DNA from: Levilactobacillus cerevisiae
GTDB taxonomy: Bacteria > Bacillota > Bacilli > Lactobacillales > Lactobacillaceae
Direction of reading: 5' to 3'
DNA: 37,817 nt
Assembly (NCBI RefSeq): GCF_003946245.1
Contig: NZ_RHNN01000033.1
Location: 1-37,817, forward strand
Positions 1 through 37,817 of the stretch are shown piece after piece. The stretch's first letter is position 1; every line of letters begins with the position of its first letter. The position numbers were made by a program, and so were the translations under genes. The notes under the pieces are model-generated. The model saw nothing but the letters and a program-made list of their open reading frames with translations. It did not search any database and was not told where the DNA came from.

Positions 1-17
1 CATTCTTTGATTATACA

Positions 18-71
18 AAAATATCCGTTGCCAGTAATCAAATTCATTTGATTACCAACAACAGATATTTT
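18..71. terminator. Large hairpin at window start, probable bidirectional terminator
   Basis: A nested inverted repeat: AAAATATC (18-25) pairs with GATATTTT (64-71) and a perfect 9-bp stem GTAATCAAA/TTTGATTAC (34-42/47-55) closes on the loop TTCA. T- and A-rich flanks suit termination in either direction, probably for a gene left of the window. No gene is seen in 1-100. Confidence 0.5.
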
Positions 72-102
72 AGAACCACTTTTTTACGACAGCATTCCGG
101 CC

Positions 103-422
103 AAAACTTGACTCACTCACGCCTACATAGACTGTAGCTAGTTATCGTAGACAAAAGTTGCCAGTCCCGCAATAATCATCACTGTCAGGTTGAAAAACAA
201 TCAAAACCGGAGGAGGCCAGAGATGCAGGCAGCTGTGTCGACGGTGTTTGCTGAGTGAAATTCTCAGCTTACAGCGTGGGACGCGTTTGGAGACTGACGA
301 GTTTTGTCAGGCTCTAAACCGAGCCGGAGGACCGCTTCTCAGGCCGCAGGCGCTCCCCACAGACGCCGGAATCTCTGGCAGCCGCAGGTGACTGGCCTCG
401 ACTGATTTTGCACTTTCAACCT
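103..422 (+). repeat. Dispersed element, copy 1 (5'-truncated)
   Basis: Copy 1 of a three-copy element (others near 9166-9671 and, inverted, 23295-23893). It shares the block GACTCACTCACGCCTACATA near 110-130, the SD-plus-start block at 208-225, the long conserved stretch 270-390 and the terminal ACTTTCAACCT (412-422), which matches both ends of copy 3. The upstream half present in copies 2 and 3 is missing. The small frame at 223-405 keeps the same register but has in-frame TGA codons at 256-258 and 295-297, so this copy cannot make the full peptide by standard decoding. It lies directly downstream of usp, in antisense orientation to it. Boundaries are by eye. Confidence 0.8.
223..405 (+). 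pseudogene. Broken copy of the element's small reading frame (two in-frame TGA)
   Basis: ATG at 223 follows GGAGGAGG at a good distance. The frame reads the same peptide as the other copies (TAWDAFGD, then KPSRRTASQAAGAPH, then RNLWQPQV) and ends at the TGA at 403-405, 60 codons as in copy 3. It is interrupted by TGA at 256-258 and again at 295-297, the latter where copy 2 has TGG (Trp) and copy 3 TGT (Cys). It is either a decayed gene copy or a sign that the element is not protein-coding. Confidence 0.5.
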
Positions 423-428
423 AAACAC

Positions 429-465
429 AAAGGACGAGACCCCAGTGATGCGGGTCTCGTCCTTT
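429..465. terminator. Rho-independent terminator of usp
   Basis: Perfect inverted repeat AAAGGACGAGACCC (429-442) and GGGTCTCGTCCTTT (452-465). It starts just after the usp stop and ends in a T-run on the minus strand (A-run on plus). It also separates usp from the repeat element. Confidence 0.85.
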
Positions 466-472
466 TAAAGTC

Positions 473-979
473 TTATTCAGTTGGTAACTGCGTCGCTTTG
501 CCAGCCTGATTATGGATGTCGGTCCGCACAATCAGCACGTCGCAGATGGCATTGGCCACCACGTAACTGGCCGTGGATCCCATCAGCATGCGTTCGACCA
601 CGTTTACCCCGGTCGCCCCAAGCATGATCAGATCCGCATGATACTCTTTCGGTAGCGTCCGCGCTAAGTCGACTTTGGCGTGACCGTAGAAAACAGCGGT
701 AACGACTTGCTTGACGCCAGCATCCTGAGCTTTGCGGCGATATTTATCGACCTGAGCCTCTAAATCCTGACGGGCTTCATCCATCACCTGTTGGTCAACG
801 TAACCGAACCCAACCTGGGTGTCGCTACCCAAGCCAACGTAATCGCCGCCACTCATGATCGTGACGATGATTAATTCAGCCTCATTCCGCACAGCCACGG
901 CAATTGCCTTGTCCAATGTGCGGCGAGCCTGTCGGGAACCGTCGACCCCCACTAAAATATGCTTATATTCTGCGGCCAT
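473..979 (-). CDS. Universal stress protein, UspA family
   Basis: A single UspA domain of about 168 residues (usual size 140-170). The N-terminal strand YKHILVGVDGS is typical, and the ATP-binding signature G-x2-G-x9-G-S is present as GATGVNVVERMLMGS near the C terminus, so this is an ATP-binding-type Usp. Usp proteins are cytoplasmic and support survival under stress by mechanisms that are not settled. An upstream GTG at 988 would add MRE, but AAGGAG abuts that codon and lies about 8 nt from the ATG at 979, so 979 is chosen. The gene begins about 30 nt after the pepV stop and has its own downstream terminator, so the two are probably cotranscribed. Confidence 0.9.
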   Translation of the reverse strand: MAAEYKHILVGVDGSRQARRTLDKAIAVAVRNEAELIIVTIMSGGDYVGLGSDTQVGFGYVDQQVMDEARQDLEAQVDKYRRKAQDAGVKQVVTAVFYGHAKVDLARTLPKEYHADLIMLGATGVNVVERMLMGSTASYVVANAICDVLIVRTDIHNQAGKATQLPTE

Positions 980-1009
980 TTCTCTCACTCCTTCGCCGGA
1001 CTAGGCGGC

Positions 1010-2410
1010 TTACTTAGTTAATTCGTAAATCGCCTGACCGTAAATAGCCATCGCCTTCAATAGGTCGGCCTTGGGTTGAAATTCATCGGCTTGATGCATC
1101 GTGTCGGCCGTACCTGGGAACAACGCCCCAAAGGCCACACCACGCTTCATTAAACGACCGTAAGTCCCCCCACCAACAACTTCTGGTTGGGCATCCATGT
1201 CACCGGTCTGTTGCCGGTAAACGTCCATTAACGTGGCAACGATTGGATCACTAGGGTCAACATAATGGGGAACCATTTCGCGGCCTTGCTTGATGGTAAC
1301 TGCCATATTGGCCGTCGCCTTTTCCAAGCCAGCCTGGATGTCAGCGGCGCCCGTCCCGGTTGGGTAACGGAGGTTGGTGTTGATCAAGGCACTCTGATCG
1401 GCCGTAAATTGTTGAATCCCGACGTTCATGGTTAAGTCACCCATGACTTGGTCGGTGAACGCAATTCCGAGTTTGTGGGCCCGTGAATCGTCGTGGAGTT
1501 CATTGGCCAACAGGCTCAAGAAGTCCGCAGCGTCCCCACCGAAGTTCAAGGTGTTGAGGAAAGTAGCCAAATAGGTCCCGGCATTAATCCCATTCTTGGG
1601 TTCCATCCCGTGAGCGGCTTTACCTACCACGTGAAAATGCACGCCATCAGCGGCCACAGAGGCTTCACCAGTGACTGGTGCACTAGCCAAGAAGTCGTTA
1701 AAGTCGGCAACCACTTTGGCCCCGTCAGCGACTTTCACCGTCGCTTCAGCGTCCCGAGGAACCATGTTTTCCCGCAACCCAGCGTCGAATTCACTCAGGG
1801 TCACGTCATTACCATTGGTTCCGGCAAAGGTAGTGGTGAAGGTCACGTTCCCTTTTTCACCGTTGATCAGAGGGAATTCAGCATCCGGTGAGAACCCTAA
1901 CGTTGGGGCTGGTTCAAGGTCGAGGTAATGGTTCATCCCCGTCCAATCACTTTCCTCATCGGTTCCGATAATAAAGCGAATGGTCATCTTCGGCAGAATG
2001 CCTTGGTCCTTTAACATCTTTAACCCATAGTAAGCAGCCAATGAAGGTCCCTTGTCGTCGGAAGTTCCCCGACCGTACAGGTTGCCGTCTTTTTCGGTCA
2101 GCGAAAAGGCATCGGTGTGCCAACCCTTACCAGCAGGCATCACGTCCGCGTGGCCTAAGATGGCTAAGGTGTCATCGCCCTCACCAAATTCCACGTAACC
2201 GACTAAATTGTCTAAATTTTTCGTTTTAAATCCGTCGCGTTCTGCTAAGCCTAAAAATGCAATCAAAGCTTTAGCCGGACCGGGACCCAGTGGGTACTCA
2301 TCGGTGGCTTGTGAATCATCACGAGCACTGTCGATGCCGACCAACGTGGTTAAGTCTGCAAGGTAGTCCTCTTGGTACTGTTCAGATAGCTTTTGCCAAT
2401 CAATTGCCAT
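1010..2410 (-). CDS. pepV: Dipeptidase PepV (M20 family zinc peptidase)
   Basis: The 466 residues match the usual PepV length. PepV is a cytoplasmic dizinc aminopeptidase that cleaves dipeptides, and some tripeptides, at the end of peptide use by lactic acid bacteria. Visible M20 motifs are LAILGHADVMPAGKGW (metal His and Asp), GRGTSDDKGP (bridging Asp) and GTDEESDW (catalytic Glu pair), then a lid domain and a C-terminal metal region with GGGTYGR and the His of TADTMHQADE. The ATG at 2410 is preceded by AAGGAGG with a 7-nt spacer. usp follows in the same direction. The 5' leader is long and contains two small hairpins (see 2440-2529). Confidence 0.95.
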   Translation of the reverse strand: MAIDWQKLSEQYQEDYLADLTTLVGIDSARDDSQATDEYPLGPGPAKALIAFLGLAERDGFKTKNLDNLVGYVEFGEGDDTLAILGHADVMPAGKGWHTDAFSLTEKDGNLYGRGTSDDKGPSLAAYYGLKMLKDQGILPKMTIRFIIGTDEESDWTGMNHYLDLEPAPTLGFSPDAEFPLINGEKGNVTFTTTFAGTNGNDVTLSEFDAGLRENMVPRDAEATVKVADGAKVVADFNDFLASAPVTGEASVAADGVHFHVVGKAAHGMEPKNGINAGTYLATFLNTLNFGGDAADFLSLLANELHDDSRAHKLGIAFTDQVMGDLTMNVGIQQFTADQSALINTNLRYPTGTGAADIQAGLEKATANMAVTIKQGREMVPHYVDPSDPIVATLMDVYRQQTGDMDAQPEVVGGGTYGRLMKRGVAFGALFPGTADTMHQADEFQPKADLLKAMAIYGQAIYELTK

Positions 2411-2439
2411 GATTGGACCTCCTTCATTTTATTGGGACC

Positions 2440-2529
2440 TAACGTCCGAGGATACGCTGGTGTCTCACCAGCCCGTGAATCTTGTCACGAGCCTTCACTG
2501 TCGTTCATAACGAATACACACCAAGTATA
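2440..2529 (-). promoter_or_regulatory. pepV promoter -10 and structured leader (tentative)
   Basis: Upstream of pepV the minus strand has a TATACT-type -10 at 2524-2529 with no good -35, then about 100 nt of leader. The leader holds two consecutive hairpins: GCTCGTGA pairing with TCACGGGC, and CTGGTG-AGA-CACCAG. They may only be RNA stability elements; no known riboswitch class was recognised. The rest of 2530-2700 holds nothing clear apart from the start of the nnrD promoter region. Confidence 0.35.
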
Positions 2530-2736
2530 CTAAATCTAATTTTAGCATACCGGCCCCCAAATGTAAGCCGATTTCATCGACGAAATTTTTCTCATGAAGG
2601 CGCTATCTAACAAACGGGTTTCGGTCGGCCACAACACTCATTTTGATGATTATTTAGGCCGGTATGCAAAGCGCACCACTTTTTCATTAGACCAGCGTGC
2701 TATACTCAAGGGAGATGACGAGGAGGTCCATTTCTC

Positions 2737-3567
2737 ATGGAAACATTAACCCCTAAAATTTTAACCGATGTGATTCACTCACGGCCCGCCGACAGTTATA
2801 AAGGTACTTATGGCCGCATCACCTTGATTGGTGGTAACCGTAACTTTGGTGGCGCCATTCTGATGGCCAGTGCCGCGGCCGTTTACGCCGGTGCCGGTCT
2901 GGTCACCACCATCACGGATGCCAGTAATCAGGGCAGTCTGCATGCGCGTTTGCCAGAGGCAATGTTCGCTGACATCAGCGACTTTGCCCAGACGCAGGAA
3001 CTAGTCAAGGGAACGGACGTTGTTGTGATTGGCCCCGGACTCGGCACCGATAATCAGGCGCAGGCCATTTTAGCCAATGTGTTTAGCGCGATTGTGCCCG
3101 ACCAAGCGCTGGTGATCGACGGCTCAGCCATCACCCTGGTTGCCCAAGACCACCTGGCCCTGCCCCAAGCACACCTGATTTTTACACCGCATCAAATGGA
3201 GTGGCAACGCCTGAGTGGCATTAAAATTTCATCACAAACTGAAACAACGAATCGTGCGGCAGTGGATCGCTTACACGCCACGGTGGTGGTCAAGTCGCAC
3301 CGGACCGAGATCTACACGGCAGACGCGACCTATCAAAATCCCCTAGGCACGCCAGCACAGGCGACCGGCGGCATGGGTGACACCCTAGCCGGTATGATTG
3401 GCGGGTTTGTTGCCCAATTTCATCCCACGGATCCCGCCGTTTGCGCTGCGGTCTACACCCACAGCGCCATTGCGGAAGAGCTGGCCCAGACCCAGTACGT
3501 GGTCTTGCCCAGTCAGATTGCCGCCACACTGCCAACGTTTATGAAACAACATGAAGCGAAGAATTAG
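2737..3567 (+). CDS. nnrD: ADP-dependent NAD(P)H-hydrate dehydratase
   Basis: This is the ribokinase-like C-terminal domain of the YjeF family standing alone (276 aa, normal size). It dehydrates damaged S-NAD(P)HX back to NAD(P)H using ADP, a metabolite-repair role in the cytoplasm. Evidence: the N-terminal KGTYGRITLIGGNRNFGGAI segment, the DVVVIGPGLGTD loop, FTPHQMEW, and the signature GTPAQATGGMGDTLAGMIGG with the catalytic Asp. The separate NnrE epimerase domain is not in this window. ATG at 2737 follows GAGGAGG by about 10 nt, and a TATACT -10 lies at about 2701. The gene appears monocistronic, with a hairpin at 3784-3830 downstream. Confidence 0.92.
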   Translation: METLTPKILTDVIHSRPADSYKGTYGRITLIGGNRNFGGAILMASAAAVYAGAGLVTTITDASNQGSLHARLPEAMFADISDFAQTQELVKGTDVVVIGPGLGTDNQAQAILANVFSAIVPDQALVIDGSAITLVAQDHLALPQAHLIFTPHQMEWQRLSGIKISSQTETTNRAAVDRLHATVVVKSHRTEIYTADATYQNPLGTPAQATGGMGDTLAGMIGGFVAQFHPTDPAVCAAVYTHSAIAEELAQTQYVVLPSQIAATLPTFMKQHEAKN

Positions 3568-3783
3568 GCCATTGCCAACGTTCATGACTTGACGCTATTT
3601 TCTCAAAGCAAAAAGGAACCGTGACGCCAAACGACGAGGGGCTACCCTACTTTGAAAATCAAGATATCTCGTAGCAACCAGCGCAACTGAAGCGAATTCC
3701 AGACGATGCCTGGGCAAATAGAACGAATGGTCAAATGAGCGTTTGGCAGGACATTAAACACTAAATTTCAAACTACGCAATGC

Positions 3784-3830
3784 TAAAATGACGCTTAGTA
3801 ATCTGATAAAGATTACCAGGCGCCATTTTA
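3784..3830. terminator. Bidirectional terminator between nnrD and the ASCH gene
   Basis: A long imperfect hairpin: TAAAATG-CGC-GTAATCT pairs with AGATTAC-GCG-CATTTTA around the loop GATAA. It lies between two converging genes, with A/T-rich arms on both sides. The preceding stretch 3570-3783 has no gene; it contains only short open segments (see findings). Confidence 0.75.
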
Positions 3831-3859
3831 CTTTATTAATTAAATGCTGCCAGCCAATT

Positions 3860-4183
3860 CTAAATGCCAATCGCCACCACGCCCCACCGTCGTTCTTGTT
3901 TCGGCGAGTAAATCGTATACGTGTCGGCCACCATCTGAGCGATATCATCTGTCGCCGCGCTGCCCACACTGCCCGGTGAATAGTGACTGTAGAGGTCGGC
4001 AAAGGTCGCAAATTGTCGCAGACTCTTCACACGCTTGACGACCCGTTGTGTCTCGTCCGCCACGTTACAGAAACAAATGAGGTCGCCCACCTGCAGGCGA
4101 CGCCGTTTCTCATCATTTAACCGAATTTCAATCGTCTTACTGCCTACCCGGACCAACGCAAATTGATCCGGATTCAATCCCAT
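3860..4183 (-). CDS. ASCH-domain protein (PUA-like fold)
   Basis: A small (107-109 aa) ASCH/PUA-like protein. The N-terminal segment reads LNPDQFALVRVGSKTIEIRLNDEKRRRLQVGDLICF: the K-T-I-E-I-R-L-N-D-E-K-R core and the GD-x-I-x-F strand are hallmarks of ASCH domains. These are predicted RNA- or nucleotide-binding beta-barrels; some members are amidohydrolases on modified cytidines, but the substrate here cannot be read from sequence. A TTG at 4189 is an alternative start; the GGGGGAT at 4194-4200 lies about 10 nt from the ATG at 4183. It converges on nnrD and looks monocistronic. Confidence 0.8.
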   Translation of the reverse strand: MGLNPDQFALVRVGSKTIEIRLNDEKRRRLQVGDLICFCNVADETQRVVKRVKSLRQFATFADLYSHYSPGSVGSAATDDIAQMVADTYTIYSPKQERRWGVVAIGI

Positions 4184-4225
4184 TTTCAAGCTAATCCCCC
4201 TATCCGTTCCTTATCCTGCTGAACT

Positions 4226-4506
4226 TTATCCTGCTGAACTCATGTAGTTCTTCAATCCACGTAGCCAAACAAACTGGTACACCAACCACAGGAACACCGG
4301 CCCCCTCACCAACACATCAATCACCACTGGCCAATTGGTCGCGTGAAAAAATACGTCTAGCGGATAGAAACCGCTCGCCCATCGTTGTTGCCCTTCAGTC
4401 CTGAATTGAGTTCTTTTTTCATTAAAATATAGTAAAAGCCTAATTCAATTTTAATGAAATGATTTGGAAAGGTCAATAACTGACTGGTCGCGATTCCCTT
4501 TTGCAT
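4226..4506 (-). pseudogene. Frameshifted remnant of a small membrane-type protein, unrecognised
   Basis: Read on the minus strand from the ATG at 4506, one frame gives a protein-like sequence (QLLTFPNHFIKIELGFYYI, then LMKKELNSGLK) and then runs into a stop. Shifting frame near 4402 continues it as QQRWASGFYPLDVFFHATNW, then a hydrophobic stretch VLVRGPVFLWLVYQFVW, ending at TAA 4226-4228. The two halves look like one interrupted gene of about 93 codons. No SD precedes the ATG. The family was not recognised. The stop region lies in a 15-bp tandem duplication (TTATCCTGCTGAACT, 4211-4240). It begins 27 nt after the transporter gene ends. Confidence 0.45.
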
Positions 4507-4532
4507 GGATTTTTAGTTTTAAAAACGACTCA

Positions 4533-5465
4533 CTACAAGAAGTGAATGCTGGCAACGCCTAAGAACATGGTGATTAGTCCCAGCACTCGTGTCAGAGCTA
4601 CGCGATTGACCAGGGATTCAAACAGGCCAAAGTGATCTATCAGTGCACTGAAGAAGAGCTGACCAAACAAGGCAATCACCACGACCTGCCCCGTCCCAAT
4701 CTGCGGAACCAGCCAGGCGCTGCCAAAGACGTACAGTGCGCCCAGGAAGCCACCCAGCCAGATCCACCAGAAATGTCCGCCAGCGTGAATGGCTGGTCGT
4801 AACGCCGTCAGTGGTAAGCGTAACACCGCTAACAACACAAAGAGTAACACCGCGCCCACGGTAAACGACACCATTGCCGCGTGAACGGAGGAGCCTAAGA
4901 CGACGCCCAGATGCCCATTGATCGCTGTCTGACTGGCCATCAGGAAACCAGAACCAATCCCTAAGAGTTGCAAGAACAAGTTGTGACTCTGTTTCCCATT
5001 TCTCTGAGCTTGGGTACTGCTGACCATTCCCGTCGTGACAACCATCCCCACTGTTACCAGCAGAATGCCGAACGCTTTGATCCAGGTTAACCCCGACTGC
5101 GGGGAACTAAACAAACCAAACTGATCAATCAGAACGCCCATAATAATCTGCCCAAACAACGGTAAAACCGCCGTCTGAATGCTACCTAGCCGGGGAAACA
5201 AGAGTAAATTAACCGTCATCCCCAAGACGCCGAGGAGCCCGCCCAACCAAATCCACCACGGGTTGTCAGCGAAGGTGCTGGCCGCAATCCAGGGCGTCAC
5301 GCCCGAAGCAACCGTCAGGCCGATTAGAAAGAGCGCCCCAATCGTAAATGACACGGTCGAGGCCAAATAAGGTGAGCCCACATATTGCCGTAACTTTGAG
5401 TTGACGGCCGTCTGCATTGCCAGGCCACTACCCATTAAAACTGGAATTAACGCGAGTAAAATCAT
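4533..5465 (-). CDS. DMT-superfamily transporter, YdcZ/DUF606 type (two repeats)
   Basis: About 310 residues with ten predicted membrane helices made of two DUF606 repeats. Each repeat carries the same signature: MQTAVNSKLRQYVGSPYLAS then WIWLGGLLGVLGM in the first half, and SQTAINGHLGVVLGSSVHAA then WIWLGGFLGALYVFGSAW in the second. Substrates of this family are mostly unknown. The longest frame starts at a TTG at 5483, but GGGAGTG lies about 7 nt from the ATG at 5465, which is preferred. A MerR-type promoter (5508-5538) sits just upstream and the merR gene lies upstream on the same strand, so the regulator very likely controls this transporter. Confidence 0.88.
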   Translation of the reverse strand: MILLALIPVLMGSGLAMQTAVNSKLRQYVGSPYLASTVSFTIGALFLIGLTVASGVTPWIAASTFADNPWWIWLGGLLGVLGMTVNLLLFPRLGSIQTAVLPLFGQIIMGVLIDQFGLFSSPQSGLTWIKAFGILLVTVGMVVTTGMVSSTQAQRNGKQSHNLFLQLLGIGSGFLMASQTAINGHLGVVLGSSVHAAMVSFTVGAVLLFVLLAVLRLPLTALRPAIHAGGHFWWIWLGGFLGALYVFGSAWLVPQIGTGQVVVIALFGQLFFSALIDHFGLFESLVNRVALTRVLGLITMFLGVASIHFL

Positions 5466-5507
5466 CCAATCACTCCCAAACAATTTTTAAATAAGTTGAT
5501 GGGAGTT

Positions 5508-5538
5508 ATCTTACAAGCTGAAGTTAACTATAGGTCAA
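5508..5538 (-). promoter_or_regulatory. MerR-family operator/promoter of the transporter
   Basis: On the minus strand: -35 TTGACC (5533-5538), a 19-bp spacer (5514-5532) and -10 TAAGAT (5508-5513). The overlong 19-bp spacer is the hallmark of MerR-activated promoters. A dyad is centred in it: CTATAGTT against AACTTCAG (6 of 8 positions symmetric around GTTAAC). It lies about 43 nt upstream of the transporter start and just downstream of merR. Confidence 0.8.
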
Positions 5539-5572
5539 GGCATCAGTTCGATTTTTTACGGCATCTGCCAGA

Positions 5573-6061
5573 TTAATCCTGTTCTTTATTTCCAAGCGCT
5601 TCCGCCGAGTGCCCGGCCTGCCGCAACTGCTGATATTCCCGGTAGGTCAGCGGATCGACTTGCTTGGAATCTGGCAACAGGTGAATGCTTTCGGTTCCCG
5701 CCGCCGCTGCCGTTTTGTAATACCATTTTTTAAACCGCAGATAGGCCAAAGAATCCTCCAGCTGCGAAATCTGCTGTTCCAATACTTTCTCATGTTGATC
5801 CAGGAAATCATAGCGTTGGTCCAGGGAATCATCCCCGTCCATCCGCCAGGAAACGAAGTAAGCAATTTCCTTAATCGGGACCCCTGCCCGTTTCAAATCC
5901 AAGATCATCCGCATCAATTGGACGTTATCGTCCGTAAACCGCCGCCGGCCACCACTATCTCGTTTCACAAACGGTAACAGGCCAGCGTGGTCGTAGTACC
6001 GAATAGCTTCAACGGAGAGATCCATCATCTTGGCGACCTCACCAATCCCATAAGTTTTCAT
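5573..6061 (-). CDS. MerR-family transcriptional regulator
   Basis: 162 residues. An N-terminal winged helix (YGIGEVAKMMDLSVEAIRYY, then DHAGLLPFVKRDSGGRRRFT) is followed by the second HTH half (MILDLKRAGVPIKEIAYFVS) and a coiled-coil dimerisation helix (residues about 85-115). The C-terminal tail has no cysteine cluster like those of metal-sensing MerR proteins, so a metal effector is unlikely; the effector is unknown. SD AAGGAG lies before the ATG at 6061. The only MerR-type operator seen nearby is at the downstream transporter promoter, so the likely role is activation of that gene. Confidence 0.9.
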   Translation of the reverse strand: MKTYGIGEVAKMMDLSVEAIRYYDHAGLLPFVKRDSGGRRRFTDDNVQLMRMILDLKRAGVPIKEIAYFVSWRMDGDDSLDQRYDFLDQHEKVLEQQISQLEDSLAYLRFKKWYYKTAAAAGTESIHLLPDSKQVDPLTYREYQQLRQAGHSAEALGNKEQD

Positions 6062-6148
6062 CGTAGGTGCTCCTTATCTGTCAGTTCTTTTAGCGCTAGT
6101 TTAGCACGGGGAGCCCAAACTGTCATTTCGAACTTGAGCATCAAAAAA

Positions 6149-6197
6149 GGATTGATCGGTGCGCCGCCATTTGCTGGCATGCCACCGCTCAATCCCC
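6149..6197 (-). terminator. Terminator after the pseudouridine-synthase-like gene
   Basis: On the minus strand GGATTGAGCGGTG pairs with CACCGATCAATCC and is followed by TTTTTT. It separates the ytgP/rsuA-like pair from merR. Confidence 0.7.
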
Positions 6198-6202
6198 CCT
6201 GA

Positions 6203-6892
6203 TTATTTTTCTGTTGTTTCCTGCGTCGTTAAGGAACTCACGGCATCAATTTCATCGTCGAACAGGCCGCGATACGTGCCAACGGGCAGGTCAACTGGCA
6301 GTGCCAATGCCCCCAGTGCGATTCGGTTCACCGGCCCGTTGACATTTGGCAAAGCCGTGAGCACGGCGATTCCAGCCCCAATATCCCGAGTGACCAAGGT
6401 CACGGTCACACTTTGATGCACCGTGTCCACACGAGTTGTTACCCGACTGAACGCTGCGTTGACTGGTAAATCCGGTACCGTCGTGCCATTTAAGCTGACC
6501 TGCAACGTGTTCGGCCAATCAGCCTGAGCAACTTCAGTCAGGAAATGGTCATCATCACTGACAACGACCATCCCCGCTGCTTCCTTGGGCAAATCCGCCG
6601 AAGTCATTAGCGTGCGTTGTTGATCCAAGGCATTTAGCAAGCTACCCAGGCTACGCTGACTGGTCGGTTCCAGCTCCAACGTAAACCCAACCGGTTTGTT
6701 AAAAATGAGGTATTGCGGCTGACGACCGGTTACGGCCATCCCGTCAACCCGTACCTGATCCGCCGCAGACACATTTTCACGCGGGGTATCCACTACCAAA
6801 TCATTGACAGTTACCCGTCCCTGACGCAACAACCGGAAAATTTGTCCCGGTGTTCCCTGCCGGTGCTCCGTTAAATAACGTTCGATGTTCAT
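6203..6892 (-). CDS. RsuA/RluB-like pseudouridine synthase homologue, probably inactive
   Basis: The architecture is that of the RsuA family: an N-terminal S4 RNA-binding domain (residues 1-50) and a synthase core with the conserved NKPVG at 65-69. At 229 aa it is a normal length. Two catalytic signatures are lost. Where active members have GRLDxDTxGLLLL with the nucleophilic Asp, this protein reads ADLPKEAAGMVVV (residues 99-111), and the usual GKxHQVRRM segment is replaced by a sequence around VTRDIGAGIAVLTAL. It may act as an RNA-binding or assembly factor, or be decaying. The ATG at 6892 has AGGAGG 9 nt upstream. It follows ytgP by 15 nt in one operon. Confidence 0.8.
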   Translation of the reverse strand: MNIERYLTEHRQGTPGQIFRLLRQGRVTVNDLVVDTPRENVSAADQVRVDGMAVTGRQPQYLIFNKPVGFTLELEPTSQRSLGSLLNALDQQRTLMTSADLPKEAAGMVVVSDDDHFLTEVAQADWPNTLQVSLNGTTVPDLPVNAAFSRVTTRVDTVHQSVTVTLVTRDIGAGIAVLTALPNVNGPVNRIALGALALPVDLPVGTYRGLFDDEIDAVSSLTTQETTEK

Positions 6893-6907
6893 CGTCCTTG
6901 ACCTCCT

Positions 6908-8548
6908 CTAACGAATGTGTAACCGTCGCCGCAGACCAGCCATTCGTGGTCCCATAATGGTGTCCGCTAACCGGGTTCGCAAAACTACGTACACGTAGAA
7001 GTATCCCGCAACCAGTACCGCCGCCATCACAATCACAAAGTTAATCACCCGACCCTGACTGCCACTAAAGGCGCCAATCCAAGCAACCAACCGGGCGAGC
7101 ACGTAGGTCCCAATCGACGTTAACAAAATACCGTTCGTCTTCTTGGCAATGTGGGCAAAATTGATGCCAAATTGCATATCTAATGAATGAATGATTAAGT
7201 AACACGTAACGGTGAAGCCGAGCCCCGTGGCAATCAACGGTCCAAAGGCCCCGAAGAAGTAAACCAACGGCCACTGGACAATAAATTTCACCACTGTTCC
7301 GACTAAAAAGTAACGAACGGCGCGTTTGTTCTGTGAAATTCCCTGCATGAGCGCGGAAACCACCGTGTAGAGCCCCAGTAAAATGGACAGATACGACGAG
7401 AAAGCCAAAATGGAGGCCGCCAACGCTGCGTGTGCCCGACCATAGAAGACCAAGTTCAGTGGGCTAGCAATGGCCGACATCCCTAGCGCACTGGGAATCA
7501 TGACAAATTCAAACATCAGAAACGCGTTAGACAGTTGTGCCGAAATTTCTTTTTTATTTCCCCGTGTGTATGACTCCGACAGCAATGGGACTACCGTTAC
7601 GGCCAAAGCCGAGGCAAGGGAAATCGTAATCATAATTAATTTGTTAGCGTTCACCCCGAACAGCGCGAATAAGTCGTTCAGGTGGGCATCCGTGTAGTCG
7701 CCCGCCATGTGCATGATGGGGGCAAAGGTGTATTGGTCAATCAATTGAAAAATCGTAATACCGGCACCCAAAACAATGAACGGCACCGCTTGGGCAATGA
7801 TTTCTTTGTAGAGTTGATTGGCGGGCACGACCAGTTCATTGTTACTATTCGCGACTAACTCGCGGAAGTAGTGCCGCCGACGCCAGTAGTAAACCCCTAG
7901 GATAATCAGACCGCCTAAGGCCCCAATGGCTGCAGCAAATGTCGACTGGGAAACCGCGGTAACCCAGTTGCCATTTAGTACCCGCATGATAATGAAGGCC
8001 GTAATCAGCATATAGGCCACTCGAACCAGTTGCTCCACAAATTGGGAGATGGCCGATGGCGCCATTTGCTGGAAGCCTTGAAAGTACCCCCGCGTCAGAC
8101 TCATCGTTGGGATAATCAGGATGGCCCAGGCCAAGGAATGGAGCACGGGTACCAGATGGGGGTCCCCACCCGTGAAGAGTGGCGCCCCAAAGTACATCAG
8201 TAAGGCAATAGAAATTCCCGTTACAATGGCGATTTCCAAACCGCGTTTGTACAACCGCACACTGATACCGTATTCGTTCAACGCATTGTAGTGCGCCACC
8301 TGCTTGGCAATCGCAGAGGGCACCCCCGCAATTGCCGCAATCAGGAAGAAGCTGTAGATGTTATACCCCTTCCCATATAACGCGTTTCCTTGCAGGTAAA
8401 ATGCCCCAAACCAAATGTTCCAGGGGATAATGTAAACTGCGCCGAGAATACGGGAGAAAATACTTCCCCCAGTCATCCACGCTGAGCCGGCAACCATTTG
8501 ATCCTGTGCACTTCCTCGGTTTCCGGTTTGATCTGACCTTGCCGCCAT
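6908..8548 (-). CDS. ytgP: YtgP/MurJ-type lipid II flippase (MOP superfamily)
   Basis: About 546 residues with some 14 hydrophobic segments, in the polysaccharide-biosynthesis (MVF/PST) family. It begins with GSAWMTGGSIFSRILGAVYI, and contains IPSALGMSAIASPLNLVFYG and SSYLSILLGLYTVVSALMQG, typical of YtgP. B. subtilis YtgP (renamed MurJ) is a lipid II flippase for peptidoglycan precursors, and the length fits. An in-frame TTG at 8566 would extend the N terminus; the ATG at 8548 with AGGGTG upstream is preferred. An extended -10 promoter lies at 8622-8630. The rsuA-like gene follows closely, a pairing common in lactobacilli. Confidence 0.88.
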   Translation of the reverse strand: MAARSDQTGNRGSAQDQMVAGSAWMTGGSIFSRILGAVYIIPWNIWFGAFYLQGNALYGKGYNIYSFFLIAAIAGVPSAIAKQVAHYNALNEYGISVRLYKRGLEIAIVTGISIALLMYFGAPLFTGGDPHLVPVLHSLAWAILIIPTMSLTRGYFQGFQQMAPSAISQFVEQLVRVAYMLITAFIIMRVLNGNWVTAVSQSTFAAAIGALGGLIILGVYYWRRRHYFRELVANSNNELVVPANQLYKEIIAQAVPFIVLGAGITIFQLIDQYTFAPIMHMAGDYTDAHLNDLFALFGVNANKLIMITISLASALAVTVVPLLSESYTRGNKKEISAQLSNAFLMFEFVMIPSALGMSAIASPLNLVFYGRAHAALAASILAFSSYLSILLGLYTVVSALMQGISQNKRAVRYFLVGTVVKFIVQWPLVYFFGAFGPLIATGLGFTVTCYLIIHSLDMQFGINFAHIAKKTNGILLTSIGTYVLARLVAWIGAFSGSQGRVINFVIVMAAVLVAGYFYVYVVLRTRLADTIMGPRMAGLRRRLHIR

Positions 8549-8621
8549 TTGACACCCTACTTTCAATTTCTTAAATTCAACGTTTTTCCAGCTCGAAAAA
8601 ATCCAAGCTAATCAAACAAAT

Positions 8622-8630
8622 ATTATACCA
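8622..8630 (-). promoter_or_regulatory. Extended -10 promoter of ytgP
   Basis: The minus strand reads TGGTATAAT, an extended -10 element (TGn plus consensus TATAAT), about 75 nt upstream of the ytgP start. No good -35 is seen, which is acceptable for an extended -10. Confidence 0.55.
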
Positions 8631-8774
8631 TAGGATTTCCCGGTGAATTGACAGGTTTCGGTAAAGTTTTCCAAATTATTCGTCTTTCTCAGCGTCTCGC
8701 TTACCGTAAAGCCTGAACAAGTGGTATGCTTGAGTTAGTCGAGAAACAGTAATTTTTCAAGGAGGAATGCCAAT

Positions 8775-9095
8775 ATGACGCAAGCAACAGCTGGGACCAC
8801 CGCAGCGCCAAAGATGCAGATGTCACCAGAACGGGCAAAGCAAGTCGTAACCATGACAAAGAGTATTCGGGCCCACTTTCCCGAGTTAGCCGCAATTCCG
8901 GATGCTCAATTAATCTATTCCACCTGGCGCAGTTTCAAGCGGATTGATCAGACTAACGATAGCGATTATCAAACTATGGCTAGCGTCTTCTTCCACGAAT
9001 TTGACCGACATCTACTGAAGTATCAACTTTCTAAGAGCGGCCAAGAAACGGTCGTCAGTCGTCGTTTCTTTGCTATTTTAACTGAAATTCTATAG
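8775..9095 (+). CDS. Conserved small hypothetical protein
   Basis: 106 residues, unrecognised. It is soluble, mostly helical and moderately basic; the middle reads TKSIRAHFPELAAIPDAQLIYSTW in two overlapping helical blocks, and the C terminus VVSRRFFAILTEIL. No signal peptide, membrane helix or catalytic motif is seen. It looks like a genuine gene: AAGGAGG 9 nt before the ATG, a plausible TTACCG / TATGCT promoter at 8700-8731 and a strong terminator right after the stop. It is divergent from ytgP and monocistronic. Confidence 0.75.
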   Translation: MTQATAGTTAAPKMQMSPERAKQVVTMTKSIRAHFPELAAIPDAQLIYSTWRSFKRIDQTNDSDYQTMASVFFHEFDRHLLKYQLSKSGQETVVSRRFFAILTEIL

Positions 9096-9106
9096 ATTTT
9101 TTCTTC

Positions 9107-9143
9107 CCCCGTTGGCCAGTGGCCGGTGGGGATTTATTTTTTT
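9107..9143 (+). terminator. Terminator of the small hypothetical gene
   Basis: CCCCGTTGGCC-AGT-GGCCGGTGGGG forms a GC-rich hairpin followed by ATTTATTTTTTT, directly after the stop at 9095. Confidence 0.85.
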
Positions 9144-9165
9144 CTCTGGCTAAGGACATAATTAA

Positions 9166-9671
9166 TGCTTACAAAAGATACATTCAGCAAACCCGCCGGC
9201 TTACCGTTCACCAAATTTAGGCTGGAACGCTGTGGGCAGGACGGCCCAAGCCAAAGAGCGGTCTTGGACCTCGCTTTGAACCGCCAAGCCCGCGTTTCAA
9301 AGTCGCCATTTTCCAAGGAAGACCACATGGAAAATCCCACGGCTGAGCCTAAATCTGGCTCACTCACGCCTACATAGACTTTGACCAATTATGGTGGACA
9401 AACGTTTCCAGCCCAGCGATGGTCACATCAACGTCATGTTGAAAAACCTATCTTAACCGAAGGAGGACAGAGATGGGGGTAGCTGTGACGACGGTGTTAG
9501 CTGGGAACCAGCTTACAGCGTGGGACGCGTTTGGAGACTGGCGAATTTTGACAGGCTTCAAACCGAGCCGGAGGACCGCTTCTCAGGCCGCAGGCGGTCC
9601 CCACAGCAGGCGGAATCTCTGGCAGCCGCAGGTGGCGACTCCCAACTAATTTTGTGTCCCCCTGTTAGCTG
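9166..9671 (+). repeat. Dispersed element, copy 2 (near full length)
   Basis: Copy 2 of the three-copy element. From CCGCCGGCTTACCGTTC (about 9194) it matches copy 3 almost to its end, through GTTTCAAAGTCGCCATTTTC, CATGGAAAATCCCACGGCTG, the SD/start block at 9460-9475, the conserved 3' stretch 9510-9635 and TTGTTAGCTGG-like sequence (about 9662-9671). The terminal AGGTTGAAAGT/ACTTTCAACCT repeats of copy 3 were not found, so both ends are probably eroded. Segments 9229-9283 and 9554-9607 are imperfectly reverse-complementary, so a transcript could fold on itself. The element carries the small frame 9473-9649 and ends about 80 nt before the flavodoxin-like gene's promoter. Confidence 0.8.
9473..9649 (+). 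CDS. Small reading frame of the dispersed element (58 aa), coding status uncertain
   Basis: ATG at 9473 follows GAAGGAGGACAGAG, an excellent SD at correct spacing. The predicted peptide starts MGVAVTTVLAGNQLTAWDAF, continues GDWRILTGFKPSRRTASQAA and ends near RRNLWQPQVATPN. It is basic, Trp-containing and has no signal peptide or recognised domain. The same frame exists in copy 3 (60 codons, open) and copy 1 (60 codons, two TGA stops). The 6-nt length difference from the other copies preserves frame. Against coding: copies differ at all three codon positions, not mainly the third. Confidence 0.4.
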   Translation: MGVAVTTVLAGNQLTAWDAFGDWRILTGFKPSRRTASQAAGGPHSRRNLWQPQVATPN

Positions 9672-9865
9672 GACCATTCACTGTGATGAGAAATGCCCTT
9701 ATCGCCTGCTAAGTCAGTCTTTATCACGTTTTTCCGTAGTTCAATGCGGTATACTAAGTCTATGAACGACTTTGCGTGGTGGCAGATTTCCAACAGAACG
9801 ATTTACATAGGCCACTAGTTTGCGCCAAGCACGCAAGTCGTCACAGAAAAGTGAGGCGATTCTAT

Positions 9866-10630
9866 TTGCGTTATTTAGCATTGTTAGGCAGTCATGAACG
9901 CCAAGGTATCACCGCGGGCTACCTTCAGGCCGTCTTGGACAGTCTGCCAGCTTCGGCCGAAGTTGAGACCGTTTTCCTACGGGATTACGATATTTACCCC
10001 GACACCAAGGAAAAACCCTGCCCCGCATTGGACGAAATCGAAGCCAAAATGGCCGCCAGTGATTTTTGGATTGTCTGCGTGCCAACCTATTGGGGCGGCA
10101 TGGCTGGGGTGATGAAACAATTCTTCGATTGCATGCGGTTTCGGCTGGTGCGGATGAACTCCGTGGCTGACACGTTACCCGGCAAATATAAGGACAAACA
10201 TTATTTGAGCATGACCACCTGTTTCATCAGTTCGACGGAAAACTTTTTCACCGGCATCACCGATCAGACCTTCGTCACCATCGATCGTATCCTGACTGGT
10301 GCCGGCTTGATCAAGGTTGGCGAATTTGTCGGTACCGGCACCTGGGGAACCGAAGCGCCCCGCCCAGAGAAGCTCACTGAGTGTCACCGGCTAGGCAAAA
10401 AAATTGCCGACCGACCACGAAAGGATGATAATACCTTGAAACGCTACATACTCTTGTTCTTCATGATTGCCATCATGGCACTGGCAACGATGGGCCTCCA
10501 AGCCTGGTGGTTCGGCGTCTTCACGGCTGGTAAGTTCTGGCTGACTTATGCGACCTTCGTCGTCATCTTCTACGTTTTGCTGGCCAGCATCCTCCATTTC
10601 TTCACCTTTGTACGCCATCGTCGACGGTAA
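9866..10630 (+). CDS. Flavodoxin/NADPH-dependent FMN reductase-like protein with two C-terminal membrane helices
   Basis: The N-terminal ~185 residues have a flavodoxin-like fold: the phosphate-binding loop LGSHERQGITAGYLQAVL, the YPDTKEKPCPALDEI region and the FMN-contact segment SDFWIVCVPTYWGGMAGVMKQFFDCM, as in NAD(P)H-dependent FMN reductases. The C terminus has two hydrophobic helices (YILLFFMIAIMALATMGL and a second of about 25 residues near the end) and a basic tail, so it should be anchored to the inner face of the membrane as a redox protein. The start is uncertain: the frame is open from a GTG at 9776, and a GTG at 9851 has no SD; the TTG at 9866 follows GAGGCG at good spacing and matches the usual family start. 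Confidence 0.75.
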   Translation: MRYLALLGSHERQGITAGYLQAVLDSLPASAEVETVFLRDYDIYPDTKEKPCPALDEIEAKMAASDFWIVCVPTYWGGMAGVMKQFFDCMRFRLVRMNSVADTLPGKYKDKHYLSMTTCFISSTENFFTGITDQTFVTIDRILTGAGLIKVGEFVGTGTWGTEAPRPEKLTECHRLGKKIADRPRKDDNTLKRYILLFFMIAIMALATMGLQAWWFGVFTAGKFWLTYATFVVIFYVLLASILHFFTFVRHRRR

Positions 10631-10680
10631 ATACCGAATTGACGAGCCCGACAGCAAAATAAATGATTCCTAAATACACG

Positions 10681-10714
10681 AAGAGGCTGCGAGAAAAATT
10701 CCACAGTCTCTTTT
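10681..10714 (+). terminator. Terminator of the flavodoxin-like gene
   Basis: AGAGGCTG (10682-10689) pairs with CAGTCTCT (10704-10711) and is followed by TTTTG. It also separates the gene from the converging RHH/ABC operon. Confidence 0.7.
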
Positions 10715-10761
10715 GTTATCCCTAGATTTATTACTGAAGCACTCGTCGGTTCTGGTGCACG

Positions 10762-11163
10762 CTACGAGCCCTGGTAATGGGCCACCACGGTAGGACTTGC
10801 CGTTAGCTTGCCGACCACGGTGATTGTCTTAATCGCTTTGAACAAGTTCCCCTCGTTCGTAATTTTTGACAAATTCAAATGGCCAATGATAAACAACTTG
10901 CTCCGGGTACCCTGTTTTAACTGCTCTAAAATATCCTGATCGGTATACGTATAGCTGCCAACTAATGTATCCAAAGACTTACCGTGGGGTTCCTCTGCAC
11001 TAACCGTTTGAATAATGGCTCTGTTCCGTTCAAGTTCCTGGCGAACGGCCCGGTTTAAAAAGTCTTCGCGGGAATGGACCACCCCTTGATCGATCAACAC
11101 ATCAATCTCAGCTAATTCTGTCGCCGTCACGTCGATCGTTAAAATTACTGGTGAATCTGCCAT
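10762..11163 (-). CDS. Ribbon-helix-helix protein with unusual C-terminal domain
   Basis: 133 residues. The N-terminal ~50 (VILTIDVTATELAEIDVLID, then SREDFLNRAVRQELE) look like a ribbon-helix-helix (CopG/Arc-like) DNA-binding and dimerisation domain. The C-terminal half (SKLFIIGHLNLSKITNEGNL, then KTITVVGKLTASPTV) has repeated short hydrophobic strands with glycines, suggestive of a small beta-structure such as a beta-helix; its family was not recognised. It is the last gene of an operon after an ABC permease and ATPase (18-nt gap, SD AAGGA). It could autoregulate the exporter, but no operator was identified. Confidence 0.65.
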   Translation of the reverse strand: MADSPVILTIDVTATELAEIDVLIDQGVVHSREDFLNRAVRQELERNRAIIQTVSAEEPHGKSLDTLVGSYTYTDQDILEQLKQGTRSKLFIIGHLNLSKITNEGNLFKAIKTITVVGKLTASPTVVAHYQGS

Positions 11164-11180
11164 CCGAATTCCTTCTTTCG

Positions 11181-11852
11181 CTATGAGTCCGTCTTTAAAT
11201 ACGCTGCTTCCAAACTATCAGTCTGGGTTTCTGCCATCAGCTCGGCCGGTGTACCACTAAACACAATCCCCTTGCCAGCCAAAACTAAGAGCCGTACATT
11301 TTCAGTGGGTAAATTTCGAAACTGGTGAGTTGTCATAATAATGGTTTTGCCGCGGGCTGCCAGTTGGCTAATCTGATCAATGACCTTGACCGCCACTTTC
11401 ACGTCCAGCCCACTCTCCGGCTCATCAAACAGGTACAATTCCCGTTTCAATTGGCAGACGCCAATCAGCGTAACCAACCGTCGCTGGCCACCAGATAAAT
11501 CGCGGAAATGCGTCTGCGCAATCGGCTGGAGAATGGCTGGCAATTGTTCTGACTCAAAACGACCGTCCGGCTGGTCCAGATCCACCATCATCTGAATCGT
11601 CTCCGCAACCGTTGCCGTTCCGGTAAACGGTGCGCCTTGCATTTGGTAGGCAACCTGGTTCATCAGTGGAAAATTCGTAAATGGCAGGTTGTGCCGCTCA
11701 CTTACCCCGGCAATGAAATCTAGCAAGGTGTTCTTGCCGACGCCGTTGACGCCTAGAAGAATATTAATTTTTCCTGGTTCAAACGTGGCGGACAGGTGGT
11801 CAAAGAGCTGGCAGCCATCCGGTAATTGGTATGAAAAATTTTCAATTTTCAT
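11181..11852 (-). CDS. ABC transporter ATP-binding protein (ABC-2 exporter type)
   Basis: 223 residues, a complete nucleotide-binding domain. Motifs in order: Walker A GVNGVGKNT, Q-loop near NQVAYQMQGAPF, signature LSGGQRRLVTLIG, Walker B ELYLFDEPESGLD, H-loop IIMTTHQ. The Walker A is odd: the Mg-binding Ser/Thr after GK is Asn (GKNT rather than GKST), with a Thr one place later. The rest looks fully functional. AGGAGG precedes the ATG, and the permease gene ends 11 nt upstream, so the two form one exporter. The substrate is unknown; such small ABC-2 systems often export peptides or drugs or act on cell-envelope stress. Confidence 0.88.
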   Translation of the reverse strand: MKIENFSYQLPDGCQLFDHLSATFEPGKINILLGVNGVGKNTLLDFIAGVSERHNLPFTNFPLMNQVAYQMQGAPFTGTATVAETIQMMVDLDQPDGRFESEQLPAILQPIAQTHFRDLSGGQRRLVTLIGVCQLKRELYLFDEPESGLDVKVAVKVIDQISQLAARGKTIIMTTHQFRNLPTENVRLLVLAGKGIVFSGTPAELMAETQTDSLEAAYLKTDS

Positions 11853-11862
11853 AAAGCACCTC

Positions 11863-12621
11863 CTAGTACCGACTGGTGTACGACTGGAGCTTCATGTGAC
11901 GAACTGGGTAGTAGCCAACTGTGAGATAGACTAGCGCGACAATCCCCAGTAAGGCAACGTTTAACAAGGTCGGTTGACTGATTACCCGCAAGGCGTTGAC
12001 GTAAAAGTTGATGAGATAGGAGAACGGACTCAGAATCGTCAACACGATATTTAACAGCGAGTTCTGTTGATACGGCAGGTTAATCAGGAGCATCCCCAAA
12101 AAAATGTACCCCATCATGAGCAGCGACATGACATTCATCTTGAGCGGCAACAGCAAAATGAAATTACTGAAACCGGCCACAATCGGAATTAAGATGAAGT
12201 TCAACAGGAATCCACCCACCATCATGGGCACCAGACTCAGAGACGCCGGATTCAAGATCAGAACGATGAGATCAAACAACACAACCTCAATCTGTACAAA
12301 AACCACCTGTACCAGCAAATTGCTATAGAAAATTAACCGTTTGTCCCCCGCAATAATCGTGAACATCTTGAGAAAATTATTTTCCCGCATCCCAATCAGA
12401 CCAAATTGAAAGCCATTTAACACACCCACCAAAATAATGTAGGCCCAGTACCCGAGCAATTGGTAGGCCAAGTTATGCAAGCCAAATGGATGGCCCCCGG
12501 AACTAAACGTCACAATCACAAAGTAAATGGACGGACAAATTAGCGTGTAGAACAGGATGCCCTTATCATCCCACGTTTGCCGCAATTCAAAGCGACTGAG
12601 AATTTTTAGCTTACGCCACAT
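11863..12621 (-). CDS. ABC-2 type transporter permease
   Basis: 252 residues with about six predicted membrane helices (for example GILFYTLICPSIYFVIVTF, LLGYWAYIILVGVLNGFQFG, VGGFLLNFILIPIVAGFSNF) and a cytoplasmic N terminus, as in ABC-2 permeases. A basic C-terminal tail follows the last helix. It is the first gene of the permease-ATPase-RHH operon. The ATG at 12621 follows GAGG. A TTGTAA / TAGGAT pair around 12670-12695 (minus) is a possible promoter. The substrate cannot be inferred. Confidence 0.8.
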   Translation of the reverse strand: MWRKLKILSRFELRQTWDDKGILFYTLICPSIYFVIVTFSSGGHPFGLHNLAYQLLGYWAYIILVGVLNGFQFGLIGMRENNFLKMFTIIAGDKRLIFYSNLLVQVVFVQIEVVLFDLIVLILNPASLSLVPMMVGGFLLNFILIPIVAGFSNFILLLPLKMNVMSLLMMGYIFLGMLLINLPYQQNSLLNIVLTILSPFSYLINFYVNALRVISQPTLLNVALLGIVALVYLTVGYYPVRHMKLQSYTSRY

Positions 12622-12754
12622 TTCAACCTCCCCCTCGTCTCACTAAAATTAGAATATTATTACTTTATCCTAACCTTTTTCTCATCTTTTACAAGACTCC
12701 GCCATTTTTCGCGGGTTACCTTCATTGTCCCCATCGGCCCCATTCTTGCCAATC

Positions 12755-12797
12755 AAAAAGTGCCAGCCGCTTCCCCTTAGGAAAGTGACTGGCACTA
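12755..12797. terminator. Terminator of leuS
   Basis: AGTGCCAG (12759-12766) and CTGGCACT (12789-12796) form a hairpin with internal mismatches; TTTTT follows on the minus strand. A T-run also follows on the plus strand, so it may work both ways. Confidence 0.75.
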
Positions 12798-12855
12798 AGT
12801 GTTTTTATTTAGAAATTAATTTTCGTAAAAGTCACCTGCTGGCAAGCACCAATCC

Positions 12856-15285
12856 CTAGTTGGCAACGATGTTGACCAGTTTGCCCGGCACAACGATGAC
12901 CTTCCGAACAGTCTTGCCATCCGTGTGCAATTTGACCGTTTCGTCCGCCAAAGCTTGGGACTCAATGTCGTCCTTCGCAGCATCCTTAGCTACCTTTAAG
13001 TGCGCCCGGACCTTGCCGTTGACCTGAACGACCAGCTCAACCACGTCTTCAACCAATTGCTTAGGGTCAAACGTTGGCCACTTGGCGTAGGCAATGGTTT
13101 CGTCGTGACCCATCAATGCCCAAAGTTCTTCGGCAATGTGCGGTACGATTGGCGAAATCATTTTGACGAAGCCTTCCATGTAGATCAATGGCAGACTGTC
13201 AGCCTTGTAAGCCTCATTAACGAAGACCATCAACTGAGAAATGGCCACGTTGAACCGCATGGCTTCGAGGTCTTCACTGACCGTCTTAACCGTTTGGTTG
13301 TAAATCTTATCCAACGTGCCATCGTTGATCATCGTTACGCGATCACGCAGATGGTTGTTGTCGTCGATCAACAGACGCCAAACGCGGTCAAGCCAACGCT
13401 TGGACCCATTGATACCTTCCGTACTCCATGGCTTCGACGCCTCTAACGGCCCCATAAACATTTCGTACAGACGAAGTGTATCGGCCCCAACCTTTTCGAC
13501 AATTTCGTCGGGGTTGATGACGTTGCCCTTGGACTTGGACATCTTTTCGTGGTTCGTGCCAAGAATCATCCCTTGGTTGACCAACTTCTGGAAAGGTTCC
13601 TTGGTTGGGACCACACCGATATCGTACAGGAACTTGTGCCAGAACCGGGCGTACAGCAAATGCAGAACGGCATGTTCAGCGCCACCAATGTAGAGGTCGA
13701 CTGGCATCCAGTACTTCAATTTGTCAGGATCGGCAATGGCTTCATCGTTATGCGGATCGATGTAGCGCAGGAAGTACCAAGAGCTCCCAGCCCACTGTGG
13801 CATGGTGTTGGTCTCGCGTTTCCCTTTGCGACCATTCTCGTCCACCACGTTGACCCAGTCGTCTAGGTTCGCCAGTGGACTCTCGCCGGTTCCAGAGGGT
13901 TCGAGTTGCTTAGCTGCGGGCAACTTGAGTGGCAATTCGTCTTCGGGAACCAACGTGGTTTCGCCGTCTTCCCAGTGAATAACGGGAATTGGTTCACCCC
14001 AGTAGCGTTGGCGCGAGAAGATCCAATCGCGCAATCGGAAGTTAACCTTCTTGTGGCCAGCCTTGTGTTCTTCCAACCAGTCGATAGCGGCCGCGATGGC
14101 ATCCTTCTTGTTCAAGCCATTCAGGAAGTCCGAATTGATATGCTTGCCGTCACCCGTGTAAGCGGCCGTCTGCACGTCCGTATCGTCATCCCCAGCAATC
14201 ACTTGCACGATTGGTAACTTGAATTTCTGCGCAAATTCATTGTCCCGGTCGTCGTGCGCGGGAACGGCCATGATGGCCCCCGTCCCGTAAGAAGCGAGGA
14301 CGTAATCCCCGATCCAAATTGGCAATTTCTCACCACTCATGGGGTTAATCCCGTAGGCACCGGTGAAGACGCCCGTCTTGTCTTTGTTCAAGTCAGTCCG
14401 TTCGAGGTCCGATTTGCTGTCAATGGCAGCCTTGTAAGCCTTGACCTCTTCGGCGTGTTCTGGCGTGGTAATCTGGTCAACCAGCGCATGTTCTGGTGCC
14501 AAGACCATGTAAGTGGCCCCAAACAACGTGTCAGGCCGGGTCGTGTAGACCTCGACCTTCGTGTCGGCCTGACCATCAACTGGGAAGAAGACGCTGGCAC
14601 CTTCAGAACGGCCAATCCAGTTGCGTTGCATTTCCTTGATGCTGTCCGGCCAATCCAGGTCGTCCAAGTCATCCAGCAACCGGTCAGCGTACGCCGTAAT
14701 CTTCAAGACCCACTGGCGCATTGGTACCCGGTAAACGGGATAGCCACCCCGTTCAGTCTTACCGTCGATGACTTCTTCATTGGCCACAACGGTCCCGCCC
14801 ATAAAGTCGGGTGCCCAGTTGACCATGATTTTGTCTTCGTAGGCCAGACCCTTTTTGTACATTTGTTCAAAGATCCACTGAGTCCACTTGTAGAAGGATT
14901 CGTCGGTCGTGTTGACCTCGCGACTCCAGTCGTAAGAGAAACCGAGTGACCGAATTTGACGTTTAAAGTTTTTGATATTGTGCGCAGTGAAGTCCTTGGG
15001 GTTGTGCCCCGTCTTCAAGGCGTACTGTTCTGCGGGAAGGCCAAAAGCATCCCAACCCATTGGGTGCAAGACGTTGAAGCCCTGCATCCGTTTCAACCGG
15101 GCCATGATGTCGGTTGCCGTGTAACCTTCGGGATGACCCACGTGGAGTCCTTGACCTGAAGGGTATGGGAACATGTCCATCACGTAATACTTCGGTTTGC
15201 TTTGGTTGTCAGAGGTCTTAAACGTTTCATTGACCCGCCAGTAGTGTTGCCATTTGTGTTCAATTATTTGGTGTTTGTAAGCCAA
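12856..15285 (-). CDS. leuS: Leucyl-tRNA synthetase
   Basis: A class Ia synthetase of about 809 aa, matching bacterial LeuRS. It charges tRNA-Leu and has a CP1 editing domain. Motifs: HIGH-type signature [14 protein letters not shown] near the N terminus, the editing region with [19 protein letters not shown] and [15 protein letters not shown], and [13 protein letters not shown] as the KMSKS loop. The frame is open upstream, but that part overlaps the T-box leader and is not protein-like; the real start is the TTG at 15285 ([16 protein letters not shown]) behind AAAGGGAG. It is regulated by the upstream T-box in response to uncharged tRNA-Leu and ends before a strong terminator. Confidence 0.97.
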
Positions 15286-15299
15286 ATTGCTCGCTCCCT

Positions 15300-15567
15300 T
15301 TCTCATTTTCAACGTTGCGCCACAAAAAAAGCCCCCAGAAGCCCATAATTCAGCTTCTGTAGGGCGTGTCAGCGCGGTACCACCTACATTTCCCCAGGAT
15401 TGGCCTGGGGCTCTAATGGCTGATAACGTCGCCAAACGCCCACTTTGCAGCGGAGAAGACTCAGAGACAAGTTCGTCAAACTAGGTAACGGATTCACAGC
15501 GACCATCCGCTTACTTGATACCCGGTCGAACTACTACTTCTCATCAACGTCTTTGCTTAATCAGATT
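15300..15567 (-). promoter_or_regulatory. T-box leader (tRNA-Leu-responsive riboswitch) of leuS
   Basis: The minus strand holds the T-box core AGGTGGTACCGCG (within 15372-15386), followed by a terminator: GCCC-CAGAAGC pairs with GCTTCTG-GGGC and ends in TTTTTTT (15323-15365). Upstream lies a stem I region with an AGTA motif (CAAGTAAGCGGAT pairing with ATCCGTTAC) closed by AGTTCG/CGAACT. A CTA triplet (Leu) 3' of the inner stem is a candidate specifier but was not proved. Uncharged tRNA-Leu is expected to favour the antiterminator and leuS expression. Confidence 0.92.
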
Positions 15568-15573
15568 GTTTTC

Positions 15574-15602
15574 ATCTTAGCAAACCCCCTCGGGAAAAGC
15601 AA
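15574..15602 (-). promoter_or_regulatory. leuS promoter
   Basis: Minus strand: TTGCTT (15597-15602), 17-bp spacer, TAAGAT (15574-15579), directly before the T-box leader. Confidence 0.7.
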
Positions 15603-15646
15603 GGGAGTCACTGGTTTTTTCGCTAAAAGATTGGTGTGACTTGTGG

Positions 15647-15766
15647 CTAACGACTGGCTGGCCGTTCGCTAATCCCAGGTAACTGTTGCGCCCGTTCAAA
15701 ACGGCGGTTGTACTCGGAAACTCCCCTTGCAATCTTCAAGGGTCCTGTACCACCTAGGTAAGCAAG
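15647..15766 (-). pseudogene. Possible gene remnant upstream of leuS
   Basis: A 39-codon open stretch with no start codon or SD reads like real protein on the minus strand: LAYLGGTGPLKIARGVSEYN followed by RRFERAQQLPGISERPASR and a stop. The family was not recognised. Its first part (AGGTGGTACAGGACCCTTG) also resembles a T-box core, so it could instead be a decayed T-box. The rest of 15620-15976 holds a possible pap2 promoter (TATACT near 15871) and its leader, and nothing else clear. Confidence 0.25.
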
Positions 15767-15976
15767 CTACTTATGCCGCTTATTAACCAATACGCCCTCA
15801 AGTAACACCAGCAGTTTAATTTTTGGTCATGACTTGCACCAACCCCCGAATTTGTCAGCCCCCTGTGCTATACTAATTTTGTGATCAAGCGGTGATTGTG
15901 AAGAGTCACAACTCCGTACATACTCGGCCGGGGCTTTGACCGGGTCTTAATTTCAAATGTAATAGGAGGTCATCCT

Positions 15977-16615
15977 TTGACGACCATTTCAAAAACCCGT
16001 TGGCGCTTCACCTGGGCGGCCGGGGCTATCTTTCTCATTGATTTACTTGGAGTTGTCCTGCAACAGTCATGGATTAAGGGTCTCGACCAACTGCTCATCA
16101 GTTGGATTCGCCAGCCCCTTCCCACCGGTCTCACGCAGGCCATCATTCACGTCACCAAATCTGGTAACCCCCAGCCAGTGACGTGGATCACCTTACTACT
16201 GGTGGCTGGTTTCATTATCGCTCGGCGCTACCGGGGCGCCCTTTTCTTAGGATTCAACGTCTTGATTTGGGCCGGCCTGGGCAATAGTGTCCTGAAACAT
16301 CTGGTCCAACGCCCACGACCAACCGTTGACCGGCTGGTTTCCGCCAGCTCCTATAGCTTCCCCAGCGGCCATTCCATTACGGCAATGCTGCTGTGGGGCT
16401 CGCTGATTGTCCTTCTTGGCTGGTCCTTGCGGAAACATCGAAATTGGCGCTGGGTCCTGACGATTTGCCTCAGTATCTGGATTGTCGTAATCGGAGTATC
16501 CCGTGTCTACGTTGGCGTCCACTATCCAACCGACGTCATTGCTGGCTGGTCACTGGGCTTCGTTCTGTTAACCTTGACGCAATGGTTCCTCACCCGTTAT
16601 GGAGATGCTTTATAA
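15977..16615 (+). CDS. PAP2-family membrane phosphatase
   Basis: 212 residues with about six membrane helices. The three phosphatidic-acid-phosphatase motifs are complete: KHLVQRPRP (K-x6-RP), YSFPSGHS (PSGH) and SRVYVGVHYPTDVIAG (SR-x5-H-x3-D). Such proteins remove phosphate from lipid pyrophosphates (undecaprenyl-PP recycling) or phosphatidic/PG phosphates on the outer face of the membrane; which one applies is not decided by sequence. It starts with TTG behind AATAGGAGG at good spacing. mnmM begins directly after its stop, so the two are coupled. Confidence 0.9.
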   Translation: MTTISKTRWRFTWAAGAIFLIDLLGVVLQQSWIKGLDQLLISWIRQPLPTGLTQAIIHVTKSGNPQPVTWITLLLVAGFIIARRYRGALFLGFNVLIWAGLGNSVLKHLVQRPRPTVDRLVSASSYSFPSGHSITAMLLWGSLIVLLGWSLRKHRNWRWVLTICLSIWIVVIGVSRVYVGVHYPTDVIAGWSLGFVLLTLTQWFLTRYGDAL

Positions 16616-17182
16616 ATGAATTTGCCAAATGCCTTAACTTATAGTCACACGCTTTTAAATGAAGTCGTCGGGCCGGGCGACACCGTGGTGGATGCTACCG
16701 TTGGCAAGGGTCACGATACGATTTTTCTCGCTAACCTGGTTGGCAGGACTGGCCGGGTCATCGGCTTTGATATTCAACAGGCCGCGCTTGATGCAACCGC
16801 CCAACAGCTGATGTTAACCGGTCTGGGCGCTCAAGTCGACCTTCACGCGACGGGTCACGAACACGTAGCTGATTACTTAGCCGCGGACGAATCCGTCACG
16901 GCGGCGGTCTTCAACCTGGGCTATTTACCTGGTGGAGACAAATCAGTTATCACCCACCCGGCCACTACCCTGACCGCAGTTGAGGCCATTTTACCGCATT
17001 TACCACGGGGCGGCCGCATTATCCTGGTGGTCTACGCGGGCCATCCCGGCGGCCAAACTGAACGAAACGCCGTAGTCGATTTCTGCCAGCAACTGCCACA
17101 GAAAACGTATCAGGTCCTGCAGTACGGCTTTATTAACCAGGTTCACACGCCACCGTTCTTGTTGGCGATTGAACGACGCTAA
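16616..17182 (+). CDS. mnmM: SAM-dependent methyltransferase, MnmM (YtqB) family
   Basis: 188 residues, a class I methyltransferase of the YtqB/rRNA-methylase family. Motif I is VVDATVGKGHDTIFLA, motif II GFDIQQAALDAT, and the family signature is AAVFNLGYLPGGDKS with NLGYLP. B. subtilis YtqB was recently identified as MnmM, which methylates nm5-type wobble uridine (U34) of tRNA to the mnm5 form. The ATG immediately follows the TAA of the PAP2 gene, with the SD inside the upstream gene. A strong terminator follows at 17238-17288. Confidence 0.88.
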   Translation: MNLPNALTYSHTLLNEVVGPGDTVVDATVGKGHDTIFLANLVGRTGRVIGFDIQQAALDATAQQLMLTGLGAQVDLHATGHEHVADYLAADESVTAAVFNLGYLPGGDKSVITHPATTLTAVEAILPHLPRGGRIILVVYAGHPGGQTERNAVVDFCQQLPQKTYQVLQYGFINQVHTPPFLLAIERR

Positions 17183-17237
17183 TTGTTAAAAAACAACCTC
17201 AGTGCTGTTGCTTTCCAATGCAATGGTCTTTCAACGA

Positions 17238-17288
17238 AAAATGGTAGACGCCCTTCCTCATCCGAGGAAAGACGCCTACCATTTTTTT
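17238..17288. terminator. Bidirectional terminator between mnmM and the MazG-like gene
   Basis: AAAAATGGTAG (17237-17247) pairs with CTACCATTTTTTT (17276-17288), extended by CTTCCTC/GAGGAA. It lies between converging genes. Confidence 0.88.
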
Positions 17289-17291
17289 GAA

Positions 17292-17615
17292 CTAATTTTC
17301 AGTGTGGAACCGGGCCGTTAATTTATCCTGACTGGCTTGTAAGAGTTCCTGCGGGTCAATGTTGTACTGACTGGCAACCATCAGCACCTGATCCATCACA
17401 TCCGCCAATTCTTCGTTCAAATTGGCGTTCAGCGCTGCCGGTGTCTGGTGGGTTTCCCCCGGATGGTCACGCCCAATTTCAATGGCGCGAACCGCCCGAG
17501 CAAGCTCACCAACCTCTTCCGTTAAGAAATTCAAATGAATAAAGGGCGAGTAGTCGTACCAATTTCGTTGCTTGTAAAAGTTCACTAACCACTGTTGATG
17601 TTCGTCGATGTCCAT
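17292..17615 (-). CDS. MazG-like nucleotide pyrophosphohydrolase
   Basis: 107 residues forming one all-alpha NTP-pyrophosphatase domain. The metal-binding EExxE/ExxD arrangement is visible as FLTEEVGELARAV and NLNEELADVMDQVLMVA. These enzymes hydrolyse (d)NTPs to monophosphates, often non-canonical or damaged nucleotides. A TTG at 17630 would add five residues, but it precedes the GGGAGG that serves as SD for the ATG at 17615, so the latter is used. A TTGTCC / TATGGT pair with a 16-bp spacer upstream (about 17660-17690, minus) is a plausible promoter. It is monocistronic. Confidence 0.85.
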   Translation of the reverse strand: MDIDEHQQWLVNFYKQRNWYDYSPFIHLNFLTEEVGELARAVRAIEIGRDHPGETHQTPAALNANLNEELADVMDQVLMVASQYNIDPQELLQASQDKLTARFHTEN

Positions 17616-17807
17616 TTGAAAACCTCCCAATATGCCGTGATAAATTTTTCCATTCTTCTAACCATACCACACATCGTTTTCAGGACAACGGGGAATCTCT
17701 TACAAATTTTCTGATAGTGAAATTGTAGGGATACGGTTGTTACTTGCTTGATACAATTTGCTGCTGTCACTGACTTTGTTGTTGCCGATACGATCACAAG
17801 TCAAGTC

Positions 17808-19132
17808 TCATTTTTTCTGCAGCGATTTGCGTTTGGGACTCACCCAGGTGCCCGAGCCGAAGCCCAGAATCGTCTTCAGGGCCGGGATAAACGTCATGAC
17901 CACCGTGATTGGATTCACCATCCAATAAAACAGCATGTACAGCGGCGCAAAGAGCAAATACTTCAGCTTGATGCCATGATGGTCAAGCAGTAACGCCGCC
18001 AGCAGCTGCATGAAACCCGCAAACAATTCAAACGTCACAAACACAAATGAAATATCAATCCCATGCATCACCCGTTCAAAATCTCCTGTAAACAGGAAGT
18101 ACCCCATGGTGCCAACGAACGATAGCGTGGTCAGCGTAAAAAAGAACGACCAGATGATTGACAGCGTTGAGTCAACAAACATGGACATTTGGTACCGGTG
18201 TTCAATCGGATGTAGTAGAAATTTTTTGATGTTGGTTAACCAGACTTCGGTGCCACCTTGAGCCCATCGTTTCCGTTGCTTATAGAGGTCATGAATCGTC
18301 TCTGGCACATTCATGTGAAAAATGACGTTTGGCGCAAACCGCGGCACCGCCCCAATCATCTGATGATCCCAAGCGATACTAATGTCCTCCGTGGCCCGGT
18401 TCTGCCGGAAACCGCCAACGTCAATCAAAAAATCCTTCTTGTACAGTGTGTTGGCACCACTGTAAGCGTACATCGAATCGTTGATGGCGGTCTGACTCCG
18501 TTTGATAACACCCACAATACTCGTGAACTCGACCGTTTGTGATTTACCCAGCAGACTGGTCCGGTTCTGCACGTCCATATTGGCAGTAACCGCCGAGGTG
18601 TTCATGTCGCGGTCCCGCATGAAGAAATTCATATATTTCATCAGCGCGTCAGGTTCGGGAATCGTGTCCGCATCATTACTCAAGATGTACTCACCCTTGG
18701 CAAAGTACATGCCAATGTTAAAGGCGTGCGCTTTACCTTTGTTTTTCAAAATTTCAACGGTACGTAGCCGCGGATATTTCTGCTGCAGCCGAGCAAAAAT
18801 TTCCCGGTGTCGTCGCTTGAACCGTCGTTCATCACCAGCACTTCAAAGTTCGTGTAGTTCAGTCGTTCAAACAAATAAGTGATGGTCTCTTCAATCATGA
18901 CTTCTTCGTTATGGGCCGGAATCATGATGGTAATCATGGGTTGTTTAGCAGCTGGAATCTCCTGCCAATCATCGTCACGTTTGTTGGTCTTCAAGAACCG
19001 GTAGGACAACGCTCCAGCGAACCAAAAGAAAGAGCCGACCACCGGATACAGGCACAGGATGAGGAGAAAAATATTCAGAATCGTTTGACCCAGCGTCGCT
19101 TTTAAAATGCTGTTAATGAAAACATTAAACAT
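17808..19132 (-). pseudogene. Processive GT2 glycosyltransferase (PgaC/IcaA-like), split by a frameshift
   Basis: Two overlapping frames (19132-18746 and 18749-17808) form one gene of about 440 codons. The N part has two membrane helices and the first Asp motif (VLVMNDGSSDDTG), then shifts at about 18801-18806. The downstream frame continues with LKNKGKAHAFNIG, DxD (LSNDADT), TED (RATEDISIAWD), QxxRW (KQRKRWAQGG) and three to four membrane helices. The natural reading would need one more G in the GGG run on the minus strand (ACC-GGG-GAA-ATT). The family polymerises UDP-GlcNAc or similar sugars and extrudes the chain (poly-N-acetylglucosamine synthase type). The gene starts 8 nt after the PgaD-like gene. 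It may be a null allele, a phase-variable state or a sequencing error. Confidence 0.85.
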
Positions 19133-19140
19133 GGCTCCCC

Positions 19141-19674
19141 CTATTCATCCAAATCATTTAAATCGTGCTTCCTGTAGAGATCATGAATCTGATCAGTGTC
19201 TAAATTCTGCTCTGGTTTAACCTGATAGGTGCGGACGTTATGCCGAAATTCTTCGTCACCAAAGCGTTCGTCCATAAATTTTTCCAGTTCCGTTTCCCGT
19301 TTTTTCTGATTGATGGGATTGAAGGTAGGCCATTGTTCAACGACCCGCTCGCGCTTCCGGTTTTGAATAATGGTCATCCCCACCGCAAACAGAGAGACCA
19401 TCACAAAGGCAAATAACAACAGGATGCCAATGAATTTAATTTCAAAAATCCCCTCGCTGTACGACCAAAGATGGGGAATCTTCGGGTTGTATGCCGCCCA
19501 GAAAGAACAGACCGTGACGACAACCGGAACGGTCACACAAATCCAGCCAAAGATGGCGACCAGTGTCTGCCGAAGCTTGAGTCCCCAGTGGCCCTTTTCA
19601 AAGTAGTCATCTGTATACAGTTGTTGTTTCACCTGGGTAATCGTCTGCTGTTGCGTGTCATTTTTCTCTGTCAT
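19141..19674 (-). CDS. PgaD-like two-helix membrane protein
   Basis: 177 residues. The N-terminal cytoplasmic part (TDDYFEKGHWGLKLRQTLVA) leads into two membrane helices (GWICVTVPVVVTVCSFWAA and FIGILLLFAFVMVSLFAVG), then a long charged cytoplasmic tail with WPTFNPINQKKRETELEKF. Topology, helix spacing and position next to a PgaC-like synthase suggest a PgaD-type partner; in E. coli PgaD binds PgaC and c-di-GMP together with it. Its ATG overlaps the stop of the EAL gene (ATGA), and the synthase follows 8 nt later, so the three are translationally coupled. PgaD homology is inferred mainly from context. Confidence 0.6.
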   Translation of the reverse strand: MTEKNDTQQQTITQVKQQLYTDDYFEKGHWGLKLRQTLVAIFGWICVTVPVVVTVCSFWAAYNPKIPHLWSYSEGIFEIKFIGILLLFAFVMVSLFAVGMTIIQNRKRERVVEQWPTFNPINQKKRETELEKFMDERFGDEEFRHNVRTYQVKPEQNLDTDQIHDLYRKHDLNDLDE

Positions 19675-20477
19675 TGTCGTTCCTCCCGGGGGTTCGCTGG
19701 CCGGCCAAACCGGTAACCTTGACGCACCCGAATTTTCAATTGCTCGGCTAATTTTTCATCAGCCTCATTCTCGACACCCATCAAAATGAGTTGGATGTGG
19801 TTTTCCTGAGACAGCCGGTTCCAATACTGTAAGTTCAAGTCCAGCCAGACGGACGGATCCGTCTTCCGAAAACTGCGCATGGAGCATTTCAGAGAGTCAA
19901 TCTGGGGCAAGAGCCACTTAATGTGCTTCAGATTATCCAGGCTGGAGCCCACGTTATCCACGTCAAATCGCATGCCGTAAGCCCGTGCATCCCGAATCCG
20001 TTTTAAAAACAGATGACGTTTCAGCCGACTTTCCTGCCCGCTAGCGGTATACTCAATCGCCAGATTCATGGGCGTGATCTTTGAAATGGCCCAGCGGACA
20101 AAGTAATGAAAATCTGGACTGAGAATCTGATCGTACTCCAGGTTGATGGACAGCGTAATCGGTTCCGTGGGGAGCGCCTTGAACGTATCCTCTAACAGAA
20201 AGATCACCCGTTGCAGGGGCAAGGAATCCAGTTTATCCGGTAAGGACCAAGAACCATCCGCATTGTGTTGCCGCAAGAGGCACTCGTAACCAGTCGTCTG
20301 CCCGCGAAAGTCGACCTGCTTTTGAATAAAGTATCGCAAGGGGATTTCCTTATTCTCCAAATAGTTATTCGAATTCTTCCGCGAATACCAAAAATAAATC
20401 GCCACCGTCACCACTAGGGTCACGACCGCGAAACCGGTAATCCACAGCAAAACCGCTTCTAGCTGGGCTAACGACAT
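19671..20477 (-). CDS. Membrane-anchored degenerate EAL-domain protein
   Basis: 268 residues: one N-terminal helix (about residues 7-31), then a cytoplasmic EAL domain. Landmarks of c-di-GMP phosphodiesterases persist: E65 in YECLLRQ (EAL read as ECL), N112 in SINLEY, E142 in AIEY, K197, E236 in GVENE and Q253 in RQGYRFGRP. The DDFGTG loop reads FDVDNVGSS (residues 171-179), so one of the two catalytic Asp residues is Phe. It is therefore probably a c-di-GMP receptor or an impaired enzyme. It is first in an operon with the PgaD-like protein and the GT2 synthase, suggesting control of polysaccharide output. Start: the ATG at 20477 fits AGTGAGG better than the GTG at 20504. Confidence 0.8.
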   Translation of the reverse strand: MSLAQLEAVLLWITGFAVVTLVVTVAIYFWYSRKNSNNYLENKEIPLRYFIQKQVDFRGQTTGYECLLRQHNADGSWSLPDKLDSLPLQRVIFLLEDTFKALPTEPITLSINLEYDQILSPDFHYFVRWAISKITPMNLAIEYTASGQESRLKRHLFLKRIRDARAYGMRFDVDNVGSSLDNLKHIKWLLPQIDSLKCSMRSFRKTDPSVWLDLNLQYWNRLSQENHIQLILMGVENEADEKLAEQLKIRVRQGYRFGRPANPREERQ

Positions 20478-20661
20478 CTCATCCATCCTCACTTTTTTTG
20501 ACACCGATACTGGTTGAGACCTGTCGACTGACCGTTCACAAAATCAGCCGCAATCATCACCAATTGTATATTTTGTGGGGGTCAATTCAAGTGATTCCTA
20601 GTCGTTTTGTAACAACGCGTTAATAATGGATAGTGATAATGACTCAGTGAATTAGAGAAAC

Positions 20662-20703
20662 CAAAAAGCCGTCCCAACTGTTTAAGTTAGCAGTTGACAC
20701 GAC
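20662..20703 (-). terminator. Terminator of the lysine/DAP operon (after asd)
   Basis: On the minus strand GTCGTGTCAACTG pairs with CAGTTGGGACGGC at 12 of 13 positions around a 10-nt loop and is followed by TTTTTGG. It lies about 220 nt beyond the asd stop. The remaining sequence of 20505-20923 holds the EAL gene's upstream region and nothing else recognised. Confidence 0.75.
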
Positions 20704-20923
20704 ATTTAAGTAAGCTTATGACAGCAGGGATTATAACCTTTTCAGGATTCAGCTCGTCTAACCATTAAAATATTTCTCAAAGTTTAGGTTCAGCCCAATT
20801 TTTTCGTTGATAGGATATACCAATGCTCATTTTAATCCGTGACTACTGAAGCAACCGCTTATTGCTATATACAAGTCAGTGTGCAACTAGTCGATTGTAC
20901 CTAACAATTAGCTCTATTTCCAC

Positions 20924-22009
20924 TCACCGAACACCACCCTTGCTGACTACACCAGCGTGAACTAAGCCATCTGCGACAAGGCATTGGGCAATCTGCACGG
21001 TGTTCCACGCGGCACCCTTCAACAGGTTATCGGAGACGACCCAGAGATTGAATGCGCCAGGATTTTCCAAATCTGGTCGGACCCGACCAACGTAGGTCTC
21101 GCGAGTCCCAGTCGCATTCACCGGTTGGGGATAGACCTGATGGCTGGGATCATCCTGTAAAACAACCCCCGGCGCTGTTGTAAGTGATTGGCGTACTTGC
21201 GCAACCGTGGCGTCCGGATTCCCCGTATCAATCCAGATGGACTCACCGTGGCTAATTGGTACCGGCACCCGAACACAGGTCGCCGTGACCTTTATCTCGC
21301 TGGCATCCATGTCTCCCAGCATTATTTTCTTGGTTTCGTGAATCATCTTCCACTCTTCATGGGAATACAGATTGTCCTCCAGCACGTCAATTTGTGGTAG
21401 GAGGTTGAAGGCCAACGGGTAGTGTTTCTGCTCCCCCTTGGTGGGGAAGATAGCGGCTTGCATGGGCTTCCCGTCCAAAAAGTCTTGTGCTTCCCGATAC
21501 AATTCCTGTAACGCAGACTGCCCCGCCCCGGAGGCCGCCTGATACGTCGACACGATAATCTGGCGTAAACCGACTGCCTGGCGAATGGGTGCCAACGCCA
21601 CCATCATCTGGATGGTCGAACAGTTGGGGTTAGCAATGATGCCGTGATGCTGAGCCAGCGCTGATTCATTCACCTCTGGGACGACTAACGGAACGTCCGG
21701 GTTCATCCGAAACGCGCTGGTGTTGTCCACACAAACGGCCCCACGCTTGACGGCTTCCGGCAATAGCCGTTTTGACACGTCCCCGCCGGCCGACGCCAAG
21801 ACGAGATCGACGCCTGCAAACGATTCTGGTCGCGCCACTTCAACCGTCATAGCCTGACCCTTAAAGGTTAAAATTTTCCCAGCTGATCGTTCAGACGCGA
21901 GTAACTTAACTGCCGACACGGGAATCGTCGACTGTTCTAACTGCTGAATCAAGCGGGTCCCCACGGCCCCAGTGGCACCTAAGATGGCAACGACAAAACC
22001 TGTCCCCAT
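20924..22009 (-). CDS. asd: Aspartate-semialdehyde dehydrogenase
   Basis: About 361 residues. It reduces aspartyl phosphate to aspartate semialdehyde with NADPH, the branch point for lysine/DAP, threonine and methionine. The Rossmann motif [11 protein letters not shown] is at the N terminus, [15 protein letters not shown] in the middle, the catalytic Cys in [11 protein letters not shown], and the substrate-binding region near [18 protein letters not shown] at 22015 is possible, but AAGGAA lies 9 nt from the ATG at 22009. It is the last gene of the L-box operon, about 20 nt after patA. Confidence 0.96.
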
Positions 22010-22028
22010 AAACACTCATTCCTTCCTG

Positions 22029-23231
22029 TTAATTCAACACGTTCTCCGTCATTTTAGCCGTAAAACTTGCTAACCGCTTCATGGCCTCCTGAATATCCGT
22101 CATCGCTGAAGCATATGAAATTCGCACGTAGCCTTCACCACCAGCGCCAAATGCACTGCCGGGGGTCACGCCCACCTTGGCCTCTTCAGCCAGTTTCGTC
22201 GCAAATTCTACGGAAGTGAGCCCAAAGCTAGCTGGAATCTTCGCAAACGCATAGAAGGCGCCCGCCGGCAACTGGGTCTCATAACCCAGTTCATTGAGCT
22301 TTGGCACGATGTAGTCGCGCCGTTGTTGGTAAATGTGCCGCATCTCCTCTGCGTCGTCTAAACCGTTGGTCAACGCCTCTAAGGCCGCGTACTGGGCAGG
22401 ATTGGAGGGACTGGTGATCGCGAAACCATGAATTTTGCTGGCATTCGTCACAAATGCTTTTGGACCGGCGAAGTAACCAATCCGGTAACCCGTCATGGCG
22501 TGAGACTTAGATAAGCCATTAATCAAAATCGTTTGTTGCGGTAATAACTCAGCCATCGACGTATGTTTCTGGCCATAAGTTAATTCCGCGTAAATTTCAT
22601 CGGTTAAGACGTACATTGCGTGTTGTTTAACCACGTCCGCCACTTCCTGAAGCTGCGCGCGACTATAGGTAACTCCCGTCGGATTGCCGGGGAAATTCAG
22701 GACCACCGCTTTCACGTTGGCTGCGCCTTCTCGGTCCAAGACTTCCTGTAGATGCCGGCCAGTCAGCCGAAAGTTGTCGGCCGACGTATCCACTTGAATC
22801 GGAATTCCCCCAAAGATTTCAATCACCGGCCAATACAGGGCAAAGGTCGGCGTGGCGACGATGATTTTGTCACCGGGATTAATGATGCTGGCCAGCGTCG
22901 AGAAGATTGCCTCGGTCGCCCCCACGGTCACCACAATCTCAGTGGCGGCATCGTAGTCTACCTGAAAACGTTTTTTCAAATAATGACTGATTGCCTCACG
23001 TAGTTCCACGATTCCCCGCTGGTCAGAGTAATGGGATTTGTTAGCCCGAATACTGCGGACGGCAGCCTCCTTAACGTGCTCTGGCACGTTGAAATCAGGT
23101 TCGCCCAGGGTTAATTTGATGATTCCCGGAATCTGGTCAAATTGCTTTGCGAAGAAGCGGATTTGCGAGGGCGCGATTGGTGCTAGCGCTTGATTGACGA
23201 TTGGTTTTAACTTGGGATCTAATTGTGGCAA
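22029..23231 (-). CDS. patA: PLP-dependent aminotransferase, N-acetyl-LL-DAP aminotransferase (PatA-like)
   Basis: A class I/II aminotransferase of 400 residues. Motifs: LTLGEPDFNVPEHV near the N terminus, NFPGNPTG, DEIYAELTYG and the PLP-lysine segment LINGLSKSHAMTGYRIG. In this operon it should transaminate N-acetyl-2-amino-6-oxopimelate with glutamate, the step between DapH and the deacetylase. The ATG at 23261 would extend the protein through its own SD; the TTG at 23231 follows GGAGAGG by 7 nt and gives the usual N terminus. It is separated from dapB by the repeat element, whereas all other operon genes are tightly packed. Confidence 0.88.
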   Translation of the reverse strand: MPQLDPKLKPIVNQALAPIAPSQIRFFAKQFDQIPGIIKLTLGEPDFNVPEHVKEAAVRSIRANKSHYSDQRGIVELREAISHYLKKRFQVDYDAATEIVVTVGATEAIFSTLASIINPGDKIIVATPTFALYWPVIEIFGGIPIQVDTSADNFRLTGRHLQEVLDREGAANVKAVVLNFPGNPTGVTYSRAQLQEVADVVKQHAMYVLTDEIYAELTYGQKHTSMAELLPQQTILINGLSKSHAMTGYRIGYFAGPKAFVTNASKIHGFAITSPSNPAQYAALEALTNGLDDAEEMRHIYQQRRDYIVPKLNELGYETQLPAGAFYAFAKIPASFGLTSVEFATKLAEEAKVGVTPGSAFGAGGEGYVRISYASAMTDIQEAMKRLASFTAKMTENVLN

Positions 23232-23294
23232 ATTGGTCACCTCTCCTAACTTTCCTGTCATTTATATTTTTTAAACTATTCACTAAAAAACTAA

Positions 23295-23893
23295 AGGTTG
23301 AAAGTCCCAATGAACCTAAAGCGGCCCAGCTAACAAGGATTTAATCCACAAAATTAGTGGTTAATTGTCACCTGCGGCTGCCAGAGATTCCGGCTGCTAT
23401 GGGGAGCGCCTGCGGTCTGAGGGACGGTCCTCCGGCTCGGTTTGAAGCCTGTCCAGAACCGACAGTCTCCAAACGCGTCCCACGGCGTAACCTGAGAAAA
23501 TCGCTCAGCTAACGCCGTCGACACAGCTGCCTCCACCTCTGTCCTCCTCCGGTTATGGTTGTTCTTCAATATAACATTGCCGAGACAATCGCTGGACTGG
23601 CAACGTGTGTCCACCGTAATTGGACACAGTCTAAGTAGGCGTGAGTGAGCCAAATTTAGGCTCAGCCGTGGGATTTTCCATGTGTTCTTCTTGGAAAATG
23701 GCGACTTTGAAACGCGGTCCGTGCGGTTCAAAGCGAGCTGGCAGACCGCCTCACAGGCTGCCGGCGTCCTACCCACAGCGTTCCAGCCTAAATTTGGCGA
23801 ACGGTAAGCCGGCAGGTTTAGACCGAGTTGCCAATATCCAGCGTTATATTCCTACTGTGTAGCGGGTTACGCCAACGTTTTTACTTTCAACCT
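23295..23893 (-). repeat. Dispersed element, copy 3, bounded by 11-bp inverted repeats, inside the lysine operon
   Basis: The most complete copy, about 599 bp, inverted relative to the other two. Its left end is AGGTTGAAAGT (23295-23305) and its right end ACTTTCAACCT (23883-23893), perfect 11-bp inverted repeats. The right end lies 5 nt after the dapB stop; the left end is about 60 nt upstream of the patA start. No transposase is encoded. Read on the minus strand it has the same order as copy 2: AACCTGCCGGCTTACCGTTC, the GTTTCAAAGTCGCCATTTTC block, the SD/start block and the conserved 3' half. No clear target-site duplication was found. It resembles a MITE-like insertion that the operon tolerates. 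Confidence 0.82.
23354..23536 (-). CDS. Small reading frame of the dispersed element (60 aa), coding status uncertain
   Basis: GTG at 23536 follows GGAGGAGGACAGAG. The 60-codon frame gives VEAAVSTALAERFSQVTPWD, then AFGDCRFWTGFKPSRRTVPQ and RNLWQPQVTINH. It is the intact counterpart of the frames at 9473-9649 and 223-405. The frame is also open upstream to 23776, but that region is out of register with copy 2 because of a 1-bp difference, so only the SD-led part is listed. No domain, signal peptide or membrane helix is seen. If the operon transcript crosses the element, this frame would be on it. Confidence 0.4.
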   Translation of the reverse strand: MEAAVSTALAERFSQVTPWDAFGDCRFWTGFKPSRRTVPQTAGAPHSSRNLWQPQVTINH

Positions 23894-23898
23894 CGTAG

Positions 23899-24675
23899 CT
23901 ACAAAATATTTTCCAATCCAATCACCAAGTCCTGCCGGTTCATGGCCGCATCGATGCCTAGCCGGACGCCCTTCATGAAGGACGCCCGATCCGTAGTACT
24001 CTGCTTGATGGTTAAGGTTTCTCCAGAGCCACCGAAGATGACTTCCTCGTCGGCAATGAATCCGGGCAAGCGGACCGCATGAATCTTGATGCCGTGATAG
24101 TCCCCACCGCGCGCACCCAAGGGGTCCTGTTCCTGCGGGTTGCGGGGTTCATCATGCCCCTGCTGCTGATAAATCAGTTTGGCCGTGTTCAAGGCCGTTC
24201 CCGAGGGGGCGTCCAGCTTGTCTTCGTGGTGATACTCAATGATTTCCGCATCATCCAGATAGGCCGCGGCTTCCCGCGCAAATTTCATCATCAAGACGGC
24301 CGTTACCCCAAAGTTGGCGGCAATCACCCCGCCCAAGTGCCGGGCATTTGCCGCGGCTTGCAAGGCCACCTGTTGGTCTTCCGGTAGCCCGCTGGTGCCA
24401 ATCACCGGTCGCATCCCCCGCTCAATTGCAAATTTAGCATTCGCATAAACACCGGTCGGCACGCTGAAATCGAGCCAGATGTCGGCCATAACTGTGATTT
24501 GGGTGAAGGCATTGTACACGCCCACGGACTCAGCCAAGCCGTAATCACTCGGCTGTAGGCTGGTCACATGGGGATTGTAGACGCCCACTAACTCTAAGTC
24601 GGGATCCGCCGTAATCATCGCCACTGCCTTTTGACCCATCGCTCCGGTAAATCCGGCAACCAACACTGTAGTCAT
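23899..24675 (-). CDS. dapB: 4-hydroxy-tetrahydrodipicolinate reductase
   Basis: 258 residues. It reduces the DapA product to tetrahydrodipicolinate with NAD(P)H. The N-terminal dinucleotide motif is [21 protein letters not shown] and the catalytic signature [18 protein letters not shown] (His and Lys) are intact. The ATG overlaps the dapA stop (ATGA), indicating translational coupling. The repeat element begins 5 nt after its stop codon. Confidence 0.96.
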
Positions 24676-25559
24676 GCCTGGGCCTCCTTTGTGCCTAACG
24701 CCCGGTACAGCGTGGCCTTCTCTTCGCTATTTAATGAAAGAATTGGTAACCGGCAGTCGCCAACTTCATAGCCCTGATCGTTTAACACGGCCTTGACCGG
24801 TGAAGGGGACGGATACATGAACAGTGCCGCCATCTTCGGCGTTAATTGCCGCTGAAGCGCGCCAGCTGCCAGGTAGTCCCCACCTTCTAGGTCATCTAAC
24901 ATTTCGCGAATCTGTGACCCGTAGATGTGTGACGCCACGGAGATGACCCCGTTGCCGCCGACCGCAATCGCGAAGAGTGCCTGGGCGTCTTCCCCACTGT
25001 AAACGAGGAAATCGGCCGGCGTGTGTTCGACGATAAATTCGAAGTCAGCCATCGTGTTGCACTGCTTGACGCCAGCAATGTTGGGATTCTGGGCCAGCGT
25101 CACCACGGTTTCTTTGGCCATTAAGACGCCGGTTCGCCCGGGAATGTTGTAAATCATCACGGGTAGTGGCGAGGCCGAAGCAACCGTTTCGAAATGGGCA
25201 ATCATCCCTCTTTGATTGGGCTTGTTGTAGTAAGGAACCACCACCAACGCCATGTCGATGCCGGGAATCTTCCCTAATTTTTGCACGAAGTCGACGGTCC
25301 CCTGGGTGTCGTTACTGCCGGCTCCCGCGATAATGGGCACGCGACCGCCAACCATGACCGCGAAACGCGTATAGAGGTCTAATTTTTCCGTCTCACTTAA
25401 GGTAGGCGTCTCGCCAGTCGTCCCCCCAATTACGAACCCCTTGGTGCCCGTCGCCAGTAGATGTGTGGTTAATTTTTCCAACGCATCATAGTTAATCGCG
25501 CGACCATCGGCGGTAAACGGCGTGATGATGGCGGTAAATAAATCTGCATGTTCAAACAT
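24672..25559 (-). CDS. dapA: 4-hydroxy-tetrahydrodipicolinate synthase
   Basis: 295 residues, a TIM-barrel class I aldolase that condenses pyruvate with aspartate semialdehyde. Visible motifs: [31 protein letters not shown] (catalytic Tyr), YNIPGRTG and the Schiff-base Lys in [11 protein letters not shown]. Length is as expected. AAGGAG lies about 9 nt before the ATG. The gene starts 15 nt after the deacetylase gene and overlaps dapB by 4 nt. Confidence 0.96.
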
Positions 25560-25574
25560 AAGCGTTCGCTCCTT

Positions 25575-26720
25575 TTAGTGCTGCATGCGATCGGTCAAAA
25601 ATCCCTGAATTGCGGTAATTCCCTGCATAATCGCTGCTTCGTGTGGTTGAAAATTGGCGGCGTGCAGCGCGCCTGGACTGTCCACGCCCAACCAAAACAT
25701 GGTCCCCGGTATCTGGTGAAGCAAATACCCAAAGTCCTCGCCGGTCATAGCTGGTCGGGTCTCCTGAAAGGTCACGCCCGGCGTCCGTTGCATATATTGG
25801 ATAAAGTTAGCCGTAAGTCGCGGATTGTTTTCAACGGGAAAATAGCCCCCCTGATTAAAGGTCACGTCAATCTTGGCGTTGTAGGTCTGGGCAACTCCGG
25901 CTGCAACCTCACTGACCCGCTGCCGCAAGAATAAAATCATCTCTTCGGTCAGGCCACGAATGGTGCCTTCGAGGCGTGCCTCCCCAGCAATCACGTTACG
26001 AATCGTCCCGGCCGTCAGCTTGCCAAACGTAATCACGCCACAGGCAATCGGATCGATATTCCGGGAAATAATCGTTTGCACCTGGGTGATAAAACTAGCG
26101 GCGATAATCACGGCATCGTTGGCCTTGTGGGGAAAGGCTGCGTGGCCACTCGTGCCGTGAATGGTGACGTTCACCTCGCTGGTCCCCGCAAACAGAGTCC
26201 CCAAGCAACACCCAATGGTACCGGTCGCGAGGTCCGAATTGTCGTGGAGACCGTAAAATTCATCGATTTGCCAGTCGCCCGTAAACAGGCCTAAATCATA
26301 GGCTTGTTTGCCGCCGCTCTCGCTTTCCTCGGCAGGTTGAAAGAAAAAGATCAGGTTGTCTTGTGGTTGGTGCTCGGCGAAGTAGCTCAGGAGGCCTAAC
26401 GCCACGGTCATGTGGATGTCGTGACCACAGGCGTGCATGATGCCCGGATGAGTCGAGTGAAACGGTAGCTGCTGGCTCTCCGTGACTGGTAAAGCGTCGA
26501 TGTCCGCCCGATAGCCAATCGTCCGTTGGGGCTGGCTACCGGCCACCTTGACCAGCAACGCAGTCGGCAACGCTTCAGGTTCCTTGCAGGTCAACCAGGT
26601 TTGGGGATAGTGACTGATAACTTCCTTTAAATAGGCGTGGGTCGCCGTCTCATGTAGCGCCAGCTCCGGAATTTGGTGGAGGTGACGGCGAACGTCAATT
26701 AACGCGGATTCGCTCAGCAT
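25575..26720 (-). CDS. dapL: N-acetyl-diaminopimelate deacetylase (M20 amidohydrolase)
   Basis: 381 residues, M20D-type metallo-amidohydrolase like B. subtilis YkuR/DapL. It removes acetate from N-acetyl-LL-DAP. Metal motifs: YRADIDALPV, HACGHDIHM, FFQPAEESESGG, YGLHDNSDL, and the late MTGEDFGYLL. The symbol dapL is also used elsewhere for an unrelated LL-DAP aminotransferase; here it means the deacetylase. It lies 3 nt after dapH and 15 nt before dapA. Context in the acetyl branch makes this assignment much firmer than for a lone M20 protein. Confidence 0.92.
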   Translation of the reverse strand: MLSESALIDVRRHLHQIPELALHETATHAYLKEVISHYPQTWLTCKEPEALPTALLVKVAGSQPQRTIGYRADIDALPVTESQQLPFHSTHPGIMHACGHDIHMTVALGLLSYFAEHQPQDNLIFFFQPAEESESGGKQAYDLGLFTGDWQIDEFYGLHDNSDLATGTIGCCLGTLFAGTSEVNVTIHGTSGHAAFPHKANDAVIIAASFITQVQTIISRNIDPIACGVITFGKLTAGTIRNVIAGEARLEGTIRGLTEEMILFLRQRVSEVAAGVAQTYNAKIDVTFNQGGYFPVENNPRLTANFIQYMQRTPGVTFQETRPAMTGEDFGYLLHQIPGTMFWLGVDSPGALHAANFQPHEAAIMQGITAIQGFLTDRMQH

Positions 26721-26723
26721 GGC

Positions 26724-27428
26724 TTACAACTCCCTTAACGTTTTTTCAATGTGGGTCTTGTCAGTCGTCTGTTGATCTTTCACTTTAATCACGTGCGCCG
26801 GAACGCCGGCAACGACGGTATTGGCCGCTACATCCTTGGTAACGACCGCCCCAGCACCAACGACGGCATTGTCACCAACCTGAACGCCTTCCAAAACGAC
26901 GGCATTGGCCCCGACCGTGACGTTGTTGCCAATCCGGACCGGTGTGGCCGAGGCGGGTTCCACCACACCCGCCAGCACGGCGTTGGCGCCAATGTGGGCA
27001 TTCTGGCCGACGGTTGCCCGCCCACCTAAGACGGCCCCCATGTCAATCATGGTACCGGCGCCAATCTCAGCGCCGATATTAATGACGGCGCCCATCATAA
27101 CGACGGCGTGATCGCCAATCGTGACCTGATCCCGAATGATGGCCCCCGGTTCGATCCGCGCGTTGAGCTGTTGGGTGGCTAATAGCGGAACCGCTGAATT
27201 ACGCGCGGTCACTTCCAGCTCGTAGGCACTGGCTGGCAGGTCGGCAAGCAGTGGTGCCACGTCCTGGTAATCCCCAATCAAAATGGTGAATCCGGTTGTG
27301 GCGAAACATTTAACGTCTGCCGGAACCTTTTCAGTTGCCATCTGTCCTTGCACGTAAGCTTTCACGGGCGTTACCTTTTCAGCGGTGCCAATGTAGCTGA
27401 TAATTTCTGTTGCGGTCATTTTTTTCAT
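26724..27428 (-). CDS. dapH: Tetrahydrodipicolinate N-acetyltransferase
   Basis: 234 residues. An N-terminal alpha/beta cap is followed by a left-handed parallel beta-helix of hexapeptide repeats (from about residue 90: [20 protein letters not shown], then [20 protein letters not shown] and beyond). It transfers acetyl from acetyl-CoA to tetrahydrodipicolinate, committing flux to the acetyl branch. DapH rather than DapD (succinyl) fits the size and the neighbouring deacetylase. AGGAGG precedes the ATG. It is the second gene of the operon, about 45 nt after lysA. Confidence 0.95.
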
Positions 27429-27474
27429 TAGTCTTTATCCTCCTGTCACGTCACGGCCTGGGCCCGAGCACATT

Positions 27475-28776
27475 TTACTGGTAGGGTTCATCCAAGCGAA
27501 TTAAGTCAGCATACGTTTCTCGTCGTACCACTAGTTTCGCCTGGCCCTGTTCAACGAAGACGACGGCTGGTCGCGGATTGCGGTTGTAGTTTGAGGCCAT
27601 GGAATAGCCGTAAGCCCCGGTATCCAGCATCGCAATCAGGTCACCTGGTTCCGTCCGTGGCAGTGCGAGTTGATCGACTAAGATGTCGCCAGACTCACAG
27701 TACTTCCCGGCCAGGTGCACCGTTTCTTGCTGGGGCGCGTTCAACTTGTTAGCCACCACCGCTTCATATTTGGCCTGGTACAACGCCGGGCGAATGTTGT
27801 CACCCATGCCGCCGTCAACACTCAGATATGAGGCCAGGTTGGGGATGTCCTTCCGTGAACCCACGGTGTACAAATTATAGCCAGCCGGCCCGACAATCGC
27901 GCGCCCGGGTTCGATCCAAATTTCCGGGAGTGGCAGGTGGCGTTCCGTGGTTGCTGTTTTTAAAGTGGCGGCAATGTGTTGAATGAATTCCGCCGGGGCA
28001 ATCGCCGTGTCTTCCTGGGTGTAGGTGATGCCGAACCCGCCTCCTAGATTTAAAATCGGCAGGGTCACGTTAAACTGTTCCTGCCAGTCGGCGGCAATGC
28101 TGACCAGCTTTTTCACTAGGAGATCAAACCCGGCGACACCGAAGATTTGCGAGCCGATGTGGGCATGAATCCCGATTAATTGCATCTGTGGGATGGCCAA
28201 GACCTCTTGTAAGGCGCGGGTGGCTTGACCCGAGTCAACGTCGAAGCCAAACTTACTGTCGACCTGGCCTGTTTGGGTGTACCGGTGCGTGTGGGCGGAA
28301 ATCCCCGGCGTTAAGCGCAACATAACCTTGGTGGTTGCGCTGCGTTCCTGGAGAATCCGTTTCAGCAAGTCGACCTCGTGGAAATTATCCAAGATGATTA
28401 CACCAACGTGATTTTCGACCGCCATTTCCAGTTCCGCACGGGTCTTATTGTTCCCGTGGAAGCTGAGGTGGTCGGCCGGGAACCCGGCGTGTAACGCGGT
28501 ATACAACTCCCCGCCAGAGACCACGTCGGCGTGCAGTCCTTCCGCCGCAATCACCTGATACATGGCAACGGTGGCAAAGGCCTTGCTGGCATAACTGATT
28601 TGATAGTGGAGTCCAGTCTGGGCAAAGCTCTGTTGAAACGCGTGAATCTGTTGCCGAATCTGGCCGACATCGTACACGACTAGTGGTGTGCCGTACGTTT
28701 GCGCCAACTCAGTCGCATCCACCTTGCCAATGAGTAAGTGCCCCTGTTCATTTGCCGTCAATTCACTACTGATCAT
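27475..28776 (-). CDS. lysA: Diaminopimelate decarboxylase
   Basis: 433 residues, a fold-type III PLP enzyme converting meso-DAP to L-lysine. The PLP lysine lies in SYASKAFATVAMY; other marks are HAHIGSQIFG, LNLGGGFGITY, EPGRAIVGPAGY, CESGDILV and GAYGYSMASNYN. It is the first gene after the lysine riboswitch, so lysine represses the last step and the whole operon behind it. SD AAGGGTGG precedes the ATG at 28776. Confidence 0.96.
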   Translation of the reverse strand: MISSELTANEQGHLLIGKVDATELAQTYGTPLVVYDVGQIRQQIHAFQQSFAQTGLHYQISYASKAFATVAMYQVIAAEGLHADVVSGGELYTALHAGFPADHLSFHGNNKTRAELEMAVENHVGVIILDNFHEVDLLKRILQERSATTKVMLRLTPGISAHTHRYTQTGQVDSKFGFDVDSGQATRALQEVLAIPQMQLIGIHAHIGSQIFGVAGFDLLVKKLVSIAADWQEQFNVTLPILNLGGGFGITYTQEDTAIAPAEFIQHIAATLKTATTERHLPLPEIWIEPGRAIVGPAGYNLYTVGSRKDIPNLASYLSVDGGMGDNIRPALYQAKYEAVVANKLNAPQQETVHLAGKYCESGDILVDQLALPRTEPGDLIAMLDTGAYGYSMASNYNRNPRPAVVFVEQGQAKLVVRRETYADLIRLDEPYQ

Positions 28777-28803
28777 TTCTTGACCACCCTTTCACTGCGG
28801 GAC

Positions 28804-29045
28804 AAAAAAGGGATCCCTTTGCTTACAAACAAAGAGATCCCAGAAAGTTGCATTCTGCATCGTATTCGTCGTAAGCGCCCCGTAGCAGACTTTTTTGCTA
28901 CGACAGTCCGTGATTTATTGAATCAACGTCCCAGCTAATTAGCCGCTGAATCGACTAACGCTTCGGCGACCGTCCCTTTTCGCCGGGTCCAAGTCCATTC
29001 AGGGACTCACCGGCGTACTCATGTTGGTCGCAACCTCTTATTTGA
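28804..29045 (-). promoter_or_regulatory. Lysine riboswitch (L-box) with terminator
   Basis: Read on the minus strand from about 29045: AAGAGGTTGCGACC, ATGAGTA, GGCGAAAAGGGACGG, TCGCCGAAG and GGACTGTC, in the order and spacing of the lysine riboswitch core. GCAACTTTCT near the 3' side can close P1 with AGAGGTTGC. It ends in a strong terminator, GGGATCTCTTTG pairing with CAAAGGGATCCC, followed by TTTTTT (28804-28841). Lysine binding should cause termination before lysA. Confidence 0.93.
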
Positions 29046-29055
29046 TGTTGCTATT

Positions 29056-29084
29056 AGATTAAAGCACTTCTCATAATTCGTCAA
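29056..29084 (-). promoter_or_regulatory. Promoter of the lysine operon
   Basis: Minus strand: TTGACG (29079-29084), 17-bp spacer, TAATCT (29056-29061), directly ahead of the L-box. Confidence 0.75.
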
Positions 29085-29145
29085 GTCGTCCGACGCAAAT
29101 TCACAATGTTTTCTAACTTTACAAACTGAATTTAAAATATTCTGC

Positions 29146-29173
29146 TTGCTTTAATCACGAAAACTGCTAAAGT
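29146..29173 (+). promoter_or_regulatory. Candidate promoter of lysC-dapF
   Basis: TTGCTT (29146-29151), 16-bp spacer, TAAAGT (29168-29173), about 50 nt before lysC. No second riboswitch was seen on this strand. Confidence 0.45.
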
Positions 29174-29222
29174 TGCCATTAAAAATAAATGTGATTTTAA
29201 AACTACTTTTGAGGTGATTTTT

Positions 29223-30590
29223 GTGAAAGTCGTTAAGTTTGGTGGTAGTTCACTGGCCACCGGCGAACAATTTGATAAGGTCGTTAACATTATTGCGGCG
29301 GATCCCGAACGGCAAGTGATCGTGACTTCTGCACCGGGTAAGCGCTCTCAAGGCGATGCCAAAGTAACCGATTTGCTGATCCACTATGCCCAACAAATCC
29401 AGCAACATCAAGACGCGACGACTACCGCGGTCCAAATTACCGCCCGCTATCAAGAAATTAGTGCGTTCTTCGATCTCCCACCGGAAACCATGGTTCTCAT
29501 CAGCCACAAATTAGGCGCGTTGGCCACTACCCCGTTCGCAGATGCCGACCACCTGATGGCGGCTTTCAAGGCGCACGGTGAACTGCTCAACGCCATTTTG
29601 CTGGCGGCCGTTTTGACGCATCAGGGCATCCCCGCCAAATTTATGGACCCCAAGGACGCTGGCTTTCTCGTCGGCGGTGAACCCAACAACGCTGATGTCC
29701 TACCAGCCACTTATTTAAATTTAAGTCACGTTTCACTAACTGGTCCGCGGATTATTTTCCCGGGATTCTTTGGCTACAGTCCCAGCGGTGACATTTACAC
29801 GTTCACCCGCGGCGGGTCGGACATCACCGGGGCCATTCTGAGCCGCGGCTTCAAGGCGGACCTCTACGAAAATTTCACCGACGTCGACGCCATCTACACA
29901 GTTGATCCACGGATTGTCGCACACCCAGCCGTGATTTCTAAAATGTCGTACCGGGAAATGCGGGAACTTTCTTACGCCGGGTTCTCGGTCTTTCAGGACG
30001 AGGCCATCATCCCCGCCGTTCAGGGACAGGTACCGGTCAACGTCAAAAATACCAATAATCCGACGGCACCGGGAACACTGATTGTGCCGGAACAATTTCT
30101 GTTCAATCCGGCCAACCCGATTACGGGAATCGCGTGTTCCGCCCGGTTCTCCGCGCTATATCTTCACCGCTACCTACTGAATAAGGAAGTTGGTTTCACG
30201 TTGAAGCTACTGGAAATTTTCCAGCGTTACGGTATCTCCTATGAACATATGCCGTCCGGAATCGATGACCTGACCATTATCTTTGACCAAAGTAAATTGG
30301 ATGCACCGACAATCAATGCACTGTGCCATGAGATTCGACAAACATTAAAACCGGATTATTTAGAGTGGATTGACGATTACGCCATTATCATGGTCGTAGG
30401 CGAAGGGATCGCGCATACGGTTGACACCATGGGCAGAGTCATCGACTCCTTGACGCAACACGACATCGCCATTCAGATGATCAATCAGGGGGCCTCCCGC
30501 ATTTCAATCATGATTGGTACCCAGCGCAAAGACGCGGCCGCAGCGGTTCGCCACATTTACGATACGTTTTTTGTCAAAAGTGAGGTATAA
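29223..30590 (+). CDS. lysC: Aspartate kinase
   Basis: A monofunctional aspartokinase of 455 residues. It phosphorylates aspartate, the first step of the pathway. The N-terminal signature VVKFGGSSLATGEQFDKV, the FFGYSPSGDIYTFTRGGSDITG substrate region and FTDVDAIYTVDPR are present; two ACT domains make up the C-terminal third (from about residue 310), so feedback control by amino acids is expected. The frame is open to a GTG at 29214, but GAGGTG is the SD for the GTG at 29223. It is transcribed divergently from the L-box operon and followed by dapF 3 nt later. Confidence 0.95.
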   Translation: MKVVKFGGSSLATGEQFDKVVNIIAADPERQVIVTSAPGKRSQGDAKVTDLLIHYAQQIQQHQDATTTAVQITARYQEISAFFDLPPETMVLISHKLGALATTPFADADHLMAAFKAHGELLNAILLAAVLTHQGIPAKFMDPKDAGFLVGGEPNNADVLPATYLNLSHVSLTGPRIIFPGFFGYSPSGDIYTFTRGGSDITGAILSRGFKADLYENFTDVDAIYTVDPRIVAHPAVISKMSYREMRELSYAGFSVFQDEAIIPAVQGQVPVNVKNTNNPTAPGTLIVPEQFLFNPANPITGIACSARFSALYLHRYLLNKEVGFTLKLLEIFQRYGISYEHMPSGIDDLTIIFDQSKLDAPTINALCHEIRQTLKPDYLEWIDDYAIIMVVGEGIAHTVDTMGRVIDSLTQHDIAIQMINQGASRISIMIGTQRKDAAAAVRHIYDTFFVKSEV

Positions 30591-30593
30591 ACA

Positions 30594-31574
30594 ATGACAA
30601 CTTTAATCAAGGCCCATGGATCTGAGAATCAATTTTTCTTGCTGGACCAAACGCAACTCACGCAACCCCTCACCAATCAAGAACTCACGGCTTTAGCCAT
30701 CAAACTCTGTTCACCCGTGACCGGCATCCTAAACGGCGCTGACGGCCTACTCGTCATCAATCACGCGACTGCCACCGACTGTTTAGGCCAAATGCGCGTT
30801 ATCAACGCTGACGGGAGTGAAGCCAAAATGTGTGGCAACGGCTTGCGGACCGTCAGCCGGTATTTGGCAGAGAAATATGATCAGACAACGTTCAAGGTTG
30901 AAACCTTGGCGGCTAGTCTCCAGGTTCACCAGGCACCGGATCTCGCGCCGCACGTTCCCGCTTTTAGCGTGCAGATTGCCCCGCTTTCTTTTGCTGCGGC
31001 GGCGTTACCGTTCCACTACCATGACCTGACCACGATGATGGATGCCCGCATCCCCGAATTCATTGCGGACCAGCGCTTCACGGCCGTGGCCGTTCCCAAT
31101 CCCCATTTAATTAGTTTCGTGGATCACATCGAGCCAGCGCAATTGGGGCAATTAGGTGAACGGCTGAACGCGGCAAATCCGTATTTCCCAGAGGGGGTCA
31201 ACGTTAGCTTCGCGGAAATTCGGGACACCAATCGCCTATTCGTCCGCACCTACGAACGCGGTGTTGGCTTCACCAATGCCTGTGGGACGGGGATGTCAGC
31301 AACCAGTTTAGTCTTCGCCCAGTTATACCCAAAATACTTTGACTCGCAGCGGGACGTGACCGTCTTCAACCCAGGTGGCCTGGTAAAAACGCACATCGAC
31401 TTGGCGACGCCGCTTACTGAGAGTCGCATTCACCTAATCGGCAACGCCACGTTCACTGACAAGGTGACCCTCGATGAGGTTGCGCTCCACCAGGCGGACT
31501 TACGTGACGCGCATAGTCAGTCGACCGGCGAAGAATCCGCCTATCAGGAATTTGTTGCTAGCGTGACGGTATAA
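30594..31574 (+). CDS. dapF: Diaminopimelate epimerase
   Basis: 326 residues. It converts LL-DAP to meso-DAP, the form used in peptidoglycan and by LysA. The two catalytic cysteines are in SEAKMCGNGLRTVSRYL and RGVGFTNACGTGMSATS. The N-terminal LIKAHGSENQFFLLD is the usual KMHGxGNDF-type motif in altered form. A C-terminal extension beyond the usual ~275-280 residues (about 40 aa, acidic) has no recognised function. GAGGT precedes the ATG; it overlaps the lysC transcription unit with a 3-nt gap. Confidence 0.94.
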   Translation: MTTLIKAHGSENQFFLLDQTQLTQPLTNQELTALAIKLCSPVTGILNGADGLLVINHATATDCLGQMRVINADGSEAKMCGNGLRTVSRYLAEKYDQTTFKVETLAASLQVHQAPDLAPHVPAFSVQIAPLSFAAAALPFHYHDLTTMMDARIPEFIADQRFTAVAVPNPHLISFVDHIEPAQLGQLGERLNAANPYFPEGVNVSFAEIRDTNRLFVRTYERGVGFTNACGTGMSATSLVFAQLYPKYFDSQRDVTVFNPGGLVKTHIDLATPLTESRIHLIGNATFTDKVTLDEVALHQADLRDAHSQSTGEESAYQEFVASVTV

Positions 31575-31594
31575 TTTGTATCTAGCCCCGTGCA

Positions 31595-31690
31595 CAAAAA
31601 GCCCAACCTCGGTTCCGTGACCAAGATTGGGCTGCCATAAAAATATTTTAAAAAAAAGGCCGAACGCTGTCAAAACAACGTTGGGTCTTT
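31595..31690 (-). terminator. Tandem terminators downstream of mecA
   Basis: Two hairpins on the minus strand. The first (31649-31690) pairs GACCCAACG with CGTTCGGCC and is followed by a long T-run. The second (31595-31633) pairs AGCCCAA with TTGGGCT and is followed by TTTTT. Both lie between converging dapF and mecA. Confidence 0.7.
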
Positions 31691-31701
31691 TGCTGAGACG
31701 A

Positions 31702-32430
31702 TTAATCGGTTAAAAAGTGAAAACGCGTGAGTTCAAGTGCTGAATGTTCCATAATCAATTGCCCGTGTTCCGCCAAAACATCTGGCGCAACCTGGGTCCG
31801 GTCTGCATACTCGTAAGCCACTGCCAGTTCGTCCTTAATGGACTCGCGGGAAGTTTCGTTCGTGAAGAAAACGAGTTCCAAATAAAAGGCATTATTGTAC
31901 CGGTAGAGATTAGAAGCTGCATTTTCAAGATGCAACACCCGCGCCAAACTAATCATATCTTCAAATGAGTGGAGCTGCACCACGCGGGTCGTCGTTGGTT
32001 GTCCCTTATCGTTCAAGTAATCCTCAATATCATTGGAATCGCTTGCCGTGGTGTCCTTAAAGTCAGAGAAGAAATCTTTTTGATTGTCCTTCTCTAACAG
32101 GTGTTCCTTAATTTGGTCCGACACTTGATCGGGGTGAGCACTATCGACGCTTGCATCGCCCTGGTTGTCGTCAGTCGAGGCATCATCCTCGTCTGCATTT
32201 TTACTGATAAACAACTCCAGACCATTTCGGTTCGGTAAAACCTGGAAGGTTACCGCGTCGTTGTCTTGAAATTGGTGATCAACGTCGACCTCTTCCAGGA
32301 TACTGTAGAAGAAGCCTTCGATTTGTTTATGGTTACCGAGTAAATCCAGCACGGTAATTCCGCGCGCGCTTAAATCATCATTCCCGATAACTACCCGAAT
32401 CGTGTTTTCATTGATTCGTTCCATTTCCAT
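31702..32430 (-). CDS. mecA: Adaptor protein MecA
   Basis: 242 residues. The N-terminal substrate-binding domain begins MEMERINENTIRVVI and includes ARGITVLDLL; an acidic linker rich in Asp and Ser follows (about 85-130), then the ClpC-binding C-terminal domain (FEDMISLARVL, NAFYLELVFFT, then AYEYADRTQ). MecA delivers substrates such as ComK or Spx-type regulators to ClpCP. AAAGGGG lies 8 nt before the ATG at 32430; a GTG at 32439 is too close. spx lies directly upstream on the same strand, behind its own terminator. Confidence 0.94.
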   Translation of the reverse strand: MEMERINENTIRVVIGNDDLSARGITVLDLLGNHKQIEGFFYSILEEVDVDHQFQDNDAVTFQVLPNRNGLELFISKNADEDDASTDDNQGDASVDSAHPDQVSDQIKEHLLEKDNQKDFFSDFKDTTASDSNDIEDYLNDKGQPTTTRVVQLHSFEDMISLARVLHLENAASNLYRYNNAFYLELVFFTNETSRESIKDELAVAYEYADRTQVAPDVLAEHGQLIMEHSALELTRFHFLTD

Positions 32431-32513
32431 GAATAACACCCCTTTCTCGTGGGTTGGGTATTGTCCTTGATACTCATTCTAGTCATTTTTTCCGGCTTGT
32501 AAAGTCATCATAC

Positions 32514-32556
32514 CAAAAAACCGGACTGCAAGTAACATTTTCTCACAAATCCGGTC
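32514..32556 (-). terminator. Terminator of spx
   Basis: On the minus strand ACCGGA pairs with TCCGGT, with more pairing inside, and is followed by TTTTTT. It lies just after the spx stop. Confidence 0.75.
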
Positions 32557-32574
32557 AGATGCAACTAATTAAGC

Positions 32575-32982
32575 TTAATTTACGCCATTTACTAGACGTT
32601 GGGCCCGTTTAAGTTCAAGTGCCCGGACTTCACGGGGTAAAAACCGGCGAATCTCCTCTTCATTGAAGCCCACCTGCAAACGTTTCTCGTCCACCATAAT
32701 TGGTCGGCGCAGAATTCCCGGATGCGTCTGAATCAGCGCATACAACTCTCGCAGGGGTAAGTCGTCCAAGTCAACCGTTAATTCCTGGTAAACTCGTGAA
32801 CGTTTTGACACAATTTCTTCGGTGCCATCTTCCGTTAACCGCAAAATTGATTTGATTTCATCGATCGTTAAGGGTTCAGAGAAGATGTTCTGTTCACGAT
32901 ACGCGATTCCATGTTCTTCAAACCAAAGACGGGCTTTGCGGCAAGAGGTACAACTAGGCGATGTGTAAAGCGTAACTGTCAT
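32575..32982 (-). CDS. spx: Transcriptional regulator Spx (ArsC/thioredoxin-like)
   Basis: 135 residues, typical of Spx. The redox CxxC (Cys11 and Cys14) is in [16 protein letters not shown]. The [20 protein letters not shown] segment is the usual RNA polymerase alpha-CTD-contact region of the family. Spx binds RNAP alpha and reprogrammes transcription under thiol stress. SD GGAGGAAAAG precedes the ATG. It is monocistronic and next to mecA, whose product can target such proteins to proteolysis; in B. subtilis the main Spx adaptor is YjbH, so the pairing may be only positional. Confidence 0.94.
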
Positions 32983-33183
32983 AATCTTTTCCTCCCTCTC
33001 AATGTCTAATTCCTTGATTAGCTCTATTATACAGATTTCTGAGAAAAAGGGAAGACCTTTTTATAAATATTTTAATTAACAATTTCACCCAATATGGCTA
33101 CTTAATGGCTTATTGATTGGCTAATACCATAATTGTGACAATCAATCAATTTTGGACAATTAATATTTATCGAATCTAAACCA

Positions 33184-33924
33184 TTAGATTTCATAGGAGC
33201 TGCCAGCTGCAACCACTCCAACAGTTGTTGCATCGCCAGCAGCCGCTTGGGCCTCAGTCGCCAATTGCGTTAAATCACCAGTCTGTGGCAAATGAGTCAA
33301 CAGTAACCGTTTGACCCCAGCCTGTCGTGCCAAATTCCCTGCTTGTGTCGAGGTTAAGTGCCAAGCCGGTCCTTGATGATCGGCGAAGAAATTGGTATCC
33401 GCCAGCAAAACATCAACACCGGTTGCCCAGTCAGCGAGTCCGGCAAAGGCCGCCGTATCGGCCGTGAACGCCAAGGTCGCCCCCGTTGCCGTTTCCGTAA
33501 TCCGGGGGGCATACGCGGGTACTGGATGATGGGTCGCCAAAAAGTCAACGCTGAACGGCCCCAATTGCAAGGTTTTAGTCGGATCATAAGCCTGGCCAAC
33601 CGTTGCATTGGGCCAAGTCAAGCTGCCAAAATTCAACGGGTCCGCCGTATGCCCATAAATGGGCAACACGGGCTCGGCACGCTGGCCCTGCTTCAACTGC
33701 CACAAGTACTGAAGCACACCAACATCTGCCGTATGATCATGGTGATAATGAGTTAAGAGAACGGCATTGAGTTGTAAGGGATCCAACACTTTTTCCAACG
33801 CCAACAAAGCGCCGCTACCACAATCCACTAGCAAGTGGTAGTCCCCACTCGTTAACAAATAACTACTGGTACCAATCCCATTATGGGGATAGCCGCCGTA
33901 ACACCCTAAAACTGTCAATTTCAT
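33184..33924 (-). CDS. MBL-fold metallo-hydrolase (RNase Z-like, YhfI type)
   Basis: 246 residues. The metal motif is H59-x-H61-x-D63-H64 in LTHYHHDHTADVG; a second His lies in LATHHPVPAYAPR, an Asp in LAFTADTAAF, and a final His in LLLTHLPQTG. The N terminus MKLTVLGCYGGYPHNGIGTSS is typical of a YhfI-like subgroup related to RNase Z and phosphodiesterases. The substrate is unknown. The real start is the ATG at 33924 behind AAGGATGA; a TTG lies one codon earlier. It is monocistronic, with a weakly conserved 3' side and no strong terminator seen. Confidence 0.88.
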   Translation of the reverse strand: MKLTVLGCYGGYPHNGIGTSSYLLTSGDYHLLVDCGSGALLALEKVLDPLQLNAVLLTHYHHDHTADVGVLQYLWQLKQGQRAEPVLPIYGHTADPLNFGSLTWPNATVGQAYDPTKTLQLGPFSVDFLATHHPVPAYAPRITETATGATLAFTADTAAFAGLADWATGVDVLLADTNFFADHQGPAWHLTSTQAGNLARQAGVKRLLLTHLPQTGDLTQLATEAQAAAGDATTVGVVAAGSSYEI

Positions 33925-34065
33925 CAAATCATCCTTTCAGGTTACTGGGAATCAGTCACAACTCTCAATTCTTAGTGTAGCGCGGCGAACGCAGAGTGTA
34001 AACGTTTCGCTTTTGGATCGAAGAACCTTATAATAAAGGTAACAAACCAGTCAGGAGGGATAAGC

Positions 34066-34566
34066 ATGCTTCGTGAATTATCAACCACTTTTGGAAGCCG
34101 GGACTTCCTAGATCGGATTATTTCCCAAAATGCTGACCGTCAGCTGATTTTAATGGCTGGCTCGGCCCCTGAGGAGGGATTGCAACTGTTGGACGTCTCG
34201 GGCAAGCCCAGCGTCTTTAAAAGCAATCTAGATTACCAAATTCGTCTCCACCAAGGAAGCCATGCATGGCGTGGTTTCTTCAATTTCAACTATTTCACAC
34301 TGGATCCGGACGCAGCTAAGGTGTTTGACGCCAAAGCCAATCGTCTAGCCAGCAATGGCCTGCCCACTGGTATGACGGACTTGTACATGTTGACGCGTAA
34401 CCGCAGTAACAATGAGTACGTCCTGCTGACAGTCTGGGCTGACAGTGAGGCCTTCGCTCTGTGGCGCCACTCCGCTGCATTTACGCCATTTGATGTCTAC
34501 GCAACCAGTGCCAACCATTTTCACGCTGCCTCCTATCAACAGGTGACAGCGGATAAGGATCACTAG
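34066..34566 (+). CDS. Antibiotic biosynthesis monooxygenase-fold protein, HmoB-like
   Basis: 166 residues, the same size as B. subtilis HmoB (YhgC). The N-terminal half (SRDFLDRIISQNADRQLILM, then GLQLLDVSGKPSVF) is a divergent domain; the C-terminal half is an ABM ferredoxin-like domain (FFNFNYFTLDPDAAKVFDAK, then NEYVLLTVWADSEAF and LWRHSAAFTPF). HmoB-type proteins can degrade haem; whether this one binds haem is not decided here, and lactobacilli mostly do not make haem. GTCAGGAGGG precedes the ATG. A TATAAT -10 lies at about 34030. It has its own terminator. Confidence 0.72.
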   Translation: MLRELSTTFGSRDFLDRIISQNADRQLILMAGSAPEEGLQLLDVSGKPSVFKSNLDYQIRLHQGSHAWRGFFNFNYFTLDPDAAKVFDAKANRLASNGLPTGMTDLYMLTRNRSNNEYVLLTVWADSEAFALWRHSAAFTPFDVYATSANHFHAASYQQVTADKDH

Positions 34567-34585
34567 TTTTAGCTATTTATTCACA

Positions 34586-34636
34586 AAAGTACGACAACCA
34601 TTTCTCTTGTGCCAAACGAAGTGGTTGTCGTACTTT
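34586..34636 (+). terminator. Terminator of the HmoB-like gene
   Basis: AAAGTACGACAACCA (34586-34600) and TGGTTGTCGTACTTT (34622-34636) form a perfect 15-bp stem. Confidence 0.85.
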
Positions 34637-34739
34637 ATTATTTGCGGGCTATTTTGCTTGTGAAATATTGGCAATCCTTTTTCCGTCACCCGTTTCGCGC
34701 TACAATGGTCTTATGTATTTTTTGAAAGGTGCTGATGAT

Positions 34740-35954
34740 TTGGTTCTACCAGATTCCAACGCGGCCACTGATAAGATTTCTCCGCTACTGCCCCTCACAA
34801 GTGAGCAGGCGGCCTTAGTCGACCGGATCATGTCCTTTACCACGCAACACGTTCACGACGCAGGACCGGCCGTTTTTACCGTCTATGGCGATGCCGGTAC
34901 GGGTAAGAGCGTTGTCCTGGCACATCTGTTCAATCGCATTCAAACGGCCGCTAGAACGCAGTCAGCTAGTCCCCTAGCTGACACAGAAAACTACTTTCTG
35001 GTCAACCATCCAGAAATTTTGAAAGTTTATCGCGAAGTTGCCGGTGAGCAACCCAATTTACGGAAAAAGGACTTCCAGCGTCCCACGACTTTGATTAACC
35101 AGATTTCTCAAGGTAAACGTCAGGCCGATGTCCTAGTGATTGATGAGGCTCACTTACTCCTGTCCCAGCCTGATCACTACAATAACTTCTATGGTCACAA
35201 TCAGTTACAATCCCTGTTGGCCACGGCAAAGGTCATTATTCTGGTCTTTGATGAGACCCAAGTCCTCCGAATGAAAAGTTTCTGGACGGAGGCCCGGCTG
35301 GAAAAAATGCTAACGCCTACAGCCCATGACGCCTACCGCTTAACCCACCAGTTTCGGATGCAGGCCAGTGACAGTCTGGTGCAATGGATTAATGACTTTA
35401 CCCATCGGCGGATCCGCCCACTACCAGTTTCACTCGACCGAGACTACGATCTACGCGTCTTTACTGATGCTGAACAGATGCGCCAAGCAATTGTCAATCG
35501 AAACCAGGCTGTGGGCCTCTCCAGAATCGTCTCGACGTCCGGCTATCCGTCTACTTTAGATGGTGGGAAACATTACATCACCGAAGGAAAATTTCATCTC
35601 CCCTGGGACCAATATAATTATACAAATACGCCATGGGCCGAACTACCCCAAACGATTAACGAGGTGGGCTCTATCTACACCTGTCAAGGATTCGACCTAA
35701 ACTACGTAGGCGTGATTCTGGGCCCACCAATTGCGTTGGATGACCAGAATCACCTAGTTGTGGATCTATCTCGCTACACGGACGTTGAGGCCTTCAAGCG
35801 TCGTGATGACCTTACCGCCCCCAAGGAGCTTAACCAGATTAAACAGCAATTGGTCTTAAATTCAATTAACGTCTTAATGAAGCGTGGCGTTCACGGTCTC
35901 TACATTTACGCCCATGATCAGCGGTTGCAAGACTATTTGTCGCGAATGCCGTAG
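34740..35954 (+). CDS. DUF2075 ATPase/helicase-like protein
   Basis: About 404 residues of the DUF2075 (Schlafen group 3-like) NTPase family. Walker A is VYGDAGTGKSVVLAHLF, Walker B VLVIDEAHLLLSQPDH (DEAH-like), then an SF1/2-like motif ILVFDETQVLRMKSF, LTHQFRMQASDSL and a late INEVGSIYTCQGFDLNYVGV segment like helicase motif V/VI. These proteins are predicted nucleic-acid helicases of unknown role, seen in defence and DNA repair contexts. The frame is open from 34668. The TTG at 34740 follows AAAGGTG by 8 nt, while an ATG at 34713 has no SD and sits just 7 nt after a TACAAT -10. It is monocistronic with a strong terminator. Confidence 0.82.
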   Translation: MVLPDSNAATDKISPLLPLTSEQAALVDRIMSFTTQHVHDAGPAVFTVYGDAGTGKSVVLAHLFNRIQTAARTQSASPLADTENYFLVNHPEILKVYREVAGEQPNLRKKDFQRPTTLINQISQGKRQADVLVIDEAHLLLSQPDHYNNFYGHNQLQSLLATAKVIILVFDETQVLRMKSFWTEARLEKMLTPTAHDAYRLTHQFRMQASDSLVQWINDFTHRRIRPLPVSLDRDYDLRVFTDAEQMRQAIVNRNQAVGLSRIVSTSGYPSTLDGGKHYITEGKFHLPWDQYNYTNTPWAELPQTINEVGSIYTCQGFDLNYVGVILGPPIALDDQNHLVVDLSRYTDVEAFKRRDDLTAPKELNQIKQQLVLNSINVLMKRGVHGLYIYAHDQRLQDYLSRMP

Positions 35955-35994
35955 AAACGTGAGCACCTAATAACCACCCGTACCGAGGTAAAAT

Positions 35995-36038
35995 AAAGAA
36001 GATGGCGTCCCCAATTTTTGAGGACGCCATCTTCTTTT
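35995..36038 (+). terminator. Terminator of the DUF2075 gene
   Basis: AAAGAAGATGGCGTCC (35995-36010) and GGACGCCATCTTCTTTT (36022-36038) form a 16-bp stem. Confidence 0.88.
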
Positions 36039-36110
36039 CATGCTCTAAGCTACTAATTTATCCTTACCGGCGCCGGATAACAGCCGTCACAACAGAGTTC
36101 AGCAGATATC

Positions 36111-36136
36111 AAAAAAGCCCTCCAACAGGAAGACTT
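36111..36136 (-). terminator. Terminator of the tRNA cluster
   Basis: On the minus strand CTTCC-TGTT-GGAGG plus flanking bases forms a short hairpin followed by TTTTTT, directly after the last tRNA-Asp gene. Confidence 0.65.
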
Positions 36137-36143
36137 TAACTGA

Positions 36144-36217
36144 CGGTCCGTACGAGACTCGAACTCGTGATCTCCTCCGTGACAGGGAGGCGTCCTAACC
36201 AACTAGACCAACGAACC
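36144..36217 (-). tRNA. tRNA-Asp (GTC), copy A
   Basis: Full cloverleaf with acceptor GGTTCGT/ACGGACC and anticodon loop CTGTCAC. The gene plus the next tRNA lies in a 161-bp segment repeated exactly at 36792-36952. CCA is not encoded. Confidence 0.96.
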
Positions 36218-36222
36218 AACAA

Positions 36223-36296
<74 letters not shown>

Positions 36297-36316
36297 ATAA
36301 TATTAAATTGTGACAA

Positions 36317-36389
36317 TGACCCGTACGGGATTCGAACCCATGTTACCGCCGTGAAAGGGCGGTGTCTTAAACCACTTGACCAACGGGTC
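36317..36389 (-). tRNA. tRNA-Glu (TTC)
   Basis: Acceptor GACCCGT/ACGGGTC; anticodon loop CTTTCAC between CCGCC and GGCGG. Confidence 0.95.
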
Positions 36390-36398
36390 ATAACTAAA

Positions 36399-36486
36399 CG
36401 GAGAAGGAGAGATTCGAACTCTCGCGCCGCTTGCGCGACCTATACCCTTAGCAGGGGCACCTCTTCAGCCACTTGAGTACTTCTCC
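36399..36486 (-). tRNA. tRNA-Ser (GCT)
   Basis: 88 nt with a long variable arm; anticodon loop CTGCTAA; discriminator G as usual for Ser. Confidence 0.95.
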
Positions 36487-36490
36487 ATAA

Positions 36491-36565
<75 letters not shown>

Positions 36566-36571
36566 ATATAA

Positions 36572-36642
36572 AGCGGGTAACGAGAATCGAACTCGCGACA
36601 ACAGCTTGGAAGGCTGTGGTTTTACCACTAAACTATACCCGC
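36572..36642 (-). tRNA. tRNA-Gly (TCC)
   Basis: 71 nt; acceptor GCGGGTA/TACCCGC; anticodon loop CTTCCAA; discriminator T as expected for Gly. Confidence 0.94.
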
Positions 36643-36663
36643 ATTATGATGAGATATATTTAA

Positions 36664-36736
36664 TGGCGCGGGACGGAATCGAACCGCCGACACATGGAGC
36701 TTCAATCCATTGCTCTACCGACTGAGCTACCGAGCC
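36664..36736 (-). tRNA. tRNA-Phe (GAA)
   Basis: Anticodon loop TTGAAGC. The acceptor is GGCTCGG/CCGCGCC, leaving a T4-C69 mismatch where a pair would be expected (see findings). The spacer 36737-36792 to the next tRNA holds nothing recognised. Confidence 0.92.
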
Positions 36737-36792
36737 ATTTAACCATTTAGCAAATCTTATGGATACTGCATTCGGGCGACCAAACACAGTAA

Positions 36793-36866
36793 CGGTCCGT
36801 ACGAGACTCGAACTCGTGATCTCCTCCGTGACAGGGAGGCGTCCTAACCAACTAGACCAACGAACC
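36793..36866 (-). tRNA. tRNA-Asp (GTC), copy B
   Basis: Identical to 36144-36217; anticodon loop CTGTCAC. Confidence 0.96.
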
Positions 36867-36871
36867 AACAA

Positions 36872-36945
<74 letters not shown>

Positions 36946-36954
36946 ATAATATAA

Positions 36955-37044
36955 AGGAGGATGAGAGATTCGAACTCTCGCGTGATTTTACTCACCTGAC
37001 GGTTTTCAAGACCGTTCCCTTCAGCCAGACTTGGGTAATCCTCC
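36955..37044 (-). tRNA. tRNA-Ser (TGA)
   Basis: 90 nt with a long variable arm; anticodon loop CTTGAAA; acceptor GGAGGAT/ATCCTCC. The discriminator reads T, not the usual Ser G. Confidence 0.93.
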
Positions 37045-37079
37045 ATAATAATAAAACACGTACAAGTGCCCTCTGGTGA

Positions 37080-37153
37080 TGGACCTTGTAGGACTCGAAC
37101 CTACGACCGAACGGTTATGAGCCGTTTGCTCTAACCAACTGAGCTAAAGGTCC
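37080..37153 (-). tRNA. tRNA with CAT anticodon, probably Ile2 (lysidine)
   Basis: Acceptor GGACCTT/AAGGTCC; loop CTCATAA. It resembles the Bacillus tRNA-Ile2 whose CAT is modified by TilS, whereas the next gene resembles elongator Met. Elongator Met remains possible. Confidence 0.85.
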
Positions 37154-37167
37154 AGTTCAAGTCTAAA

Positions 37168-37241
37168 TCGCGGCGGGGGGGATCGAACCCTCGACCTCTC
37201 GGGTATGAACCGAACGCTCTAGCCAGCTGAGCTACACCGCG
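37168..37241 (-). tRNA. tRNA-Met (CAT), elongator
   Basis: Acceptor CGCGGTG/CGCCGCG; loop TTCATAC. The body GTAGCTCAGCTGGCTAGAGC matches elongator Met of Bacilli. Confidence 0.9.
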
Positions 37242-37269
37242 AAGTGTTAAATAAAATATATTTATTTAA

Positions 37270-37343
37270 TCGGGAAGACAGGATTCGAACCTGCGACCCC
37301 CTGGTCCCAAACCAGGTGCTCTACCAAGCTGAGCTACTTCCCG
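37270..37343 (-). tRNA. tRNA-Pro (TGG)
   Basis: Acceptor CGGGAAG/CTTCCCG; loop TTTGGGA between CCTGG and CCAGG. Confidence 0.95.
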
Positions 37344-37349
37344 TTAAAA

Positions 37350-37423
37350 TGCACCCAGTAGGAGTCGAACCTACAACCTTCTGATTCGTAGTCAGACACT
37401 CTATCCAGTTGCGCTATGGGTGC
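37350..37423 (-). tRNA. tRNA-Arg (ACG)
   Basis: Acceptor GCACCCA/TGGGTGC; loop CTACGAA. Confidence 0.95.
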
Positions 37424-37444
37424 AAAAAATATCTAATTGTGTTG

Positions 37445-37466
37445 CTTAATACCTTTCGGTATTAAG
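37445..37466 (-). other. GNRA-capped hairpin between tRNA-Arg and tRNA-Gly
   Basis: The minus strand reads CTTAATACC-GAAA-GGTATTAAG, with one further G-C pair possible using the 3' end of tRNA-Gly. No T-run follows, so it is not a terminator; it may mark a processing site. Confidence 0.5.
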
Positions 37467-37536
37467 CGGAAGACGGGATTCGAACCCGCGACCCCCACCA
37501 TGGCAAGGTGATGTTCTACCACTGAACTACTTCCGC
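37465..37536 (-). tRNA. tRNA-Gly (GCC)
   Basis: Acceptor GCGGAAG/CTTCCGC; anticodon loop TTGCCAT; discriminator T. Confidence 0.94.
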
Positions 37537-37545
37537 AAAATCAAA

Positions 37546-37618
37546 TGCCGACTAGAAGATTCGAACTTCCGACCCCCTGTTTACAAGACAGGTGCTCTAC
37601 CAACTGAGCTAAGTCGGC
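37546..37618 (-). tRNA. tRNA-Thr (TGT)
   Basis: Acceptor GCCGACT/AGTCGGC; loop CTTGTAA between CCTGT and ACAGG. Confidence 0.95.
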
Positions 37619-37666
37619 ATAGTCAGTATCATGTTGTATCCAATTACTCAATCGTCCGAAGACGAA

Positions 37667-37739
37667 TGAGCCGTGACAGGCTCGAACTGTCGACCCTCTG
37701 ATTAAAAGTCAGATGCTCTACCAACTGAGCTAACGGCTC
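37667..37739 (-). tRNA. tRNA-Lys (TTT)
   Basis: Acceptor GAGCCGT/ACGGCTC; loop CTTTTAA. Confidence 0.95.
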
Positions 37740-37742
37740 ATA

Positions 37743-37815
37743 TGGAGGATACAGGGCTCGAACCTGTGACCCTCTGCTTGTAAGGCAGACGCTCTCCCAA
37801 CTGAGCTAATCCTCC
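37743..37815 (-). tRNA. tRNA-Val (TAC)
   Basis: Acceptor GGAGGAT/ATCCTCC; loop CTTACAA. It is the 5'-most tRNA seen; tRNA-Val is commonly the first gene after 5S rRNA in lactobacilli, so an rRNA operon may lie just past the window edge. Confidence 0.95.
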
Positions 37816-37817
37816 AA

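Follow-up and report, generated by a model that had tools for sequence, protein, structure and literature searches.

What separates dapB from patA in the lysine operon of Levilactobacillus cerevisiae, and how did it come to be there? The operon lies in the stretch of DNA that we analysed (the window; 37,817 nt, contig NZ_RHNN01000033.1 of assembly GCF_003946245.1), and ORF and model searches place its genes on the minus strand in the order lysA (27475-28776), dapD (26724-27428), an amidohydrolase gene (25575-26720), dapA (24672-25559), dapB (23899..24675; TIGR00036, 202.7 bits against a cut-off of 122), a PLP-dependent aminotransferase gene, patA (22029..23261; best model PRK07309 with 502.6 bits, below its cut-off of 576), and asd (20924-22015), with a lysine riboswitch (Rfam RF00168, 86.4 bits; 28865-29047, minus strand) ahead of lysA. 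The map of these seven minus-strand ORFs confirmed what a sequence-only reading of the window had noted: the gap between dapB and patA is the sole large one between lysA and asd. Given this gene order, the operon transcript would have to cross the element that fills the gap to reach patA and asd. The start of patA may be a TTG at 23229-23231, ten codons inside the ATG ORF: a purine-rich stretch precedes it, and the alignments of several relatives begin near this point.

The sequence-only reading placed in this gap a non-autonomous, MITE-like element with perfect 11-bp inverted repeats at 23295-23305 and 23883-23893. These repeats are present as described; the bounds it drew (23295..23893) fall short by 4-5 bp at each end, and the inverted terminal repeats and flanking duplication define an unstranded element of 608 bp (23291..23898), the 5 nt that had been taken as a spacer after the dapB stop codon being the element's own end. 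The left terminal repeat, CTAAAGGTTGAAAGT (23291..23305, plus strand), is identical at 15/15 bases to both ends of an IS4-family element described below; the right one, ACTTTCAACCTCGTAG (23883..23898, minus strand), is perfect over its inner 11 bases and diverged in its outer bases. The element is flanked by an unstranded duplication, CTAAAAAA on the left (23283..23290) and CTACAAAA on the right (23899..23906), equal at 7/8 bases. The right copy opens with the dapB stop codon (23899-23901), so that the 3' end of dapB, stop codon included, was duplicated on insertion and the dapB frame is intact. The absence of a transposase was upheld: a search of NCBIfam at E 1e-10 gave no model for the longest internal ORF (23354-23776, 140 aa), and the interior consists of folded modules. 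A scan for promoters and terminators around the element found nothing above chance (0 promoter-like and 1 terminator-like, vs. 0.9 and 1.0 in shuffles).

If the element is an insertion, some relatives might be expected to retain the empty site, a comparison already proposed in the sequence-only reading. Twelve genomes of the genus, our own included, have a close patA, and the dapB-patA junction was read in the 11 others: in G025, G002, G017 and G019 it is empty, with <30 nt between the dapB stop and the aligned patA start; in G021, G013, G005 and G014 the gap between the dapB and patA protein alignments is 46, 203, 185 and 144 nt, with no detected module. The remaining three (G020, G012 and G026; loci L043, L044 and L045) carry at this same junction a diverged element of the same architecture, in which the terminal repeats described here are absent by eye, and whose module A scores 105-107 bits by HMM in G020 and G012 vs. 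168 for the window copy. Thus 8 of the 11 junctions lack a detected module and 3 hold a diverged relative, rather than all relatives sharing one sequence. It is possible that the element of these three genomes is a separate insertion by another subfamily, and possible also that the end of dapB is an insertion hotspot. The junction element at L045 has an extra module.

Iterated profiles resolve the element into two homologous modules of ~185 bp each, mutually inverted and each folding into a closing stem with hairpins: module A (23367..23556, plus strand) and module B (23631..23815, minus strand), both matched by HMM. A covariance model built from 34 A modules that are <80% mutually identical (R1) scores 158.8 bits over 23393-23549 in module A and 53.2 bits over 23643-23781 in module B. 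The arrangement is nearly invariant: among 175 modules in 86 loci there are 58 cases of neighbours within 500 bp, of which 56 point inward, one outward and one in tandem, and every other-genus locus with two detected modules (L224, L227, L212 and L215, of eight searched) has them inward. The 11-mer, exact or with one mismatch, occurs in the window 4 times vs. 0.83 expected by shuffling. Two related copies had been noted in the window, at 103-422 and 9166-9671. Both are real, and the first ends in the same 11 bp; they are two among many, as blastn with the element finds 52 matching stretches in its own genome. The first (100..422, minus strand) keeps module A (R1 210-366, 151.9 bits) and one end repeat (11-mer 412-422) and has lost module B, which R1 does not match there; the other (9189..9656, minus strand; 84% by blastn) keeps both modules (R1 9227-9365, 53.6 bits, and 9460-9610, 145.5 bits) and has no 11-mer end at up to one mismatch. 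The copy at 100-422 adjoins a hairpin followed by T residues, behind an ORF at 473-988.

The family extends well beyond this genome. By blastn the element matches 24/34 congeners and 0/23 genomes from other genera; plasmids and phages gave no blastn match, in searches that may leave out records very near our own genome. An exact 22-base motif of the family occurs in at least 86 stretches of named genomes and was not found in viral contigs; among 80 listed matches, 79 belong to Levilactobacillus or to Lactobacillus sp. HBUAS51381 and the other to a Rhodobacter bin (contig L144), where R1 sees no module, and which we reject as a family member and attribute to chance. R1 finds modules in 34/35 Levilactobacillus genomes, with at least 85 modules in 19 of them and 27 to 84 in most others. 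At E 1e-4, G021, G031 and G016 have none, one and nine modules vs. at least 27 in each of the other 32, which makes them natural module-poor comparisons. In wider samples R1 matches 60/251 genomes of the family, representing 10/40 genera, and 3/148 genomes of the order, our own included; matches in the family sample beyond Levilactobacillus reach 126.7 bits and can be full length.

Abundance and placement were examined in an uninterrupted 400-kb section of the L. brevis CD0817 chromosome, which contains 58 modules in 39 clusters, or 2.9% of the DNA; extrapolation gives ~434 modules per L. brevis chromosome. None of the 39 clusters overlaps a called gene by >80 bp, a result that excludes longer genes only, since genes were called by a longest-ORF rule after module-covering ORFs shorter than ~900 bp had been dropped. 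There are 12 clusters in convergent gaps (63 gaps in all), 23 in co-directional gaps (170) and 4 in divergent gaps (66) (convergent vs. divergent, p 0.03; divergent vs. rest, p 0.06; these values treat clusters as independent gaps, and a few share one).

Are the terminal repeats and duplications of the window copy typical of the family? At a threshold of at least 13/18 bases, a terminal repeat is recognised outward of inward module pairs on 35/155 left and 33/158 right sides, compared with 9 left and 5 right for the reversed string and 0 left and 2 right for the wrong orientation; among 158 inward pairs, 17 have both ends recognisable, 34 have one and 107 have neither. When a 15-base end is required to match at 11 bases at least, 22 pairs have both ends, and in 11/22, from several species, the total length is 585-610 bp. 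Direct repeats flank many of these: at a fixed position, 8 bp are alike at 6 or more bases in 6/22 and at 7 or more in 5/22 (mismatched controls 1.3% and 0%), and a repeat of 7-9 bp, one mismatch and a one-base shift being allowed, is present in 14/21 end pairs, the window copy among them (9 exact), vs. 0/420 mismatched pairs, lengths and shift having been chosen after looking and one duplicate record left out of the 22. As the loci were fetched for resemblance to the element, these fractions hold for the sample and not for all copies. Target duplications of this kind fit the chemistry of DDE transposases, not that of Y1 transposases.

The matching ends lead to a candidate partner. The exact 15-mer end is present in 21/35 genomes of the genus and its reversed control in 0/35. 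In G019, an insertion sequence of 1559 bp (L288 611-2169) has two exact facing ends (15/15) with CTGATTAA on both sides, and its single ORF of 450 aa encodes an IS4-family transposase (NF049925, 470 bits against a cut-off of 250; PF13546, 74.9 bits); a transposase with matching terminal repeats, as the sequence-only reading had suggested seeking, thus exists within the genus. Nine full insertion sequences, this one included, encode transposases that are 66-100% identical. In six of them the two ends are exact, and in the others they match at 13-15/15; a duplication lies where it would be expected in only four (8 bp in three, 7 bp in one). Nine further relatives, ~50% identical, end in CTGAAACTTGAAAGC or near it. 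Long palindromes lie inside both ends of L288 611-2169 and could act as terminators against read-through.

Within the genus, 10/35 genomes match the transposase at E 1e-30, 7 of these with at least 68% identity, and it is full length only in 2/35, namely G009, where the match contains a TGA, and G019. Our own genome retains a 79% identical remnant without the first 163 residues (G000:C56:44438-45379; L189, L304), with an exact end by its 3' part. Four exact 11-mers lie outside the known copies in this genome: one at the end of that remnant, one on C67 near a module fragment (25.5 bits), and two, on C26 and C41, where R1 finds nothing. Ends within 80 bases of contig starts, eight listed in G026 and five in G023, would be expected wherever an assembly is broken by a multicopy insertion sequence; among two read per genome, those in G026 have the inner sequence of one L288 end and those in G023 have a different one. 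On plasmids, 54 records include a relative at E 1e-50, of which the closest is 69.5% identical and carries a single exact end.

By each defining criterion examined, namely inverted ends, target duplications, lack of a transposase, an autonomous element with the same ends, and presence or absence at orthologous sites, the element would classify as a MITE, in agreement with the non-autonomous family first proposed. Homology between the element and the insertion sequence ends, by eye, at the terminal repeats. From the matching ends and duplications we infer, with good though not full confidence, that an IS4-family transposase recognising the 15-bp ends moved the element.

An alternative is that the modules were amplified by some other route, and that no more than part of them subsequently gained IS4-type ends or came to lie within such ends. 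The majority of inward pairs (107/158) have no recognisable ends, and terminal repeats were not found in any of the four other-genus copies checked (4/4); the association with the IS4-type insertion sequence may thus be younger than the modules themselves. Modules without the transposase and the transposase without modules both occur: in the family sample a match of at least 66% identity is found in 10 genomes (G000, G009, G194, G215, G288, G310, G331, G332, G350 and G351), only 4 of which have modules (G000, G009, G332 and G351), and many module-rich genomes have no such transposase gene. Since the two are not found in parallel, a different route of spread is conceivable. It is common, however, for MITEs to persist after their partners are lost, and old ends can be expected to decay; the direct repeats of MITEs are likewise described as waning over time in a passage of PMC10969869. 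Moreover, the copies with both ends cluster at 585-610 bp in 11/22 pairs, as would be expected for one transposing unit. We consider the alternative the strongest of those weighed, though unlikely.

What, then, does the element carry? In an alignment made by sequence alone (A1), 25/29 consensus pairs of the module fold show double changes that preserve pairing; the covariation score is 0.519 vs. 0.184 in shuffles, 0/500 of which score as high, and falls to at most 0.088 when partners are slid by 1-3 columns. An alignment of hits to the model (A2; 150/175), which leans to the structure by construction and serves as a second look only, gives 258 double changes vs. 28 steps to G-T and 62 to A-C. 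In two close genomes with flanks 96-97% identical (L149, ~5423-5600, and L091, 522-530), one lacks module B between two CCACTA repeats; we had considered this ~180-bp indel between 6-bp repeats as a target duplication and rejected it, as other copies suggest a deletion.

Compensatory changes of this kind could be a mutational by-product, if template switching during replication perfects hairpins and no selection acts. That process predicts many double changes with few intermediates, as in A2, and little strand preference, as observed (see below). Two features argue against it: a C.T mismatch within the longest covarying helix is invariant in 34/34 diverse copies, although repair by template switching should erase a mismatch, and the pairs of the closing stem lie >100 nt apart, yet 4/5 of them have double changes. 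We therefore regard template switching as a rather improbable source of the covariation.

If the folds are selected, are they selected as RNA or as DNA? Where one RNA strand is selected, G-U changes should be far commoner than A-C changes on that strand, and the lysine riboswitches of the genus used as a control for our tree-based count (31 in all, one from the window and the other 30 fetched) behave accordingly, with G-U:A-C of 45:5 on the true strand and 8:31 on the wrong one. Over all predicted pairs, the corresponding G-T:A-C counts on the given and complementary strands are 23:42 and 53:30 for the modules of A1, 33:85 and 80:40 for 80 full A modules, and 44:55 and 56:43 for 56 full B modules, that is, a preference for the favoured strand of ~2:1 in module A and 1.3:1 in module B. 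Because this strand preference is weak compared with that of the riboswitches, the folds are probably constrained as DNA, in one or both strands. Folded as single-stranded DNA, module B of the window is more stable than expected (z -4.4; -4.42), and module A is no better than shuffles (z -0.97, 34/200).

That the modules act as RNA, either as a structured non-coding RNA or as a cis-acting mRNA element copied around the genome, is consistent with the strong fold of the transcript (for 23295-23893 folded as RNA, z is -6.0 on one strand and -6.2 on the other), with the strong covariation, with the intergenic placement in the 400 kb of L. brevis, where the gene calls exclude longer genes only, and with the 80:40 preference for G-U that module A shows on its complementary strand. 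The modules could have a weak RNA role or a mixed one, and the preference in module A could also come from an RNA or one-strand role. Against the 45:5 of the riboswitches, however, the modules reach 80:40 and 56:43 at best; the two modules are inverted, so a single transcript reads one of them backwards; and the window has no match in Rfam 15 at gathering scores except tRNAs and the lysine riboswitch. We judge a primary role as RNA improbable. A REP- or BIME-like system moved on single-stranded hairpins by a Y1 (RAYT-like) transposase would share with REPINs, as described in parts of PMC3116915, inverted folded repeats paired between genes, but we reject a Y1-type autonomous partner as hardly credible, given that the Y1 domain PF01797, found in 23/35 genomes of the genus, has a distribution that does not track that of the modules (absent from the module-rich G002, G012, G030 and G032 and present in G021, in which modules were not found), and given that the target duplications point to DDE rather than Y1 chemistry.

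We thus favour, with good confidence, the reading that the 608-bp insert is a MITE, probably placed by an IS4-family transposase with the same ends, and composed of two inward-facing homologous modules whose folds are likely kept as DNA. In the sequence of events that we propose, the IS4-family transposase would have inserted the element between dapB and patA by way of the shared terminal repeats; the insertion would have duplicated the last bases of dapB, including the stop codon; and patA and asd would from then on lie behind a spacer predicted to fold strongly if transcribed, so that an effect of the element on the expression of patA-asd is possible. The inverted folded modules may form cruciforms or single-strand hairpins and thereby bring the two ends together in synapsis; alternatively, the folds may be favourable to the transposase or to replication by the host, or favour tolerance by the host. 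More tentatively, these elements might represent a class of bacterial transposon passengers, spread across Lactobacillaceae, in which the fold is what is carried. Their two inverted multibranched DNA modules would be under selection on both strands, in cruciform or single-stranded form, and would have risen to hundreds of copies in a genome through borrowed ends to which an IS4-family transposase is recruited.

Compared to known systems, the element resembles IS-mobilised MITEs such as QMITE2 of Coxiella and Nezha of cyanobacteria in having ends in common with an insertion sequence, target duplications, noncoding content, intergenic placement and many copies. MITEs are usually AT-rich and short, although this is not required, and the trait is not seen here: the window copy has 608 bp and a GC content of 53% vs. 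51% for the window, with 62% in module A and 56% in module B. Passages of PMC10969869 and PMC3049150 likewise describe MITEs as AT-rich. The family is unusual among MITEs in its length of ~600 bp, in a cargo of two inverted homologous multibranched modules whose stems covary and favour neither strand by much, and in its presence in 10/40 sampled genera of Lactobacillaceae. With IS4-family insertion sequences it shares the ends and the size of the target duplication; unlike them it has no transposase and, by eye, no homology to them inside the ends.

Other interspersed repeats are alike in part. BOX elements of Streptococcus pneumoniae are, in the portion of PMC3049150 concerned with them, modular and predicted to have conserved structure, whereas the modules here are homologous, nearly always inward and have an IS4-type partner; BOX is set apart by its description, not by sequence. 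REPINs and BIMEs mobilised by RAYT are, in parts of PMC3116915, inverted folded pairs with compensatory changes and many per genome; their REP units are given as 20-40 bp in the abstract of PMC3733652, in contrast to the multibranched modules of ~185 bp, target duplications, DDE-family partner and lack of a Y1 link found here. The bcr1 repeat of the Bacillus cereus group is described in a section of PMC2267715 as an interspersed repeat of ~150-170 bp with conserved structure and confined to one group; it belongs to other bacteria, and the likeness drawn here is taken from its description.

Our search of the open-licence literature found no description of this element family, which does not prove that there is none; elements that make up 2.9% of the DNA in 400 kb of L. 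brevis would thus be both undescribed in that literature and, for the window copies, unmatched in Rfam. The family offers a natural test of whether the secondary structure of bacterial DNA, rather than of RNA, can be under long-term selection, as its many copies in both orientations make strand-resolved statistics possible, and the copy in the window sits in the middle of an operon for precursors of lysine and peptidoglycan. Two minor observations concern the surroundings: our own genome has a second lysine riboswitch, on contig C4; and within a cluster of 18 tRNA genes in the window, a 164-bp segment that holds two tRNA genes occurs twice (36143-36306 and 36792-36955), the copies being 99% identical.
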